64,000 nt of DNA, taken from assembly GCA_016795505.1 (NCBI GenBank), contig JAEUHH010000065.1, forward strand, positions 1 to 64,000, given 5' to 3'. Below are positions 1 to 64,000 of this stretch, in pieces. Numbering within the stretch: position 1 is the first letter of the stretch; the number at the start of each line of letters is the position of its first letter. Position numbers and translations under genes: made by a program. The notes under the pieces are model-generated. The model was not told the DNA's origin, searched no databases, and saw only the letters and a list, made by a program, of their open reading frames with translations. Source of the DNA: Verrucomicrobiales bacterium. GTDB lineage: Bacteria > Verrucomicrobiota > Verrucomicrobiia > Verrucomicrobiales > DEV007.

Positions 1-60
1 ACGGAATGAGACTGGCGGATTTGCTTTCTGAGGAAGGGTAAAGGACTGAAACACCAGGCC

Positions 61-330
61 GCCTGGCGGCGGAAATCCGAAATCCTAAGCTCGAAATCCG
101 AAACAAATTCGAATCTTCGAATTCGGAAAGGCTCAAAACGGTCATTGGCCGTGCTCTTTCGCACAGCCGCAGGGTCCTCTGCGGCTCTGCGACTCTGCGT
201 GAGATTCGAGGGCAGACGCCTGGCGGTGGAAATCCGAAATCCTAAGCTCGCAATCCGAAAAAAATTCGAATCTTCGAATTCGGAAAGGTTCAAAACGGGC
301 ATCGGCCGCGATTTCTCGCGCAGCCGCCGC
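61..330. repeat. Two ~110-bp imperfect direct repeats (intergenic)
   Basis: Positions 61-171 and 218-330 are imperfect copies of each other. Both begin GCCTGGCGG, contain two near-identical phrases of the type GAAATCCGAAATCC, then an ATTCGAATCTTCGAATTCGG-like palindromic stretch, and end near a GCCGC-rich segment. A third, partial relative of the end of the unit lies at about 645-722. No convincing gene is present; short open frames here read straight through the repeats. The segment looks like non-coding repeat DNA of unknown origin. Confidence 0.7.
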
Positions 331-366
331 TCGATGCCGAACCGCGGAGCGGTTCTCCATGAATAG

Positions 367-550
367 CCAGGGGTCGAAGACCCCTGGTAGTCAACGAAGC
401 CACCAGCAACCCCGGATGGGGTTGTCCCATGCTGTTACCCCGCCGCCGCACCCTTTCCCCATCGGACAACCCCATCCGGGGTTGCCATCAAAGCCCGCTG
501 CTGACCCGGAGTTTCACTCCGGGCTATTCACGGAGCATCCCTCCGGGATG
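367..550. repeat. Cluster of five short perfect hairpins
   Basis: Five small palindromes with 3-4 base loops follow one another: CCAGGGGTC/GACCCCTGG (367-387), CAACCCC/GGGGTTG at about 407-424 and again at about 468-485 with the loop sequence reversed, CCGGAGT/ACTCCGG (about 507-523) and GCATCC/GGATGC (about 534-550). The sequence between them is not conserved coding sequence. The arrangement resembles REP/BIME-like clusters. From 551 to 886 I see no gene. Confidence 0.6.
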
Positions 551-886
551 CGGCGTCTACATCGCGCTCCCTCTGTGCTGGGAAAACTCGCTCAGGCTTC
601 AGACCAAACCGGTTCTGTGGACCATCCCTTTCTGGGCATCAACCACTGCCCATCGCCCTTTCGCGCAGCCGCCGGGTCCCTCTGCGGCTTTGCGACCCTG
701 CGGCTCGGCGTGAGATGCGAGGGCTCTTTTTTCGGAGAGGTCGGAAGGGGGGGGCTGGAGACGGGAAGGTGATCAGGGAGTTGGGATACTGCACCACTTC
801 GCGGATTCGCTGCCATTTTTGCCAATTTTCGGCCCTTCTCGGCGCTAGAGCCCTTGATTTTGCTGGGTACGATTTCCAAAGCGGCT

Positions 887-2184
887 TGTAGTGTAGACCT
901 TGGTGGTTGCGCCCGCGTTTCGATGGCTACCTTTATCAGCCATCATGTTCCTGCGTCGCAACAAACGCTTCAAAGATGGCAAAGAGCACTTCTACTGGAG
1001 TGTCGTCGAAAACCGCCGACTCCAAGGGGGCCGCATTGTGCAGCGCAAAGTTCTCTATCTCGGCGAACTCAATGGCCGACAGGAGTCCTCTTGGCGCAAA
1101 ATCGTCGAGTTGTTCGGTCAGGATGATGATGCGCCACAGCAGGTGGCTCTCTTTCCCGAGGAACATGCTCCAGTGCAGTACGATGGAGACGACGGGCTGC
1201 CCATCGTGCGCGTGCGCCTCTCGCAAATGTCTCTGCGCAAACCGCGCCAGTGAGGCGCCTGCTGGCTGGGCTGCGAGCTCGGACTCGACGCCTTCTGGCG
1301 CGAGCACCTGCTCGCCAGCCGCAAGGGCACCCGCCGGGATCTGGTGCTGCAGACGCTCGTGCTCTACCGCCTCATTGATCCAGGCAGCGAACCGAGGGAC
1401 GAGGTAGCCAGCCGGAAGGCTGCCCCGAAGGGGTGGGCGCCGTGAGGCGGCGCGAAGCAATGGCGGCTGCACCGGCATTGGTTCGACCACAGCGCCGTCG
1501 CCGACTTGCTTGGCAGCGATTTCCGGCTTGCCGAGCACAGCGCGACGCCATGCACCAGGCCATCGGAGGCGCGAAGAAAGAGGCCGGGCGCGATGCGCGC
1601 TTCGTTCACATTGAAGTCACCCACGCTGGCAAAGGAAGAGGCAAGCGTCAGACGGCCACCTTGAGCTATCGGCTCGACCGCGCCAAGCTGCGCGAAGCCT
1701 GGCGACGCGAAGGCCGCTACCTGCTGCGCACCAACATGACTGAGACCGATCCCGCGAGGCTGTGGCAGTTCTACCTCCAGCTTACCGAAGTAGAGCAGGC
1801 CTTCAAAGAACTCAAAGGCGATCTCGCGATCCGCCCCATTCATCATCAGCTCGACCACCGCATTGAGGCGCACATCTTTATCAGCTTCCTGGCCTACGCG
1901 TTGCAAGTCACGCTCAAAGCGCGGCTCAAAAGGAGCGCGAGCGGGCTGACGCCGAGGACTGTACTGGAGAAATTCGCCGCCGTGCAGATGCTGGATGTGC
2001 ATCTGCCAACCACCGACGGACGGGAGATCATCCTGTCACGCCACACGCAGCCGAGAAGGAACTGCAATTGTTGCTGGACCAACTCAAGCTCACGCTGCCT
2101 GACCAGCCGCCGCCGAGGATCACCACCGCGCCTTCGAAGTGAAGGGCTGCATCTGCACGAAACCGCCGTCGGTGTAGTGTAGAC
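887..2184. repeat. 12-bp direct repeats flanking the transposase remnant
   Basis: TGTAGTGTAGAC occurs at 887-898 and again, same orientation, at 2173-2184, bracketing the decayed transposase. This may be a target-site duplication or a remnant of the ends of the insertion sequence. IS1634-family elements are known to make variable-length duplications, but no terminal inverted repeat was resolved, so the boundary call is tentative. Confidence 0.4.
945..2142 (+). pseudogene. Decayed IS1634-family (IS4-like) transposase
   Basis: The N-terminal part starts MFLRRNKRFKDGKEHFYW and runs through RKVLYLGELN, as in IS1634-type transposases. A frame change after about 1250 is followed by WREHLLASRKGTR and VLYRLIDPGSE, then by WRLHRHWFD and DLLGSDFRLAEH in another frame. 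The middle of the protein, which carries the first catalytic acidic residues, is missing. The reading resumes at about 1590 with the C-terminal part, including VEQAFKELKGDLAIRPIHHQ and RIEAHIFISFLAY, followed by VLEKFAAVQMLDVHLPTTDG. One more frameshift near 2045 gives EKELQLLLDQLKLTLPDQ and a stop at 2140-2142. At least three frameshifts plus an internal deletion make this non-functional. Full-length relatives are usually about 550 residues; about 400 codons remain here. Confidence 0.85.
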
Positions 2185-2262
2185 TTGAGGCTTCCGAGGC
2201 GGCGCAGGCCCGATAAAGCCTCAATCGGCCCTCGCGAATCCGCGAGGTCGGGGTAACTGTCG

Positions 2263-4674
2263 TCACGGCTCGTTTTCCTCATCGCCCCAGCGAACGCGCT
2301 CCATCAGGCGGCGGAAGAAGCCGGACTTCGGGACGGGCTTGGCCTCGGCTTTGGGGAGGTCGCCGGCGAAATCCTCGGCGCTCTCTGCCACGGCGGTGCG
2401 GGTCTTGAGATCTTCGTCGGCCGCCTGACGGTCGGTTTCGTCGTCGATGATCTTTGGCTGGAGGAAGATCAGCAACTCGTTGCGGTCCTTCTCCCGGGTC
2501 CGGGAGCCGAACACGTCACCAACGATCGGGACATCCTTTACCCAGGGCAGGGTGGATTCACTCTTGTCGTTGCTCTCGGAAATCAGACCGCCAAGCAGCA
2601 CGGTGCCGCCATTTGGCACCATGACGGTGGTCTCCAGTTCCTGGGTGCCGATGGTGGGAATGTCATCGTTGCCGATGTTCTGGCTGCCGACGATGGAGTC
2701 ATTCACCTGCAGGATTTTGAGGGTGATCTCGTCGTCGGCGTTGATGCTGGCGAGCACGTCGATGTTCAGCACCACGTCGACATAGTCGATATTCGCCGTG
2801 ACGACCTGGTTGGCGGTGCCGCCATCGGGATCAACGAGGGACTGCGTGCTGCGGGGGACGGCGACGCGCTGGCCGTTGGTGATGCGGGCGTACTCGTTGT
2901 TCAGCGTGTAGAGGGTCGGTCGGGACAGCACCTCGAAACGGCTGGTGGTGGCGAGGGCGGAAAGGAAGACATCGAGATAGGGATTCACCTGACCATAGAA
3001 GGAAAGGCCCTGCGAGAGGGGGAAGTTCTCGAAGGTGTCCAGCTCGTTCACATCGAGCAGGTTCTGATTGAGTCCGTTCCGGGTCTTCAACAGGCCGGCC
3101 CCATTGATGCGGCGGCCATCGGGGCCGACCGTCTCGAGGGTGCGGATCAGGTCCATGCCGAACTCGTAGTCGTCGCCGAGGCTGAGCTGGGCGATGATGG
3201 CCGAGATTTGGATCTGGCGCGGCTTCACGTCCAGCGTCTCGAGCATCTTGTCGATCAGCGCGATCTGCTCCTCCGGGCCGGAGATCATGAGGGTGCTGTT
3301 CACATCGTCGGCGATCAGCAGGGTCTTGCCGATGACAAAGGAGACCGGGACGAGCGAAATGTTCGACCCGCTGAAGGAACTCCCGCCGCTCCCACTGGTG
3401 CGGCTGCGACCGCCGCCACCTCCGAAACCTCCACCGGAACTGCCGAAGCCGCTGGAACTCCCAAAGCCGCTGGAATCACCGCCGAAGCCACTGCTGTTGC
3501 CGAAACCGCCGCCGCCGAGCCGGGAATTGCTCGAAAAGTCGTTGCTGCCGAAGCCCGAGCCCTGATTCGACCGGTTGGTGCGGCTCGAATTGGAACCACC
3601 TCCCGCGACGTTTTCATCCAGGCCGCGGGTCAGCGCGTCGCCGGCGATGTCGAGGAAACTGGTCGGCTTCAGGTGACTCAACTTGCGGGTGACCGTGTCC
3701 GGGACTTCCTGGGGAGAGTCGAGATGCTCGATGTAGCGTTCGATCCGCACCATCAGGGCGGGCGGGGCGACGGCGAGGATGCGATTGGTGCGGGTGATGG
3801 CCCGGATCACCGGCTTGCCGGCCGAGCCGGACAGGCCTCCGCCGGCGGTGTAGGTGGTGCCAGAGGTGGCGACGGCGCCTTCGGCATTTCCGGGGCTCGT
3901 GCCGGCAGTGTTGCGGGCCTGATTCCCGACGCCTTGATTCGGGGACACTCGGGAAGAAGCGGAGCCGACGCCGCTTTCCTCCGACTCGAGGCCGAGAATC
4001 TCGGCGAGTGCTTCGGCCACTTCCTCGGCATCGCCGCGGAGCAGTTGAAAGGCGCGGTCTTCCATTTCCGAGGGTTCCACGTCGATCTTTTCCCGCAACT
4101 CGAGCAGGGTGCGGATGACGGACGCGTTTTCCGTGATGACGAGGGCTTGGGCGTTGCCGAGCGGGGTGATGTTCCCGTAGGGATGCGGCGGCATCACCTG
4201 AGTGAAGGTGTCCGCGGCTTCGTCCGCGGGCAGATGCTCCAGCGGCATGATGAAGGTGACGACATCGTCGCCGGGAGGCAGATCCTGCGGATCGGAAAAA
4301 ACCGGCACCCCTTCTGAACGGGGCTGCTTGCCGCCGCTGTAGGCAATGATTTTGAGGGTGTCCTTGTTCGCAGTGGGAACGAGGGCAAAGCCGTTGAGGA
4401 GCAGGCTTTTCTCGATGAATTCGAGCGACTCCTGAAGAGTGTTGAAAGGCCCGCTGCTCTCGATGGTGATGGTGGCGCCCTGAATGGCGGCGTCGCGGAT
4501 GATGCGCTTTTTGGCCCGGACCTCGTATTCGCTGAGCACGATGGTGAGATCCTGATTGACGAAGGAGACCCCAAAGCCCTCCTCTTCCGTAGCCGCCTGC
4601 TGGGCGTGGGTCGGCTCCCAGCTGATCAAAATCAGCAAAAAAAACGCTAAAAATTTATTCGGGAGCACCGGCAT
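2263..4674 (-). CDS. gspD: Type II secretion outer-membrane secretin GspD
   Basis: 803 residues. The secretin forms the outer-membrane channel of the type II secretion system. A signal peptide (residues 1-25, ending THAQQA) precedes N-domains (about 30-350). A glycine/serine/phenylalanine-rich linker (about 357-436, repeated SSGFG/GGGFG units) separates them from the secretin core (about 480-770). The core carries GGTVLLGGLISE and the C-terminal signature VPIVGDVFGSRTREKDRNEL followed by LLIFLQPKII. The Gly-rich linker is unusually long for a secretin. It is the last gene of the leftward pseudopilin operon, separated from the preceding gene by 141 bp that may contain its own promoter. A stop lies just upstream in frame, so the ATG at 4674 is the first possible ATG. 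Family assignment is secure; the cargo is unknown. Confidence 0.95.
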   Translation of the reverse strand: MPVLPNKFLAFFLLILISWEPTHAQQAATEEEGFGVSFVNQDLTIVLSEYEVRAKKRIIRDAAIQGATITIESSGPFNTLQESLEFIEKSLLLNGFALVPTANKDTLKIIAYSGGKQPRSEGVPVFSDPQDLPPGDDVVTFIMPLEHLPADEAADTFTQVMPPHPYGNITPLGNAQALVITENASVIRTLLELREKIDVEPSEMEDRAFQLLRGDAEEVAEALAEILGLESEESGVGSASSRVSPNQGVGNQARNTAGTSPGNAEGAVATSGTTYTAGGGLSGSAGKPVIRAITRTNRILAVAPPALMVRIERYIEHLDSPQEVPDTVTRKLSHLKPTSFLDIAGDALTRGLDENVAGGGSNSSRTNRSNQGSGFGSNDFSSNSRLGGGGFGNSSGFGGDSSGFGSSSGFGSSGGGFGGGGGRSRTSGSGGSSFSGSNISLVPVSFVIGKTLLIADDVNSTLMISGPEEQIALIDKMLETLDVKPRQIQISAIIAQLSLGDDYEFGMDLIRTLETVGPDGRRINGAGLLKTRNGLNQNLLDVNELDTFENFPLSQGLSFYGQVNPYLDVFLSALATTSRFEVLSRPTLYTLNNEYARITNGQRVAVPRSTQSLVDPDGGTANQVVTANIDYVDVVLNIDVLASINADDEITLKILQVNDSIVGSQNIGNDDIPTIGTQELETTVMVPNGGTVLLGGLISESNDKSESTLPWVKDVPIVGDVFGSRTREKDRNELLIFLQPKIIDDETDRQAADEDLKTRTAVAESAEDFAGDLPKAEAKPVPKSGFFRRLMERVRWGDEENEP

Positions 4675-4682
4675 TCGGCCGG

Positions 4683-4711
4683 ATCATAGGAGAGGCTCCT
4701 GTATTGTGCAA
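4683..4711 (-). promoter_or_regulatory. Possible internal sigma-70-type promoter for gspD
   Basis: On the minus strand TTGCAC (4711-4706) and TATGAT (4688-4683) are separated by 17 bp. The -10 box ends only 8 bases before the gspD ATG, so a transcript from it would be nearly leaderless. The only purine-rich stretch, AGGAG, is about 19 bases upstream of the ATG. The match is good but the geometry is unusual, so this is tentative. Confidence 0.35.
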
Positions 4712-4815
4712 TCGCTGTTTGCGGCGCTTTTTTTACAATCTTGTCAGTTGCAAAAGTGGCCGGAGTGGGTGCTGAATTTATAAAAATTTACCCAATTTCT
4801 CTCCTGATGGTGCCT

Positions 4816-5727
4816 TCACGGGACCGGCGGAGGAGCCGGCGTTGGCAGCACGATCCGGCGGCGTCCGGGAGGATTGGGGCCGGTGCTGCCGGCGTTGGGC
4901 GCCGGGACTCCGGCTTTTTGCGCCGCGGCGGCGGCGGCCTGTTGTTGTTGCCGGAGCCTTTCCGCGGCGGGATTGAGATAGGGGGCGTTTCCGCCCGCGG
5001 CATCGGGACCACCGGCTTCGGGTCCGGGTAAGGCGGGCATTTTGACGCCATTGGGAGTGCCGATGGGCTGGCGGGGAGCGGCGGTCAACCCGCCCTGCGG
5101 TGGTCCCGCGAGGGGACGGCCACCGGCCGCGGGATCAATGGCGGGCTGGCCGGGTACATCGCCGGTGGGCGGCGCGTTTCCGGGAGAGGAAGGCTGGGAA
5201 AACGAGGCCGGGTCTCGTCCGATTTCGGCCACTTCTCCGTTCAGGGAGATGGTGGCTTTGACTTCCTTCGGGTTGGTGTCCTTTTTCAGTTCGATCAGCT
5301 TGAATTCCGGGGAGCCGGCGGCGGGAGTGGAGACCGGGGGAATGCGGATGGTCTCGCCCGTTTTCTGGTTCTTCAGGTAAACGACCGTTTCGGACTTGCT
5401 CTCGACGTAGCCACCGAGGAAATAGTCGCGGGCAAAGGATTTCTGGGCCTGAGCGGGCTCCGGAGCCGCCTCCAGCATGAAGGGCGATCTCTGCCAGATT
5501 TCGAGGTAGCGTTCCTCGGGGTAGGCCTTGGGGATGATCGCTTCGGGCTCCTCAGGGGTGGGCGGCGCCTCCGGTGAGATCGTGGGCGGCTCGCCGGGCG
5601 GGGGCGCTTCCTGGGAAAAGCCAGCCGTTGACCAATACAGACCGAGCGCTCCCGCGAGAGCGGGAACGATCAGCCGCCACGGGCCGCTGAAGAGCCTGCC
5701 GGCTTCAGGGCGTGGCCACGGCCACAT
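4816..5727 (-). CDS. Inner-membrane GspC-like protein of the secretion operon (tentative)
   Basis: About 303 residues when started at the ATG at 5727 (MWPWPRPEAGRLF), which overlaps the end of the preceding gene by 23 nt. A single membrane segment lies at about 15-32 (WRLIVPALAGALGLYW). A Pro/Glu-rich stretch follows, then a folded block with RYLEIWQRSPFML and DYFLGGYVESKSETVVYLKN QKTGE, and finally a Pro/Gly/Gln/Ala-rich tail. The pattern of one membrane anchor, a 'QRSPF' motif and a small beta domain resembles GspC/PilP-type tethers that link the inner-membrane platform to the secretin, and it sits directly before gspD. Sequence similarity to true GspC is weak by eye, so the role is inferred from architecture and position. 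Confidence 0.55.
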   Translation of the reverse strand: MWPWPRPEAGRLFSGPWRLIVPALAGALGLYWSTAGFSQEAPPPGEPPTISPEAPPTPEEPEAIIPKAYPEERYLEIWQRSPFMLEAAPEPAQAQKSFARDYFLGGYVESKSETVVYLKNQKTGETIRIPPVSTPAAGSPEFKLIELKKDTNPKEVKATISLNGEVAEIGRDPASFSQPSSPGNAPPTGDVPGQPAIDPAAGGRPLAGPPQGGLTAAPRQPIGTPNGVKMPALPGPEAGGPDAAGGNAPYLNPAAERLRQQQQAAAAAAQKAGVPAPNAGSTGPNPPGRRRIVLPTPAPPPVP

Positions 5728-6241
5728 CCGATGGCGCATACCAGCGGAGCAGCTCGATCTCGCACTCGATCTGTTCATTTTCTTCTGGGTGAGGGGTGGC
5801 CTTGAACGAGCGGACCACCCGGAATGTTTCCGGGGTTTGCAGCCCGTGCAACCAACGAAAAACATCCTCGACGGTGCCGGTGGCCCGCATCGTCACGCCG
5901 GACTGCACGTAGTGGGGGGTGACGACGGGCTCGATCAGCTTGATCTCGGAGGTGGCCACATTGGCCCCGTCGCCGGATTGGGCGTCGGCGAAGATGGCGT
6001 TGTCCGCGTCGGCCCGGGAGGTGAAAGCCGGTTGCGTCTGCGCGAGCATCTCGGCCCGCGCGGTCCAGGTGGCCTTGTCTTCCATCAGGGCTTCGATCTC
6101 GACGAGTTCGAGTTCCATCCGCTCGCGGTCGTCGATGAGCAGCGCCTTGCGGTCCCGGTAGAGGTCCCACAGGATCACGGCCCCGCCGACCAGCAGCAGG
6201 GTGAGAAAGGCGCTCAGGAGCAGGCGTTCACTGGCTTTCAT
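5705..6241 (-). CDS. gspM: GspM/PilO-like inner-membrane protein
   Basis: 178 residues from the ATG at 6241, which overlaps the gspL stop by 14 nt (coupled translation likely). A short cytoplasmic N-terminus is followed by a membrane segment at about 6-26 (LLLSAFLTLLLVGGAVILWD) and a charged coiled-coil-like helix (about 27-65). A compact C-terminal domain (about 100-170) contains GTVEDVFRWLHGLQT and FRVVRSFKATP. This is the layout of GspM/PilO proteins, which pair with GspL/PilN in the assembly platform. Sequence in this family diverges quickly, so the call rests on topology and its place between gspL and the secretin-side genes. Confidence 0.75.
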   Translation of the reverse strand: MKASERLLLSAFLTLLLVGGAVILWDLYRDRKALLIDDRERMELELVEIEALMEDKATWTARAEMLAQTQPAFTSRADADNAIFADAQSGDGANVATSEIKLIEPVVTPHYVQSGVTMRATGTVEDVFRWLHGLQTPETFRVVRSFKATPHPEENEQIECEIELLRWYAPSDVAVATP

Positions 6242-7478
6242 CGGTGACCGGGGCGTAGCGATAGGTGCCGTAGGCGACAAAGGTGGCGGTGTCACCATCG
6301 ATTTCGGGGGCGGGGATGTTCCACTCGTAATCGCCCAGACCCTGGGCATTTTCGAGGTCGGATTTGAAGCCAATGGCCACCGGGACGCTCGACGCCTCGC
6401 CCCGGACGACGATCTGACCATCCTCGCGGATCTCGAAATGGGTCATGCGGAGCCCCTTTTCGGGGAACAAATTGGCGACCCGGTAAAATAGCTCGACCGG
6501 GTAGCGATCCACATCGAGGGCCAGTTCCACCGCCTCCCAGCGGGCCTTTGCCTCGCGGATCACATCTGCGGTGGGGGAAAGCTCGTCGATGCGGGCCGCC
6601 ATGGCGGCATTCGTCCGGCGGGCGACGAGGAGATCGGCGACTCCGGCCCCGATCAGCAGCACATACACGAGCGCTGCCACCAAGCCGAGCTGCATCCAGC
6701 GGCGGATGTTGGCCTGCCGATCGCGCTCGAGGGCGATCTCCGCCGGCTCGTAGTGCCAGCCATCGACGAGGGCGGGGGAGGGAGTCGGACGCGGGGATAC
6801 CCGGACCGGCAGCCCCAGGATTTGCTGGGCCTCATCGCGGAGAGCGGCTTTGACCGGCTCGCCATCGCTCCAGATGGTCAGGTTGTCTATGGTTCCGCTC
6901 ATGCGACGGCCTTCCAGTTCCAATTGGAGGCACTGGATCTCGCGGAGTAAATCCGCATCGAGATCTCCCGGACCGAGGCTTTGGAAATGAATCCACTGCT
7001 CGTGATGCTCGAAGCCCACCATCCAGCGGTCCAATTCCCGCCAGAGCACGATCGCCCGCGCCGGAGGGCGGAAGGCCACCGCCGCGGGGAAAAAACCCGA
7101 CCAGTCCGTGGCCCGGCCGCGGCTGGTTGCGTCGATTTGTCCTGGCACGACGATCGCATGGACCAGCCGGCGGGGGCCGTCCGATCCCACCGAACGCCAG
7201 CCGAGATGCCGGCCTGGCCCGGCCGGCACGCGGATGCCGAGGCCCTCCAATTCCATGGCGATGACCGATTCGATGATTTCCGGGTCGCCCGAGCTCACCC
7301 AGGCTGGGACGGAGTCGCACGCCGCCGATTCGAAGCCGTAGGCCAGGCGTTCACCCGATTTCGGAGGTTCGGCGGACGGCTTCCAGTCTCCCGAGTGGCC
7401 GCCGCCACGGGTCCACCATTCCCAACCGGTGGGACCGGGGAGGCGCAGCCAGTGGGGTTGGGAGGCGTTCGGCTTCAT
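6228..7478 (-). CDS. gspL: GspL-like assembly platform protein
   Basis: 416 residues. A large N-terminal cytoplasmic region (1-260) would correspond to the actin-like fold of GspL that contacts the ATPase GspE. A single membrane segment follows at about 265-283 (GLVAALVYVLLIGAGVADLL), then a helix and a periplasmic ferredoxin-like domain (about 325-410) with ELFYRVANLFPEKGLRMTHF and GQIVVRGEASSV. The ATG overlaps the gspK stop by 4 nt. Topology and operon position support the assignment; the N-terminal half is divergent (WLRLPGPTGWEWW at the start). Confidence 0.8.
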   Translation of the reverse strand: MKPNASQPHWLRLPGPTGWEWWTRGGGHSGDWKPSAEPPKSGERLAYGFESAACDSVPAWVSSGDPEIIESVIAMELEGLGIRVPAGPGRHLGWRSVGSDGPRRLVHAIVVPGQIDATSRGRATDWSGFFPAAVAFRPPARAIVLWRELDRWMVGFEHHEQWIHFQSLGPGDLDADLLREIQCLQLELEGRRMSGTIDNLTIWSDGEPVKAALRDEAQQILGLPVRVSPRPTPSPALVDGWHYEPAEIALERDRQANIRRWMQLGLVAALVYVLLIGAGVADLLVARRTNAAMAARIDELSPTADVIREAKARWEAVELALDVDRYPVELFYRVANLFPEKGLRMTHFEIREDGQIVVRGEASSVPVAIGFKSDLENAQGLGDYEWNIPAPEIDGDTATFVAYGTYRYAPVTDESQ

Positions 7479-8434
7479 CTCAGCACGCGGGTCTGCACCT
7501 CCAACAACACGGGTTGGGCATCGCGCCCGGAGATGACCAGAGACCTTTCCACGGAGACGCCGCCCGCCGTGCCGATGGAGATCAGGCGGGTCGCAGCGTC
7601 GTCAACCGACAGCAGATTTGCAAGCGCCTGCTTTTGGGCCTCGCCGATGCCCAGCAGGGCGGTGGCCTCCTCGACCGACTCGAAGCGCACGTCATCCTGC
7701 GTGTCCGGCGTCCGGTCCGATCCCAGCCGCACGTTGGCGAGGCGTTGCGCGCCGTCCGCGCCGCACTGGCAGACGAGCTGGATCAGCTCAGGGGAGGCGT
7801 CGTTCAGGTCCAGTGGCCCGCTGCTCAGCAGGGTGAAGGCGTCGCGCCAGCCCGGGGCCATCGCCATCACCTGCTCGAAGCCGATCACCAATGTCACCTC
7901 ATCCAGCGAGCGGAAAGGCCGGTTGTAGGGCTGATCGCGGAAGCCCCGGGCCCGGTAGGCATTGCCCTCCGCGCCGAAGGGCAGGAGATTGTCGTCGGCA
8001 TCGATCCAGTCGGTCAGGGCATCGACCACCTCGGCCGCGCCCTGCGGATCGAGACCCCAGCGGATGAAGATTTCGCCCAGGATGATCCGCCCGTTGTCCG
8101 AGACGAGGAAGTGATTCAGGTTGATCCGCGCCCCCTCGCTGCGCAGCATCGCGCGAAAGCCCCCGGTGCCGTCCACCTGCTGCCGCAGGATCGGGTCCCA
8201 GCGCTCCACGTCGGGATGCGCTGCCAGGGCGATGCCCCGGTCGGCGAACTGGCTCGCGCGGAATTCCCACTGGTTCGAGCCCTGCGTCTCCATCTCCAGG
8301 CGCAGGAACTGAGCACTGGTGAAAACCGCCAGCGACAGGATCGCGATCACCCAATATACCGCGATCAGAGCCGAGGCTCTGCTCTGCCGCGTGGGATGTT
8401 GTCGGAGTCGTTTCACAGGGAAAAGGGGTGTCAT
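7475..8434 (-). CDS. gspK: Minor pseudopilin GspK
   Basis: 319 residues from the ATG at 8434, 10 nt after the gspJ stop. Earlier in-frame starts would run far into gspJ and encode only an Arg-rich shadow. A basic leader (ending RQSRASA) precedes the prepilin-type hydrophobic helix at about 22-39 (ALIAVYWVIAILSLAVF), without a glutamate at the usual +5 position, as is typical for GspK. The large globular part contains FIRWGLDPQGAAEVVDALTD and WIDADDNLLPFGAE and later DLNDASPELI, matching the helical insertion domain of GspK. In known systems GspK caps the pseudopilus tip with GspI and GspJ. Confidence 0.88.
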   Translation of the reverse strand: MTPLFPVKRLRQHPTRQSRASALIAVYWVIAILSLAVFTSAQFLRLEMETQGSNQWEFRASQFADRGIALAAHPDVERWDPILRQQVDGTGGFRAMLRSEGARINLNHFLVSDNGRIILGEIFIRWGLDPQGAAEVVDALTDWIDADDNLLPFGAEGNAYRARGFRDQPYNRPFRSLDEVTLVIGFEQVMAMAPGWRDAFTLLSSGPLDLNDASPELIQLVCQCGADGAQRLANVRLGSDRTPDTQDDVRFESVEEATALLGIGEAQKQALANLLSVDDAATRLISIGTAGGVSVERSLVISGRDAQPVLLEVQTRVLR

Positions 8435-8444
8435 TTCCCGCCCG

Positions 8445-9248
8445 TCAGGGCTGGCTGGGCAATGGCGGCAGGTTCGGGTCGTTCGGGGCCGGTGGGCGAT
8501 TCGGATCCGGCGGATTGTTCGGGTCGGGCGGATTGTTCGGGTCGGGCGGATTGTTGGGATCCGGCGGGCCATTCTCCTGCGGCGTCGGCAGATCGACCTG
8601 TTGCCGCACCGGCGCCCAAAAGACCGACCGCAGCGGCTCTGCGTCGCCATCCATTGCCAGCGTCAATTCCACCAGCGTCGGCTGGGCGTCGCCCTCGCGC
8701 AGCACCTCGCGCCACTGCTGGGACCGGGGATCGTAAAAGCGCCACGTGATCTGCTTCAGTCGTCGCAGGATCGGCACCGGGCGCAGCCGCAGGCTGTCCA
8801 ATCCCTGACGATGGCGCTGGCGATCCTGTTCCGCGTTCAGAAAATACAGCGCCGCCCGCGCGAAGCCGCTGCTCTCCACCTCCGAAGCCAGGATCACCCG
8901 CTTCACATCCGGCCGCAGCGAGCCGAAGCCAAAGGCCGCCGGCGCATCGACGAACGACAAATAGGTGTCGTAGTGGCCACCGCGGTCCTCGTAGTCGAAC
9001 TCCAGCCGGGCCGCCGCGGGCAGGCTCTCGAAATTGTCCCGGCACAGCTCGACGAAGCGCCGCTTTCGCGCCTCGCGATCCTGAAATTGCTGCAACTCGT
9101 CCATCAACTGCGCGCTCCCCGTCGTGAGCGAGAAAATCCCGATCGCCAGGATCGCCAGCACGGCGATGGAAATGCTCAACTCCAGCAGGGTGAAGGCCCG
9201 GCGCGCCGCCCGGCTGCGATCGCCGGCTCCTGGAGCGGGGGCTTTCAT
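8445..9248 (-). CDS. gspJ: Minor pseudopilin GspJ with Pro-Asp-Asn repeat tail
   Basis: 267 residues. The type IV prepilin signal is RRA|FTLLE (cleavage after Ala18, Glu at mature +5) followed by a hydrophobic helix (SISIAVLAILAIGIF). The body is a GspJ-like beta domain. The C-terminus carries a tandem repeat PPDPNN (about 228-252, 15-nt DNA unit) and ends in Pro-rich sequence, which is not part of the normal fold and may be a flexible extension. The start overlaps the gspI stop by 4 nt. The -1 residue at the cleavage site is Ala instead of the usual Gly, as in the neighbouring gspH and gspI. Confidence 0.85.
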   Translation of the reverse strand: MKAPAPGAGDRSRAARRAFTLLELSISIAVLAILAIGIFSLTTGSAQLMDELQQFQDREARKRRFVELCRDNFESLPAAARLEFDYEDRGGHYDTYLSFVDAPAAFGFGSLRPDVKRVILASEVESSGFARAALYFLNAEQDRQRHRQGLDSLRLRPVPILRRLKQITWRFYDPRSQQWREVLREGDAQPTLVELTLAMDGDAEPLRSVFWAPVRQQVDLPTPQENGPPDPNNPPDPNNPPDPNNPPDPNRPPAPNDPNLPPLPSQP

Positions 9249-9667
9249 TGTTGGAACAGCGGCAGGTAGCGCAGCGTCTCCGCCTCGTCGATGACCTCGG
9301 TGCGGCCACCACCGAGATCGCGCAGCGCCGTCACCCGGATGTGCAGCAGATTCGTCAGCGTCGTGCCTTTGGCCGAGCGCGGCTCGTGGCGCTCGATCGT
9401 GGCGCGGAAAGCGATGCCGTTCTTGTCGGCATCGAAAGCCAGCTCGCCCGGTTGCAGTTGCGGATTTTTCGAGATCTCCGTGAGCAGCGACCGCAGCCGC
9501 TCCGACACCCAGCTTTCCTGCACCGTGTCCAGGGTGTAGCGGCTCACCTCGTTCAGCGCGCCCATCAGGCCCACCGCCGCGAGGCCGAACAAGCCCATAG
9601 CCAGCACCACCTCCAGCAGGGAGAAAGCCGGCGACGCGGCGCCGGATCTGGTCGGGCTCGCTTTCAT
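9245..9667 (-). CDS. gspI: Minor pseudopilin GspI
   Basis: 140 residues from the ATG at 9667, overlapping the gspH stop by 4 nt. The prepilin leader MKASPTRSGAASPA is followed by FSLLEVVLAMGLFGLAAVG with Glu at mature +5. The short C-terminal domain and the place between gspH and gspJ fit GspI, which forms the tip complex with GspJ and GspK. Longer in-frame starts would run into gspH and are not credible. Confidence 0.85.
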   Translation of the reverse strand: MKASPTRSGAASPAFSLLEVVLAMGLFGLAAVGLMGALNEVSRYTLDTVQESWVSERLRSLLTEISKNPQLQPGELAFDADKNGIAFRATIERHEPRSAKGTTLTNLLHIRVTALRDLGGGRTEVIDEAETLRYLPLFQQ

Positions 9668-10176
9668 GGGTAGTAGGCGGTTTCCTCCGCCCGCGCCGTC
9701 AGCGGGTCGAATGCCAGTTCCACAAAGGCCTCGCCCGACTCGAAGCGCACCTCGATCGGCTCGCACAGCCCGCCGGGGCGGAAATACCACGTGTCTCCGT
9801 CGGCCGGCACCCATTTCTCGTCGCCCGCCAGACGCAGCAGCACCGCCACCTCGCCCGGCACCGCGATGGACTCGACCAACTCGCCCTCGCTGACCTCGCC
9901 GCCCAAACCCCGGCCGCGGATCAGCGCCATCGCCGATTGGGTGAAAACCATCGTGTATTCCTCGCGGTAGGCCGAGGCCTGGCGCAGCGCCCGCTGGCTC
10001 AGCAGGCGCAGTTGGGAGCTGGGAGGTGACAGCAATTGCTCCTCCTGCGATTCGCTGAACCGCACCACGAAATACCCCGTCAGAATGGCGATGATCGCCA
10101 GCGACACCACCATCTCCAGGAGTGAAAAGGCGCCCGCCCGCCTGATCCGGAGACGCTTACCAGTTCGTGATGTCAT
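9664..10176 (-). CDS. gspH: Pseudopilin GspH-like
   Basis: 170 residues from the ATG at 10176, chosen because an AGGAGG lies 9 nt upstream; the alternative ATG at 10197 lacks one. The gene overlaps the end of gspG by 20 nt. The prepilin signal is RRAGA|FSLLE followed by MVVSLAIIAILTGYFVVRF. The remainder is a small beta-rich domain (GDEKWVPADGDTWYFRPGG). It is the second gene of the pseudopilin operon, the usual place of GspH. Confidence 0.82.
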   Translation of the reverse strand: MTSRTGKRLRIRRAGAFSLLEMVVSLAIIAILTGYFVVRFSESQEEQLLSPPSSQLRLLSQRALRQASAYREEYTMVFTQSAMALIRGRGLGGEVSEGELVESIAVPGEVAVLLRLAGDEKWVPADGDTWYFRPGGLCEPIEVRFESGEAFVELAFDPLTARAEETAYYP

Positions 10177-10585
10177 CCTCCGTGCCCTCCTGGCCATCCG
10201 GCCCCGTGGAGAAAATGTCGTAGGAGTCGGTGTTGAACTTGCCCGGCTGGCGATACTGGTAGGGACGACCCCACGGATCGATCAGGTTTTGGTCATTCTT
10301 GAGCAATTGCTGCCACTTCTTCGGCGCGGGATTGCCCGACGGCCTCTTGACCAGTGCTTCCAGCCCCTGCTGGGTCGAGGGATACCAGCCCGCATTGATC
10401 TTGTAGCGGATCAGGCTCGCATCGAGTGTCTTGATATCAGCGCTCGCGCGACCGTCGTCGGCCGATCCCATCACCCCCTTCATCACAAAGGCGCCGGTGC
10501 CGAGCAGCAGGGCGATGATGCCGAGCACCAGGATCATCTCCATCAGGGTGTAACCGCGGCTTCGTTGGGTGGGGAGGCGTTTCAT
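10157..10585 (-). CDS. gspG: Major pseudopilin GspG
   Basis: 142 residues, the normal length for GspG. The prepilin leader MKRLPTQRSRG is cleaved before YTLMEM (Glu at mature +5), followed by a hydrophobic helix ILVLGIIALLLGTGAFVM. The major-pseudopilin core includes YKINAGWYPSTQQGLEALV, DPWGRPYQYR, and the calcium-site loop FSTGPDGQEGTEDDITNW at the C-terminus. This is the first gene of the leftward operon gspGHIJKLM-(C-like)-D. GspE, GspF and the prepilin peptidase GspO are not in this window and must be encoded elsewhere if the system works. Confidence 0.97.
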   Translation of the reverse strand: MKRLPTQRSRGYTLMEMILVLGIIALLLGTGAFVMKGVMGSADDGRASADIKTLDASLIRYKINAGWYPSTQQGLEALVKRPSGNPAPKKWQQLLKNDQNLIDPWGRPYQYRQPGKFNTDSYDIFSTGPDGQEGTEDDITNW

Positions 10586-10645
10586 GGGCGATTGGGGGGT
10601 GGGAGCGGGAAGGTGACGGCGAATGTCGGTCGAACAGGGTTCGAT

Positions 10646-10691
10646 CTCCGATCAAACAGGGTTCCATCGGAGGAGCAACCCTGTTCCATCG
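10646..10691 (+). repeat. 46-bp palindromic element, copy A (intergenic)
   Basis: Copy of the 46-bp family, starting CTCCGAT and ending ATCG. The cores ACAGGGT and ACCCTGT are in opposite orientation and can pair across the central GGAGGAG. Read in the family frame it would give LRSNRVPSEEQPCSI. An additional half-site lies just before it (about 10632-10645). It lies between gspG and the next leftward gene, where it could also affect the operon leader. Apart from this element the 10586-10819 gap shows nothing. Confidence 0.85.
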
Positions 10692-10819
10692 CAAGGCCTT
10701 CCGGTCGAAAGGCCGGCAGCGACTTTCCGATTATACCGACCCGCCTCGGCCGCCGCAACCGCGAAGTCTGACCGGCTTTGTGGCGAAACTGTCAGATGCG
10801 GCGGTGCCGGGTGCCGTTT

Positions 10820-11371
10820 TCAGGCGCCGTGGTATTCGTAATCGGGCGGCTGGAACCGGCTTTTGATCCGCGCGATGATCTCGTCCCGCCGGCCCTGCGC
10901 CCAGTCCGGGTAGCGGGTCCACTCGGACTCCGACCTGAAATAGATCACGTGGTGGGCGGGGCCCAGGAGCATCTCGCCGTCGATGACGAGCGATCGCCAG
11001 CGACCGTTGGCGCGTTCCTCGTAGAGCATCTGGTCGCGGCCGGTGTGGGTGACGCGCCAGCCGCCTGACTGCGGAGGCGGGCCGGTCTTTTTGCCGAAGG
11101 ACATGATGAGAAAGACGATCAACAGGCCGATGCCGAAGATCCAGAACAGGGCCAGGGGGCTCGTCTCGATCATCCGGCCGGCTTTTCCGCGGGGTTGCCA
11201 GCCCCAGTTTTCCGCACACCAGGCCGCCAGCCATCCGGAGGCCACGGCCAGCAGCAGGGCGCCGAGCAGGCGGGCCGGCAGGGAACCGGTGAGCGAGCGA
11301 AAGCCGAGAAATGCCAGGATCGGGCCGGCGATGAGGCCGATCTGGAGCAGCAAGGCGAGCCAGGAGTGCAT
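10820..11371 (-). CDS. Membrane protein of unknown function
   Basis: 183 residues. Hydrophobic segments at about 5-25, 33-53 and 72-92 (FWIFGIGLLIVFLIMSF) suggest three membrane spans, followed by a soluble tail of about 90 residues with repeated aromatic and charged residues (HHVIYFRSESEWTRYPDW). I do not recognise the family. It lies 22 nt downstream of the small gene at 11394-11672 on the same strand and could be co-transcribed with it. Confidence 0.75.
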   Translation of the reverse strand: MHSWLALLLQIGLIAGPILAFLGFRSLTGSLPARLLGALLLAVASGWLAAWCAENWGWQPRGKAGRMIETSPLALFWIFGIGLLIVFLIMSFGKKTGPPPQSGGWRVTHTGRDQMLYEERANGRWRSLVIDGEMLLGPAHHVIYFRSESEWTRYPDWAQGRRDEIIARIKSRFQPPDYEYHGA

Positions 11372-11393
11372 CCGGGAGGGGAAAAAGGGAGAT

Positions 11394-11672
11394 TCACTCC
11401 CGGTCGTAGCGGAACAGATCCGCGGCCCGGAAGGCGCGTTCGATCCCGCGGGACTGGCACAGGGCGGTGAGGGCGGTGGCGATCTTGCGCTGGATGTGCG
11501 GCGTGAGCCGGCGGCCTTTGCGGCCTTTCTGCACCTGCTTGTGGGTGAGCTGCTCGGTGCTGGCGGCGACGAGGGCGTGATTGTCCAGAGCCAACTCGGT
11601 CATGATGGCATCGAGGGGCTGCGGACCGAAATTCCGGTCGTCGTCGAGGTCGGTGAGGGGGGATGGGTCCAT
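11394..11672 (-). CDS. Small conserved basic protein, possibly DNA-binding
   Basis: 92 residues from the ATG at 11672. An acidic N-terminus is followed by a helix pair around LDAIMTELALDNHALVAAS and a basic segment KQVQKGRKGRRLTP, then HIQRKIATALTAL. The helix-turn-helix-like spacing and the basic patch suggest nucleic-acid binding, but this is inference from composition only. It is divergent from the dehydrogenase gene, with 45 nt between the two starts. Longer frames upstream on this strand are antisense to that gene and were not used. Confidence 0.65.
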   Translation of the reverse strand: MDPSPLTDLDDDRNFGPQPLDAIMTELALDNHALVAASTEQLTHKQVQKGRKGRRLTPHIQRKIATALTALCQSRGIERAFRAADLFRYDRE

Positions 11673-11717
11673 TCCGGTTGATTCAAGTGCCCGGATCGCT
11701 AATCGTTGGCGAATCCC

Positions 11718-12695
11718 ATGACAACCCGAATTCTCCTTTCCACCACTTCCTATCAGGACACCCCCGGCCCGCACCACGATCTGCTCGCCTCGCAGGGATA
11801 CGAGATCGTCCGCGAGCGCGGCCCGCTCCCCGAGGCCGAAATGCTGGCTCTGGCGGGGGAATTCGACGCCTTTCTCTGTGGCGACGACGCCATCACCCGC
11901 GCCGTGATCGAGAAATCGCTGCCGCGGCTGAAGGTGATCAGCAAATACGGTATCGGCTTGGACAAAATCGATGTCGCCTTTGCCACCACGCAGAAGCTGC
12001 CGGTGCTGAATACGCCGGGCGTCAACCACACCACGGTGGCGGAGCACACCTTCGGCCTGCTGCTGAGCCTGACCAAGAAAATCCAGGAAAATGCCCAGGA
12101 CGTGCGCGAGGGAAAATGGGTGGCGGGCTGGAAAAAGCCGGTCGGCCACGAGATCCTCGGCAAGACCATGGGCATCATCGGCCTCGGTCGCATCGGCAAG
12201 GAGGTGGCGACGCGGGCGAAGGCCTTCGGCATGCCGGTGATCGCGTTCGATCCCTATTTCGACGAGGCCTTTGCCGCCGCCCACGGCGTGGAGCGCTGTG
12301 CCAGCATGGACGAGGTGCTGCACCGGGCCGATGTGGTGAGCCTGCACTGTTTCCTCGACGAGCACACGCGGGGGATGATCAATACGGCCAAGATCGCCGA
12401 GATGCGGGACGGAGCGATCGTGCTCAATTGCGCCCGCGGTGAACTGGTCGAGACCGACTGCGTGGTGAAGGCCCTGGAATTGGGGAAACTGGGTGGCTAC
12501 GGCGCCGATGTGCTCGACACCGAGCCGCCCGTGCCCGGTCACGCGCTGCTCACGGCGAAAAACTGCATTATCACCAGCCACATCGCCTCGCGCACTTACG
12601 AAAGTGTCGAGCGGCAGGCGCTCCGGGCGACGCACAACCTGATCAATTACCTGAACGGCGATCCGGACTTCATTCAGGCGAACCAGTGGGGATGA
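11718..12695 (+). CDS. D-2-hydroxyacid dehydrogenase (phosphoglycerate dehydrogenase-like)
   Basis: 325 residues from the ATG at 11718; a TTG four codons earlier is possible. It has the NAD-binding motif GLGRIGKE (about 150-157) and the catalytic triad of the family: Arg in NCARGE, Glu in DTEPP, His in SHIAS. VAEHTFGLLL is the dimerisation segment. There is no C-terminal ACT domain, so it is the short form, compatible with 3-phosphoglycerate, glyoxylate/hydroxypyruvate or 2-keto-sugar-acid substrates. Proximity to a PfkB sugar kinase hints at sugar-acid metabolism, but substrate is not readable from sequence. Confidence 0.88.
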   Translation: MTTRILLSTTSYQDTPGPHHDLLASQGYEIVRERGPLPEAEMLALAGEFDAFLCGDDAITRAVIEKSLPRLKVISKYGIGLDKIDVAFATTQKLPVLNTPGVNHTTVAEHTFGLLLSLTKKIQENAQDVREGKWVAGWKKPVGHEILGKTMGIIGLGRIGKEVATRAKAFGMPVIAFDPYFDEAFAAAHGVERCASMDEVLHRADVVSLHCFLDEHTRGMINTAKIAEMRDGAIVLNCARGELVETDCVVKALELGKLGGYGADVLDTEPPVPGHALLTAKNCIITSHIASRTYESVERQALRATHNLINYLNGDPDFIQANQWG

Positions 12696-12699
12696 GGGG

Positions 12700-12909
12700 A
12701 CTCTGCGGAAGATTCGGGAGCTGATTCGCGACTTGGAGCGGGCCGGTTTTGTGAGCCGGGGCGGGAAGGGCAGCCATCGGAATAGCGTGTTCTTCGGGAA
12801 AAACATACCGGGACCGCAGGCGTCTCGCCTGCCCCAAACGCCTCGGCAAAGCCATCCGGGGCGGGCGGGACGCCCGCGGTCCCGGTGGGTTCTCGCCGAA
12901 GCCAACTGG
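12700..12909 (+). pseudogene. hicA: Remnant of hicA toxin interrupted by a palindromic repeat
   Basis: In one frame the DNA reads TLRKIRELIRDLERAGFVSR then GGKGSHRNSVF, which matches the N-terminal half of HicA mRNA interferases, including the His-bearing GSH motif. There is no ATG/GTG start in frame, and after about residue 33 the reading enters the 80-bp palindrome at 12807-12886 and ends at a TAA at 12910-12912. The gene therefore appears truncated at both ends. It precedes a hicB-like gene in the usual hicA-hicB order. Confidence 0.65.
12807..12886. repeat. 80-bp interspersed palindrome with 11-bp perfect arms
   Basis: Outer arms ACCGGGACCGC (12807-12817) and GCGGTCCCGGT (12876-12886) are perfect inverted copies; inner arms AGGCG/CGCCT and GGGCG/CGCCC form two smaller hairpins. 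It sits inside the hicA remnant and probably contributed to its loss. It has the form of a REP-type or MITE-like element. Confidence 0.7.
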
Positions 12910-12937
12910 TAATCCCGTGGCATTCAACTCAGACCCC

Positions 12938-13162
12938 ATGAAGGCCACCGACATTTTCCACCGCTGGGTTGCCTGGTCCGATGCGGATCAATGCTACATC
13001 GGCTATTGCCCTGATCTGTTCCATGGCGGCGTGCATGGCGACGATCCCATCGAGGTGGCGAGGGAGTTGCAGCAGGCGATCGACGAATGGGAGGAGATTT
13101 GTCGGGTGGATGGCAGACCGCTGCCCGAGGCGCGCACCCGGCCCATGCAGGAGGTCGCCTGA
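12938..13162 (+). CDS. hicB: HicB-like antitoxin (orphan)
   Basis: 74 residues from the ATG at 12938 (a GTG at 12917 is also in frame). MKATDIFHRWVAWSDADQCY then IGYCPDLFHGGVHGDD matches the HicB RNase-H-like fold, in which YIGYCPDL is the core strand. The C-terminal part (VARELQQAIDEWEEICRVDG RPLPEART) is the usual helical end; no separate DNA-binding domain is present. HicB normally neutralises HicA, but here the upstream hicA is broken, so this is a probable orphan antitoxin. Confidence 0.8.
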   Translation: MKATDIFHRWVAWSDADQCYIGYCPDLFHGGVHGDDPIEVARELQQAIDEWEEICRVDGRPLPEARTRPMQEVA

Positions 13163-13226
13163 TCGGTCCAGCCCCGGCATTGCTTCCTTTTGACAATGGC
13201 CTTGAGTGTCATTTACTAGCGCCACC

Positions 13227-14324
13227 ATGTCCCTGAATATCCGTCCCGCTTCCGAAGTCGCCTACGACTGCATCTCACTCGGTGAAATCATGCTCCGTCT
13301 CGATCCGGGCGAGGGCCGGGTGCACACGGCGCGCCAGTTCACGGCTTGGGAGGGCGGCGGGGAATACAACGTGACCCGCGGTCTGCGGCGCTGCTTCGGG
13401 CTGCGCACGGCGACGGTCACGGCTTTTGCCGACAATCCGGTGGGCCGCTTGATCGAGGACTTCATCCTCCAGGGCGGCGTGGACACCCGGTTCATCCAAT
13501 GGCGCGCCTACGATGGCATCGGCCGTGAGGTGCGGAACGGGCTGAACTTCACCGAGCGCGGCTACGGCATCCGCGGGGCGGTCGGCTGCCCGGATCGGGC
13601 CAACAGCGCGGCCTCGCAAATGAAACCGGGCGACATCGACTGGGAGGAGATCTTCGGCAAATACGGCGCCCGCTGGTTCCACACCGGCGGCATTTTCGCG
13701 GCCCTGAGCGAGACGACCGCCGAACTGACCATCGAGGCGTGCAAAGCCGCGCAGAAATACGGCACCATCGTCAGCTACGACCTGAACTACCGCCCCTCGC
13801 TGTGGAAGGCCATCGGCGGCCATGCCAAGGCGCAGGAGGTGAACCGCGAGATCGCGAAATACGTCGATGTCATGATCGGCAACGAGGAGGATTTCACCGC
13901 CTGTCTCGGCTTTCACGTCGAGGGGGTGGATGAGAATGTCCGCGGGATCGATGTGGGCAATTTCAAGAAGATGATCGCCACGGCGGTGAAGGAGTTTCCC
14001 AACTTCAAGGCCACCGCGACGACCCTGCGCGAGGTGCATACCGCGACGGTCAACGATTGGGCGGCGATCGCGTGGCACGACGGTGCGTTTTTCGAATCAA
14101 AGCCCTACGAGCGGCTGGAGATCCTCGACCGGGTCGGCGGTGGCGACAGTTTTGCCTCGGGCCTGGTTTACGGGTTCCTGGCATTCAACGATGCCCAGCA
14201 GGCCGTCGAATACGGAGCCGCCCACGGCGCGCTGGCGATGACCACGCCCGGCGACACCAGCATGGCCACCCTGGCCGAGGTGAAAAAGACAGTCGGCGGC
14301 GGCGGCGCCCGGGTGGTCCGCTGA
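13227..14324 (+). CDS. PfkB-family carbohydrate kinase (2-keto-3-deoxygluconate kinase-like)
   Basis: 365 residues from the ATG at 13227. The N-terminal segment YDCISLGEIMLRLDPGEG and the C-terminal signature DRVGGGDSFASGLVYG (the GxGD anion hole with the catalytic Asp) define the ribokinase/PfkB fold. The pattern EGGGEYNVTRGLRR for substrate binding and the length resemble KDG kinases, which phosphorylate 2-keto-3-deoxygluconate to KDPG. A preceding 2-hydroxyacid dehydrogenase (separated by the hicAB remnant) is consistent with sugar-acid catabolism. The exact sugar is uncertain. Confidence 0.85.
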   Translation: MSLNIRPASEVAYDCISLGEIMLRLDPGEGRVHTARQFTAWEGGGEYNVTRGLRRCFGLRTATVTAFADNPVGRLIEDFILQGGVDTRFIQWRAYDGIGREVRNGLNFTERGYGIRGAVGCPDRANSAASQMKPGDIDWEEIFGKYGARWFHTGGIFAALSETTAELTIEACKAAQKYGTIVSYDLNYRPSLWKAIGGHAKAQEVNREIAKYVDVMIGNEEDFTACLGFHVEGVDENVRGIDVGNFKKMIATAVKEFPNFKATATTLREVHTATVNDWAAIAWHDGAFFESKPYERLEILDRVGGGDSFASGLVYGFLAFNDAQQAVEYGAAHGALAMTTPGDTSMATLAEVKKTVGGGGARVVR

Positions 14325-14338
14325 GCCGGGCGTCGGCT

Positions 14339-14384
14339 TTCCGATGAAAGAGGGTCTTATCGCCGATGAGACAGGGTTTGATCG
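14339..14384. repeat. 46-bp palindromic element, copy B (intergenic)
   Basis: Begins TTCCGAT and ends ATCG, 14 nt after the kinase stop. The cores are GAGGGTC and ACAGGGT in the same orientation, with CGCCGATGAGA as centre instead of GATCGGAGA. The plus-strand family frame has a stop, but the minus strand reads RSNPVSSAIRPSFI, again like the in-gene copies. Confidence 0.8.
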
Positions 14385-14425
14385 TCTCTGCCGCTTCGGA
14401 TGATCCTCAAAAGGGAAATGAAGGC

Positions 14426-14555
14426 CCACGGAAGGCACGGAATTCCACGGAAGGATGGGGTGTTGAAGCGATCCTCGAGACGCGCCTATTCGGAGAGTTT
14501 ATTCGTTTTTCCAATCGGTTCTTCGTCCGTGCCTTCCGTGAATTCCGGGGGGCTC
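14426..14555. repeat. Interspersed inverted repeat (GGAAGGCACGGAATTCC type)
   Basis: Arms around GGAAGGCACGGAATTCC (about 14431-14448) and CCGTGCCTTCCGTGAATTCC (about 14529-14548) face each other across about 80 bp. No coding potential was seen from 14385 to about 14770. Confidence 0.5.
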
Positions 14556-14779
14556 CCTCTCTGGATTGAGGATGACCGGACGGGAGGAACAGCCTGAGGT
14601 GCCCGGAGACGACGCCGGCTCGTAGCTCTCGCCCACTCAGCCGCCGGGCCTCAAAGCCCAATAGTCTCCTTCCACTGCAATTTGAAGGGCCAGGAACCGA
14701 AAAAAGGTCTCTACGACGCCTCGCAGCGGCTGGGGGGCGAGCAGGAGGTTGCGCGGGCGGCGGCTTCGGTAGATCCGAC

Positions 14780-15260
14780 GTGGTTGGCGGGACTTTTGGA
14801 GCGGTTCGAGAGCCGGCGCTACGATTTGGCGAGGTTCGTGAAGGATTTGATCTCAATCCGGTGTGGGGCGGAATGGTAGCGCGCCAGGAGGACGACGTTG
14901 GTGTGGCTATGCGGAAGCCGTGGCAGGGCGACGCCCGGCGCGGAGGGGGCTTTTTGCGATCTTGAATCACACCTGCCACGGGGTGAACCGGGACGTGACA
15001 TGGGATTAGACGGCGGGAATCTATCGGCTGCTGCTTTTTTGGAAAAGAACCGGGACTGGTGGCCGATGCGGGGTTGGGGCGGAAGGTCCGCAGGGGATTC
15101 ACTGCGGAACAGATCGAGGCGGAGGAGAAGCGGTAAGGCAGGCTGTCGATCCCGGAGATCATCCGGTGTCGGGTGCGGGATATCTGCGACGGGGCGGTCT
15201 CTTCCTCGGGATCTCATCGTTTCCTTCGTAGTCCCCCGGGGGCGATTGGGCAGGGTGTGA
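14780..15260 (+). pseudogene. Decayed REP-associated tyrosine transposase (RAYT, Y1_Tnp/IS200-like)
   Basis: Fragments of a RAYT C-terminal half occur in order across three frames. First is a GTFGAVREPALRF segment (compare GTLWEERFKS in relatives). Then come DLNPVWGGMVARQED, CGYAEAVAG (from 14909), a degenerate IYRLLLFWK, GRKVRRGFTAEQIEAEEKR followed by an in-frame TAA, and finally LSIPEIIRCRVRDICDGAV. The motifs DLNPVRAGLV, CGYAEAVAG and LRCRVRYFTDGAV are characteristic of the HUH-endonuclease-related RAYTs that mobilise REP palindromes. The N-terminal catalytic HUH part is absent and there are several frameshifts and stops, so it is dead. Confidence 0.7.
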
Positions 15261-15333
15261 CTTTCCGCCGCGACGGAGGGTCAAAAGAGCGGCATTTTGT
15301 CTCCAGACGCCCCATTTCGCATCCCTCCATACC

Positions 15334-15999
15334 ATGTCTTCTATCGTCGAACAACTCATCCAGACCCACGGCGCCCAGGTGGCCGAGCAGATCTCATCCC
15401 GGCTCGGTATCCCGGCCGAAAAGGCCGCCGGGGTGCTCCCCGCCGTGGCTCCGCTCATTCTGGGCGGTCTCCAGCGCCAGGCCCGCGAGCCCGGCGGCGA
15501 GGCGAAAGTAGAGGAGATCGTGGACAGTCAGGGTGACGCCGGCATTCTCGACGATGTGTCCGGATTCTTCGCCCGCCAGACTGCGGCCGTTGGTGCAACG
15601 GGCGAACTCGGGCTTGGCAGTCTGGGTGGTCTGCTCGGTGGTGCTGGCGCGGCGGGGCCGCTGGTGGAGACGATCGCGGAGAAGGTCGGCATTTCGAAAG
15701 AAAAGGCCGGCGAGATCATTCCGCTGCTCGCGCCTCTGGTGATGGGCTTTTTGGTGAAGCAGAAGGCCTCTGCCGGCACCGGCGGAGCGGGAGGTTCCCT
15801 GCTGACGAGTCTGCTCGATCGCGACGGCGATGGCAGCATCCTCGACGATGTGGCCGGAATGCTCGGCGGCGGCGGCGCGCTCGGCTCTCTGTTGGGTGGC
15901 GGCGGTCCCGCGCGAGAGGGTGGCGGGGAGTCAGCCGGCTCCACGGCTGGAGATCTGCTCGGCAAGGCCCTCGGCGGCCTGTTGGGTGGGAAGAAATAG
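15334..15999 (+). CDS. DUF937 (YidB-like) protein
   Basis: 221 residues. It is built of two related halves: GIPAEKAAGVLPAVAPLILG and GISKEKAGEIIPLLAPLVMG, each followed by a Gly-rich stretch and a DGDGSILDD / QGDAGILDD loop. This is the DUF937 architecture, of unknown function. Glycine-rich runs (LGGLLGGAGAAG, GGGGALGSLLGGGG) dominate the rest. No signal peptide or membrane segment is evident. It stands alone, transcribed away from the RAYT remnant. Confidence 0.85.
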   Translation: MSSIVEQLIQTHGAQVAEQISSRLGIPAEKAAGVLPAVAPLILGGLQRQAREPGGEAKVEEIVDSQGDAGILDDVSGFFARQTAAVGATGELGLGSLGGLLGGAGAAGPLVETIAEKVGISKEKAGEIIPLLAPLVMGFLVKQKASAGTGGAGGSLLTSLLDRDGDGSILDDVAGMLGGGGALGSLLGGGGPAREGGGESAGSTAGDLLGKALGGLLGGKK

Positions 16000-16176
16000 G
16001 ACTTTGAGGGACGCTTCTGAGGTAATCTGGGGGTGGGCTGTCCCGGTTGGCTCTCCGACGCTCCGCCTGTAAGGGGAGAGCGCGGATGGGTGTGCGCTTC
16101 GTGATCGCCTGCCGCGTCGACCTGCATCCGCATCGGAGTTGACTGGGGGCCGGATGGCGGGGATAAAGAAGGCCGC

Positions 16177-16935
16177 ATGTCTCTGATGGAAAACGACCGT
16201 CCAGCCGCCAGGCCCGCTGCCGCATGGTCGCTGCCTTTGGTGATGTTGATTGCCGCCAATCTGGTGCCGCTGGTGGGAGTGTTCCTGTGGGATTGGCGGA
16301 TCTTTGATGTGGTGGCGCTGTATTGGGCCGAGAATGTGGTGGTCGGGGGGATGAATGTGCTGAAGATGGCCCTCTGCGCACCGGATCCGCGGCAGGTTCC
16401 GATGCAGGTCAAGTCGGCCGACGGCGCCCCGATCGGCTCGGCCGGCAGCCAGATGGCGATCCATCATGTGTCGAAGCTGTTTTTCATTCCGTTCTTTGTC
16501 GTTCACTACGGGATCTTCACGTTCGTCCACGGATTGTTCGTGTTTTCCCTGCTGGGTGGGAATTCCGGCATCGAATCGGCGGGGCCGATGACGGGGATGC
16601 GATCGATGATCGCGGAGATCGTGGAGGGCGGCGGCAAATGGGCCCTGCTGGCTCTGGTGGTCAGCCATGGGGTGTCCTTTGTGCATCATTTCCTGATCGG
16701 CGGCGAATTCCGTCGGACGATCGCCCCGGTGCAGATGTTCGCCCCCTATGGTCGGGTGGTGGTGCTCCATGTGGCCATTCTGGCAGGTGCGTTTGCCATC
16801 TCGGCACTGGGTAGTCCGGTGCTGCTGCTAGCGATTCTGATCGCCGGCAAGATCGGGATCGACATCGGGCTGCACCGTCGCTCACACCGGCGTCGGGATG
16901 GCGGTGACTCGTTGTCGGAAATCCCGATGGCGTAG
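16177..16935 (+). CDS. DUF6498-like multi-pass membrane protein
   Basis: 252 residues with about six hydrophobic segments, beginning WSLPLVMLIAANLVPLVGVF. The motif LYWAENVVVGGMNVLKM is characteristic of a family of bacterial membrane proteins of unknown function (DUF6498-type). His-rich segments HHVSKLFF, HYGIFTFVHG and SHGVSFVHHFL lie near membrane boundaries and might bind metal or haem, but this is speculation. The C-terminus is basic (HRRSHRRRDGGD). Confidence 0.75.
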   Translation: MSLMENDRPAARPAAAWSLPLVMLIAANLVPLVGVFLWDWRIFDVVALYWAENVVVGGMNVLKMALCAPDPRQVPMQVKSADGAPIGSAGSQMAIHHVSKLFFIPFFVVHYGIFTFVHGLFVFSLLGGNSGIESAGPMTGMRSMIAEIVEGGGKWALLALVVSHGVSFVHHFLIGGEFRRTIAPVQMFAPYGRVVVLHVAILAGAFAISALGSPVLLLAILIAGKIGIDIGLHRRSHRRRDGGDSLSEIPMA

Positions 16936-16982
16936 GGTTTTCTCCGGCTCAGTGCTACCGATGAGTGAGAGGCGGAGGGGCC

Positions 16983-17612
16983 TCAGCGCTGCTGCATCAC
17001 CTTGCCGGTCAGTTCGCCTCCGATCTCGGCGCCGCCCGTGTCGAGGATCAGGGCTTCCGCATCGAGTCCTTTGAGGAAACGGGTGCCGGGCTCAATGGTG
17101 AGGATGCCGCCGCGGAAGGTGACCTTTTCGTTGAACACTCCGCCGATCCACCATTGGCCGCCGACAAAGGCGATTTCGGTGGTGGTTTCCTTCGGTTCGT
17201 ACAGGACTGTGGAGCCAAAGTAAGCCGTCTTGGCGGCCGGGGCGGTGGTGACATTCTTGCCGGACAGCATCTCCCAGGCGAATCCCTGCCCGGTCGTCAG
17301 GTCGGTCTTCACGTGATTGAACCACAGGCCACCGCCCACCAGCGGCGCGAGAACGAGCAGCAGGATGACGACCAGACAGCCACCACAGCCGCAGCCTTTC
17401 CGGTTCTGGAGTGGTTCGTAGCCGTCGGTGGGATGGCGGCGATCCTTGGACTTCCGCTTGCGCTTCTCAGCCTTGGCTTTTTCCCGATTCACCGCGGCTT
17501 GCTGGTTGATGTCGCCAAAGCCGTCCGGCTTGGGCAACTCGATCGGCTTGATGGCTGGCGGGGTGGGTGGCTGTTCAGGCCGGTCCGGAGTGGGAGAGGT
17601 CGGATCGCTCAT
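16983..17612 (-). CDS. Single-span membrane protein of unknown function
   Basis: 209 residues. A Pro-rich N-terminus (1-25), a basic segment (EKAKAEKRKRKSKDRRH), then GCGCGGCLVVILLLVLAPLVGG (about 72-94) as one membrane span preceded by a cysteine cluster, and a C-terminal extracytoplasmic domain of beta-rich character. I do not recognise the family. The genes on both sides are convergent or separate, giving no functional hint. Confidence 0.7.
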   Translation of the reverse strand: MSDPTSPTPDRPEQPPTPPAIKPIELPKPDGFGDINQQAAVNREKAKAEKRKRKSKDRRHPTDGYEPLQNRKGCGCGGCLVVILLLVLAPLVGGGLWFNHVKTDLTTGQGFAWEMLSGKNVTTAPAAKTAYFGSTVLYEPKETTTEIAFVGGQWWIGGVFNEKVTFRGGILTIEPGTRFLKGLDAEALILDTGGAEIGGELTGKVMQQR

Positions 17613-17731
17613 GACGGGGCTCGGGATGGTTAACTGTTTCCCAATCGAAAAGCCAGATCGTGACCCCTGTCAACCAGGAAAAGCGCCCGACGGCTCACCA
17701 ATTGCCGGCTCTGTGGGCTGCCGAGGTGGGG

Positions 17732-18313
17732 TCAAAAGTAGTCCGGGGCATTCCCCGGCAGCCATTTGATGTTGCAGCCGGTGCTGGGCAGCCACGGGGC
17801 CGCCGGACCCGCGCCGGTTTCCAGCAGCGTGTCGATGGCGCGGGCCAGATCATCGCCAGTCGGGACACCCTTGCCGGGCCGGCTGGTGTCGTATTGACCA
17901 GCATAGGCGAGCCGCAAATCTCGGTCGAACAGGTAAAAATCCGGCGTGCAGGCCGCTGCATAGGCCTTTGCCACCGACTGATCGGCGTCGACCAGATAGG
18001 GAAAGTCCCAGCCGTGGGCCTCGGCGAAGCCCGGCATCCGGTCGGGCGCATCGGCGGGATACTTCGTGGTGTCGTTGGCATTGATCGCGATCGTCTGCAC
18101 GCCGCGGCCAGCCCAGTCGCGCGCGCGTCGGCCGAGCGACTCAGCCAGGTGGACGACGAAGGGGCAGTGGTTGCAGGCAAAGACGATGACCGTGGCCGCT
18201 TTTCCGTCCGCCAGATTCCCAAGCGAATGCCGGATGCCCCGCCCGTCGGGCAGGGCAAAATCGGGAGCGAGTGAGCCGGCTACGAGCCGGAAAGTGGAGG
18301 GGACTTCAGCCAT
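17732..18313 (-). CDS. Thioredoxin-fold protein (AhpC/TSA-redoxin type)
   Basis: 193 residues. PDFALPDGRG is followed by VIVFACNHCPFVVHL with a CNHC redox pair, the marker of the redoxin group found in many marine and soil bacteria. TPDFYLFDRDLRLAYAGQYD contains the cis-Pro loop, and the C-terminus carries the conserved GCNIKW found in this subgroup. No signal peptide, so probably cytoplasmic. Likely a thiol oxidoreductase or peroxidase; substrate unknown. Confidence 0.88.
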   Translation of the reverse strand: MAEVPSTFRLVAGSLAPDFALPDGRGIRHSLGNLADGKAATVIVFACNHCPFVVHLAESLGRRARDWAGRGVQTIAINANDTTKYPADAPDRMPGFAEAHGWDFPYLVDADQSVAKAYAAACTPDFYLFDRDLRLAYAGQYDTSRPGKGVPTGDDLARAIDTLLETGAGPAAPWLPSTGCNIKWLPGNAPDYF

Positions 18314-18517
18314 GGGGTGGAAAATAGGCCTCTCCAGGCATTCCTCAAACGCGAAGCGGCAGCGGAGCCGCTCAGGGAACAGGCGAGCTTTTATCGCTGA
18401 AATTACGGAAAATATGGTGAAATTGGCAGTTCAGGTCAGTCATCAGAGAGGCATTCGCTCTGGAACGGAGACGGAAAAGGTGGTTGGAGGCGGCTCGCTG
18501 CGGTGATAGCTTTTTTC

Positions 18518-18754
18518 ATGGACGACCATTCCACTGTCTCGCTGGAGCAAAAGCGACCGGCGCTCCACAAACTCATCGATGCGCTGCCCGCGGAGGAGTT
18601 GGGACTGGTGGAGCGTGTCCTCGAACGGTTGGAAATGGATCGGCTATGGCAGAGCGTGCAGGAGGGCTTTACGTCTGACTGGGAAGAAGGCAAATACGCG
18701 AGGCTCGATGAGATCATCCGGGAAGTCCGTGCCGAACGGCAGAACGCGGCATGA
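18518..18754 (+). CDS. Putative antitoxin of a PIN-type toxin-antitoxin pair
   Basis: 78 residues from the ATG at 18518 (a GTG five codons upstream is possible). LEQKRPALHKLIDALPAEEL followed by GLVERVLERLEMD looks like an amphipathic helical dimerisation segment, with an acidic C-terminus that could wrap the toxin. The stop overlaps the start of the PIN gene by 4 nt, the normal antitoxin-toxin coupling. Family not recognised; role inferred from context. Confidence 0.65.
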   Translation: MDDHSTVSLEQKRPALHKLIDALPAEELGLVERVLERLEMDRLWQSVQEGFTSDWEEGKYARLDEIIREVRAERQNAA

Positions 18755-19176
18755 TTGTGGTGTTGGATACGAATGTGGTGCTGCCTGCTCTCAATCAGCG
18801 GCATCCCTACGCCGACATCTTGAGGGCTTGGTATGCCCGCCAGTTGATTTGGGCGATTTCCACCGACATTCTGCTGGAGTATCAAGAGGTGGTGACGCGC
18901 CAGTCTGGTTCTGAACGCTGGCAGATGCTGGGCCGCTTGCTCGATCTGGCGGCGATCCATGGAGGTAACGTAAAGAGGGTTTCTCCCTCTTACTTCTTTC
19001 GCACCATCAGCGCTGACCGCGACGATGACAAATTCGCCGACTGTGCCATATCGGCGAACGCAGACTGGATCGTCACCAGCGACAGGCACTTTGATCCGCT
19101 CATTGGCAGCGGCTTTCGCCCTCAACCGATCGCGCCTGAGGCGTTAATTGTGACCGTTCTTGGAAGGCCGGCATGA
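18751..19176 (+). CDS. PIN-domain ribonuclease toxin
   Basis: 141 residues. MIVVLDTNVVLPAL has the first catalytic Asp (Asp6); ISTDILLEYQEVV supplies the acidic residue of the second motif; RDDDKFADCAISANADWIVT supplies the remaining Asp residues; TSDRHF closes the active site. This is the COG1569-type PIN family, in which toxins cleave RNA with Mg2+. It is directly coupled to the small upstream gene. Confidence 0.85.
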   Translation: MIVVLDTNVVLPALNQRHPYADILRAWYARQLIWAISTDILLEYQEVVTRQSGSERWQMLGRLLDLAAIHGGNVKRVSPSYFFRTISADRDDDKFADCAISANADWIVTSDRHFDPLIGSGFRPQPIAPEALIVTVLGRPA

Positions 19177-19338
19177 TTTCCGGGGCAACCATGGCTCGAT
19201 AGAGCCTTCTCCCGACGGTCGCGATCTTCGGGTAAGGGCGCACCTTTCTTCCGCGGTGTGTGTCGGCAGTGAATCCAGAGCTCGCCAGCGGAGTCGACAG
19301 GAAAGATGGCTTTATTATTTCCATAAATACAATATTTT

Positions 19339-20712
19339 ATGCGCACCGTGAACCCCAGCCAGCCATCTGTCCCCGCTCCCGACCTGCCGCGGTCTGCCAT
19401 GCCCGGTCGCGCTCGGACATGGCTGCGGTGGCTGGCAGTCGTTCTCCTGGCTGCTGCGGCGGTGTCCATGGGCAAGGCGGTCTCGAACGCGCTGCGACCG
19501 GATCGGAGCGACGATTTTCAATGGGACGCGGTGTCCCGGCTCGTGCAGGGGGAGAATCCCTACCGCGTCTTTCTCGACGCGCCGGATCGGCCGCGGGTCA
19601 CCACTGCGACTGCCAACAATCCCCCGCCAAACTACCCGATCACCGGCTTTGTCTTCCTCATTCCCTACGGTCTGCTCGATTGGTCGGCCGCCAAGGTCGC
19701 GTGGGCGGCGACGAATCTCGGCTGCGCGATATTCATCGTCATCGCGCTGGCCCGCCTCGCTGGACCAGCGGGCAGCGTGGCCCGGCTCTGGGGAGTGGTG
19801 GCCGGGTGTCTGATGCTTTGCTCGGCTCCGGCGCGGGACCAGATCTCTGCCGGGCAGCACACGCTGTTTTCCCTGGCCTGCCTGCTGGGAGCCTGGATGG
19901 CGGGGGAGAAGCCGTCGCTGCGGAGATGGCTGTCGCCGATGCTCATCGCTGCGGCGTGGCTGAAGTTTTCCGTCACCGTGCCGCTCACGCTGATCTTCCT
20001 GATTCGGGGCCGGTGGCGCGAGGCCGCGGGCGCGCTGGCGATCCATGTTGGGCTGCTTGGCTTGCTGTGCGGCTGGCTGAGGACCGGGCCGCTGGATCTG
20101 GTGGGGCAGTTCATCGACACGACCCGCATCGGCCTGTTCGGGCTCGGCCTGTACTCCAATGTCTGGGACACCCTCGCGATCGGTCGCGCCCTCGGGCCGG
20201 AGTGGCCGGTCATGGGGCCTGCCATCAGCCTCGTCTGCCTGATGGCGGCCGCGGTCGTCGCGTGGCGGGTGGGTCGCACGGGCGATCCCCTGGCGGCTCT
20301 CGGCTTGCTCGCGATCCCTGCCTGTCTGGTGGGATTTCACTTCCGCTACGATTTCGTCGTGCTCGCGCTGCCTCTGGCCTGGGTGCTCAGCCGACCCTTG
20401 CCGCGGATCGACCACGCCGCCGTCGGGTCCGTGGCGCTGGCCAACTGGTTCGGTGCCCGATGGATCGAAAAGCTCTTCTACCAATCCGCGGGCGGTCCCT
20501 ACGGCAATTGGGACACCGCCGGGATCGTCGGCATCGGTGTCATTTCCGGCTTCACCTGGCTGGTTATGGCTTGGTGGCTCGCCCGCGTCGCCACCCGACC
20601 CTCCTTTTTGGGCGAAGCCAGCGAAGTCCGGCCCGCCAGCCATCACATGCTCTCGCGAAGGGTGGGGCGGCGGCATGTCCAGCGGGCCGACGCCCGAGAC
20701 CGCCGGGGGTGA
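19339..20712 (+). CDS. GT87-like integral membrane glycosyltransferase (DUF2029)
   Basis: 457 residues with about ten hydrophobic segments. DDFQWDAVSRLVQGENPY near the N-terminus supplies an Asp next to the first periplasmic loop, and NPPPNYPITGFVFLIPYGLL resembles the 'PPxxPL' stretch of GT87 polyprenol-phosphate-mannose transferases. DRPRVTTATANN lies between. The C-terminal 45 residues after the last membrane segment are basic (MLSRRVGRRHVQRADARDRRG) and run into repeat-like DNA, so the natural end may be earlier. A near-leaderless AT-rich start region (TACAAT at 19328) precedes the ATG. Confidence 0.75.
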   Translation: MRTVNPSQPSVPAPDLPRSAMPGRARTWLRWLAVVLLAAAAVSMGKAVSNALRPDRSDDFQWDAVSRLVQGENPYRVFLDAPDRPRVTTATANNPPPNYPITGFVFLIPYGLLDWSAAKVAWAATNLGCAIFIVIALARLAGPAGSVARLWGVVAGCLMLCSAPARDQISAGQHTLFSLACLLGAWMAGEKPSLRRWLSPMLIAAAWLKFSVTVPLTLIFLIRGRWREAAGALAIHVGLLGLLCGWLRTGPLDLVGQFIDTTRIGLFGLGLYSNVWDTLAIGRALGPEWPVMGPAISLVCLMAAAVVAWRVGRTGDPLAALGLLAIPACLVGFHFRYDFVVLALPLAWVLSRPLPRIDHAAVGSVALANWFGARWIEKLFYQSAGGPYGNWDTAGIVGIGVISGFTWLVMAWWLARVATRPSFLGEASEVRPASHHMLSRRVGRRHVQRADARDRRG

Positions 20713-20809
20713 GAGAGTCGGCCCCTGATGGCTGCCCGCGCAGCATCCCGCTGGCGAAGGCGGCTACGACCGGGTTCAGGAGCGGCAGGCAAGAGCCGGA
20801 CGGGAAAGA

Positions 20810-21535
20810 TCACTCGTCCACGCCGCGTTCGCGTTCACTGGCGATGCCGGGATGGGGCTCAAGAAAGTCGGGGCGGATGACGTGTTTCAGGACCGTCCAT
20901 GCCAGGCCCGCGACCAGGTAGCCGATGCCGCCGAGGAGCAGGGGATTGTGGCGATCCTCCAGCGCCACCCAGCCGGCGAGGATGCCACCGGCGAAGAAGG
21001 CGCCGATGAGCAGGGTGGGCACGGCGATCTTCCAGCCGGGGATGTCGTAGCCGCGCAGCCGCATGCCGAGGTTCACCCCCAAGTCGGTGAACAGGCCGGT
21101 GAGGTGCGTGGTGCGCAGCACGAGTCCGCGGTAGCGGGTGGCGAGGGAGTTCTGCAAGCCGCAGGCCAGGGCCGACAGGCCGATGGCGCCCACCGGCTGC
21201 CGGGGCATCCACCACGCCGCCGCGATGAGCATCACGCCGATGCCGCAGATGGTGCGGCCGTAGGGGCGGGCGAGATCGAGAACCGGGTGGTGGATCAGCA
21301 GACCGCCGAGTCCGGCGCCGAGCAGGAAGGACAATGCCGCCGTGAGCACGCGGGCGATCTCCGGCGTGGTATCGGCCGACGAGGCCTTGGCCAGATCGAT
21401 GGACAGGCGCGAGATGTCGCCCGTGAGATGGCTGATGGACGCGCCGGCTTCAAGGAAGACACCGGTATTGGCAAAGGCGGCGCCAAACGCCAACAGGCCG
21501 CCGCCGAGGAGCACGAGTCGGGGAGAGTGATGCAT
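20810..21535 (-). CDS. DUF1275 (YoaK-type) membrane protein
   Basis: 241 residues from the ATG at 21535 (MHHSPRLVLLGGG). Six hydrophobic stretches. The segments ASISHLTGDISRLSIDLA and LRTTHLTGLFTDLGVNLG are the duplicated HxTGxxTDxG-like motif of DUF1275 proteins, a transporter-like family of unknown substrate. Upstream frame extensions are not conserved in character and were rejected. Confidence 0.85.
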   Translation of the reverse strand: MHHSPRLVLLGGGLLAFGAAFANTGVFLEAGASISHLTGDISRLSIDLAKASSADTTPEIARVLTAALSFLLGAGLGGLLIHHPVLDLARPYGRTICGIGVMLIAAAWWMPRQPVGAIGLSALACGLQNSLATRYRGLVLRTTHLTGLFTDLGVNLGMRLRGYDIPGWKIAVPTLLIGAFFAGGILAGWVALEDRHNPLLLGGIGYLVAGLAWTVLKHVIRPDFLEPHPGIASERERGVDE

Positions 21536-21955
21536 GGGGTGGGTGATTCGGAGCTGCCAATGTGATCGATGGGCGGCTCCGGTAAATGTAGACCCTTTGC
21601 CAAAAAGAATTGCCCGAAAAGAGCGAGCCAGAGCCTTCGCTGGCAAGGCGCGAACGAAGGAGCGCAGCGAGCCGACTCATGGCAAGAGCGGAATGAAGAA
21701 GCGCTTCAGGTCTGTAGTTGGTCGGGGGCGTGGGGCGGCACCGGCAACCGCGGTTCCGTCCGCGATCCTGGAGCGGAGCATCCTGCCGGTGGGCCAGACT
21801 TTACCGAAGAAGAGATCGCTGCGGGCAATGCCATTGCCGGTAAGGGAAGTGCCGAAGCGCCATTCGGTGACCTGCTAGCCGGATGCTGGGCTTTCGAGGA
21901 TGAGTAGCGGATGGTCGGAGCGATCGCAGGTGGTTTGGCACAGGAAGAGGGGCAA

Positions 21956-22001
21956 GACCGATGCAACCGGGTTGGATCGGAGACGAGACAGGGTTGAATC
22001 A
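21956..22001 (+). repeat. 46-bp palindromic element, copy C (intergenic)
   Basis: Begins GACCGAT, with cores ACCGGGT and ACAGGGT in the same orientation around GATCGGAGACG, ending AATCA. In the family frame it reads DRCNRVGSETRQG then a stop. It is the only feature I can name in the 950-bp gap 21536-22489; the rest holds AT/GC-mixed sequence with no supported gene. Confidence 0.8.
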
Positions 22002-22489
22002 AGTGGGGCGTTCCTGTTCTTTCTGTCAGGAAAGGGTGGCTGACCCGTAGCGGTGTGGCCCGATTGGCCTCGACGCGCCCTTGGCGAACGGCCAAATCAA
22101 ATCGATCCTGAGCCGCGCTCGCCAGAGTGCGGAAGTCGGTCCGGCCTTGCCACCGTTCCGGCGCACCCACGTCTGGCGAAGGCGGCCACGGCTTTTTAAA
22201 ACGCTCTAATTGCACCTTCAGAGGTGTCGATGGATGCCGAAGAGGCGAATCCTCGGTGGAAGAGATCTCCGGAAGCGAATCCTGTGGATGATTGAAGTCT
22301 CTGAAAAGGCGAGTCTGGCGGATCGCTTCAAAGCGTCATTTTTCCGCGGTATTCCACGCCTTCGGTGGGTGTCGCCTTCCTTGCCAAGTCCAACCGATTA
22401 AGCAGACTTCAACTCATGCCGTCCGCAGAGCGTGTGCGTGCCTGGGTGGTCAGAGGCAGATAAGGGCTGCCGAAAGGCGAAGAATCCCA

Positions 22490-23440
22490 TCAGCCCTTGG
22501 GCCACAGGAGGAAAAGATAGGCTCCGTAGCCGGCCAGGAGGATGGCCCCCTCGGTGCGGCTGACTTTGAGACCGGTCCAGAGCATGGGCAGAAGCAGGGC
22601 GGAGCAGCCGATCATCATGCCGTAGTCGAGCGGACGCACCCCGGCAGTCTGGATGGGGGTGAGCATGGAGGAAATGCCGAGGATGCAGAGAATGTTGAAG
22701 ATGCTGGAGCCGATGACATTGCCGAGGGCGATGTCGGGCTCTTTTTTCAGCGCGGCGACGACGGAGGTGGCGAGCTCGGGCATGCTGGTGCCGGCGGCGA
22801 TGATGGTGAGACCGATGACGGCTTCGCTGACGCCGAGATCGCGGGCGAGAGAGACGGCATTTTCCACCAGCAGATCGCTGCCGTAGACGAGCAGGCCGAG
22901 GCCGATGGCGATGAGCAGGATGTCGGTCCACCAATGGCCGGTCGGCTTGGGCATGCCTTCCTCGAACTCGGCCTCGATGGCGGCACTGGTGGTGCGGCGG
23001 GCGATGCGGACATTCATCACGGTGTAGGCGAGGAGCCCGGCGAAGAGGGCGGCTCCCTCGAGTCGCCCGAGATGGCCGTCCCACAACAGGGCGACGAGCA
23101 GGGCGGACAGCGCCACCATGATGGGGGTGTCGATCTTGATAAGCTGCCACTGGACAGCGACGGGGCAGATGATGGCGGTGAGGCCGAGGATGACGGCGAT
23201 GTTGAAAATATTCGACCCGACCACATTGCCGACGGTGATATCGCCCTGACCGGCGAGCCCGGCTTTGATGCTGACGACCAACTCGGGCGAACTGGTGCCG
23301 AAGGCGACGACGGTGAGCCCCACCATGAGCGGGGTGAGCCCGAGTTTCAGGGCCATGGACGAGCTGCCGCGGACCAATCCCTCAGCGCCGGCCACCAGGA
23401 GGGCGAGGGAGACGATGACAAGGAGGAGATCGATGAGCAT
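22490..23440 (-). CDS. CaCA-family Na+/Ca2+ exchanger (YrbG-like)
   Basis: 316 residues, ten to eleven hydrophobic segments. The two inverted alpha-repeats are clear: VVAFGTSSPELVVS with GNVVGSNIFN, and IIAAGTSMPELATS with GNVIGSSIFN. The Glu in each 'PEL' motif coordinates Ca2+ and Na+. An acidic cytoplasmic loop (AAIEAEFEEGMPKP) divides the halves. It would extrude Ca2+ in exchange for Na+ (or K+/H+). Single gene, transcribed in the same direction as the PHP gene upstream. Confidence 0.93.
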   Translation of the reverse strand: MLIDLLLVIVSLALLVAGAEGLVRGSSSMALKLGLTPLMVGLTVVAFGTSSPELVVSIKAGLAGQGDITVGNVVGSNIFNIAVILGLTAIICPVAVQWQLIKIDTPIMVALSALLVALLWDGHLGRLEGAALFAGLLAYTVMNVRIARRTTSAAIEAEFEEGMPKPTGHWWTDILLIAIGLGLLVYGSDLLVENAVSLARDLGVSEAVIGLTIIAAGTSMPELATSVVAALKKEPDIALGNVIGSSIFNILCILGISSMLTPIQTAGVRPLDYGMMIGCSALLLPMLWTGLKVSRTEGAILLAGYGAYLFLLWPKG

Positions 23441-23601
23441 TCTGAAGAAATCGGGGCTGGCGACGGCTGGGCGTCACCCGTAAGGGAGAAATGGCCCGGA
23501 GCAAGGGGAGGGCGGCATTTTTTCCGGAGTGCGAGGAGCCTTGATCTCCGGCTTCCTGAAAACGGGAAGCGGATTCCCGAAAGCCGAAAATACCCGGCCG
23601 A

Positions 23602-24915
23602 TCACTCCTTTCCGACCACCACCTGAGTCCAAGCCTGCTTTTTCTGCTCGGGGTAGGAGGGATTGGTGTGGCGGGCGGAGGCAGTGATGGTGGCGCGGAG
23701 GTAGAGCGCGTCGGCGGGCATGGTGAAGCGGGCAGTGAGGCCCTCGATCTCGGCGAACACCTCGCCGATGCCGTTTTTGCCGGCGGGCTGGGTGGCGTCG
23801 TAGTCCTGGCGCGTGCCGATGAAGGCGGTGCGGAAGGTGGCGTCGCCGTCGGGGCGGATCTTCACGGTGAGGGTGCGGCTGGCGGCATCCCAGGTGATGC
23901 GGTCGAGGTAAACGCCGGTGCTCGCGTAGAAGCGGCCGGCTTTCATGGCCTCGATCAGGGCGTCGCCGGTGAGCTTTTCCGATCCGACGACCACCCAGCC
24001 GCGGCCGGGCGAGACATCGCCGCCGTGGTAGGTGTGGGAATCGTCGGTGGCCACGCCGAGCAGGGGCGGGTAGCCGAGTTCGGCGAGGCGGATGGTGTTG
24101 GCGATGTCCCAGATGCGCTCGTCTCCGGGCCGGGTGGCGTCGCCGAGGTGGTTGACGCCGGGATGACCATTGTAAACCTCGAAGGCGCGGCCTTCGGCGA
24201 CGCGGGCCATCTCCTCGGCAGTCAGGGCCCACTGGAAATTGGGGTGGTTGAGATGGGCGAGGATGGGGGTGCCGGTCTTTTTCTCATGGGCATCGACACG
24301 CTGGAAAATGGTGCGCATGGCGACTTCGCCGCTCAGGCCTTCCTCCTTTTTCACCGCCGGGATCAGTTCGTCGCCGGGCAGGTTGACGGCATTGATGTGC
24401 ACCGGCTTGCCTTCGCCGCTGGAGCTGGTGATCTCCTCGGCCTGGACGACGAGGAACTCGCCTTCCTTTTCAAAAAGGGGACGGTATTCGTCGATGCGCT
24501 TCAGACGCACTTCGGTCTTTCCGCCATTGTCGCGGGTCTCGATCCAGCCGGGCTTCGAGGCGTATTGGGCCTGGTATTTCTGCATCGCGGTGCGGCCGAT
24601 GGCGCGCTGGCGCTTGGCGATGGCCTCGACATCCATCCATTTCTCGGTGGTGGCGAGGATGTTGTGATCGCTGAGGGCGATGAAGTCGTAGCCCTGATCG
24701 CGATACCAGCCGACGATCATCTCGGGAAAGTCGTTGCCGTCGCTCCACAGGGAATGGGTGTGGGTATTCCCGCGGAACCAGCCGGTGGTGTCGTGGTCGA
24801 AGCTGCCGCCGGCATCCTGCGAGGGCGCGGCGAAGGGAAACCAGACCCCGGCAGTGACGAGGATCAGGGCGGCGACGCCGGCGAGGGCGGGTTTGGTCGG
24901 GAAAGAAGGGGCCAT
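23602..24915 (-). CDS. PHP-domain metal-dependent phosphoesterase, membrane-anchored or secreted
   Basis: 437 residues from the ATG at 24915. A signal anchor (residues about 8-30, ALAGVAALILVTAGVWFPFA) precedes the PHP domain: GNTHTHSLWSDG (motif 1), FIALSDHN (motif 2), and GVATDDSHTYHGG (motif 4). Metal-ligand His and Asp residues are present. A beta-rich C-terminal region (LTVKIRPDGDATFR) follows. Such extracytoplasmic PHP proteins are common in PVC bacteria, with unknown substrates. The interval 24916-25304 contains nothing I can identify. Confidence 0.85.
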   Translation of the reverse strand: MAPSFPTKPALAGVAALILVTAGVWFPFAAPSQDAGGSFDHDTTGWFRGNTHTHSLWSDGNDFPEMIVGWYRDQGYDFIALSDHNILATTEKWMDVEAIAKRQRAIGRTAMQKYQAQYASKPGWIETRDNGGKTEVRLKRIDEYRPLFEKEGEFLVVQAEEITSSSGEGKPVHINAVNLPGDELIPAVKKEEGLSGEVAMRTIFQRVDAHEKKTGTPILAHLNHPNFQWALTAEEMARVAEGRAFEVYNGHPGVNHLGDATRPGDERIWDIANTIRLAELGYPPLLGVATDDSHTYHGGDVSPGRGWVVVGSEKLTGDALIEAMKAGRFYASTGVYLDRITWDAASRTLTVKIRPDGDATFRTAFIGTRQDYDATQPAGKNGIGEVFAEIEGLTARFTMPADALYLRATITASARHTNPSYPEQKKQAWTQVVVGKE

Positions 24916-25304
24916 GGGAGAGGGATAAGGCGAAATCGGCCCGGTTGACCATGGAAAAAGCGTGTTTTCGAAGGCGTATCTGCGCGACGGCGGATGTTCG
25001 GTGCCCTGAGCCCGAAAGCGGAAACCTCCTCGCCGGCTCACGCCGACGAGGAGGCATCGTCTCCAGCCTTGGTCAACCCTCCGGTGGACCGATCGGGTCC
25101 AGCCGGTGGGAAGAGTCTCACAAAAAGAAAATCCAACTCTTACTCGCGCTGTCAGGATCGCGGTGAGCGACGCCCTTCAGCATGGTGAGAGTATGCACCC
25201 TCCAAATGAACCGGGCTGCGCGCGGATTGTCGGGAGATGCGCAGGGTTTGCGCGGCGGGAAAAACATCCCCGAAAACGGCCGAAAATGAGCGGCCCCTCG
25301 GCTT

Positions 25305-26591
25305 TCAGAGCAGCCAGTCTTTCATCACCCGGCCCTCGCTGTAGGCGACGGGGCGGTTGATCGGGGTGTGGTATTCGATGGTGGGATCAATGCCGAGGGC
25401 CGTCTGCACGGTGGCGTGGAGATCGGCAACGGTCACGGGCTGGTCCGGGGCGCGGCTTTCCCCCGCCGGATCGGTGGCGCCGTGGACGTGGCCCGCCCGG
25501 AAGCCGCCGCCGGCGATCGCGACGCTGAATCCGTGTGGCCAGTGGTCGCGGCCTTCGACGGCGTTGACCTTGGGGGTGCGGCCGAATTCCGTGCCGCAGA
25601 TCACCACGGTGCGGTCGAGCAGCCCGCGGGCGATGAGATGGTCGATGAGGGCGGAGTAGGCCTGATCGAGGATCTCCGCCTGAGTGGCCTGGCCTTCCAG
25701 ATTGTTCACATGGGTGTCCCAGCCCCCCAGGGTGACCTCGACACAGCGCACCCCGGCCTCGATCAGGCGGGCCGCAGCGAGGCAGCCGCGGCCAAAGGGC
25801 GTGTCGCCCCAGACGGCGCGCTCGGAGGCGGGCACCTGATTCACGTCGAAGGCGGCGAGCTGCTCAGAGGTCATCATGCGCCGGGCCTGCTCCATCAGGG
25901 GGCGGTGCTGGGTGCGCTCGGCCGTCAGGTCGCCGGAGCGTCCCGCGGTGAAGGCCGACTCGACCACGGCGAGATCGTCGAGTCGCCGGACGAAGCGGTC
26001 GTCCGACACGCGGGCTTTCACATCGGGAATGGGCTGGGTGGGATCGCCGACTTTGAAGGCATCCCACTGCGCGCCGAGCGCTCCGCCCCGACTGGGCCAC
26101 TGGGAGTGGAGGATGGACACATGGGTGGGAATGTCGATCGGGGAGCCCGGCGACTCGTGACAGATCACGGCGCCGATGGAGGCGTGCTGGACCGATGGAT
26201 CCATCTGGTAGCCGGTCTTGATCTGATAGGTGGCGCGCTCGTGGTCGCCCTCTTTGCTGATGACCGAGCGGACCAGCAGGAGGTGGTCGAGCCGCTCCGC
26301 CAGGCGCGGCAGGGTCGCTCCGATCGACACGCCCGGCAGCCGGGTGGCGATGGCTTTGGCTCCGTGGGCAATCGGCGAGCCGGGGTGCGGGTCCCAGGTG
26401 TCCAGTTGGCTGATCCCGCCCTGCATCCAGAGGAGAATCACCGACTTCGGCGGTCCGTCGAGTTGCTCTCCTTGAATGGCCAGGCTGTCGGCCAGCGGAG
26501 TCAACCAGCCGAGCCCGGACAGGCCGGCGGCCTTCAGCAGAGTGCGGCGTTGCCAGTGATCGGAGCCGCAGAGGGAGGGAATCGGGGACAT
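25305..26591 (-). CDS. DUF1501 family protein (Tat-exported)
   Basis: 428 residues. A twin-arginine signal (WQRRTLLKAAGLSGLGWLTP) is followed by the sulfatase-like DUF1501 fold: VILLWMQGGISQLDTWDPHP, VVICGTEFGRTPKVN and GRDHWPHGFS. Function is unknown; these proteins are nearly restricted to Planctomycetes, Verrucomicrobia and relatives and always travel with DUF1549/DUF1553 genes. Here the partner lies immediately upstream (13 nt gap), so they form an operon. Probably periplasmic. Confidence 0.93.
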   Translation of the reverse strand: MSPIPSLCGSDHWQRRTLLKAAGLSGLGWLTPLADSLAIQGEQLDGPPKSVILLWMQGGISQLDTWDPHPGSPIAHGAKAIATRLPGVSIGATLPRLAERLDHLLLVRSVISKEGDHERATYQIKTGYQMDPSVQHASIGAVICHESPGSPIDIPTHVSILHSQWPSRGGALGAQWDAFKVGDPTQPIPDVKARVSDDRFVRRLDDLAVVESAFTAGRSGDLTAERTQHRPLMEQARRMMTSEQLAAFDVNQVPASERAVWGDTPFGRGCLAAARLIEAGVRCVEVTLGGWDTHVNNLEGQATQAEILDQAYSALIDHLIARGLLDRTVVICGTEFGRTPKVNAVEGRDHWPHGFSVAIAGGGFRAGHVHGATDPAGESRAPDQPVTVADLHATVQTALGIDPTIEYHTPINRPVAYSEGRVMKDWLL

Positions 26592-26604
26592 GATGGTGGG
26601 GCAA

Positions 26605-28269
26605 TCAATGGTTCCAGGAAAACTCGGTGCTGTTGAGCAGCGACCAGTAGAGGTCCTCCAGCACCCGTTGGCGCGCCTCAGGGCGGGCGGCTTCGGTCAG
26701 GCGGCCGGCGAAGTGCGAGCGCTCAGTCTCGGTCGGGCGACGGGTGAAGAGGCAGAGGTAGGCGACCTCGACCGCCGCGGCGGGATCGGGAGCCAGCGCG
26801 CGGATGCGGGAGACGGCGCCGAAGAGGGGATTCTTGTCGGCCCGCTCGCGCACCAGCTTGCCATTCATCATCAGCAACCGCTGCGGGATGGTGCCGCCGG
26901 GATCCTCGAACTCCGACTCGCCGGGATCGCCGTAGCGTTTCACAAAATCAGTGGTTTGGCCGAACCGGGCGAGCTGGATGAGAAAGGGCGACTGGCGGTC
27001 GATGGTGGAAAGCTGGGTGGCTTGGATCACGCCGCCGGCGACCTGCTCCGGGCGCAGGCGGGTCAGGGGGAATGCCGCCCAGGCCTTTTCCTGCTCCGCG
27101 GTGGCCGGCTGGGCCGGATCGGGAGAGCGGCTGTCGCGGCGAAAGGCCCGGGTGCCGGCGATGGTGGCGATGAGCCGGTGCAGATCGTGACCCTGCTGCG
27201 CAAAATCGCGCGCCAGCACCTCCAGAGCCGGGGGCACGTCGGCGGCATCGAGCGGGATGTCGTCGATCGGCTCGACCAGCGGCCTACCGAACAGGATGGC
27301 CCACATCCGGTTGGCCGTGGCGCGGGCAAAGGGCAGGTTTTCCGGATGCGTCGCCCAGACGGCGAGTTGTTCGCGGGGACGACCCTGGTCCGGCAGCAGA
27401 TGAGGCAGGAAAGGTACCGCGGGCAGCACGGTGCGCTCCTCCGCGTCGCCGCGGAAGCGGACCTCGTGGGGTTTGTGGCGATCGTCGCGGACGCCGGTCA
27501 TCTTCATTTCGGCACCGGCGTAAAAGGCGGCGAGTTGGTGGAAGTCCTGTTGTTTCCAGCGATCGCCGAACTTGTCATCGTGACACTGCACGCAGTCGAT
27601 GCGCACCCCGAGAAAGGCCCGAGTGGTGCGGATGGCGAGGCGGATCTGGTCGGGGCCTTCCTTCTGGTTGTTGTTGTCGATCGATGAGGTGATGAAATTC
27701 GCGGCCGGATTCGTGGTCCACAATCCCTCGGCTGTGATCATCTCCCGCACGATGGCATCGTATGGTCGCCGCTGTTGCAATTGCTCCGACAGCCAGCGCA
27801 CCAGAGCCAGCCGCCGATAGACGAGAAAGGGGCCGCCCTCCACGCCCACACTGGCGCGGGCGAGCCGCTCGGCCAGGTAGTCAGCGCTCCGCGGATCGGC
27901 CAGCAGCCGGTCGAGCCAGAAATCGAGCCGATCTTCTGCGGGCTGGCTTTCCAGCAGCCGGATCTCCTCCAGCGACGGGATGGCGCCGGTCAGGGCGAGT
28001 GAAAGCCGCCGCGCCACGATGAGATCGTCGACCGGAGGCAGTCCGTGGATGCCCCGGCTCGACCAGTCGGCCTCGAGCGCAGCATCGATCGCTGCCGATA
28101 CCTTGGTCAGATCCGTGTCGGTCGTCCGCAGAGGTGTCGCCGCCACCGCGGGCGGCGCGGGATCGCGCGGCTGCCAGAGCCAGAGAGCGGCAGCCACCGC
28201 CAGCAGGGCCAGGGCGGCGAGGGAAAGCCACGCGGTGGCCGGTCGGGGAGTCTGTGAAGCGGGCGACAT
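26605..28269 (-). CDS. DUF1549/DUF1553 protein
   Basis: 554 residues from the ATG at 28269. A membrane anchor at about 13-34 (TAWLSLAALALLAVAAALWL) precedes DUF1549 (about 55-240), with ARRLSLALTGAIPSLEEIR and a CVQCHDDKFGDRWKQQDFH motif that may bind haem c or metal, and DUF1553 (about 300-540), with NRMWAILFGRPLVEPIDD and LNSTEFSWNH at the end. Shorter than the usual 700-1000 residues because the N-terminal cytochrome-like domain is missing. Partner of the downstream DUF1501 gene. Possible role in polysaccharide degradation pathways is suggested for the family but unproven. Confidence 0.92.
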   Translation of the reverse strand: MSPASQTPRPATAWLSLAALALLAVAAALWLWQPRDPAPPAVAATPLRTTDTDLTKVSAAIDAALEADWSSRGIHGLPPVDDLIVARRLSLALTGAIPSLEEIRLLESQPAEDRLDFWLDRLLADPRSADYLAERLARASVGVEGGPFLVYRRLALVRWLSEQLQQRRPYDAIVREMITAEGLWTTNPAANFITSSIDNNNQKEGPDQIRLAIRTTRAFLGVRIDCVQCHDDKFGDRWKQQDFHQLAAFYAGAEMKMTGVRDDRHKPHEVRFRGDAEERTVLPAVPFLPHLLPDQGRPREQLAVWATHPENLPFARATANRMWAILFGRPLVEPIDDIPLDAADVPPALEVLARDFAQQGHDLHRLIATIAGTRAFRRDSRSPDPAQPATAEQEKAWAAFPLTRLRPEQVAGGVIQATQLSTIDRQSPFLIQLARFGQTTDFVKRYGDPGESEFEDPGGTIPQRLLMMNGKLVRERADKNPLFGAVSRIRALAPDPAAAVEVAYLCLFTRRPTETERSHFAGRLTEAARPEARQRVLEDLYWSLLNSTEFSWNH

Positions 28270-28308
28270 CGGTTCAGCCAATGACAGACGGCGCCATCCG
28301 CGGACCGG

Positions 28309-29403
28309 TTACATCGGATCGCCCGGAGCGGGAACAGGAGGCGGCGAGGCCTCCACCGCCGTCATCGTAGGCGGTTTGGGGATGAGAATGACGACTTTTC
28401 CAAGATGGGGATCGCGCCGCCGGGTCTGCGCGGCCTCGATGCGCAGGCGCTCGACCGGGATGCCGGCTTCTTCGATCAGTTTCGAGACCGACGCGGCCCG
28501 CGACTGCCCCAGCCAGGTGCCGAATTCATAACGCCCGGGCTCGTCCGGATAGCCGCGCACCACCACGGGCCCCGCGTCGGCCGGGAGCGCCCGGATGCGG
28601 TCGATCGCGGCGTCGATGGGGCGGAATTGATCGGAGCGGACCAAGTAGGTGTTTTGCTCAAAGCCGACCGGCGCCAGCGCCTCGAAGGCCCCGGCTTTGT
28701 CCGGTGCGGCAGCCGGCTCGACCACTGTCGGCGAGGGCGTCAGCGCCGGAGGCAGGACCGACGCGGCGGCGGTGGCGGTCATGACTCCGGCCGCCAGCGG
28801 TTGGGCGACGAGGGCCTGGGCGATAGGCGCAGCGATCAGCGGGGCTGGGGGAGGGCCCAGTTCCGCATCGGCCAGCAGCACCGGGGCGATGGGGAGCGGC
28901 TCGGGATTCAGCACCGGACGAGGACGATTGGGGTAGGCCAGCTTCAGCTCGTCCTCGGTCACGATGCAGATGCGGTTGACCGCCAGACGGCCGGCATGGC
29001 GCCCGTCGATGAGCTGCAGGCGGGCCGCAAAAGCTGCGTGCGTCACCTGCGAGTCCGTCAGCCCCGACACCGCGATGCTGCCCGGCGTGATCGTGAGACA
29101 GCCGTCCGTGGTGGACAGAGACAGCTCCAGGATCAGACCGGCCATTTCATCGATCGACGGCAGCTCGATCATGGCCCGGCCGGGATCGATCGTGAGCCGG
29201 TCGCAGACGCCGCGGCGACCCTGGGCGGCAAAAATCGCCATCAGCCAGCGGTGGGCGGTGCGCTTGTCGGGCATCGCTCCGGTCACCTCGATTTCATCCG
29301 CCCAGAACCGCACCTGGATCGGATCCGGCCCCGGTTCAGCCGCGCCCAGACCGGCCACCATCCCCGCGCCCAGGAGCAGGGCGGACAGTCGGCGGTAAAG
29401 CAT
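28309..29403 (-). CDS. Secreted OmpA-like C-terminal domain protein
   Basis: 364 residues from the ATG at 29403 (MLYRRLSALLLGAGMVAG, signal peptide). A central Ala/Pro-rich linker (about 165-245) leads to a C-terminal domain: DQFRPIDAAIDRIRALP, VVVRGYPDEPGRYEFGTWLG QSRAASVSKLIEEAG. This matches the OmpA-like peptidoglycan-binding fold, with NxxLSxxRAxxV represented by WLGQSRAASV. The N-terminal 160 residues are not recognised. Probably periplasmic and cell-wall bound. Confidence 0.7.
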   Translation of the reverse strand: MLYRRLSALLLGAGMVAGLGAAEPGPDPIQVRFWADEIEVTGAMPDKRTAHRWLMAIFAAQGRRGVCDRLTIDPGRAMIELPSIDEMAGLILELSLSTTDGCLTITPGSIAVSGLTDSQVTHAAFAARLQLIDGRHAGRLAVNRICIVTEDELKLAYPNRPRPVLNPEPLPIAPVLLADAELGPPPAPLIAAPIAQALVAQPLAAGVMTATAAASVLPPALTPSPTVVEPAAAPDKAGAFEALAPVGFEQNTYLVRSDQFRPIDAAIDRIRALPADAGPVVVRGYPDEPGRYEFGTWLGQSRAASVSKLIEEAGIPVERLRIEAAQTRRRDPHLGKVVILIPKPPTMTAVEASPPPVPAPGDPM

Positions 29404-29629
29404 TGATCCTGTGGGAAACACGGCGGAGATCGGAAGGCTGGAGGAAAGAGAGAAACGGTGTGACGGCGATGCTGACGGCGGGCCTCGGGAAAGTCAATAC
29501 TGGCGCTCCGGCACCAGTGAAAAATTGTTCAAGCCGAAGGGACAAATGATTCTGATAACTTGAATATTTTTTAAAAAATTGTAGCTTTTCTATCCCGTCA
29601 GCCCGAGATCGGCGGCGTGCCTTTCATCG

Positions 29630-30664
29630 ATGAGCCATCGTGTGCCACATCAGACTCGTAGAGCCATCGCCTGGGCCACTGTGGCAGCGATCTTTCTCGG
29701 ATTTTCTACCGAGAGCCGCGCCGATAACGGTCGCTTTTCCGTGATGGGCTGGGTGAAACAGAAGCTTTCGCCCGAGGAAGAAGCCCGCTCCGCCGCCCGC
29801 GCCAGCCGGTTGCGACCGATCCAGAGCGGCACCGCGCCCGCCCCGCCACCGGCGGACGCCTCCGGCTACCAGACCGTCGCCCTCATGGCTCCCGCCCAGA
29901 GTCAGATGGCCCCTCCGCCCCCCGCATCCATACCGGCGCCGGAGCTGAATCCCTACCTGTCCACCAGTCCGGCCATGGCCGCACCGCCCGTCGTGCCGAG
30001 TCGGCCCATTTCCCGCGACCAGGCCGTCGCGGCCGATGGCGTGCCGCCCTTTTCCCAACCGATGCCACCCGCGCCGCCGCCGCGCCCCGCCGCCGAGCCC
30101 ACCATCGGCCGCTCGGCACCGCCGCCCCCGCCGGAGCCGGCCCGGGCCGAGTCGCGCCCACCGTCCGGTTTCACCGGGCAGCGAACCGTCGAGGAGTTGC
30201 GCCGCCGCGCCGAGTATCTCTCCCGCCAGGGCCTGACCTACAAATTCGGCGGCGATCATCCCAGCGAGGGAGGCATGGACTGCTCCGGCACCATGCAGTT
30301 CCTGCTCCAATCGATGGGCTATCCCGACATTCCCCGCACCTCCTACGATCAATTCGCCTGGCTCGGCGAGCAGGGCACCCTGAAGAAGATCGGCGTTTTC
30401 CATAGCGCCGAGCGCGCCGTGAACAACCTGCGCCCCGGAGATCTCGTCTTTTGGGGCGGCACCTACAACAGCGGGCACAAAGTCTCCCACGTCATGGTCT
30501 ATCTGGGCAAAAGCCGCGGCGGCACCCACTACCTGTTCGGAGCCCGCGGCAAAAAAGTGAAGGGCCTCAACGGCGCCGGCGTCGACATCTTCGAGTATCA
30601 CCCCGGCAAGGACACCGACCGCCTCGTCGGCTACGGCCGCCTGCCCGGCATCAAGGGCACTTGA
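29630..30664 (+). CDS. NlpC/P60 family peptidoglycan hydrolase with Pro-rich linker
   Basis: 345 residues. Signal peptide (1-31, ending TESRA), a Pro/Ala-rich linker (about 68-180), then the NlpC/P60 domain. The catalytic Cys218 lies in GGMDCSGTMQFLL and His287 in GHKVSHVMVYLG; the third residue is in the following strand. Such enzymes cleave D-Glu-gamma-meso-DAP peptide bonds in the cell wall. The 226-bp upstream gap is strongly AT-rich at 29541-29590 and likely holds the promoter. Confidence 0.9.
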   Translation: MSHRVPHQTRRAIAWATVAAIFLGFSTESRADNGRFSVMGWVKQKLSPEEEARSAARASRLRPIQSGTAPAPPPADASGYQTVALMAPAQSQMAPPPPASIPAPELNPYLSTSPAMAAPPVVPSRPISRDQAVAADGVPPFSQPMPPAPPPRPAAEPTIGRSAPPPPPEPARAESRPPSGFTGQRTVEELRRRAEYLSRQGLTYKFGGDHPSEGGMDCSGTMQFLLQSMGYPDIPRTSYDQFAWLGEQGTLKKIGVFHSAERAVNNLRPGDLVFWGGTYNSGHKVSHVMVYLGKSRGGTHYLFGARGKKVKGLNGAGVDIFEYHPGKDTDRLVGYGRLPGIKGT

Positions 30665-30784
30665 GTGGCGGGTGGCTCGTGCCACCGTCGTTTCCGATAC
30701 CGGAAAGCCATTCGCCCAGGGCGCCCGACCCGTGGCTGAATCGTGAGCCCGGCCCCGTTGATCGGCCCGCAGATGGAATCCGAG

Positions 30785-31375
30785 GGCCAAAGGCCCGGCC
30801 GCACCATAGCCTGAGGCAACGCCTCAGGGATCGGCCCGGCAAACTCAGATCCATGCGCGCAGACGCATGGATCGGTCGTTGGAACGACAATTCCATGCGC
30901 GCAGACGCATGTATCGGTCAAACAATCGACAATTCCATGCGCTCAGACGCATGTATTGGCCAAACAATCGACAATTCCATGCGCGCAGACGCATGTATTG
31001 GTCAAACAATCGACAATTCCATGCGCGCAGACGCATGTATTGGCCAAACAATCGACAATTCCATGCGCGCAGACGCATGTATCGGCCAAACAATTGACTA
31101 TTCCATGCGCGCAGACGCATGTATTGGCCAAACAATCGGCCGTTCCAGGCGCGCAGACGCATCCATTTCCCGCGATTTCACGCGCTGAACATTCGCGAAC
31201 CAGCGGCCTCGGCCCCTACCGATCGCCCCGGCAGAGGGAAATCCCAGAGCCAAAGGCCCGGCCGCACCGTAGCCTGAGACAACGCCCCAGAGATCGCCCT
31301 AGCCGAGGAAAACCCAGGGCCAAAGGCCCGGCCGCACCGTAGCCTGGGGCAACGCCCCAGGAATCGGCCCGGGGC
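30785..31375. repeat. Three copies of a ~57-bp hairpin repeat (GGCCAAAGGCCCGGCCGCACC)
   Basis: Units beginning GGCCAAAGGCCCGGCC appear at about 30785, 31249 and 31319. Each contains CGCACCRTAGCCTGRGGCAAC (R = A or G; the middle copy reads GAGAC in place of GRGGC) and a palindrome such as CTGAGGCAACGCCTCAG or CTGGGGCAACGCCCCAG. The palindrome arms change together in the first and third copies. Non-coding; typical of interspersed hairpin repeats in this type of genome. Confidence 0.65.
30848..31166. repeat. 42-bp tandem repeat array, about 7.5 units
   Basis: Units start at 30852, 30894, 30936, 30978, 31020, 31062, 31104 and 31146, exactly 42 bp apart. Each carries the hairpin CATGCG-CGCAGA-CGCATG followed by TATTGGCCAAACAATCGACA. 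The first unit has perfect 10-bp arms GATCCATGCG/CGCATGGATC. There are no spacers, so it is not a CRISPR array. Because 42 is divisible by 3 the array is open in several frames (for example MRADACIGQTIDNS repeated), but the absence of a credible start region and the hairpin suggest a DNA- or RNA-level structure. Confidence 0.85.
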
Positions 31376-31560
31376 CAGGGCCCCGTTGGCTGAAAGCCAA
31401 CATCACCCGCCGACCCCCGCCCACGATGAAGTGCCGCGGCATCACATACCGCCGCTGGCGAATGTCCACCACCATCCCCCCGGGCCGTCCGCGTCCGCGT
31501 CCCCGTCGGCCCCCGGCTCGCCCTGGCGCGGGGGCGGAACCTGATCCGACCGGGTATGTC

Positions 31561-31628
31561 TTCCGATCGTACCGGGTTGGATCGGAGAAGCGACCGGGTT
31601 GGATCGGAGAGACAACCCGGTTCGATCG
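31561..31628 (+). repeat. Tandem 46-bp palindromic elements, copy D (intergenic)
   Basis: A full element (31561-31606) runs into a second half-site up to about 31628. The cores are ACCGGGT, ACCGGGT and ACCCGGT, so the last can pair with the earlier ones. The family frame reads FRSYRVGSEKRPGWIGETT without a stop. A G/C change to the core (CCGG in place of CAGG) is present in all three halves, which suggests internal duplication. Confidence 0.85.
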
Positions 31629-32130
31629 CGAGCGGGTGTGTCGAAAAAGAAGGCCAAAAGAGGGAGCCGGAGGCTTCCCGGAAATCAGCCGGTGGCGATA
31701 GCCACCGGATACCGGCCACCCTGACGAGAACGCCCCGGCAGGGGCGGCGGAACGGCATCGGGGGCGGCCGATCACGGCCCGGCGGCCTCTTGTTGGCGCC
31801 CCATCCGGGGCGCTCGTGGTTTTTGGGACGGATACCGGTGGCTGTCGCCACCGGCTCATATCCGTCGAGCCTCCGGCTCGAAAGCCGGGAAAGTGGAACT
31901 CAACGGCCTGCCCGCCCGACGGTCGCGCTCGATCGCGTGACTATTTCGATCAGACCCGGTTCGATCGCGAGCGGCTGCGTCGAGAAAGAAGGCCAAAAGA
32001 GGGAGCCGGAGGCTTCCCGGAAATCAGCCGGTGGCGACAGCCACCGGATACCGGCCCGCCCTGACGAGACCGCCCCGGCAGGGGCGGCGGAACGGCATCG
32101 GGGGCGGCCGCTCACGGCCCGGCGGCTCTT
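31616..32130. repeat. Long direct repeat (31616-31791 and 31955-32130)
   Basis: Two segments of about 176 bp are nearly identical and start at a half-site of the 46-bp family (CCCGGTTCGATCGCGAGCGG). Inside are hairpins CCGGTGGC-GAYA-GCCACCGG and CGCCCC-GGCA-GGGGCG. A third CCGGTGGC/GCCACCGG hairpin with the loop TGTC lies between them near 31836-31855. The whole interval 30665-32389 appears non-coding, with repeats filling most of it. Confidence 0.75.
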
Positions 32131-32389
32131 GAAATGGCGGCATGCGCCCCTCTCCGCCGCCGCATGCCGCGTCCGCCTCGCTCGCTCAGGAGCGGGTTCC
32201 CGTCGTCCTGAGGCCGTGATATCCGAAAGGGAATGGTGGAACGAAGTCAGCCGTTCCGCCTGACCCGATAGATGCACTCCCACTGGGGAAATCCTTGTCA
32301 GGACGGGGATTCATGGGCATTCTGCCCTTGGATCGTCAGGTGGATATCACTGGGGGCGGTCATACGAAAAGCACTGTTCGCTCTAGAAA

Positions 32390-32818
32390 ATGAGTCGCGT
32401 AAAATCAGCGATTTGGTTGAGGGTTATCGTAGCACTCGGATTAGCACCTATCCTCTTAACCTCCCTCGTTCATGGTCCGGGGCGTGGGATTGAGCCTGAG
32501 GATGATCTTGTTTGGATCCTTAAGTTGGCCTCATTTACCACGATTCTGCTTGGCTCCCTGGTGGTGGAACGCTTTGTGATTACCGGGATATTCTTGTTAG
32601 GTCTGGGCCTCCTGGAAAGAGGGTTGTTTGAACTGAGAAGCTCCTGGATTCGATTGTGGTGGGACAGCGGAATAGACGTCGAATGGATTCCTCTACTGGT
32701 CGTGCTAGGCCACTACGCGATTACATTTGTCCTTCCGATGTTGCTGCTGATCGAGAGCGTTAAGTCGCGACCTTCAGGCATACGCAAGGCTGACGCTCAA
32801 AATGGGAGCGAACAATAA
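32390..32818 (+). CDS. Small membrane protein of unknown function
   Basis: 142 residues. Four hydrophobic segments (about 7-25, 41-58, 62-77, 100-122, for example LLVVLGHYAITFVLPMLLLI). Codon use is noticeably less GC-rich than in the neighbours, which may point to recent acquisition at the edge of the repeat region. No family recognised. No clear ribosome-binding site. Confidence 0.55.
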   Translation: MSRVKSAIWLRVIVALGLAPILLTSLVHGPGRGIEPEDDLVWILKLASFTTILLGSLVVERFVITGIFLLGLGLLERGLFELRSSWIRLWWDSGIDVEWIPLLVVLGHYAITFVLPMLLLIESVKSRPSGIRKADAQNGSEQ

Positions 32819-32988
32819 ACGGTGTAGCCAAGGCGAGGAACGATCCCTTGGACGGAACCTCCTGGTTGAACAAGCCCGGTCGAGCGGCCGCCGGCGCCGG
32901 ATGGGGCTAACGGTGCGATTGGGCGGCGGCGGGCTGGGCTGCAATCTTGGGCTTGCCGAAACGGGCATTTGTCCGCTTTACTGCGGCC

Positions 32989-33894
32989 GTGAAAGCCAGC
33001 CAAGCCACCATCGAAGCCGCCCGCCAGGTCTCCAGACCCTACCGGGTGGATAATGGGAAGAAATTCCATCTCAAAGACTGGGACCCCGCTGATACGGGGG
33101 ACTTCGACGAGGAGGACAAGGCGCGGGCGAAGACGCAACTGGCCGAGGGCATCGAGGCGCTGTCGGGGCTGCAGGACCGGCTCTATGCGCAGGATCGCTG
33201 GTCGGTGCTGTTGATTTTCCAAGCGATGGACGCGGCGGGAAAGGATGGGGCGATCAAACACGTGATGTCGGGGGTGAATCCGCAGGGGTGTCAGGTGTCG
33301 TCGTTCAAGGCGCCGTCGGATGAGGAACTGGATCATGACTTCCTCTGGCGCTGTGTGAAGCAACTGCCGGAGCGGGGGCGGATCGGGATCTTCAACCGCA
33401 GCTACTATGAGGAAACGCTGGTGGTCCGGGTGCACCCGGAATTCCTGGAGGGGCAGAAGCTCCCGGCGGGCCGGGTGACGAAGCACATCTGGGAGGAGCG
33501 GCACGAGGCGATCCGCGACTTCGAGCGGCATCTGTATCGAAGCGGGACCATCGTGCGGAAATTTTTCCTCCATGTGTCGAAGGGGGAGCAAAAGCGGCGC
33601 TTCCTCGACCGCATCGATGATCCGGAGAAGAACTGGAAATTCTCCGCCAACGATGTGAAGGAGCGCGGTCACTGGGACGACTACATGAAGGCCTACGAGG
33701 AAACGATCCGGGCGACCTCGACGCCGGAATCGCCCTGGTATGTGGTGCCGGCGGATCACAAATGGTTCACCCGCGTGGTGGTGGCGGGCGCGATCATCGA
33801 TGCCCTCTCGTCGTTGGATCTCCACTACCCCCAACTGTCGGACTCCCAACAGGCGGCGCTCACGGAGTCGCGTCGGGCGTTGATGGCGGAGTGA
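32989..33894 (+). CDS. ppk2: PPK2-family polyphosphate:nucleotide phosphotransferase
   Basis: About 301 residues from a GTG at 32989; a TTG at 32947 gives 14 more residues, and the choice is uncertain. YRVDNGKKFHLKDWDP aligns with the N-terminus of class III PPK2. The Walker A-like motif is LIFQAMDAAGKDGAIKH, the lid/Walker B segment is GRIGIFNRSYYEETLVVRV, and WKFSANDVKERGHWDDYMKA with WYVVPADHKWFTRVVV completes the family signature. It would use polyphosphate to phosphorylate AMP/ADP (or the reverse). Cytoplasmic. Confidence 0.92.
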   Translation: MKASQATIEAARQVSRPYRVDNGKKFHLKDWDPADTGDFDEEDKARAKTQLAEGIEALSGLQDRLYAQDRWSVLLIFQAMDAAGKDGAIKHVMSGVNPQGCQVSSFKAPSDEELDHDFLWRCVKQLPERGRIGIFNRSYYEETLVVRVHPEFLEGQKLPAGRVTKHIWEERHEAIRDFERHLYRSGTIVRKFFLHVSKGEQKRRFLDRIDDPEKNWKFSANDVKERGHWDDYMKAYEETIRATSTPESPWYVVPADHKWFTRVVVAGAIIDALSSLDLHYPQLSDSQQAALTESRRALMAE

Positions 33895-33952
33895 AGGTCC
33901 GCTGCCGGGTCTGAATGAGAAAGCCCGGATCTGTCGCAGAAAGCCCCTCGTC

Positions 33953-34690
33953 ATGGAACATCGAAACAGACTTCTCCGTTCGGCCCTGCTGTTGATCGCG
34001 CTCCTCGCGGTCATGGCGGCGTCTTTCCTGCCGTTCGAAGCCGGGACGGTGGGGAGGTCCGTGGCTGGTTTGCTGACGGTGGGTGTCTTTTCGTTCGCGG
34101 GTTACCTGATCGGTGCGAGGCGGCGCTGGCTGTGGGCTTATGTCATCGTGGCCGGGGCGACCTTGCTTTCGGGCGGGACTCTGGCGTCATTCGGCTCGCA
34201 TTCACCGGTTTGGCTGGCGGTCTGTCACGAGTCGCTGGGGGTGGTGCTGCAGGGCTTGCTGATGTGGCTGGTGTTTCGCTTTTCCCTGTTTCACAGTCTG
34301 GCCAGCCGGCTGGACCGGGTGCTGGCGGGGATCTGTGGCTACCTGCTGCTGAGCCTGGTGTGGGCGGATGTGTACTCCCTGAGCGAGACGCTCTGGCCCG
34401 GCGGGGTGCGCCGCGCCGATGGCAGTGCTCTCGGGGCTGACCCGGGTGACACGCTGTATTTCAGCATCGTCACGCTGACGTCGACCGGGTATGGCGATCT
34501 GGTGCCCGTCAGTCGTCCGATGCGCTGGCTGGCGTCGATGCAGGCGATCGTGGGCACGCTGTATCTGGCGGTGTTCATCTCGGCGCTGATCAGCGGGGTG
34601 GGGCACACGCCCGCGCACGGGGCCGCGCAAGGTGAGCGCATCCCGGGGCGCGGTGGCGCAAAGGCGCACCCGGAGCGGCGGGGCAAGTGA
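33953..34690 (+). CDS. Two-pore-helix type potassium channel subunit
   Basis: 245 residues. Several hydrophobic segments, then a pore loop with the K+ selectivity filter TLTSTGYGDLVP (Thr176-Asp182) between the last two membrane helices (GICGYLLLSLVWADVYSL and MQAIVGTLYLAVFISALI). This is the ion-channel (Pfam Ion_trans_2) fold. The first four hydrophobic segments do not look like a voltage sensor (no Arg ladder). The C-terminal tail is basic and Gly-rich and short; no RCK/TrkA domain is attached. Confidence 0.9.
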   Translation: MEHRNRLLRSALLLIALLAVMAASFLPFEAGTVGRSVAGLLTVGVFSFAGYLIGARRRWLWAYVIVAGATLLSGGTLASFGSHSPVWLAVCHESLGVVLQGLLMWLVFRFSLFHSLASRLDRVLAGICGYLLLSLVWADVYSLSETLWPGGVRRADGSALGADPGDTLYFSIVTLTSTGYGDLVPVSRPMRWLASMQAIVGTLYLAVFISALISGVGHTPAHGAAQGERIPGRGGAKAHPERRGK

Positions 34691-34762
34691 GGGTATGGTC
34701 TGTGGCGTCACTGACGCTGCCCGCCTGTCCTTCGCTCCTGGAGTTCCTCAGATTTTTCCGCC

Positions 34763-35308
34763 ATGGGATTGCCCGACCGCCAGCCTGCCGAAGAGTTTGC
34801 CGACCAGATGGCCGCGCATCAGGGCCGGCTGGAGAGCTTCATCCGGGCGGTGACGGGCGATGCGGATGCGGCCCGCGACATCTTGCAGGACACGAATGTG
34901 GTGCTGCTCCGGAAATCGCGGGACTACCGGCCGGGGACAAATTTCGCGGCCTGGGCCTTCCGCGTGGCGCGGTTCGAGATCCTGTCGTGGCGGCGCCGGG
35001 CGGGGCGGAGTCGGCTGACATTCGATGACGAACTGGTCGAGCGCATGGCGGGATCTGCGCAAGGCCAGGACGAGTTGTATCTGCGCCGGGTGGAGGTGCT
35101 GCGCGACTGCCTGTCGCGGCTGCCCGAGCGCCAGCGCGAGGTGATCCGCCTGCGCTATCTGGAGGACTGGTCGGTGGCTGATCTGGCCCGGAAAACGGGG
35201 GAAAATGCCAACGCGATCTCCCAATTGCTCTTTCGTGCCCGGCAGAATCTGTTTCACGCGATGCAGGCCGCGCTGGAGGCCGAGGAAAAGCCATCGAAAA
35301 CCGCATGA
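34763..35308 (+). CDS. ECF-type sigma factor (PVC subgroup)
   Basis: 181 residues. Region 2: RLESFIRAVTGDADAARDIL followed by QDTNVVLLRKSRDYRPGTNF and AAWAFRVARFEILSW, typical of the ECF group found in Planctomycetes and Verrucomicrobia. Region 4: LPERQREVIRLRYLEDWSVA and DLARKTGENANAISQLLFRA RQNL. The stop overlaps the ATG of the next gene by 4 nt, so the two are translationally coupled. It likely directs RNA polymerase to a specific regulon in response to its membrane partner. Confidence 0.95.
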   Translation: MGLPDRQPAEEFADQMAAHQGRLESFIRAVTGDADAARDILQDTNVVLLRKSRDYRPGTNFAAWAFRVARFEILSWRRRAGRSRLTFDDELVERMAGSAQGQDELYLRRVEVLRDCLSRLPERQREVIRLRYLEDWSVADLARKTGENANAISQLLFRARQNLFHAMQAALEAEEKPSKTA

Positions 35309-35895
35309 ATGCCTCGTTTCGACCCGATTCCGAAGCCGATGATCCCCGGCTGCACTGGCTCGCCCAGCAGGGTGCCGAGGGCCTGCTCGATGGTCGGGAG
35401 GCGCGGGAACTGTCCGAGTGGCTGGCCCGGTCGGAGTCGGCGAGGCACATTTTTGCCGGCTATTGCCAGCTGCTGGTGGCGCTGGAGTGCGAGCCCTGGC
35501 TGGAGGAGGCCATGATGGAACCCGATTGGCCGGAAAATGTGGTGCCGCTGCCCGGGGTGGCCATGGGGCGGCTGGAAATGCCCGCGCCGGCCTCGTCCGC
35601 AGGTGCGGTGGGACAGGGCCTGAATTCCTGGCGCCGCATGGCCGCGGTGGCGGCGATCGCCGTGCTGACGGGGCTCCTCATCGGCGGGGCGACCGGGTGG
35701 CCTTTCCGATCAGACAGGGTTGGATCGGAGAGGCAACCCTCTTCCATCGTCACGGCGGGGATGCTGTCGGCGGGGATGCCGGGGGCGTTTCCCAAGGGGC
35801 CGGGTGAGCCCGGCAGCCCGATCACGCTGGCATCGCTGGGCGACGAGCCGAGGCCGCTGCTGGCGTCCCAGTGCGTGCAGTGTCACCGATTTTGA
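35305..35895 (+). CDS. Putative anti-sigma/FecR-like membrane partner, shortened, carrying a 46-bp element insert
   Basis: 196 residues. The cytoplasmic N-terminal region (HWLAQQGAEGLLDGREAREL and a ZAS-like spacing without clear Cys) is followed by a membrane segment at about 111-128 (AAVAAIAVLTGLLIGGATG). Directly after the membrane segment, residues 134-149 are encoded by the 46-bp element (FRSDRVGSERQPSSI). The protein then ends early with SQCVQCHRF and a stop. FecR/LamG partners of these sigma factors usually have a long periplasmic domain, which is missing here, so the gene may be truncated. The CVQCH motif at the very end looks like a haem-c site but is probably not functional. Confidence 0.7.
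   Translation: MNASFRPDSEADDPRLHWLAQQGAEGLLDGREARELSEWLARSESARHIFAGYCQLLVALECEPWLEEAMMEPDWPENVVPLPGVAMGRLEMPAPASSAGAVGQGLNSWRRMAAVAAIAVLTGLLIGGATGWPFRSDRVGSERQPSSIVTAGMLSAGMPGAFPKGPGEPGSPITLASLGDEPRPLLASQCVQCHRF
35704..35749 (+). repeat. 46-bp palindromic element, copy F, inside the anti-sigma-like gene
   Basis: Starts TTCCGAT, ends ATCG. The arms ACAGGGTTG (35714-35722) and CAACCCTCT (35734-35742) pair except for one base, around GATCGGAGAGG. It begins exactly on a codon boundary (35305+399), as do the copies in menE and der. Confidence 0.9.
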
Positions 35896-35981
35896 GGCGT
35901 CTCGGCGGGTGGATTTCCGCTTGCGTGTCGGGGAATCCGTTCTTAACTAGCGCTTCCCGCCGCAGAGGCGGTCATTTCATC

Positions 35982-36299
35982 ATGGGAAAGCAGTACAATA
36001 AAGAGATCAAGCGCCGTCGCCGGCTCAGCTATTTGAAGAGACGCAAGGAGCGGGACAAGACCGCTTCGGCGATGAAGAAGGCGGCTCCGAAGAGCCGCAA
36101 GGCGGCCGCGAAGGACGACAAGGTCGCCGCGGATGCCGGTGACGAGGCCGCTCCGGCGAAGAAAGCCGCCGCGAAGAAGAAGGCTCCGGCCAAGAAAGCG
36201 GCCGCCAAGAAGGCTCCGGCGAAGAAGGTGGCCGCTGTCGAAGCGGAAGCCGCCACGACGGAGACGGCTGCGGCGGAAGGTGGCGAGGGCGAGGCCTGA
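35982..36299 (+). CDS. Small histone-H1-like basic protein
   Basis: 105 residues from the ATG at 35982. The N-terminus MGKQYNKEIKRRRRLSYLKR is a conserved verrucomicrobial signature, followed by an Ala/Lys/Pro-rich tail (AAKKKAPAKKAAAKKAP AKK) resembling histone H1 and chlamydial Hc1/Hc2 proteins, and an acidic end. It is likely a nucleoid-associated DNA-binding protein. Codon frames further upstream extend the reading but begin inside the previous gene. A good rho-independent terminator follows at 36359. Confidence 0.85.
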   Translation: MGKQYNKEIKRRRRLSYLKRRKERDKTASAMKKAAPKSRKAAAKDDKVAADAGDEAAPAKKAAAKKKAPAKKAAAKKAPAKKVAAVEAEAATTETAAAEGGEGEA

Positions 36300-36358
36300 G
36301 ACGCGACTGACCCGATTTTTTCCCGGCTGGATTCCGCGAGGAACCCGGCAGAAACGAG

Positions 36359-36391
36359 AGAGGGGCGACTTTACCGGTCGCCTCTTTTTTT
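36359..36391 (+). terminator. Rho-independent terminator
   Basis: Stem AGGGGCGAC / GTCGCCTCT with the loop TTTACCG, followed by a run of T (TTTTTT). It lies downstream of the histone-like gene and before the NYN gene. Confidence 0.8.
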
Positions 36392-36436
36392 GTCGTTGCG
36401 GGGGCGGGCCAGTCGACGCATGAAAGGGGCGTTCGC

Positions 36437-36871
36437 ATGAGCGCGCCGCAATCAGTCCCCGCCTACCTGCTCGTGGATGGCAACAACATCATCCATGCGT
36501 GGCCGGACCTGCTCGCCCTGCACCGGCGGCGGCGGGGGCTGGGGCATGGGGAGCTGTGCCAGCGGCTGCGGCAGTTTCACGATCAGTCCGACTACCGGGT
36601 GGTGGTGGTGTTCGATGGAAAAGGGAGAAAGAAAGTGGAGGAGCGTGAGCCGTCGGGCTTGCAGGTGATCTACACTGATGGCGGGAGCACGGCGGACGAT
36701 GTGATCGAGCGCCTGGTGGCGAAATACGCCGGGACCTGCCGGCTGGTGGTGGCGACGGATGACTTTGCCGAGCAGAACCTGGTCGCCGCGATGGGGGCGG
36801 AGGTGTGGTCGGCGAAATCGCTGCGGGCCCAGGTGGATGCGAACGAGGGCGAGTGGCGCCGCTGGGTCTGA
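36437..36871 (+). CDS. NYN-domain (YacP/Rae1-like) ribonuclease
   Basis: 144 residues. AYLLVDGNNIIHAWPDL holds the first catalytic Asp of the PIN-like fold; YRVVVVFDGKGRKK and GGSTADDVIERLVAKY supply further acidic residues; LVVATDDFAEQN is the last acidic strand. This is the YacP-type NYN family; the Bacillus member (Rae1) cleaves mRNA on the ribosome. Function here inferred from family. Confidence 0.88.
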   Translation: MSAPQSVPAYLLVDGNNIIHAWPDLLALHRRRRGLGHGELCQRLRQFHDQSDYRVVVVFDGKGRKKVEEREPSGLQVIYTDGGSTADDVIERLVAKYAGTCRLVVATDDFAEQNLVAAMGAEVWSAKSLRAQVDANEGEWRRWV

Positions 36872-36903
36872 TGCGGCCGGCCGGGGCGGGCTCGGCTCGG
36901 CTT

Positions 36904-37926
36904 TTACTGGCGGCAGCTCAGGAGCAGAGTGTCGAGCAGATTGGCGATCTGGTGGAGGCCACGGGTGTGGGGATTGTCTTCCAGCACGGCGAGGCGCTCG
37001 CGGGCCTGGCGGACGAGGGCGACGCCGGAGTCGACGGCGGACTCGATGGCGCCTTCGTAGTCGGCGATGCTGGCCAAGGCGGCGAGGTCGATGGGTTCTT
37101 TCTGGAGAAAGAGCCGGTTGAGCTTGTCGCGCTGCCGTTCCGTGGCGGAGGCGATGAGATTCAGGATGGGGAGGGTGAGTTTGCCCTTGTTGAGGTCGGT
37201 GCGGAGGGTCTTGCCGACGTCGGCCTCGTCGCCGGTGAGGTCGAGGCAGTCGTCGTAGACCTGGTAGGCGGTGCCGATGAGGGAGCCGTAGTCGTAGAGG
37301 GCTTCGACGACGGCGTCGGGCTGATCATTGAGCATGGCACCCAGCTCCATGGCGGCGGAGAACAGGGCGGCGGTCTTTTTCCGGATGATCTCGAAGTAAT
37401 CGGTCCGTGAGAGCTGAAAGTCGAAGCGGCGCTGGGTCTGGACGATCTCGCCGGTGCAGACTTCGTTGGCGGCCTGGGCGACCTTGCGGCCGATGCGCTG
37501 GTCGTCGAATTCGGTGGAAAGCCGGAGGGCGTGGGCGAACAGGCAGTCGCCGAGCAGCACGCTGAGGGCGCTACCCCATTTGGCATTGGCGGTGGGGGCC
37601 TGGCGGCGGATCTCGGCGCCATCGATGATGTCGTCGTGGACCAGGGTGGCGATGTGGATGAGCTCCAGGGTGATGGCGATCTTCAGGTGGCCGGCATGGC
37701 TGCCGCCGGTGGCGCCGCCGGCGAGGAAGACCAGGGCGGGCCGGATGCGCTTGCCACTGGTGCCGCAGAGATAGGCGACATAGGGCTCGACGGCGGGGTC
37801 GAATGCGCGCGATTGTTCGCGGATGGCGGCCTCCACGGACTCAAGATCGCCGCGCAGCAGGTCGGTCGGGAAAGCGGCCGCAAGCGAGGCGGCGAGGTCG
37901 GCGGGTGTGTCCGTCTTGGGATTCAT
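36904..37926 (-). CDS. Polyprenyl diphosphate synthase (octaprenyl/heptaprenyl type)
   Basis: 340 residues from the ATG at 37926. First Asp-rich motif LVHDDIIDGAEIRR, second YQVYDDCLDLTGDE, substrate Lys/Arg in GKRIRPALVFLAGG. The residues just before the first motif (ELIHIATL) have small side chains, fitting a long-chain product. It would make the isoprenoid side chain for menaquinone, matching the menB-A-C-E operon 10 kb downstream. Upstream in-frame extension is not conserved in character. Confidence 0.92.
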   Translation of the reverse strand: MNPKTDTPADLAASLAAAFPTDLLRGDLESVEAAIREQSRAFDPAVEPYVAYLCGTSGKRIRPALVFLAGGATGGSHAGHLKIAITLELIHIATLVHDDIIDGAEIRRQAPTANAKWGSALSVLLGDCLFAHALRLSTEFDDQRIGRKVAQAANEVCTGEIVQTQRRFDFQLSRTDYFEIIRKKTAALFSAAMELGAMLNDQPDAVVEALYDYGSLIGTAYQVYDDCLDLTGDEADVGKTLRTDLNKGKLTLPILNLIASATERQRDKLNRLFLQKEPIDLAALASIADYEGAIESAVDSGVALVRQARERLAVLEDNPHTRGLHQIANLLDTLLLSCRQ

Positions 37927-38119
37927 GCGGTGGTGGGCGGCGGTGTAAACAGATGAAGTCCGGAGCCGGGATGTCAAACGTTGGATTCCGGGGGCAGGCG
38001 GTCGCTGTTTTTCTCGTCTCCACATGGGATTACGCTGGACGCCGCTGGTTGGTGCTGTGAGAATTCGCCCCGCAGGTCGGGGAGGAAAATTTTCATCGCG
38101 GTGCATCCGGGAGGGATTT

Positions 38120-38136
38120 TGGCACGCGGCCTGCTT
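38120..38136 (+). promoter_or_regulatory. Sigma-54-type promoter upstream of glutamine synthetase
   Basis: TGGCACG-CGGC-CTGCTT matches the -24/-12 consensus (TGGCACG N4 TTGCW) at all but one base, with the required 10-base gap between GG (38121-38122) and GC (38133-38134). It lies 110 bp upstream of the start codon. Glutamine synthetase is a classic sigma-54 target, which supports the call. A perfect 12-bp palindrome AACCCTAGGGTT follows at 38154-38165. Confidence 0.65.
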
Positions 38137-38153
38137 TTCCATCCAAGGTGTTC

Positions 38154-38165
38154 AACCCTAGGGTT
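38154..38165. promoter_or_regulatory. 12-bp palindrome in glutamine synthetase leader
   Basis: AACCCTAGGGTT is a perfect dyad located 20-45 nt downstream of the predicted sigma-54 start. It may be an operator for a regulator or an mRNA element; the binding factor is unknown. Confidence 0.4.
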
Positions 38166-38246
38166 CTTCGTGAGGTCTTTCTTTGGGGCCCAGCGCTGAA
38201 TTCTCGGTATTCAGTGAGACCAACAAACCTAAAAAGCAGCTAAGTT

Positions 38247-39263
38247 ATGGCCAAATATAAACTTGAGTACATCTGGCTCGACGGTTACGAGCCCGTCCGC
38301 AACCTCCGCAGCAAGACGCAGGTCAAGGATTACGACAGCTTCCCCAAGCTGGAGCAACTCCCGGACTGGAACTTTGACGGTTCCTCGACCCGCCAGGCTC
38401 CCGGTGGCAGTTCCGACTGCGTGCTGAAGCCCGTCGCCGTCTTCCCGGACACGACCCGTAAGAACGGCGTGCTGGTGATGTGCGAGGTCTACAACGCCGA
38501 CGGCACGCCCCACGCGTCGAACGACCGCGCGACCATCCTCGATGATCCGGACGCCTGGTTCGGCTTCGAGCAGGAGTATTTCCTCTACCAGGACGGCCGT
38601 CCCCTCGGCTTCCCGGAGAATGGCTACCCGGCCCCGCAGGGTCCCTACTACACCGGTGTCGGCTATGCCGCCGTGGGCGACATCGCCCGCCAGATCGTCG
38701 AGGAGCACCTCGATCTCTGCCTCGATGCCGGCATCAACCACGAAGGCATCAATGCCGAGGTGGCGAAGGGACAGTGGGAATTCCAGATCTTCGGCAAGGG
38801 CTCGAAGACGGCCGCCGACCAGGTGTGGGTGGCCCGCTACATCCTGATGCGCCTGTGCGAAAAGTACGGCGTCGACATCGAGTGGCACTGCAAACCGCTG
38901 GGCGACACCGACTGGAACGGCTCCGGCATGCACTCGAACTTCTCCACCAAGCACATGCGTGAAGTCGGCGGCGAGAAGTACTTCCTCGCGCTGATGGACG
39001 CCTTTGCCAAGAACATGGAAGAGCACATCGCCGTCTACGGCCCGGACAACCACATGCGCCTGACCGGTCTGCACGAGACTCAGAGCATCGACAAGTTCAC
39101 CTGGGGTGTGGCTGACCGTGGATCGTCGATCCGCGTGCCCCACGCCTTCAAGAACAACGGCTACAAGGGCTACCTCGAAGATCGCCGTCCGAACAGCCAG
39201 GGCAATCCCTACCAGATCGCCTCGCGCATCCTGCAGACGATCGCCGAAGTGCCGATTCCCTGA
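38247..39263 (+). CDS. glnII: Glutamine synthetase, type II (eukaryote-like)
   Basis: 338 residues, the short GSII length (GSI is about 470). LEYIWLDGYEPVRNLRSKT at the start and LPDWNFDGSSTRQAPG (the Asp50-like ammonium site) match. WFGFEQEYFL and AEVAKGQWEFQIF provide metal-ligand Glu residues; NGSGMHSNFSTKHMR binds the nucleotide and metal. ATP-dependent amidation of glutamate is the main route of ammonia assimilation. GSII occurs in a limited set of bacteria (Rhizobia, Actinobacteria, PVC members). It is followed by a strong terminator and preceded by a sigma-54-type promoter. Confidence 0.97.
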   Translation: MAKYKLEYIWLDGYEPVRNLRSKTQVKDYDSFPKLEQLPDWNFDGSSTRQAPGGSSDCVLKPVAVFPDTTRKNGVLVMCEVYNADGTPHASNDRATILDDPDAWFGFEQEYFLYQDGRPLGFPENGYPAPQGPYYTGVGYAAVGDIARQIVEEHLDLCLDAGINHEGINAEVAKGQWEFQIFGKGSKTAADQVWVARYILMRLCEKYGVDIEWHCKPLGDTDWNGSGMHSNFSTKHMREVGGEKYFLALMDAFAKNMEEHIAVYGPDNHMRLTGLHETQSIDKFTWGVADRGSSIRVPHAFKNNGYKGYLEDRRPNSQGNPYQIASRILQTIAEVPIP

Positions 39264-39341
39264 TCGCGTTGTCCGCTGGATCAGGAACAGCCGGGTGCAT
39301 GCGATGAATTGACTCCCGCCCGATCCTGAATCCTTTACCAG

Positions 39342-39377
39342 ACGCCCGGGTTCCCGTCGTGGGAACCCGGGCGTTTT
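39342..39377 (+). terminator. Rho-independent terminator after glutamine synthetase
   Basis: A perfect stem ACGCCCGGGTTCCC / GGGAACCCGGGCGT with the loop GTCGT is followed by TTTTT. It should stop the monocistronic glnII transcript before the kinase-phosphatase gene. Confidence 0.93.
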
Positions 39378-39416
39378 TGCTTGAAGGCGGGCGGATTCCA
39401 AACGAGACAAGGCGCG

Positions 39417-40649
39417 ATGAAAATCGCAAAGGATGGCATTCGATCGATCGTGAGAGTGGGCTATGATGGCCGGGTCTACAAGACCTTCCGCGGCACCGAC
39501 TCGGACAAGCGCTTTGCGAACGAGGTGCGGGTGCTCCGGCTGCTGGAGGAGCGGGGCTGCAACTATGTGCCGCGGGTCCTGGATACCGACGAGTCGACCC
39601 TGACGCTGGTGACGACCAACTGCGGCTCAGTGGTGCAGAATCTGAGCGAGGAAAAGACGAAGGCAATTTTTGACGAATTGAAGGAGCAATACGGCGTGAT
39701 CCACGACGATCCGTTTGCGCGGAACATCACCTATCATGCGGGGATGGGGCGATTCTGTGTGATCGACTTCGAGCTGGCCACCGTGATCGAGCGCGACACC
39801 GACCTGGTGGGCGGGCGGCGCCTGCGGATCGAGTGGGGAGGCCTGACGCAGGATGGCTCGCGGAAGCCCGGGAATGATGACGCGTTTGCGATTTTCACTT
39901 CGGAATTGGGCTGGGCGCATGAGCAGGAGGCGGTCGGCGGCGCGAATTTGCGTGAAAAGGGACTGGTCCTGGCGGTCAGCGATGGCATGGGCGGGGTGAA
40001 AGGCGGACGCGTCGCCAGCCGGCTGGCGGTGACAGAATTGCGCCGTTTCCTGCCCGCCGTGCTGGGGGATCTGCGCCACAGTGCCGATCCGATGGGGCTG
40101 CTGTCCAAGGCGGTGCGCGATCTGCACGATTACATCAAGCGCCGGGGTAGCGTGAATCCCGACCTGAGCGGGATGGGAGCCACGCTGGTGTGCGGTCTGG
40201 TGGTCGGGACCGAGCTGCATTTTGCCCACGTGGGAGACAGCCGCATGTATCGCTGGCGGTCCGGCGAACTGGAACAACTGACTCACGATCACTCGCGGGT
40301 CGGCATGATGCTGCGGCGCGGAGAGATTTCGGAACTCCAGGCGCGGACGCATCCCCGCAAGAATGTCCTGACCCAGGTCATCGGAGCTGACTGCCAGATT
40401 GTCATTCCCCAGACCGGCACGGTGTCGCTGCGAGAAGGGGACTGGTATCTGATCTGCTCCGACGGCATCATCGATGGCCTGTGGAACAAGCACATCCGCT
40501 GGGCCTTCGACGAGGCAGCGGCTCAGGGGAAGTCGGCGGCCGACACCGCAACGGCCATCCTCGAGCAGGCCATCCGGCTGGCGGGCAAAGATGACACCAC
40601 GCTGATCGTGGCGAAGGTGGTCGCCGAACCGGCCGCGGAAGGCCAGTGA
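39417..40649 (+). CDS. Fused protein-kinase-like domain and PP2C serine/threonine phosphatase
   Basis: 410 residues from the ATG at 39417. Residues about 10-130 carry a shortened kinase core: a loop VGYDGRVYKTF with Lys22, Glu36 in NEVRVLRLLE, a catalytic loop IHDDPFARNI (His96, Asp98, Asn103) and FCVIDFE (Asp117) in place of DFG. Residues about 141-405 are a PP2C phosphatase: RKPGNDDAF, VSDGMGGVKGG, FAHVGDSRMYRW, LTHDHSRVGMMLR, LICSDGI and DDTTLIVAK, with the metal-binding Asp residues. Kinase and opposing phosphatase in one chain is unusual. The kinase lobe resembles the RIO/Bud32/LPS-kinase group, not Pkn-type kinases. Its place behind glutamine synthetase may be chance. Confidence 0.8.
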   Translation: MKIAKDGIRSIVRVGYDGRVYKTFRGTDSDKRFANEVRVLRLLEERGCNYVPRVLDTDESTLTLVTTNCGSVVQNLSEEKTKAIFDELKEQYGVIHDDPFARNITYHAGMGRFCVIDFELATVIERDTDLVGGRRLRIEWGGLTQDGSRKPGNDDAFAIFTSELGWAHEQEAVGGANLREKGLVLAVSDGMGGVKGGRVASRLAVTELRRFLPAVLGDLRHSADPMGLLSKAVRDLHDYIKRRGSVNPDLSGMGATLVCGLVVGTELHFAHVGDSRMYRWRSGELEQLTHDHSRVGMMLRRGEISELQARTHPRKNVLTQVIGADCQIVIPQTGTVSLREGDWYLICSDGIIDGLWNKHIRWAFDEAAAQGKSAADTATAILEQAIRLAGKDDTTLIVAKVVAEPAAEGQ

Positions 40650-40670
40650 TGCGACGGGCGACGCCGGGGA

Positions 40671-41072
40671 TCAATCGACCTCGCTCACATCGTCGGGCGA
40701 ACGGTCGAAGTCGCGGTAGTCGTTGGTGATTTCCTCACCGGCCGGGATGTCGCGGACCGCGTAGCAGACGAGTTCGTTGCCGGTGGCGCCTTCGGGGATC
40801 AGGCACTTTACGTTGGGTGCCGTGCTGTGATTGGTGAATTTTGAATCGTCCGAGCAAAGGACGTAGTCGCCCGTGAGTTTGCTCACGTAGGCGTAGCGCA
40901 GCACGTTTTCCCGCGAACCGGGGGAGAGGGAGTCGATTTGCGCCTGCGACAGGGCGAGGTCGAAGCCCGGTTCGAAGCGCCAGACCATCTGGCCTGTAGA
41001 GATGTTTTCCTCCGCGATGCAGCCGAGTCCGTGGATGTCGCTGGGGCCGACAGAAATGCGAACGGTAATCAT
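40671..41072 (-). CDS. Small SET-domain protein
   Basis: 133 residues from the ATG at 41072. DIHGLGCIAEENISTGQMVW is the SET-I start, FTNHSTAPNVKCLIP contains the NHS motif that binds S-adenosylmethionine, and AGEEITNDYRDF is the final SET strand. There is no post-SET Cys cluster. SET proteins methylate lysines; small stand-alone versions occur in Chlamydia, Verrucomicrobia and others. Probably cytoplasmic, substrate unknown. It is co-directional with the SMR gene and a second SET gene. Confidence 0.85.
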   Translation of the reverse strand: MITVRISVGPSDIHGLGCIAEENISTGQMVWRFEPGFDLALSQAQIDSLSPGSRENVLRYAYVSKLTGDYVLCSDDSKFTNHSTAPNVKCLIPEGATGNELVCYAVRDIPAGEEITNDYRDFDRSPDDVSEVD

Positions 41073-41125
41073 GGCGGGCGACTGGGTGAGAACCGGGGAG
41101 GCGTGACTAAAGGGGGACGGGTGAT

Positions 41126-41452
41126 TCAGACAAGCCGCTGGTAGAGCAGAACCAGCGAGGCGACCGCCAGCCCCACACCGAGCCATTCGCGGGGTTGGAG
41201 GGTTTCTCCGAAGTAAAATCCGAGAGCGCACAGGCCCAGAACCATCGTGAGGCAGAAAATCACCCCGATGTAGGCGAGCTTCAGGTGCGGCATGACGATC
41301 ACCCAGCCGAAGGCGGTGAGGCCGTAGATAAGGAAGCCGGCCACAAAGTGCCAATTCGCGAATGGGCGAGGGCTCTCGCTGGCGACTTTGAGAAAGCCGT
41401 CTCCAGCAACGGCAGCCAGCGCGAGAAGGATCGTAATCAGAATTGCGGCCAT
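41126..41452 (-). CDS. Four-helix SMR/EamA-like membrane protein
   Basis: 108 residues in four hydrophobic segments (about 4-20, 34-55, 60-80, 89-106), the size and topology of small multidrug resistance or half-EamA proteins. GDGFLKVASESPRPF replaces the usual conserved Glu14 region of SMR, so it may be a related lipid or metabolite transporter. It lies between two SET-domain genes on the same strand. Confidence 0.75.
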   Translation of the reverse strand: MAAILITILLALAAVAGDGFLKVASESPRPFANWHFVAGFLIYGLTAFGWVIVMPHLKLAYIGVIFCLTMVLGLCALGFYFGETLQPREWLGVGLAVASLVLLYQRLV

Positions 41453-41581
41453 TGTCCCAGAAGTCTACATTTAAGACTTGTGGAAATTACGGCTTTTTCG
41501 AAAATCTGCTACGAGAACATTTCAAAAAAGAACTTCGCAGAATAAAATTAGGGAGCTGCCAATTGCTGCTCAATTGGCCAT

Positions 41582-42118
41582 CTACATCGAGTGTAGTATC
41601 CGATCCGATGTCGCTTTCTTTGAAACAAGTGGCTCCAAGGGAATTGAGCCGGGCGGGATCGGGGCTCCGATTTCTTGAAGGATAAAGCTCTGCACTATTC
41701 CCAATGAAATATAATGCCGTTGAAGTGGTGTCGGCAAGAGGTCGAAATCTTGGATGACCCGTCGGCAATTCTCCGATCCGCAGAGGCAATCCAACTCCCA
41801 ATGTCGTTCCAGCATGCTCGTTGAGTAATCAAAGCAGATCTCTTCGTTCGGAACGATCTGGCGGAGGGCAATCAAACGAATGTCATCAACCAACCCGGCG
41901 TTGGGCTGGCAAGAGTGGTTCAGAAAGCGGGACGGAGAAATGGGATCAACGTAGATTTTTTGACCGATCTGGATCGAATACTCGCCCCCCGGCGTTCGAG
42001 ACGCTTCAAAATCGATGAGCTTTCCGGCAACGAAGAAAATCGTCTCTCCCTGCTCAATTGGAACTCTGGCGAATACCCCCCGGCCAAGTGGCGACTCGTT
42101 GACGATGACTTTTTCCAT
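41582..42118 (-). CDS. SET-domain protein with post-SET cysteines
   Basis: 178 residues. ESPLGRGVFARVPIEQGET starts the SET fold, RFLNHSCQPNAGLVDDIR contains the NHSCxPN core, NEEICFDYSTSM the catalytic Tyr, and CLCGSENCRRVIQDF the post-SET zinc Cys cluster. This is a complete eukaryote-like SET methyltransferase. Its codon use and flanks are more AT-rich than the surroundings (41455-41600 and 42130-42300), hinting at transfer. The C-terminal part (about 140-178) is not conserved. Confidence 0.88.
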   Translation of the reverse strand: MEKVIVNESPLGRGVFARVPIEQGETIFFVAGKLIDFEASRTPGGEYSIQIGQKIYVDPISPSRFLNHSCQPNAGLVDDIRLIALRQIVPNEEICFDYSTSMLERHWELDCLCGSENCRRVIQDFDLLPTPLQRHYISLGIVQSFILQEIGAPIPPGSIPLEPLVSKKATSDRILHSM

Positions 42119-42287
42119 CTCCTGAGATGACTGTGAAAAGGCGCTGACTGACAGGCCAATACAGAGATTCTCAGAAGATTGTCGCTAATTCAATAATTTT
42201 TCAAAAATGAATGAGAGAATCTTCAAAAATTTAACCTTGATTTTATTGTTTTTATCGAATTTATTGTTTTTCAAATTTTACAGTGCC

Positions 42288-43469
42288 ATGAAAATGCAGA
42301 AAATTTGTTCGCCGAGTTCAAAGGTATCGCGACTACTGGCTTGCGTCATTGCCGCTACATCCGCCATCTGGGTTTCTTGCAATCGAAACTCAGAGGTCCA
42401 GATCTCTGCGGCTGACGACGCCCACAACGGCTTGTCCTCCATTACGATCCTGACATGGGATGAGTATTTTTCCATGGACCTTATCAGGGATTTTGAGCGT
42501 GAGCACAAAGTGAACGTTGACTTCGTTCATTTCACGAACGTGGACGAAATGGAGGAATTGATGCGGTCCCGCCCATCGGACTTCGATTTGGTTCTTACAA
42601 CCAATGGTAAGGTTGCCGACTTGATTGCAACGCAGTTGGTCCAGCCCATCGAAAAGGATCGCATTCCATTGGCTTCGAATCTGGATAAAAGGTTCCTGGA
42701 TCTGGGCAGCGACCCAGGCAACCGCTTCTCCGTTCCCTACATGTGGGGCCCCACCTTGATTGCCTATCGGTCAGACAAGATCGCCGACCCGGCCAAAAGC
42801 TGGGCTTCGCTGTGGGATGACCGTTACAAGGGGCATGTCCTCCTGCTCGATGAGCCGTTCGACACCTACGCGGCCGCGCTCATGACGCTGGGGTATGACA
42901 TCAACACCCAGGATTCAGATGAACTGGAGAAAGCCTCGCAGCGCCTCACGCAGCATGTCCGTGATTTCGACTCCCGTTTTGTGGACATCTTTGAGGTCAG
43001 GGACCGGTTGCTGTCGGGGGATTGTTGGATCACGATGACCTACAGTAGCGACGCCGCCGTCCTTGCGGAGAAGGAGCCCAACATCTCCTACTTCGTGCCG
43101 GAGGAAGGGGCGTCCCTGTGGCTGGATTGCTTCGTGGTCCCTCGGGAGGCGAAAAACCCAGAGATGGCTCACGCCTTCCTCGATTTCTTCTGCCGTCCTG
43201 ATGTGGCGGCGGCGAATTCGAGCGAGCTGTGGTGTGCGTCTGCCAATCGCGAGGCCCGGGCTCTCGTTTCCCAGGAAGTGCTGGAGGATCCCACGATTTA
43301 TCTTTCTGAGGAAGTGCTGGCGCGATGCCAGTTCGAGAGACAATCCAGTCCATCGAGACAGATGGCGGTCAATCAGGGCTTCAAGCGGATCTTCGATGAG
43401 ATCCGGCAAGCTGAGGCCTCGAAGCAGCGGGCGGTGGCGATGCCGGCCGAATCGATTGCCGAGCCCTGA
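42288..43469 (+). CDS. PotD-like polyamine-binding lipoprotein (1)
   Basis: 393 residues from the ATG at 42288, chosen because it gives a clean lipoprotein signal (LLACVIAATSAIWVSC); an ATG at 42207 would add a second hydrophobic stretch. SSITILTWDEYFSMDLIRDF matches the start of spermidine/putrescine-binding proteins, as do FSVPYMWGPTLIAYRSDKI and EEGASLWLDCFVVPREAKNP. It has no ABC permease or ATPase partner in the neighbourhood. Its stop adjoins the next PotD-like gene, so the three genes 42288-47401 form an operon with the sensor kinase. Confidence 0.85.
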   Translation: MKMQKICSPSSKVSRLLACVIAATSAIWVSCNRNSEVQISAADDAHNGLSSITILTWDEYFSMDLIRDFEREHKVNVDFVHFTNVDEMEELMRSRPSDFDLVLTTNGKVADLIATQLVQPIEKDRIPLASNLDKRFLDLGSDPGNRFSVPYMWGPTLIAYRSDKIADPAKSWASLWDDRYKGHVLLLDEPFDTYAAALMTLGYDINTQDSDELEKASQRLTQHVRDFDSRFVDIFEVRDRLLSGDCWITMTYSSDAAVLAEKEPNISYFVPEEGASLWLDCFVVPREAKNPEMAHAFLDFFCRPDVAAANSSELWCASANREARALVSQEVLEDPTIYLSEEVLARCQFERQSSPSRQMAVNQGFKRIFDEIRQAEASKQRAVAMPAESIAEP

Positions 43470-43532
43470 GTGAACCGCCCCGTGGCGAGGAACCGAAACA
43501 AAGCCACGAGCCATCCCAGCCCCGTCCCCAAC

Positions 43533-44696
43533 ATGAACGTCATCAGCAGAGCCATTCGAAAGGGAGTTTACGGAACTCTCCTCGCCATCTCTTTATCGTC
43601 CGTCTCCTGTCGGCAACCAAACGCGACCGACAAGCACGCATCACCGCCCGCTGCCGCGACCCAGTTGTCGATCCTGACTTGGTCGGAATATCTGGTGCCG
43701 GAAGTGATCGAACGATTCGAGAAGGAAGCCGGAGTCACGGTCAAGGTGACCGAGGTCGAGAATTCCGATCGCCTCATCCAGACATTGGGGGAGAAGGCTG
43801 GTGCCTTTGATATCGTGATCGCGGACAATGACTCGGTCCGCCGCCTTGCGGACTTGAGCCTGCTGGCCACGCTCGATCACTCAAAGCTGACCCATTTCGG
43901 TCAACTCGATCCGCAGTTCGTCGATCTCTGGTTCGACCCGCGGAATCGCTATTCGGTCCCCTATCTCTGGGGGGCTACGGGGTTCGCCTACCACAAGGGG
44001 CGGCTGCCCGGTGGGGTTGATAGTTGGGACAGCCTTTGGGACCCCAAACTTCGGGGGCGTCTGGCGGTCTTGGATGAACCGATCGACCTGCAATACATCG
44101 CCCTCCTGTCCGAGGGGAAATCACCCGAGACCGCTCTGGAGGCTGATTTCGATGAGGCTGGATTGAAACTGGTCGAGATCTTCTCCGATGTGGAAGGTCG
44201 GATGACGGACTGCATCACGGCGATCGACTTGCTTCAGAGCGGCCGCATGGATGTCGTGATGACCTACGGGGGCGATGCCGCGCAGCGGATGGAGTCAGAT
44301 CCGAACATCGCGTTCGTGTTGCCAAAGGAGGGCAGTCTGCTGTGGTTGGACAGCTTCGTGATCAGCCGGGATTCGTCGGCTCCCGATCTGGCTCATCAGT
44401 TCATCGACTATATGACCAGGCCTGAGATAGCGGGTATTTCATCAAATCGGCTGAGATTTGCCACGCCGAATCTCGCCGCCCGCGATCTGCTGGATCCGGA
44501 TCTGGCCAACGATCCGAATCTCTACCCGCAGGTCGGGTGCCCGGAGAAGCATCGTTTCCTGATCTTTCCGCCGGAGAACCGTCGTTTCGCCGATCGGCAG
44601 GTCATTCGACTGTTCGAGCGACTGAGGGAGAAGGGACTGTCGATCGATGTGGAGCAGGTGGCGTCCCACCAGCCGGAAGGAACGAGCAACCTGTGA
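43533..44696 (+). CDS. PotD-like polyamine-binding lipoprotein (2)
   Basis: 387 residues from the ATG at 43533 (a GTG at 43470 is in frame). Signal peptide with lipobox LSSVSC. QLSILTWSEYLVPEVIERFE, YSVPYLWGATGFAYHKGRLP and KEGSLLWLDSFVISRDSSAP parallel the upstream gene, so the two are diverged tandem paralogues. It ends 26 nt before the hybrid sensor kinase. Likely a periplasmic sensor-partner of that kinase instead of a transport component. Confidence 0.85.
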   Translation: MNVISRAIRKGVYGTLLAISLSSVSCRQPNATDKHASPPAAATQLSILTWSEYLVPEVIERFEKEAGVTVKVTEVENSDRLIQTLGEKAGAFDIVIADNDSVRRLADLSLLATLDHSKLTHFGQLDPQFVDLWFDPRNRYSVPYLWGATGFAYHKGRLPGGVDSWDSLWDPKLRGRLAVLDEPIDLQYIALLSEGKSPETALEADFDEAGLKLVEIFSDVEGRMTDCITAIDLLQSGRMDVVMTYGGDAAQRMESDPNIAFVLPKEGSLLWLDSFVISRDSSAPDLAHQFIDYMTRPEIAGISSNRLRFATPNLAARDLLDPDLANDPNLYPQVGCPEKHRFLIFPPENRRFADRQVIRLFERLREKGLSIDVEQVASHQPEGTSNL

Positions 44697-44722
44697 TCGA
44701 TCAAGTCTGAGTCCCTTTTGCT

Positions 44723-47401
<2,679 letters not shown>

Positions 47402-47499
47402 ACGGGCGGTCGAGACGGCAGATCGTGCCGGCGTACACATTCTAGGTGGCGTCTGTGGAGTTCGTGGTGCACGTATCCCGCTCTACTTCGCCCTAGAAC

Positions 47500-48318
<819 letters not shown>

Positions 48319-48385
48319 CAGGGGAATGAACCATCAAGAGTGCGCGTGATCATAAAACAGCAGCGGGTTATTAGCCGTTCGTGAC

Positions 48386-49267
48386 ATGTACTCTTGGTTC
48401 TTGGCCGCCCGTCCAAAGACTCTTCCCGCGGCCGTGGTCCCGGTGTGGATCGGAGCCCTACCCGCCCTGGCCGGCAGCAGCGTGGGGGTTGCCTTCGATG
48501 TTGGTCTGTTCGCCGCCACGCTGGTGAGCTGCCTTTTCATCCAGATCGCCACCAATTTGTTCAACGACGCGATCGACTCGCACAAGGGAGCCGACACCGA
48601 GCGCCGGCTGGGGCCGGTCCGGGCGACGGCATCGGGGCTGCTTTCTGCCCGTCAGGTCATGGCGGGGGCGCTGGTCTGCTGTGCACTGGCGGCGGCGGTC
48701 GCGACGCCGATGATCGTGGCGCGCGGATGGCTCATCATCGCGATTGGTGTCGTGTCGCTGCTCATGGCTTTCGCCTACACTGGAGGCCCCTTTCCGCTGG
48801 CCTACCGGGGGATGGGGGAGCTGTTTGTGATCCTCTTTTTCGGCTTTGTCGCCGTCATCGGGGCTTGGTTCGTCCAGTCAGGCCGGGGGCCGGGTTGGTT
48901 TCAATGGATCACCGGTCTCCAGGCGGGGCTCTACTCCTCGGTGCTCATCGCCATCAACAACCTCCGCGACATCGACGAGGACCGGCTCTCACAGAAACGC
49001 ACCCTGGCCGTGCGCTGGGGGAAAGCCTTCGCCCGGCGCGAGATCGCCGTGTTTTGCATCGGTCCGGTGGTCTTGAGCGGCCTGCTCGCCTGGCTGAGCC
49101 GCGACCCGTGGATGACCCTGCCCATGCTCACCCTCCCGCTCGGCCTCATGATTGCCCGCCGGGTCTTTGTCACCGAACCTTCTCCAGCCTACAATCGCTT
49201 CCTCGCCCTCGGCGCCGGGCAACTGATCCTCTTTGCCGGCCTGCTGACTGTGGCTGTCCTCCGATGA
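48386..49267 (+). CDS. menA: 1,4-dihydroxy-2-naphthoate polyprenyltransferase MenA
   Basis: 293 residues with eight to nine membrane segments. Two Asp-rich motifs define the UbiA family: NLFNDAIDSHKGADTERRLG (NDxxD) and NNLRDIDEDRLSQKRTLAVR (DxxxDxxxKR). It joins the polyprenyl tail to DHNA with loss of CO2. Its stop overlaps the menC ATG by 4 nt. The polyprenyl synthase at 36904 could supply the tail. Confidence 0.95.
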   Translation: MYSWFLAARPKTLPAAVVPVWIGALPALAGSSVGVAFDVGLFAATLVSCLFIQIATNLFNDAIDSHKGADTERRLGPVRATASGLLSARQVMAGALVCCALAAAVATPMIVARGWLIIAIGVVSLLMAFAYTGGPFPLAYRGMGELFVILFFGFVAVIGAWFVQSGRGPGWFQWITGLQAGLYSSVLIAINNLRDIDEDRLSQKRTLAVRWGKAFARREIAVFCIGPVVLSGLLAWLSRDPWMTLPMLTLPLGLMIARRVFVTEPSPAYNRFLALGAGQLILFAGLLTVAVLR

Positions 49268-50193
49268 GCACGGTCCGTCTTTGGTATTGGCGTTACAGGC
49301 TGCACCTGCGCGGTCTGGTGGGGAGTCGGGCGACGACGACGGCGCGGGAGGGCTGCCTGATCCGCGATTTTGGGGGCGGAGTGGGCTGTGTGCATCCCTG
49401 GACGGAATTGGGCGACGCCCCGCTCGATGACCAACTTGCCGCTCTTGCCGCCGGCCGGCCGACGAATCTCGGGCAGCAGGCCCTCCTCTGTGCCGAGGCC
49501 GATGGCCTGGCCCGCCGACAGGGGCGCAGCCTCTTTGCTGGTCTGCGGGTGCCGCCCAGCCACTGGACGGCGGGGCCTGACTTCGTTGAGCCGCCGGACG
49601 GCTTCCGGGCCATCAAGCTGAAGTCGATCGGCCAGCTGGCACGTTACCGGGAAGCCTTCCCGGATCACCGCCTGCGGCTCGATTTCAATGAAAACCTCAC
49701 CCCGGTCGAGTTCCGCGATTTCTGGCTGGGGCTCGATGCCGACACCCGCGCGGCGATTGAGTTCGTCGAGGATCCCGTGCCGTGGGATGCGGTGGTCTGG
49801 CGCGAATTGCGGATCGATCTGGGCGTTCCGCTCGCCGCCGACCGTGACGTCATGACTCGCGCCGCCGAGGCCGACTGGCTCGTCATCAAGCCGGCCACGA
49901 TCAATGCGGTCGAGCCCGGCGAATTCGCCTGGCGCAGCGGCCGGCGCGTGGCTTTCACCAGCTACCTAGACCATCCCATCGGCCAACTCCATGCCGCGTG
50001 GCGGGCGGCGGAGTGCGCGGGCATCTTCGGCGATCGGTTGGGCGACTGCGGGCTGGTCACGCACCCCCTGTTTGAGCCGGATGCCTTCAGCGAACGGCTT
50101 GCGTTGGATGGCTCGCGCCTCGTGCCGCCCGCGGGGACGGGGCTGGGCTTTGACGACTTGCTGGAGGCGTTGCCATGGAAGCCACTGACCTGA
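49264..50193 (+). CDS. menC: o-succinylbenzoate synthase MenC
   Basis: 309 residues. Enolase-superfamily C-terminal barrel: AIKLKSIGQLARYREAF with the catalytic Lys of KxK, LRLDFNENL (Asp and Asn ligands), AIEFVEDPVPWD (Glu), and LAADRDVMTR and WLVIKPATI (second Lys). GRRVAFTSYLDHPIGQLHAA completes the site. It forms o-succinylbenzoate from SHCHC. The gene overlaps menA by 4 nt and menE by 19 nt, consistent with tight coupling in a menaquinone operon; menD, menF and menH are not here. Confidence 0.93.
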   Translation: MSTVRLWYWRYRLHLRGLVGSRATTTAREGCLIRDFGGGVGCVHPWTELGDAPLDDQLAALAAGRPTNLGQQALLCAEADGLARRQGRSLFAGLRVPPSHWTAGPDFVEPPDGFRAIKLKSIGQLARYREAFPDHRLRLDFNENLTPVEFRDFWLGLDADTRAAIEFVEDPVPWDAVVWRELRIDLGVPLAADRDVMTRAAEADWLVIKPATINAVEPGEFAWRSGRRVAFTSYLDHPIGQLHAAWRAAECAGIFGDRLGDCGLVTHPLFEPDAFSERLALDGSRLVPPAGTGLGFDDLLEALPWKPLT

Positions 50194-51269
50194 ACGATCC
50201 GGCTTACTGGGAAAGCCAGACGCCCGATTTCCGATGCAACCCTGTTGGATCGGAGAAGCAACAGGGTTTGATCGAATCGGCGCGCACCGATCCGCGCCTC
50301 GCCGGGCATGTTCTGGTGGCGACGTCGGGTTCGACCGGGGAGCCGAAGTGGATCGCCCTGTCAAAAGCCGCCCTGCTCACCTCCGCCCGCGCGGTCAATG
50401 CCCATCTCGGCGCGACGGCGGAGGACCGCTGGCTGTGCGCCCTGCCAGCGCATCATGTGGGCGGTTTGGGCGTGTTTGCGAGGGCTTATGCAATCGGGCA
50501 ACCGGCCGTGGTCTTTTCCGGGCGCTGGCGGGATCGGGCGGCCGAATTCGTTGCCCTCTGCGGGGAGGCGGGCATCACGCTCACGTCGGTGACGCCCACT
50601 CAGGTTTACGATCTGGTGGCGGAGCGACTGGGTGCGCCCGATTCATTACGGGCCGTCATCGTTGGAGGCGGCCGGTTGGAGCCGGATCTGGCCCGCGCGG
50701 CGCGGGATCTCGGATGGCTGGTGCTGGCGAGCTACGGCATGACCGAGGCGTGCTCGCAGATTGCCACCGGGCCAGGTGACGACGGCTGGTTGCCGGTGCT
50801 GCCCCACTGGGAGGTGGCGGCTAGTGAATCGGGCCGGCTGCGTCTGCGCGGTCCATCGCTGTTCTCGGGCACGGTGGATGCCACGGGGCGTTTCGAGGCG
50901 GCCCGACTCGCCGCCGATGGTTGGTTCGAGACCCGCGACCGGGTGGAGCTGCGGGATGGCGAGCTGAGGTTCCTCGGCAGGATCGACGACTGGGTGAAGA
51001 AGCTCGGGGAACTCGTCTCACTCGACGACGCGCGGCGGCGGCTCGATATGCTGGCGAGGGCGGCGGGCCTTTCGGCCACGGTGATCGCGGTGCCGGATGC
51101 GCGGCTGGAGCACCGGTTGGTGGCGGTGTTCGAGGGCACGGTGGACCCGGATCTCGTGGCGCTTTTCAATGCCGGTGCCGAGCCCTACGCCCGCCTCGAT
51201 GAGGCCCGCGCGGTGCCGGCTTTTCCCCGGACCGAGCTTGGCAAGATCGCCTGGTCGCGACTCACGTGA
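50175..51269 (+). CDS. menE: o-succinylbenzoate-CoA ligase MenE, with a 46-bp element insert near the N-terminus
   Basis: 364 residues. AMP-binding enzyme: VATSGSTGEPKWIALSKAAL (P-loop), ASYGMTEACSQIA, DGWFETRDRVEL (hinge Asp), FLGRIDDWVKKLGELVSLDD and the C-terminal catalytic Lys in RTELGKIAWSRL. It activates o-succinylbenzoate with ATP and CoA. Residues 19-34 (FRCNPVGSEKQQGLI...) come from the 46-bp element at 50229-50274 and form an insertion before the P-loop. The rest is normal, so the enzyme is probably active. Overlaps menC by 19 nt. Confidence 0.9.
   Translation: MEATDLNDPAYWESQTPDFRCNPVGSEKQQGLIESARTDPRLAGHVLVATSGSTGEPKWIALSKAALLTSARAVNAHLGATAEDRWLCALPAHHVGGLGVFARAYAIGQPAVVFSGRWRDRAAEFVALCGEAGITLTSVTPTQVYDLVAERLGAPDSLRAVIVGGGRLEPDLARAARDLGWLVLASYGMTEACSQIATGPGDDGWLPVLPHWEVAASESGRLRLRGPSLFSGTVDATGRFEAARLAADGWFETRDRVELRDGELRFLGRIDDWVKKLGELVSLDDARRRLDMLARAAGLSATVIAVPDARLEHRLVAVFEGTVDPDLVALFNAGAEPYARLDEARAVPAFPRTELGKIAWSRLT
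50229..50274 (+). repeat. 46-bp palindromic element, copy G, inside menE
   Basis: Starts TTCCGAT at a codon boundary (50175+54) and ends ATCG. The arms AACCCTGTTG and CAACAGGGTT are perfectly complementary around GATCGGAGAAG; compared with the copy in the sigma-partner gene both arms have been exchanged (core inverted), so the hairpin is kept. Confidence 0.92.
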
Positions 51270-51312
51270 ACGCGTTGGGGCGGTGGCGGTCGGGCATCGG
51301 TAGATTGGTGGC

Positions 51313-52050
51313 ATGAAGAGGAATGCCTTTTTCCTGATGGTTTGGCTGGCGACGGCGGCGGTGCTGCTGTCGGCGGCGACGGTGGTGCGCGCCGAGGTGC
51401 GCACGTGGACGCGGCTTTCCGATGGCGCGAAGATCGAGGCGGAGTTTGTCCGCATGAAGGACAATGCGACGGCTTACCTCAAGCGAAAGGGAGGGGCGAC
51501 CGTCGAGGTGCCGGTGGCCGCGCTGTCGAACGAGGATCGGGCTTATCTCAGTGAAAAGACGGGCATCGCGATGCAGGCCGCCCTGCCGGCGGAGGAAACG
51601 ACGGTCGTCCTGGCGGGTGCGCATCTGTGCTGCGGCGGATGCCGGGACGGCGTGATGACCGCGGTGGCCGGGATCGAGGGGCTGACGGTGGAGATTCAGA
51701 GCGGCAACATTCATCTCAAAGGCGGCAGCGGCGACTTGGTGAAGAAGGGCCTTGATGCCATCGCCGGGGCCGGTTACTACGGCGTCTCGGACAACGAGAA
51801 GGTGAAGATGGATCCGATCGAGGCTGAGGACGATGAGAAGGCAAAGGATTCCATCAGCGTGAGCGGCGTGCACCTGTGTTGTGGCAAATGCGTGCGAGCG
51901 ATCGACGACGTGGTGGCAGCCATCCAGGGGGCGGAAAGCCACACTGCCAAGGTGGATGCGACGTCGTTCACCATTCGAGGCGAGGGGATGAAGGCCAGCG
52001 CGGTGCTCGCCGCCCTGCGCGAGGAGGGGCTGAACGGAAAGGTCAGATAA
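51313..52050 (+). CDS. Secreted SHD1 plus double heavy-metal-associated (HMA) domain protein
   Basis: 245 residues. Signal peptide (1-27), then an SHD1 (SLA1 homology) domain at about 29-82 (WTRLSDGAKIEAEFVRMKDN ... VPVAALSNEDRAYL). Two HMA-like domains follow (about 96-158 and 181-245), each with AHLCCGGC or VHLCCGKC in place of the usual GMxCxxC. They would bind soft metals such as Cu+, Hg2+ or Zn2+ in the periplasm. SHD1 is characteristic of PVC secreted proteins. The paired CC-xx-C sites are unusual. Single gene. Confidence 0.82.
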   Translation: MKRNAFFLMVWLATAAVLLSAATVVRAEVRTWTRLSDGAKIEAEFVRMKDNATAYLKRKGGATVEVPVAALSNEDRAYLSEKTGIAMQAALPAEETTVVLAGAHLCCGGCRDGVMTAVAGIEGLTVEIQSGNIHLKGGSGDLVKKGLDAIAGAGYYGVSDNEKVKMDPIEAEDDEKAKDSISVSGVHLCCGKCVRAIDDVVAAIQGAESHTAKVDATSFTIRGEGMKASAVLAALREEGLNGKVR

Positions 52051-52059
52051 GGCCGCCGG

Positions 52060-52884
52060 TTAGGGCCGGGGAATCTCAAATGGCAGGATGAACGGCTCGG
52101 TGCGCTCCTGAAAAGCCGGAGCGGCTCCGAGGTCGAGATTGAAGGGCCGGGCGAGGCTGTTTCCCGCGAAATCCTCCAGCCGGGGATGGAGAACAAGCCG
52201 GTAGCGACCGGGTCGCCAGGCGTCGCCGGTGGCGCGGAGGAGCCGGATGGTCGTGGCAGTGGCCGTGTCGATTCGGAATGTCACGTCGGTGAGGGCGGTG
52301 CCGTCGGCGGTCTCGATGGTGATCGATCTGCGCAGGCTCACCGGATCGAGTTGGTCGTCGGTGACGATCCGCGGGGGTGATGTGCCGGTGTCGATGCGCC
52401 ACGCGTCCGGCCGGGGCTGGGCTTCGTCCATCGGCCCGGCCTGAAACCGGTGGCGAACCGGGAGCGGAGACAACGGCGAGCCGGCTTCGGTCCGCCAGTC
52501 GCCAGCGATTTCCAGTGCGTAGTGGTTGCCGGCTTCGAGGATGGGGCCGATCTCGACGTTCAGGTTCACGCCGGGCTTTTGACGACCGGGATGAAACCAC
52601 AGGGTCAACCGGGTGAATGTATCGTCCCACAGCTCGACATCGCGGAAGGGATCGGGCACTTCGGCGATCTCTTTGCCCTGTGCATCGGTTTCGACGAGCC
52701 GGAGGTGGCGAAAGACATCGCCGCGCTCCATCGCCGCGGGGAAGTGGAGATAGAATTTGAGATGATTCGCCGGGACCACCGCCGTATCCGGCTCAATGCG
52801 AACCGGCGACTCGCCGGCTGTCCCCAAGCCCGCGGTGCCAAGCAGGCACAGCATGCCGAGCAGGCAGGCGAGGGTCGCAGGCAT
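52060..52884 (-). CDS. Secreted protein of unknown function with Ig-like character
   Basis: 274 residues. Signal peptide (about 1-24), then beta-rich segments: PANHLKFYLHFPAAMERGDV with FRHLRLVETDAQGKEI, and ITIETADGTALTDVTFRIDT. The opening resembles SbsA_Ig/Big_5-type domains (FSxxMD pattern). No catalytic motif seen. It follows the 52910 gene on the same strand, with a short gap, so the two may be co-transcribed. Confidence 0.65.
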   Translation of the reverse strand: MPATLACLLGMLCLLGTAGLGTAGESPVRIEPDTAVVPANHLKFYLHFPAAMERGDVFRHLRLVETDAQGKEIAEVPDPFRDVELWDDTFTRLTLWFHPGRQKPGVNLNVEIGPILEAGNHYALEIAGDWRTEAGSPLSPLPVRHRFQAGPMDEAQPRPDAWRIDTGTSPPRIVTDDQLDPVSLRRSITIETADGTALTDVTFRIDTATATTIRLLRATGDAWRPGRYRLVLHPRLEDFAGNSLARPFNLDLGAAPAFQERTEPFILPFEIPRP

Positions 52885-52909
52885 GGAAGAACAGGCCGGC
52901 GGCGGGAAA

Positions 52910-54076
52910 TCAGGGGAGCGTCACCAGTTCCACCGCATGGGGCGCGGTGTCGGAAGCCGTGTCCGTTTCGCGGAGCACGACGACTTCCTCATTCTTGAGC
53001 TGGCTCACGATCACGGCGCCGAAGAGGGGCTCCACCACCTCGATGCCTTTGGCCTCGGGGCCGTCGTTGACCTTGATGTCGCGGCGGATGGCCTTCTCGT
53101 TGGTGTTCTCCGGCGAGTCGGCGTCGAGATACTCCATTTTCACCCGTGCGGCCCAGTATTTGCTGGGACCGAAGAGGTTTTTGTGAAAGCGGTGCGTGTT
53201 CGTCACCAGCCACTGCTGGCCGTTCTTTTCATAGGTGAACATGTTGCGCGGCCGGTTGCCGCTGCCGAGTTCGACTACGCTGGTGCCCTTGATTTGGGCG
53301 CCGCTCTCGAGGTCGCTGATGGGGAACTTCGCGATCGGGGTGCAGGCAAAGGCGCCGACGACGTAGAATTTGCCGTCCTCCTCCCACGGAATGAAGCTCT
53401 GGATGGGCGCCTTGGTTTCCCATTTGCCATGGGCAACGTGATAGGTCTCGGCGCTGTAGTAGTTCGCGTTCACGCCGTGCTCCAGCGGCACCGGGATCTG
53501 GTAGATCTTGTTGGAAAACTCCTCCGACGACTGGCCGGCGACGATGACAAAGTGGTCGCCCCAGGCGAGATCGGTGACGTTGCGCAGTTGGGCGTTCTCA
53601 GCGGAGGGCAGCTTCATGCGGACATGGGCAGCGCCGGCCAGATCGGGCTTCGAGACGCTGCCGTCGGCGGCGAGGGCGAGTATGTGGGGCCGGTTACCGG
53701 GCTGGCCGTTCACGGAAAAGTAGATTTTGCCCGAGGCCGGGTTCGCCGCCATGTCCACGATGGTGACCGACTCGGCTCCGGCGGCTTTGGCGAGGGCGGC
53801 CTCGATGTTGTCCACCCGTTTGGACAGTTTTTGCAGGGGACCGGCATCGCCCGTGTCGATCGCCAGCACCGAAGTGGACTTGGGATCGGAGACCAGCAGC
53901 ATGCCCGATGGACCGAAGCCGATCTGGCCGGCGGATTGGATCTCCAGGCCGCCTTTCTGCGGCTGCTTGAAATAGGATGAGGCGCTGTCCTTGGAATCGG
54001 CCGACAAAGTGGCAAACGGCAGCACGAGGAGGGCGGACAAGGCGGGGAGCAGAGTGGCGTTTTTCATGCGGGACAT
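52910..54076 (-). CDS. Secreted beta-propeller-like protein of unknown function
   Basis: 388 residues from the ATG at 54076 (ATG at 54067 is equally possible). Signal peptide ends at about LSADS. Repeating segments GQIGFGPSGMLLVSDPKSTS, GKIYFSVNGQPGNRPHI and VTDLAWGDHFVIVAG suggest a six- or seven-bladed propeller. No catalytic motif. Upstream in-frame extension is Arg-rich shadow of the 54172 gene and was excluded. Confidence 0.7.
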   Translation of the reverse strand: MSRMKNATLLPALSALLVLPFATLSADSKDSASSYFKQPQKGGLEIQSAGQIGFGPSGMLLVSDPKSTSVLAIDTGDAGPLQKLSKRVDNIEAALAKAAGAESVTIVDMAANPASGKIYFSVNGQPGNRPHILALAADGSVSKPDLAGAAHVRMKLPSAENAQLRNVTDLAWGDHFVIVAGQSSEEFSNKIYQIPVPLEHGVNANYYSAETYHVAHGKWETKAPIQSFIPWEEDGKFYVVGAFACTPIAKFPISDLESGAQIKGTSVVELGSGNRPRNMFTYEKNGQQWLVTNTHRFHKNLFGPSKYWAARVKMEYLDADSPENTNEKAIRRDIKVNDGPEAKGIEVVEPLFGAVIVSQLKNEEVVVLRETDTASDTAPHAVELVTLP

Positions 54077-54171
54077 TGGGTCAGGGGATTTCTTTCCCCC
54101 GATCGAGCCAGAAATCGTCGATTCTGACAAGCCTGCGATGAGGCTTGATCGCGCCGGGCCGAAGCCGGGCT

Positions 54172-54408
54172 TCAGGCCCCAGTATTTCCCGACTGGCGGT
54201 CCGCCAGCCACTGGCGCAGGTCGAAAGCGGCCGCCTCCGAGCGCGCGGACTCCTCTGGATCGGCCACGACGAGGTCCCAGCGGTCGAGGCAGCCGGCGCA
54301 GCGATAGGCGACGATGTCGCCCACCTCCCAGCCGTCCTCGGGCTCGGGTGTGAGCCGGTGGGCGTCGGCGCCGCAATCGATGCAGGTGATGGTGGCGGGA
54401 ATGTCCAT
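54172..54408 (-). CDS. Small zinc-ribbon-like protein
   Basis: 78 residues from the ATG at 54408 (MDIPATITCIDCGADAH). The CIDCG and YRCAGCLDRW pairs could bind zinc; an acidic C-terminus follows. It lies 22 nt downstream of der on the same strand and may be translated from the same mRNA. Family not recognised. Confidence 0.65.
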   Translation of the reverse strand: MDIPATITCIDCGADAHRLTPEPEDGWEVGDIVAYRCAGCLDRWDLVVADPEESARSEAAAFDLRQWLADRQSGNTGA

Positions 54409-54430
54409 GTCGGATCGGTAGCCTGCCGGC

Positions 54431-56026
54431 TCACGGCGTCGAGCGACGGCCTTTCGGCTTGCGGGCGGGAGCCTTGCGATTGGCGGGCGTCTTGCGTTTG
54501 GCTGCCCCGGCTTTCTTGGCGCGGGCCTGGAACTTCGACTTCGGCTTGTCGGTGTCATCGCGCTTTTCCCGGGCCTTCACGGTGAACACAAAGGGCAGGC
54601 CCTCCATCGGATAGGTCTCGCGGATCTTCGTCTCCAGGTAGCGCTGGTAGGTGCGCGTCAGCAGGTCCGCGTGATTCACAAACAGCAGATACTCGGGGAC
54701 TGGCACGGTGCGGGGGCGGTCATCCCGTTTCTGAGTCGCGTAGAGCAGCTTGAGCCGCTTGCCGCCTTTCATCGGCGGGGGATTCACCTCGATGGCTTCG
54801 CGGAGCAGGCGATTCAGCACGCCGGTCGAAGCCGGAGTCTCGGAGGCCTGGCGAACCCGCTCGACCGCTTTGAAGATCATCCCGAGGAACTCGCGTTCCT
54901 TTGCCGAGACCGCCACCTTGGGCGCGTAGTCGAGGTAGAACAGGGCGTCGCCCGTCTCCTCGAGGAATTGCTCCACCCGGTCGTGGAAGCGCGATCCCGG
55001 ATGATAGAGGTCGAACTTGTTCAGCACGATCACGCAGGGCTTGTTCTCGTCGAGGATGGTCCGCGTGATGCGCCGGTCCTGGGCGACGACTCCGGTCGAG
55101 GCGTCGAGCACCATCAGTACGATGTCGGCCCGGCGGATGCTGCGCTCGGTCCGCATCGCGCTGAACACTTCCACCGACGTGTCCATCTGCTGACGGCGTC
55201 GCAGGCCGGCGGTGTCGATGAGGATGTAGTCCTGTCCGTCGCGGCTGTAGGGAATGTCCACCGCGTCGCGGGTCGTCCCGGCGACATTGCTCACGATGGT
55301 GCGGTCGTCATTGAGGATGGCATTGACCAGCGACGATTTCCCGACATTCGGCCGGCCGACGATCGCGATGTGACAGGGTCTGGTCTCCGATGCAACAGGG
55401 TTGGATCGGCTTTCGTCACTGTCGTCATCGTCATCCGCCCCGGCGTCGGTGTCGTCGGATGCCGCTGCGGAGGCGGGAGCGATGCGGCTTAGCTCGATGT
55501 CGATCCGCCGATCCAACACGTCGAAATTCCGCCCGTGAGCGGCGCTGAGGGGAATGGCATTGCCGAAGCCGAATTCGGAGAACTCCACCGCATGGGCATC
55601 GGTGCGGGCAGTGTCGGCCTTGTTGGCGATGATCACGACGCGCCGGGCGCTGCGGCGCAGCACCGAGGCGAGGTCGCGGTCGATCGGCGTGATGCCATCG
55701 CGCGCATCGACAGTGAAGAGGATGAGGTCCGCCGTCTCGATGGCGATGTCTGCCTCGGTCCTGACCTGGGCGGCAAAGCCATCGTCGAGGGTGGCGCCGA
55801 TGCCCCCCGTGTCGGTGAGTTCATAGGCGATGCGGCCGGCTGGCCGGCATTCCGACGCAATGCGGTCGCGCGTCACGCCGGGCTGATCGTGAACGATCGA
55901 GATGGGCCGCCCGACGAGGCGGTTGAAAATGGCGGATTTGCCGACATTCGGACGACCGACGATGGCGACGCGGGGCAGGGAAGGGGAAGACACCGCGGAA
56001 GGTACGCTCCGACCGGGGCCAGACAA
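54431..56026 (-). CDS. der: Ribosome-assembly GTPase Der (EngA), with a 46-bp element insert between its two GTPase domains
   Basis: 531 residues. First G domain: RVAIVGRPNVGKSAIFNRL, DTGG, NKAD. Second: HIAIVGRPNVGKSSLVNAIL, DTAGL, NKFD. A KH-like C-terminal domain and an extra basic tail (KKAGAAKRKTPANRKAPARK) follow. Der matures the 50S subunit and is essential in most bacteria. The linker between the G domains is acidic (DDTDAGADDDDDSDE) and runs into residues 206-221, SRSNPVASETRPCHI, encoded by the 46-bp element; its last codons provide the first residues of the second G domain. The gene remains open and presumably functional. Confidence 0.96.
   Translation of the reverse strand: MSGPGRSVPSAVSSPSLPRVAIVGRPNVGKSAIFNRLVGRPISIVHDQPGVTRDRIASECRPAGRIAYELTDTGGIGATLDDGFAAQVRTEADIAIETADLILFTVDARDGITPIDRDLASVLRRSARRVVIIANKADTARTDAHAVEFSEFGFGNAIPLSAAHGRNFDVLDRRIDIELSRIAPASAAASDDTDAGADDDDDSDESRSNPVASETRPCHIAIVGRPNVGKSSLVNAILNDDRTIVSNVAGTTRDAVDIPYSRDGQDYILIDTAGLRRRQQMDTSVEVFSAMRTERSIRRADIVLMVLDASTGVVAQDRRITRTILDENKPCVIVLNKFDLYHPGSRFHDRVEQFLEETGDALFYLDYAPKVAVSAKEREFLGMIFKAVERVRQASETPASTGVLNRLLREAIEVNPPPMKGGKRLKLLYATQKRDDRPRTVPVPEYLLFVNHADLLTRTYQRYLETKIRETYPMEGLPFVFTVKAREKRDDTDKPKSKFQARAKKAGAAKRKTPANRKAPARKPKGRRSTP
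55366..55411 (-). repeat. 46-bp palindromic element, copy H, inside der
   Basis: On the minus strand it begins AGCCGAT and ends ATCG. The cores are ACCCTGT and ACCCTGT in the same orientation, with GCATCGGAGACC between; here the two halves are direct, not inverted. The element starts on a codon boundary (56026-615). Confidence 0.88.
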
Positions 56027-56346
56027 GGAGGGAATCCGCCTTTTTCCGACTCACGCGGCTCGTTGGCGAGGATCCGGCGGGGGGAAGAGACTGTGGACCG
56101 GCATCAAGCCGCTACCGAGGAGCGGGAAAGCGCGTTTTCCAAAATTTTCCGATGGCGTTCGACTCCGCCTGTCAGGAGATCCCATGTTTTGTTGGGTGGG
56201 GGTGGCACTTGCTCTCGAACGGCGTTGATTCGTTCCATTATGCCGTCAGCCAAGCCCACCAGCCAGATTCCGGCCTGGCGGTAATCGTCCGTTGGCTCCG
56301 GGGGGGAAAGGATTAAAGACCGGGGCAGATGGGAATCAAGAAAACA

Positions 56347-56445
56347 TCACCGATCCCGCTCCTTCAGCCTCATGTAGTCCAGATAGTGGAGGTTGGCCTG
56401 GATGTTGTCCGTGTTCGAGTACAGGTAGGCCAGGAAAAAGCCGCC
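56347..56445 (-). pseudogene. Gene fragment (C-terminal end, 32 codons)
   Basis: On the minus strand the reading GGFFLAYLYSNTDNIQANLH then YLDYMRLKERDR and a stop looks like a natural protein end, but the frame is closed by a stop directly upstream. It may be the tail of a lost membrane or TPR-type protein. The rest of 56027-56625 contains only the 46-bp element and nothing else I can support. Confidence 0.4.
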
Positions 56446-56539
56446 TCACTTTTTTGGAAAAAACCCTGAAAGCAAAACCCACCAAAAAAAGATTCCACAA
56501 ATCAACCTTGACTCCCTCCGCCTCATAACAGTGTTGCAT

Positions 56540-56585
56540 CGGCGATGAGACCCTCTTTGATCGCCGATGAGACAGGGTATCATCG
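56540..56585. repeat. 46-bp palindromic element, copy I (intergenic)
   Basis: Starts CGGCGAT and ends ATCG; cores ACCCTCT and ACAGGGT face each other around TTGATCGCCGATGAG. It lies 41 bp after the end (on the plus strand, before) of the leftward gene 56626-57312. Confidence 0.8.
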
Positions 56586-56625
56586 GAAACGCTCCGCCTT
56601 CTCCGCCGGTTTCAGACGGGGCGGG

Positions 56626-57312
56626 TCAGCGGGGGAGGGAGACGCGCGTCTCGACGACGACGTTTTCGCCTTCCAGATAGATGCGGCCGATCTTGGGCAG
56701 CACCTGGTCGATGGGCGAGAGCTTGGGGTCGATCTTCATGAAAGCCGGGTAGGTGTTGACGAAGCCGGCGGGCACCTCTTTGCCCGGGACTTCGATGCCG
56801 ACGACCCGGAACAGCACGGTGCCGCCTGCCAACTCCGGTTTGACACGGAAAATGCCATTCAGGTGCCGGGTGCCCTGGCGGAGGAAGCCGGTGCGGATCG
56901 GCTGAGTCATCTCGGCCTCGATGCCTTCCTCGCTGATGCCGCGGATGTGGGTCTGGCCGCGGAAATCGGCGAGCAACTCCTGGCTGGCGATGATGGCGTT
57001 GAGGTCCGTGGCGGTGAACAGGACGCGGTCCATCTCATTGCGGGCGGCGGCGAGCAGGAGATCCTCCAGTTTGCGGTTGGCATCGGCGATCTGCTCGGGT
57101 GTGGCAGTGGCCACGGGCACGGCGGCGGCGGTCTCTGCGGTGAACTCGGCGATGGCCCGGCTTTGTTTGACGAAAACGACGGTGAAGAGCGTCGCCAGAG
57201 TGCCAAAAACGACGATGATGGAGATGAGGATGATGCAGCCCGGCAACGGCGAGGAGACGGCGACGGTCGGGTCGGTTTCGGAGGGAGCGGTGGCGGGATC
57301 GGGCGTGGACAT
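56626..57312 (-). CDS. Single-span membrane protein of unknown function
   Basis: 228 residues from the ATG at 57312 (MSTPDPATAPSETDPTVAVS). A membrane segment at about 25-46 (GCIILISIIVVFGTLATLFT) is followed by an extracytoplasmic domain; ATDLNAIIASQELLADFRG and GTVLLFRVVGIEVPGKEVP-like strands suggest a lipid-binding or LEA-type fold, but I cannot name it. The architecture recalls the 16983 gene. Divergent from the esterase at 57452. Confidence 0.65.
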   Translation of the reverse strand: MSTPDPATAPSETDPTVAVSSPLPGCIILISIIVVFGTLATLFTVVFVKQSRAIAEFTAETAAAVPVATATPEQIADANRKLEDLLLAAARNEMDRVLFTATDLNAIIASQELLADFRGQTHIRGISEEGIEAEMTQPIRTGFLRQGTRHLNGIFRVKPELAGGTVLFRVVGIEVPGKEVPAGFVNTYPAFMKIDPKLSPIDQVLPKIGRIYLEGENVVVETRVSLPR

Positions 57313-57451
57313 GGTGGGCGATGACGGCGAAACGTCCCACGATGGCGGGGAATGGGCCGAATGCCAACCGACGATTGCGTCGAGCCGCGGAGGCGGCGCG
57401 GCTGCGGGCTTGACCTGCGGTGCAGTTGGCGGTGAAATGGCGGTCTCTTTT

Positions 57452-58432
57452 ATGAAATACCGGCTCCGCTTTCTCGTCGTTTTCAGCCTGCTCGTCGCCT
57501 GCCGCTGGTCGGCCGGGCAGGAACTGGCCGAGCGCCAGACCGCCATCCGCGACCTGGCGGAAAAGAACGGGGTGACGGTGACTTTTGACCTGCCCTATGC
57601 CGGAACGGAGAATCCGAAGCAGCGGGTCGATCTGTATCTGCCGAAGGAGCGGAAGCGGCCCGGTCCACTGCCGGTCGTGGCATTGATCCACGGCGGTGGG
57701 TGGGTGAATGGGGACCGGATCGGCTACGGCGGGCTGGCGCTGCAACTGGCCCGGACGGGCGACTATGCGGCGGTGACGGTGGGCTACCGGCTCACGAACG
57801 AGGCGCGCTGGCCGGCGCAGATTCACGATTGCAAGGCGGCGATCCGGTGGATCCGCGGCATGGCGGCGCAGCATGGGCTGGATCCGGATCGGATCGGGGT
57901 CTGGGGAAGTTCGGCGGGTGGTCACCTCTGCACGTTGCTGGGCACGAGTGGCGGGGTGAAGGAGTTGGAAGGCGATCTGGGGCCGCATCTGTCGCAGAGC
58001 AGCCGAGTGAGCTGTGTGGTCAACCACTGCGGGCCGCAGGATTTCCGCGAGCCCCTGATGCGGGACCCGGCGGGGCAGCCGAATTTCCAAGACGACGCGG
58101 TGTCGGGCCTGCTGGGCGGCTTGGCGACGGAAAAGGTGGCGGAAGCCGTCGCTGCGTCGCCGATCACCTATGTGTCGGCCGATGATCCGCCGATCGTCAC
58201 CGGGCACGGCACGGCGGACGCGCGGGTGGCGTTCGCGCATGCGGAAATGATCCATGCGGCGCTGAAAAAGGCCGGCGTGGCGTCGTGGCTGATCCCGGTG
58301 ACGGGCGGGGGCCACGGTTCGGTGAGCCATCCGGTGCTGAAGGAGCGATGCCTGACGTTTCTGAGCAAGCAACTGCTCGGCGCGGAGGCAACGATCGACG
58401 AGAGCCCGATTCCGGCCGAGCCGGGCAAGTAG
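57452..58432 (+). CDS. Secreted alpha/beta hydrolase (lipase/esterase, BD-FAE type)
   Basis: 326 residues from the ATG at 57452. Signal peptide ends near WSAGQ. Oxyanion motif VVALIHGGGWVNGDR, nucleophile Ser in VWGSSAGGHLCTLL, catalytic Asp in GHGTADARVAFAHAEM, His in TGGGHGSVSH. This is the esterase/feruloyl-esterase-like family often seen with polysaccharide degradation in PVC bacteria. Frames further upstream belong to antisense shadow of the 56626 gene. Confidence 0.9.
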   Translation: MKYRLRFLVVFSLLVACRWSAGQELAERQTAIRDLAEKNGVTVTFDLPYAGTENPKQRVDLYLPKERKRPGPLPVVALIHGGGWVNGDRIGYGGLALQLARTGDYAAVTVGYRLTNEARWPAQIHDCKAAIRWIRGMAAQHGLDPDRIGVWGSSAGGHLCTLLGTSGGVKELEGDLGPHLSQSSRVSCVVNHCGPQDFREPLMRDPAGQPNFQDDAVSGLLGGLATEKVAEAVAASPITYVSADDPPIVTGHGTADARVAFAHAEMIHAALKKAGVASWLIPVTGGGHGSVSHPVLKERCLTFLSKQLLGAEATIDESPIPAEPGK

Positions 58433-58440
58433 GTGTGGTG

Positions 58441-58950
58441 TCACCAGGCGGACCGGGCCAGCGTCGGCTCCGGCTCAGGGGAGTCGAGTTCGCGGAGGCA
58501 GGTGGCGATGGGGCGCGTCTCGCCCGGCAGCACGAGGCCTGGGCGGATCGCGGCGAGCGGGGTGAGGACAAAGCGGCGGCTCAGCAGGCGGGGATGGGGC
58601 AGATCGAGCCGGTCATCGGCCAGCACGCGGTCGCCGAGGTAAAGCAGGTCGACATCGATGGTCCGCGGGGCGTTTTTGGGCCGACGGCTGGCTCGCCCGA
58701 GGTCGCGCTCGATGCTCTGGGCGGCCTCCAACAGGTCGAGCGGCTCCAGGGAGCTGTGCAATTCGATCACGGCATTGAAAAAAGGCGCCGTTCCCGGCGC
58801 ACAATCGACCGGTTCGGTCTCAAAAAGCGGCGAAACGAGGAAATCGGCCGCCGTGCCTTCGTGCAAATCCAGCAAGCGGTCGCGGGCGATGCGCAAGTGC
58901 CCGAGTCGGTCACCAAGATTCGAGCCAAGGGCGATGCCGGCGGGGAGCAT
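58441..58950 (-). CDS. folK: HPPK, 2-amino-4-hydroxy-6-hydroxymethyldihydropteridine diphosphokinase
   Basis: 169 residues from the ATG at 58950. IALGSNLGDRLGHL, ERDLGRASRRPKNAPRTIDV followed by DLLYLGDRV, and LPHPRLLSRRFVLTPLAAI are the conserved HPPK blocks, including the pyrophosphoryl-transfer Asp pair. It makes the pterin precursor of folate. The start is set just after a heptamer satellite at 58961, so the upstream leader is unusual. Confidence 0.93.
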   Translation of the reverse strand: MLPAGIALGSNLGDRLGHLRIARDRLLDLHEGTAADFLVSPLFETEPVDCAPGTAPFFNAVIELHSSLEPLDLLEAAQSIERDLGRASRRPKNAPRTIDVDLLYLGDRVLADDRLDLPHPRLLSRRFVLTPLAAIRPGLVLPGETRPIATCLRELDSPEPEPTLARSAW

Positions 58951-58960
58951 GGGTGGAGCT

Positions 58961-59155
58961 GTGAAGAGTGAAGAGTGAAGAGTGAAGAGTGGGGAGTGAA
59001 GAGTGGGGAGTGAAGAGTGGGGAGTGAAGAGTGGGGAGTTAGTTTTAGAAGTAGTGAAAATGTAAGTGATAAAAGCGATTGATAGGAGTATCAATTTTGG
59101 CGTTCTCTTTCTATCTCGGACTCTTCACTTTTTACTTTTTACTTTTTACTTTTTG
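58961..59155. repeat. Heptamer simple-sequence repeats (GTGAAGA / GTGGGGA and TTTTTAC)
   Basis: 58961-59039 is a run of 7-bp units (GTGAAGA and GTGGGGA alternating), and 59125-59155 is a run of TTTTTAC units. They are related in reverse: AAAAAGT and GAAGAGT steps on the minus strand. They fill the gap between folK and dapB, where slippage could occur. AT-rich sequence (59040-59110) separates the two. Confidence 0.8.
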
Positions 59156-59183
59156 CTCCGTCCCTAAAGAAGGGGCTGAAAAC

Positions 59184-59927
59184 TCACCTCAGTCCCAGAA
59201 CATCCTCCATGTCGTAGAGGCCGCTCTGGTGGCCGTGCGCGGCGACCCATTTGGCGGCCCGGATGGCGCCGTTGGCAAAGGTTTGGCGGCTGCTGGCTTT
59301 GTGGGTGAGTTCGACGCGTTCGCCGTCGTTGGCGTAGATGACGGTGTGATCGCCGACGACATCGCCTCCGCGCACGGCGTGCATGCCGATCTCGGTGGGG
59401 GTGCGGGCGCCGACATCGCCGAAACGGCCGTGTCGCACATCCTGGTCATAGGAAAGCTGGCGGACATCGGCGAGGATCTCGGCGAGCCGGCGGGCGGTGC
59501 CGCTGGGGGAATCCTTCTTGTGGCGGTGATGCATTTCGACAACTTCGAGATCGAAGTCGGGGCCGAGAATCTCGGTGGCCCGGCGGGTGAGCCAGAACAG
59601 GGTGTTGACGCCCACGGAGAAGTTCGGCGCGTGGACGATGGGGATGATCGCGGATGCCTCGCGAATGGCGGCGAGTTGGGCGTCGCTGTGGCCGGTGGTG
59701 CCCATGACGAGGATCTTGCGATGCTCGACGCAGGCGGCCAGCAACTCGTCGGTGAAGTGCGGGAGTGTGAAGTCGATCACGGCTCCGGCTTTGACGATGG
59801 CTTCGGGCAGGGAGTCGCCGACATCGATGCCGGCCGCGACAGAGACATCGGGATCGGCCTCGGCGCAGGCGGTGACTGTCTGGCCCATGCGGCCGCGGCA
59901 ACCGGTGACAAGCAGGGGAAGTGACAT
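59184..59927 (-). CDS. dapB: 4-hydroxy-tetrahydrodipicolinate reductase DapB
   Basis: 247 residues from the ATG at 59927. LLVTGCRGRMGQTV is the NAD(P)-binding loop, VVEMHHRHKKDSPSGTARRL contains the catalytic His/Lys pair, and ALVMGTTG-like residues are present as ILVMGTTGH. GDHTVIYANDGERVELTHKA is the C-terminal core. It reduces the dihydrodipicolinate precursor in lysine and diaminopimelate synthesis. Single gene here. Confidence 0.95.
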   Translation of the reverse strand: MSLPLLVTGCRGRMGQTVTACAEADPDVSVAAGIDVGDSLPEAIVKAGAVIDFTLPHFTDELLAACVEHRKILVMGTTGHSDAQLAAIREASAIIPIVHAPNFSVGVNTLFWLTRRATEILGPDFDLEVVEMHHRHKKDSPSGTARRLAEILADVRQLSYDQDVRHGRFGDVGARTPTEIGMHAVRGGDVVGDHTVIYANDGERVELTHKASSRQTFANGAIRAAKWVAAHGHQSGLYDMEDVLGLR

Positions 59928-60073
59928 GGGAAAAACGGGGGAAAGGGAGTGGTGAAAGGGTGAGATGATTCGGTAGCCGTGGCTTCGGGTTGCTTTCCGG
60001 CCGACAGGCGATATAACCCGCAAATCCGGGTCGGGGAAAGGGGAAATCGAGCGTCGGACCGGCGCGGCGGCAG

Positions 60074-61597
60074 TCAAAGCCGGGGCTTTTCGGGCAATAC
60101 CGGCTTTTGGTGCCGGCTGGCGCATCCGGTGGCCAGGGTGGCGCGGCGGTAGATGGCGTCTCCGCAGGCGATGTGAAGGTCGCGGAATTCCGGGCCGCCG
60201 AAGCAGACATCGGTGGCAGGTCGCGGGGTGGGGAGGATGAAATTCACCCGTCCTGCCTGATCACAGACCTGCACCCCGACCCGAGTGGCGACGTAGAGCC
60301 AGCCTTTGGTATCGACGCAGAGGCCGCCGGCCTCGACCGGCTCGGGCAGCAGGTGATCGAGCTGGTAATAGGGCTGGCCGTGGGCCAGTTGTCCGCCTGC
60401 CTGAATCTGATGCGATTCGAGAAAGTTCGATCCCGTCCGCGCCACGTAGAGCAGTGTCTGGTCGGGCGACAGGCATAGCCCGGAGACGGTGCCGGGCTCG
60501 GAAAGCTGGCTCGCGAAAGCCGCGCCGTCATGCCGGATGGCGCGGGCGAGGGCTTCGGTTGTCACCGAGACTGCGCCAGTGGCATCGACGTCGAGACGGT
60601 GACCGGTTTTTCCCGAGATCGGCTCCCAGTCGCCCGGTCCGACGACTTCGGTGCCGCGCCAGCGGGCTTCGCCCCGGGGATTTGCCACGATTGGCTCGGC
60701 CGGGTAGCCTTTCCACAGACCGCGGAGCGCATCGGGAAAGATGGCGGTGGCGTGCTTTTGATTGTGACCGCCGGTGCCCCAGGTGTGGCTCACGTCATAG
60801 CCATTCCACATGAGCGAGCGCTGCATCGTCTGGTTGGCCATCCACCAGTCGCCGCAGTAGAGATTGTTGTCCTGTTCGCCACTCTGAAGATGCAGCCGCA
60901 GGGGCTTGGGCTCGCATTTTCTCACCCAAACTGGCAACTGGTCCGCGCCATGGATGCCGACATAGGTGCCCACGCTGGTGAAGACGCGGCGGAACTGGTC
61001 CGGCCGGTGCCAGGCGACCATGAAGGCGCAGATGCCGCCGCTGCTGCTGCCGGCGATGGCCCGGGCGTTTGGGTCATCGCTTAGGTTGAGCCCGTGCCGC
61101 TGGCGGATGGCGGGGAGGAACTCGTCGATCAGAAAGCGGGCGTAGCGATCGCTCACGCTGTCATATTCAAAACTGCGGTTGAACCGCGGCAGGGCCTTGT
61201 CGCCAGCTGCCGGCACCACGCCGGGGCGGATGAAGATGCCGACGAGGGGTGGGATCTCCTTTCGGGCGATCAGATTGTCAAAGACGACCGGAGCCTGATA
61301 GATGACGCCATCCTGAAAGACCATGAAGGGGGCGGGTCGGGAGGTGTCATGCCCGGCGGGCAGGTAAATCTGGTATTCCCGGACCGTGCCGGGAAAGATG
61401 CTGGTCTGCGCGGCGACGTATTCGCCTTTCAGCAGTTGGCCTTTGGCCACGCCGTCGCGGGGCTTCGAATCGGGTCCCGGCGCGTAATCGTCGCCTCCCT
61501 GAGCGGGGGCATTCGCGGCTAAAGCCAGGGCCACGAATGGGGCGATCCAGCGTAGGCGGGAAAAAGGGTGGGGGGGAGACAGGCGGGAGGTCATCAT
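60074..61597 (-). CDS. Secreted esterase fused to SMP-30/gluconolactonase-like domain
   Basis: 507 residues (ATG at 61597; GTG at 61606 and ATG at 61594 also possible). Signal peptide ends ANAPAQ. Residues about 50-290 form an esterase-D/Fes-like domain ([33 protein letters not shown] with the nucleophile Ser, [16 protein letters not shown] with His). Residues about 350-505 form an SMP-30-like half propeller ([40 protein letters not shown]). The fusion fits a role in sugar-ester or lactone breakdown; substrate unknown. Confidence 0.85.
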
Positions 61598-61753
61598 GGC
61601 CGCCACCCTACGCCGGTCCGGTCGGCTGGCAACCAGAGGTGGGACCCAAGGTCGGGGGGCATTTCAGTGATAGCCGGGTGGCGAAAAGGTAACCGATGCC
61701 GATTTTTTAGAAGGTGGGATTTTCGGACAAACGTGTGCTACTATCCGCCCACT

Positions 61754-62782
61754 ATGGCAACGTGGCACTACGCAGACGCGAACAAACAGCAATTTCAAGT
61801 GGACGATTCCCAACTGGCTGCCGCCGTGCAGCAGGGGGCGATCACCCAACAGACGCCGGTGTGGACGGCGGGCATGCCCAACTGGCAGGCGGCCGGACAG
61901 GCGCTGGGGCATCTGTTCCAAGGCGCGCCTCCGCCGATGCCGGCGGGCGGACCGCCTCCGATGACGGGTGGCGGGATGGCTCCGTTTCCGATGAAATCGC
62001 ACGAGGTCGATTACGAGATTTTCGGCGATGACATGCAGATCGTGGAAGTGGAGCTCGATCCGGGTGAGACGGTGATCGCGGAAGCCGGGGCGATGAACTA
62101 TCTGGAGCAGGACATCACGTTTGAAACCAAGATGGGCGACGGTTCCCAGCCGAACGAGGGACTGATGGGCAAACTACTCGCGGTCGGAAAGCGTGCCCTG
62201 ACGGGGGAGTCGATCTTCATGACCCATTTTTCGCACCGGGGTGGGAGCGGCAAACGCCGGGTGGCCTTTGCGGCGCCCTACCCGGGTAAGATCATGGCGA
62301 TGAACCTGGCCGAGATCGGCGGCGAGGTGACGTGCCAGAAGGATTCGTTCCTCTGCGCGGCTTTCGGCACGCAGGTGACGATCGCCTTCAACAAGCGGCT
62401 CGGTGCGGGCTTCTTTGGCGGCGAGGGCTTCATCCTGCAAAAGCTGAAGGGCGACGGGATGGCTTTCATCCATGCCGGCGGCACGGTGGTGGAGCGGCAG
62501 CTCAATGGCGAGACGCTGCGGGTGGACACGGGATGTCTGGTGGCGTTTTCGCCGGGCATCACCTACGACATTCAGCGGGCGGGCAACCTGAAGTCGATGT
62601 TCTTCGGCGGCGAAGGGCTTTTCCTGGCCACATTGAGTGGTCACGGGCGGGTCTGGTTACAGAGCCTGCCGTTCTCGCGCATGGCCGATCGCATCCTGGC
62701 TCACGCGCCGAGCGCGGGCGGACGATCGGTGGGCGAGGGCAGTGTGCTGGGCGGCATTGGCCGACTGATCGACGGTAATTGA
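61754..62782 (+). CDS. GYF_2 domain plus AIM24-family (TIGR00266) protein
   Basis: 342 residues from the ATG at 61754. Residues 1-55 form a GYF_2 domain ([20 protein letters not shown] ... [12 protein letters not shown]), followed by a Pro/Gly-rich linker. Residues about 85-320 carry the AIM24 fold: [40 protein letters not shown] and [28 protein letters not shown]. Function unknown. A hairpin TTTCCCGA/TCGGGAAA lies just after the stop (62821-62843) and may terminate transcription. Confidence 0.9.
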
Positions 62783-62820
62783 TCGGCTTTTTGGGCTCAG
62801 CGACAGCGAGTTGGATGAGG

Positions 62821-62843
62821 TTTCCCGAGATTTTCGGGAAATT
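62821..62843 (+). terminator. Possible hairpin terminator after the AIM24-family gene
   Basis: TTTCCCGAGATTTTCGGGAAA forms a stem of seven pairs with a short AT-rich loop, followed by TTGAGG and no clean T-run. A weak terminator is possible. Confidence 0.4.
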
Positions 62844-62857
62844 GAGGTAAATTATGT

Positions 62858-62885
62858 TTGATAAAAACAATAATTTCCATAAAAT
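62858..62885 (+). promoter_or_regulatory. Sigma-70-type promoter for the thioredoxin-like gene
   Basis: TTGATA (62858-62863) and TAAAAT (62880-62885) are 16 bp apart in an AT-rich island. The -10 box ends 6 nt before the ATG at 62892, so the transcript would be leaderless or nearly so. The motif TTTCCATAAA inside it is shared with the start region of the gene at 19339. Confidence 0.5.
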
Positions 62886-62891
62886 ACCCGC

Positions 62892-63347
62892 ATGGGTCGA
62901 TTTCTCATTCTCTGTGCGTTGGGCGCACTGCTGCTCTCCATCATCAAGGGGGGACGCGGCGGCGGCGAGGTGGATTTTCCCATGATCCAGATCAACCAAG
63001 TCACGCCGACCAGTCTCCAGCCGGAGAACAAGAAGATTCGCGTGGTGCTGTTCACCGGCACGGAGTGGTGCGGGGCGTGCCAGCATCTCGACTCGACCGT
63101 GATCGGGACGGCGGCGTGGCAGGATTTCGCGAAGAAGGAGCTGAGGTTCCGGGTGGTGGACATCCCGGCTGATCGATCAAAGGCCTCGCAGAGCGATCTG
63201 CGCCTGGCCCAGCAGTTTGGCGTGCGTGGCTACCCGACGATGGTGGTGATGGACGCCCAGAACGAGGAACTCAGCCGTCAGGTGGGATCGGGCGCGCCGG
63301 TGGAGAACTACAAGGCGTGGATCCGGAAGCATTCCCAATTTTACTGA
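62892..63347 (+). CDS. Thioredoxin-like protein, membrane-anchored or secreted
   Basis: 151 residues. N-terminal hydrophobic segment (RFLILCALGALLLSII) as signal or anchor, then VVLFTGTEWCGACQHLDSTV with the CGAC redox pair and the cis-Pro loop VRGYPTMVVMDAQ. WCGAC is of the DsbD-gamma/thioredoxin_7 kind. It likely reduces or forms disulfides in the periplasm. Confidence 0.9.
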   Translation: MGRFLILCALGALLLSIIKGGRGGGEVDFPMIQINQVTPTSLQPENKKIRVVLFTGTEWCGACQHLDSTVIGTAAWQDFAKKELRFRVVDIPADRSKASQSDLRLAQQFGVRGYPTMVVMDAQNEELSRQVGSGAPVENYKAWIRKHSQFY

Positions 63348-63432
63348 AAGCCGGCCCTGCTGGCGCCATCCCGGCGCCTCGTTGCGCGATCACGGGCTGT
63401 TCGCGGCGGGAGGATGCGGTTTCTTGGGCGTC

Positions 63433-64000
63433 ATGCTGACGATCTCCGGCTCCGCCTCTCCTCGATCCCGTTTTTGCGATGGCGTCTCGCGGCGCGATTT
63501 TCTGCGCATTGGCAGTCTGGGGCTCGGTGGCCTCTCGTTGCCGGGCTTGTTGCAGGCAGAGCAGTTGGCCGGCCTGCGGAACTCGCGCAAGGCGGTGATC
63601 ATGATCTACATGGCGGGTGTGCCGCCGCATCAGGATCTCTATGAGCTGAAAATGGACGCGCCGTCGGAGGTGCGCGGGGAATTCCGCCCCATCCCGACGA
63701 ACGTCCCGGGCATTGAGATCTGCGAACTGCTGCCGCGGATGGCGGAGATCATGGACAAACTGGTGCCGATCCGCTCGCTCTATGGCGCGCCGAACGGGAG
63801 CCACGACTCATTCATGTGCTACACGGGCAAGGTGGGCTCGACGCTCGACACGAACGGTCAACCGCCCGGCGGCTGGCCGTCGATCGGGGCGGTGATGTCG
63901 AAGCTGATGGGGCCGGTCAGTGAAAACATTCCGCCTTTCGTCGGCCTGGCTCCGCGCGCGGGGCATCCGCCCTACGGGTCGGCGGGCAAGCCCGGCTATC
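63433..64000 (+). CDS. DUF1501 family protein, cut by the window end
   Basis: At least 189 residues from the ATG at 63433, still open at the window edge. A twin-arginine signal (VSRRDFLRIGSLGLGGLSLP) precedes the DUF1501 opening VIMIYMAGVPPHQDLYELKM and PSEVRGEFRPIPTNVPGIEI, followed by GSHDSFMCYTG. It is a second member of the family besides the gene at 25305. The partner DUF1549/DUF1553 gene, if present, lies beyond the window. Confidence 0.93.
   Translation, partial: MLTISGSASPRSRFCDGVSRRDFLRIGSLGLGGLSLPGLLQAEQLAGLRNSRKAVIMIYMAGVPPHQDLYELKMDAPSEVRGEFRPIPTNVPGIEICELLPRMAEIMDKLVPIRSLYGAPNGSHDSFMCYTGKVGSTLDTNGQPPGGWPSIGAVMSKLMGPVSENIPPFVGLAPRAGHPPYGSAGKPGY

Follow-up and report, generated by a model that had tools for sequence, protein, structure and literature searches.

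The window analysed here (64,000 nucleotides in all) belongs to G000, a Verrucomicrobiales MAG of 6.55 Mb in 120 contigs, and carries a der (engA) gene whose product has two tandem GTPase domains and matches the TIGR03594 profile at 464 bits, above the cut-off of 306.7. The codons at 55366-55411 read ...SRSNPVASETRPCHI and are placed between an acidic linker and the second GTPase domain, which they join, ending in CAC-ATC (His-Ile), so that an earlier description of this stretch is confirmed from the codons. The same earlier note took the stretch for a palindromic insert. A real repeat does lie there, in frame and in the linker, but it is neither a clean insert nor a single palindrome, consisting instead of two direct 19-bp units at an offset of 22 bp, each a pair of inverted 8-bp half-sites about a 3-bp centre. 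Read along the plus strand, the der element is GATGTGAC-AGG-GTCTGGTC-TCC-GATGCAAC-AGG-GTTGGATC, and its two units both fit the general pattern GANNNNAC..GTNNNNTC without a mismatch. When the window was searched for repeats, the element fell into a family (D2) with copies at about 10.6, 14.3, 22.0, 31.5, 35.7, 50.2, 55.4 and 56.5 kb, which are collected in Table 1 with the other features. The ~800-bp repeat that holds one of the arrays occurs in three places, and one copy differs by one unit.

Table 1. Elements of the repeat family in the window, their host gene der and other repeats.
Position	Strand	Feature	Remark
10628-10690		Three-unit element	Intergenic
14343-14383		Two-unit element	Intergenic
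21960-22000		Two-unit element	Intergenic
30808-31209		Tandem repeat (D1)	Seven copies, 42-bp period
31400-32200		~800-bp repeat	Holds an element array; copies at C17 and C78 are 92-94% identical
31543-31627		Four-unit array	Within the ~800-bp repeat of 31400-32200
31948-31966		Single unit	Belongs to the ~800-bp repeat of the 31543-31627 array
35708-35748		Two-unit element	Within a weakly predicted ORF
50233-50273		Two-unit element	Close to where an ORF is predicted to start
54434-56026	-	der (engA), ribosome biogenesis GTPase	Hosts an element in its inter-domain linker
55367-55407	-	Two-unit element within der	Matches the genome-wide consensus
55367-55385		der element, unit 1	Distal half overlaps the Pro-Cys-His-Ile codons
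55389-55407		der element, unit 2	Exact match, G000 dialect
56544-56584		Two-unit element	In the divergent gap 5' of der; distance to the der copy 1.2 kb
58947-59039		Tandem GTGAAGAGT/GTGGGGAGT repeat (D4)	14-bp period

The unit of 19 bp follows GAT-S-NN-AC-MGG-GT-NN-S-ATC (with its flank, TTTCC-GATSNNAC-MGG-GTNNSATC) and comprises inverted 8-bp half-sites, GATSNNAC in G000, around an asymmetric 3-bp centre, which was AGG in 83 and CGG in 19 of 104 units. The G, A, T, A and C of the half-site are nearly invariant, the three positions between them vary, and arrays are often framed by TTTCC...GGAAA. In 428 kb of G000 we counted 53 clusters, 39 with two units and nine with three, and neighbouring units stood at an offset of 22 bp, which is two helical turns, in 62 of 63 cases. 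Complementarity between the half-sites of a unit was not above that of shuffles (113 vs 127 ± 8), and first and second units were alike in direct orientation (P about 0.0015). A reading of the units as hairpins or terminators was dropped because the arms show no covariation. Taken together, the likeness of the units and the missing covariation fit recognition of the site as duplex DNA and duplication of units, not a hairpin.

Genome-wide, the unit GATNNNACMGGGTNNNATC has 416 exact matches per strand in G000 (832 in total over 6.55 Mb), and the reversed unit pattern has none. With a two-unit detector (20 scored positions, at most four mismatches), 1.61 Mb of G000 yielded 177 arrays and the reversed sequence none, which puts the two-unit form far above the chance level. 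The 164 gaps between arrays, which represent 1.61 of the 6.55 Mb, had a mean of 8.9 kb and a coefficient of variation (CV) of 0.525, where uniform placement gave 0.954 ± 0.066. The idea that even spacing is a by-product of intergenic preference was dropped, as gene-aware nulls in which each array keeps its intergenic or genic class still gave a CV of 0.94 (0.936 ± 0.065); under them 44-45 gaps shorter than 3 kb are expected, against six observed. In three further species, each with a dialect of its own, the sites are evenly spaced too, with CVs of 0.30 in G003, 0.58 in G013 and 0.43 in G063 and nulls of 0.91-0.95. The der copy does not fill a gap, its neighbouring element at 56.5 kb being only 1.2 kb off. 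Per-contig counts revealed no consistent link between the orientation of the asymmetric centre and GC skew, used here with respect to replication. GC tended to fall as element-free gaps lengthened (Spearman -0.245, P=0.0016), and the longest gaps, on G000 contigs C55, C98 and C51, are possibly acquired DNA.

The range of the element is narrow. Among 289 genomes of the order, most of the genomes compared being draft MAGs, the two-unit GANNNNACNNNGTNNNNTC at 22 bp occurred only in genera g1, g2 and g11 of one family (481 matches in G000, 98 in G001, 65 in G003, 117 in G013, 227 in G085, 193 in G063 and 170 in G055), and several species of genus g2 had few or no matches. Among 387 genomes sampled across the phylum no genome but G000 had the pattern, and reversed-pattern controls were zero in both surveys. 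The outer bases of the half-sites differ by species (GATS in G000, GACY in G003, GAAN in G013, and a right half of GTACARTC in G063), and the AC-AGG-GT core is constant across these dialects. Literature searches for the motif, or for a comparable verrucomicrobial element, returned nothing relevant. Two occurrences stand apart. One is a 113-kb contig of a genus-g2 genome (G050 contig C14, L128-L130) that has the dialect of G000 together with G000-like element density and GC, for which binning contamination is the probable explanation. The other is viral: in scans of viral sequences the element was found on one contig only, IMGVR_UViG_3300035698_019880 (L153:4678-4718), where a two-unit element in a genus-g2-like dialect lies within a phage ORF adjoining a tape measure gene.

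Within predicted genes lay 44 of the 177 arrays, an upper estimate since four-mismatch matches are doubtful (those in mid-gene, of which one falls in the motif of DNA polymerase I, may have arisen by chance or be coding sequence that has adapted). About 75% lay outside, though 89% of the sequence is coding as called with a simple home-made hexamer finder, for which start sites and short genes are approximate. Array density was highest in convergent gaps, and among the genes flanking long arrays no common family was noticed. Arrays in mid-gene were two-unit in 28 of 30 cases, compared with 100 of 147 elsewhere, as expected if reading frame matters, given that the canonical element of 51 bp amounts to 17 codons. 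Several mid-gene copies fall between Pfam domains (after the OB fold in DnaE, at residue 411 of a beta-lactamase/NamZ fusion and at residue 637 of a PSCyt2/PSD1 protein), and in-gene copies are read in other frames in other genes. Some elements, such as that at 56545, overlap predicted start codons and give N-termini like MRPSLIADETG or MIRPCLIAL. Elements also adjoin dnaN (sliding clamp) and a dinB-like polymerase gene (G000:C88:43966 and C9:144618), which, alongside the copy in dnaE, may be coincidence.

The genes der and dnaE are both essential, and comparison of the two across relatives bears on how sites are gained and kept. In nine species from three genera (G000, G001, G002, G055, G057, G063, G065, G085 and G013), dnaE, identified with Pfam as encoding DNA polymerase III alpha, has an element in the linker that follows the OB fold. 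Each copy uses the local dialect. QG and TG residues line up in most of them, and the copies in G013, G065 and G001 are degenerate; the site is absent from G064, G021 and G004 and from genera without the system in this dnaE comparison. Judged from these alignments, the dnaE site appears to be ancestral. Near orthologous gene ends, an element stood in G000 in 7 of the 24 cases with one in G013 and in 8 of the 140 without (odds ratio 6.8, P=0.0018), a figure that common long intergenic regions may inflate, whereas the dnaE case is independent of intergenic length. The nearest genomes are too diverged for intergenic alignment of empty and filled sites.

The Der linker is hypervariable, with length and sequence differing among all family relatives compared. 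It is not an identical and ancestral segment: the full element is absent from the linkers of the same-genus species G001-G003, and two species of genus g11, G013 and G085, have an element in the Der linker too, elsewhere in it and farther from the second domain. These latter copies probably point, from the alignments, to repeated gain in a permissive linker. Comparison with relatives gave no clean insertion junction. The last third of the G000 element (ACCCTGTCACATCGCGATCGTCGG) aligns with ACCCTGTCGCATCGCGATCGTCGG of the element-less der of same-genus G002, the Pro-Cys codons (CCC-TGT) are present in the der of G003 too, and the Pro-Cys-His-Ile codons of unit 1 are thus partly common, as Pro-Cys-x-Ile, to element-less der genes of the genus. 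The der element is not a clean insert because part of it is sequence common to element-less orthologues; with its last third shared in this way, it either developed out of a half-match already present or has degenerated in the sister species. Of the two options named in the earlier note, tolerance of the insert or a function for it, tolerance holds up, the linker being variable in all relatives compared. A role specific to Der does not, the element being one of hundreds that are mostly intergenic, with others in different genes. Thus the initial observation is right in substance, and its Der-centred reading is too narrow.

We think it probable that the der stretch is one site in a chromosome-wide set of paired palindromic sites bound by a putative lineage-specific DNA-binding protein. 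This reading starts from what was observed directly, namely the repeat and its anatomy, the even spacing, the three-genus limit, the dialects, the maintenance of the dnaE site and the lack of hairpin covariation. The putative protein would read the sites as double-stranded DNA, with one dimer per unit and, from the geometry, a pair of neighbouring dimers on the same face of the helix. The density of sites would be held near one per 8-9 kb, and close neighbours, less than about 3 kb apart, would be disfavoured, with selection or drive presumably upholding the spacing; drive by a copying process could mimic selection. Within genes, sites would be accepted in linkers or at termini, mostly in the two-unit form, and the inter-domain linker of Der would be such a place. 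A bolder form of the idea, which we doubt slightly more than we believe, is that the paired sites form a chromosome-wide ruler of ~8-9 kb whose outer bases, those of sites in essential genes, dnaE among them, included, were all rewritten in concert when their recogniser changed.

As to what such a protein might do, our leading guesses are chromosome architecture and DNA uptake or self-recognition, each of which would be a more specific version of the explanation we prefer. Under the first, the sites would anchor an architectural or segregation protein, one per loop or domain of 8-9 kb. Even spacing, the exclusion zone of ~3 kb, helical-turn periodicity, symmetric half-sites and a position mostly outside genes all agree with this, but confinement to three genera and rapid change of dialect would be unusual for a core architectural protein, and several genus-g2 species have few or no matches; we regard this role as possible, without being probable.

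Under the second, a surface or pilus receptor would prefer element-bearing DNA, and biased uptake followed by recombination would produce the regular density and the dialects. Hundreds of copies, a lineage limit and a constant core with dialects are in its favour, and long gaps of lower GC would be expected if newly acquired DNA comes without sites. The element resembles uptake sequences in being over-represented genome-wide with species dialects and in being more evenly spaced than random; in the Neisseriaceae the dialects share a core (PMC3630211), and significant even spacing of uptake sequences has been noted (PMC1939737). The architecture differs, however. Uptake sequences are short, high-density motifs of 9-12 bp that are often coding, and those of the Neisseriaceae occur in 2,000-6,000 copies (PMC3630211), whereas the present element is a palindromic pair of 41 bp, found about once per 9 kb and mostly extragenic. 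We consider the uptake role unlikely, if still a serious contender.

The element might instead be a miniature mobile element with target immunity, of which Der took one in-frame insertion. Copies are dispersed, paralogous 800-bp repeats have gained or lost a unit, one copy lies in a phage ORF, target immunity could yield regular spacing, and a length divisible into whole codons would suit insertion in frame. Against this, variation is confined to particular positions and does not resemble random decay, no target-site duplication was seen, the dnaE site has stayed put in nine species while the dialect changed, and the der copy overlaps sequence common to element-less relatives, so that we judge such an origin improbable.

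Spread as REP/BIME elements by RAYT (Y1) transposases would account for palindromic doublets that are small, number in the hundreds, lie mostly between genes and are enriched in convergent gaps, and GTAG REPs have been reported from O. terrae, a member of the Verrucomicrobia (PMC3733652). REPs are defined by a GTAG or CGTC tag at one end (PMC3733652), but the consensus here has no such tag, and stem covariation is missing. Nor do Y1_Tnp counts follow the element, with none in G055 and one weak match in G085, both rich in elements, against 36, 28 and 18 in element-free G006, G023 and G011; in G000, an element lies no more than 1.5 kb from three of eight Y1 loci, roughly as many as its density predicts. 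On all three counts (stem covariation, tag and Y1 association) we disfavour this reading as very improbable. That the peptide was selected for a function of Der, which its reading frame and its position next to the second GTPase domain might suggest, is next to negligible as a prospect, the same DNA being mostly non-coding elsewhere and read in other frames in other genes, and Der proteins of the same genus being without the peptide.

If our preferred reading of a bound, chromosome-wide set of sites is true, the element would amount to a self-recognition code of a new kind or to a system that organises the chromosome, and would be a natural example of a joint shift in specificity at hundreds of sites. 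Evenly spaced, co-evolving families of sites are rare, and the function of the known ones, the uptake sequences, has long been debated. There is also a warning for annotators, namely that an unusual peptide in an essential protein can be a DNA-level signal running across the gene.

As a lineage-specific, evenly spaced and co-evolving family of paired palindromic sites, the repeat is unusual, and it departs from each of the known systems with which it can be compared. With REP/BIME elements it shares small palindromic doublets in hundreds, intergenic bias, a preference for convergent gaps and species variants, but differs in having neither stem covariation nor a GTAG/CGTC tag, in its even spacing and in being untracked by Y1 counts. 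Miniature inverted-repeat elements with target immunity are, as generally understood, likewise dispersed and short with occasional copies in genes; here, in contrast, no target-site duplication was seen and sites are kept in place under dialect change. The sites of matS (MatP), Noc and SlmA are short, palindromic and chromosomal and are recognised as duplex DNA, as is proposed here; they are, however, single sites in tens of copies, some confined to one region of the chromosome, whereas here there are hundreds of paired sites and a recogniser that is only putative. The Neisseriaceae DUS and Pasteurellaceae USS are alike in their many copies, more even than random, their restriction to lineages and their invariant core with dialects, and the present element differs from them in its paired palindromic units of 19 bp, 22 bp apart and mostly extragenic.
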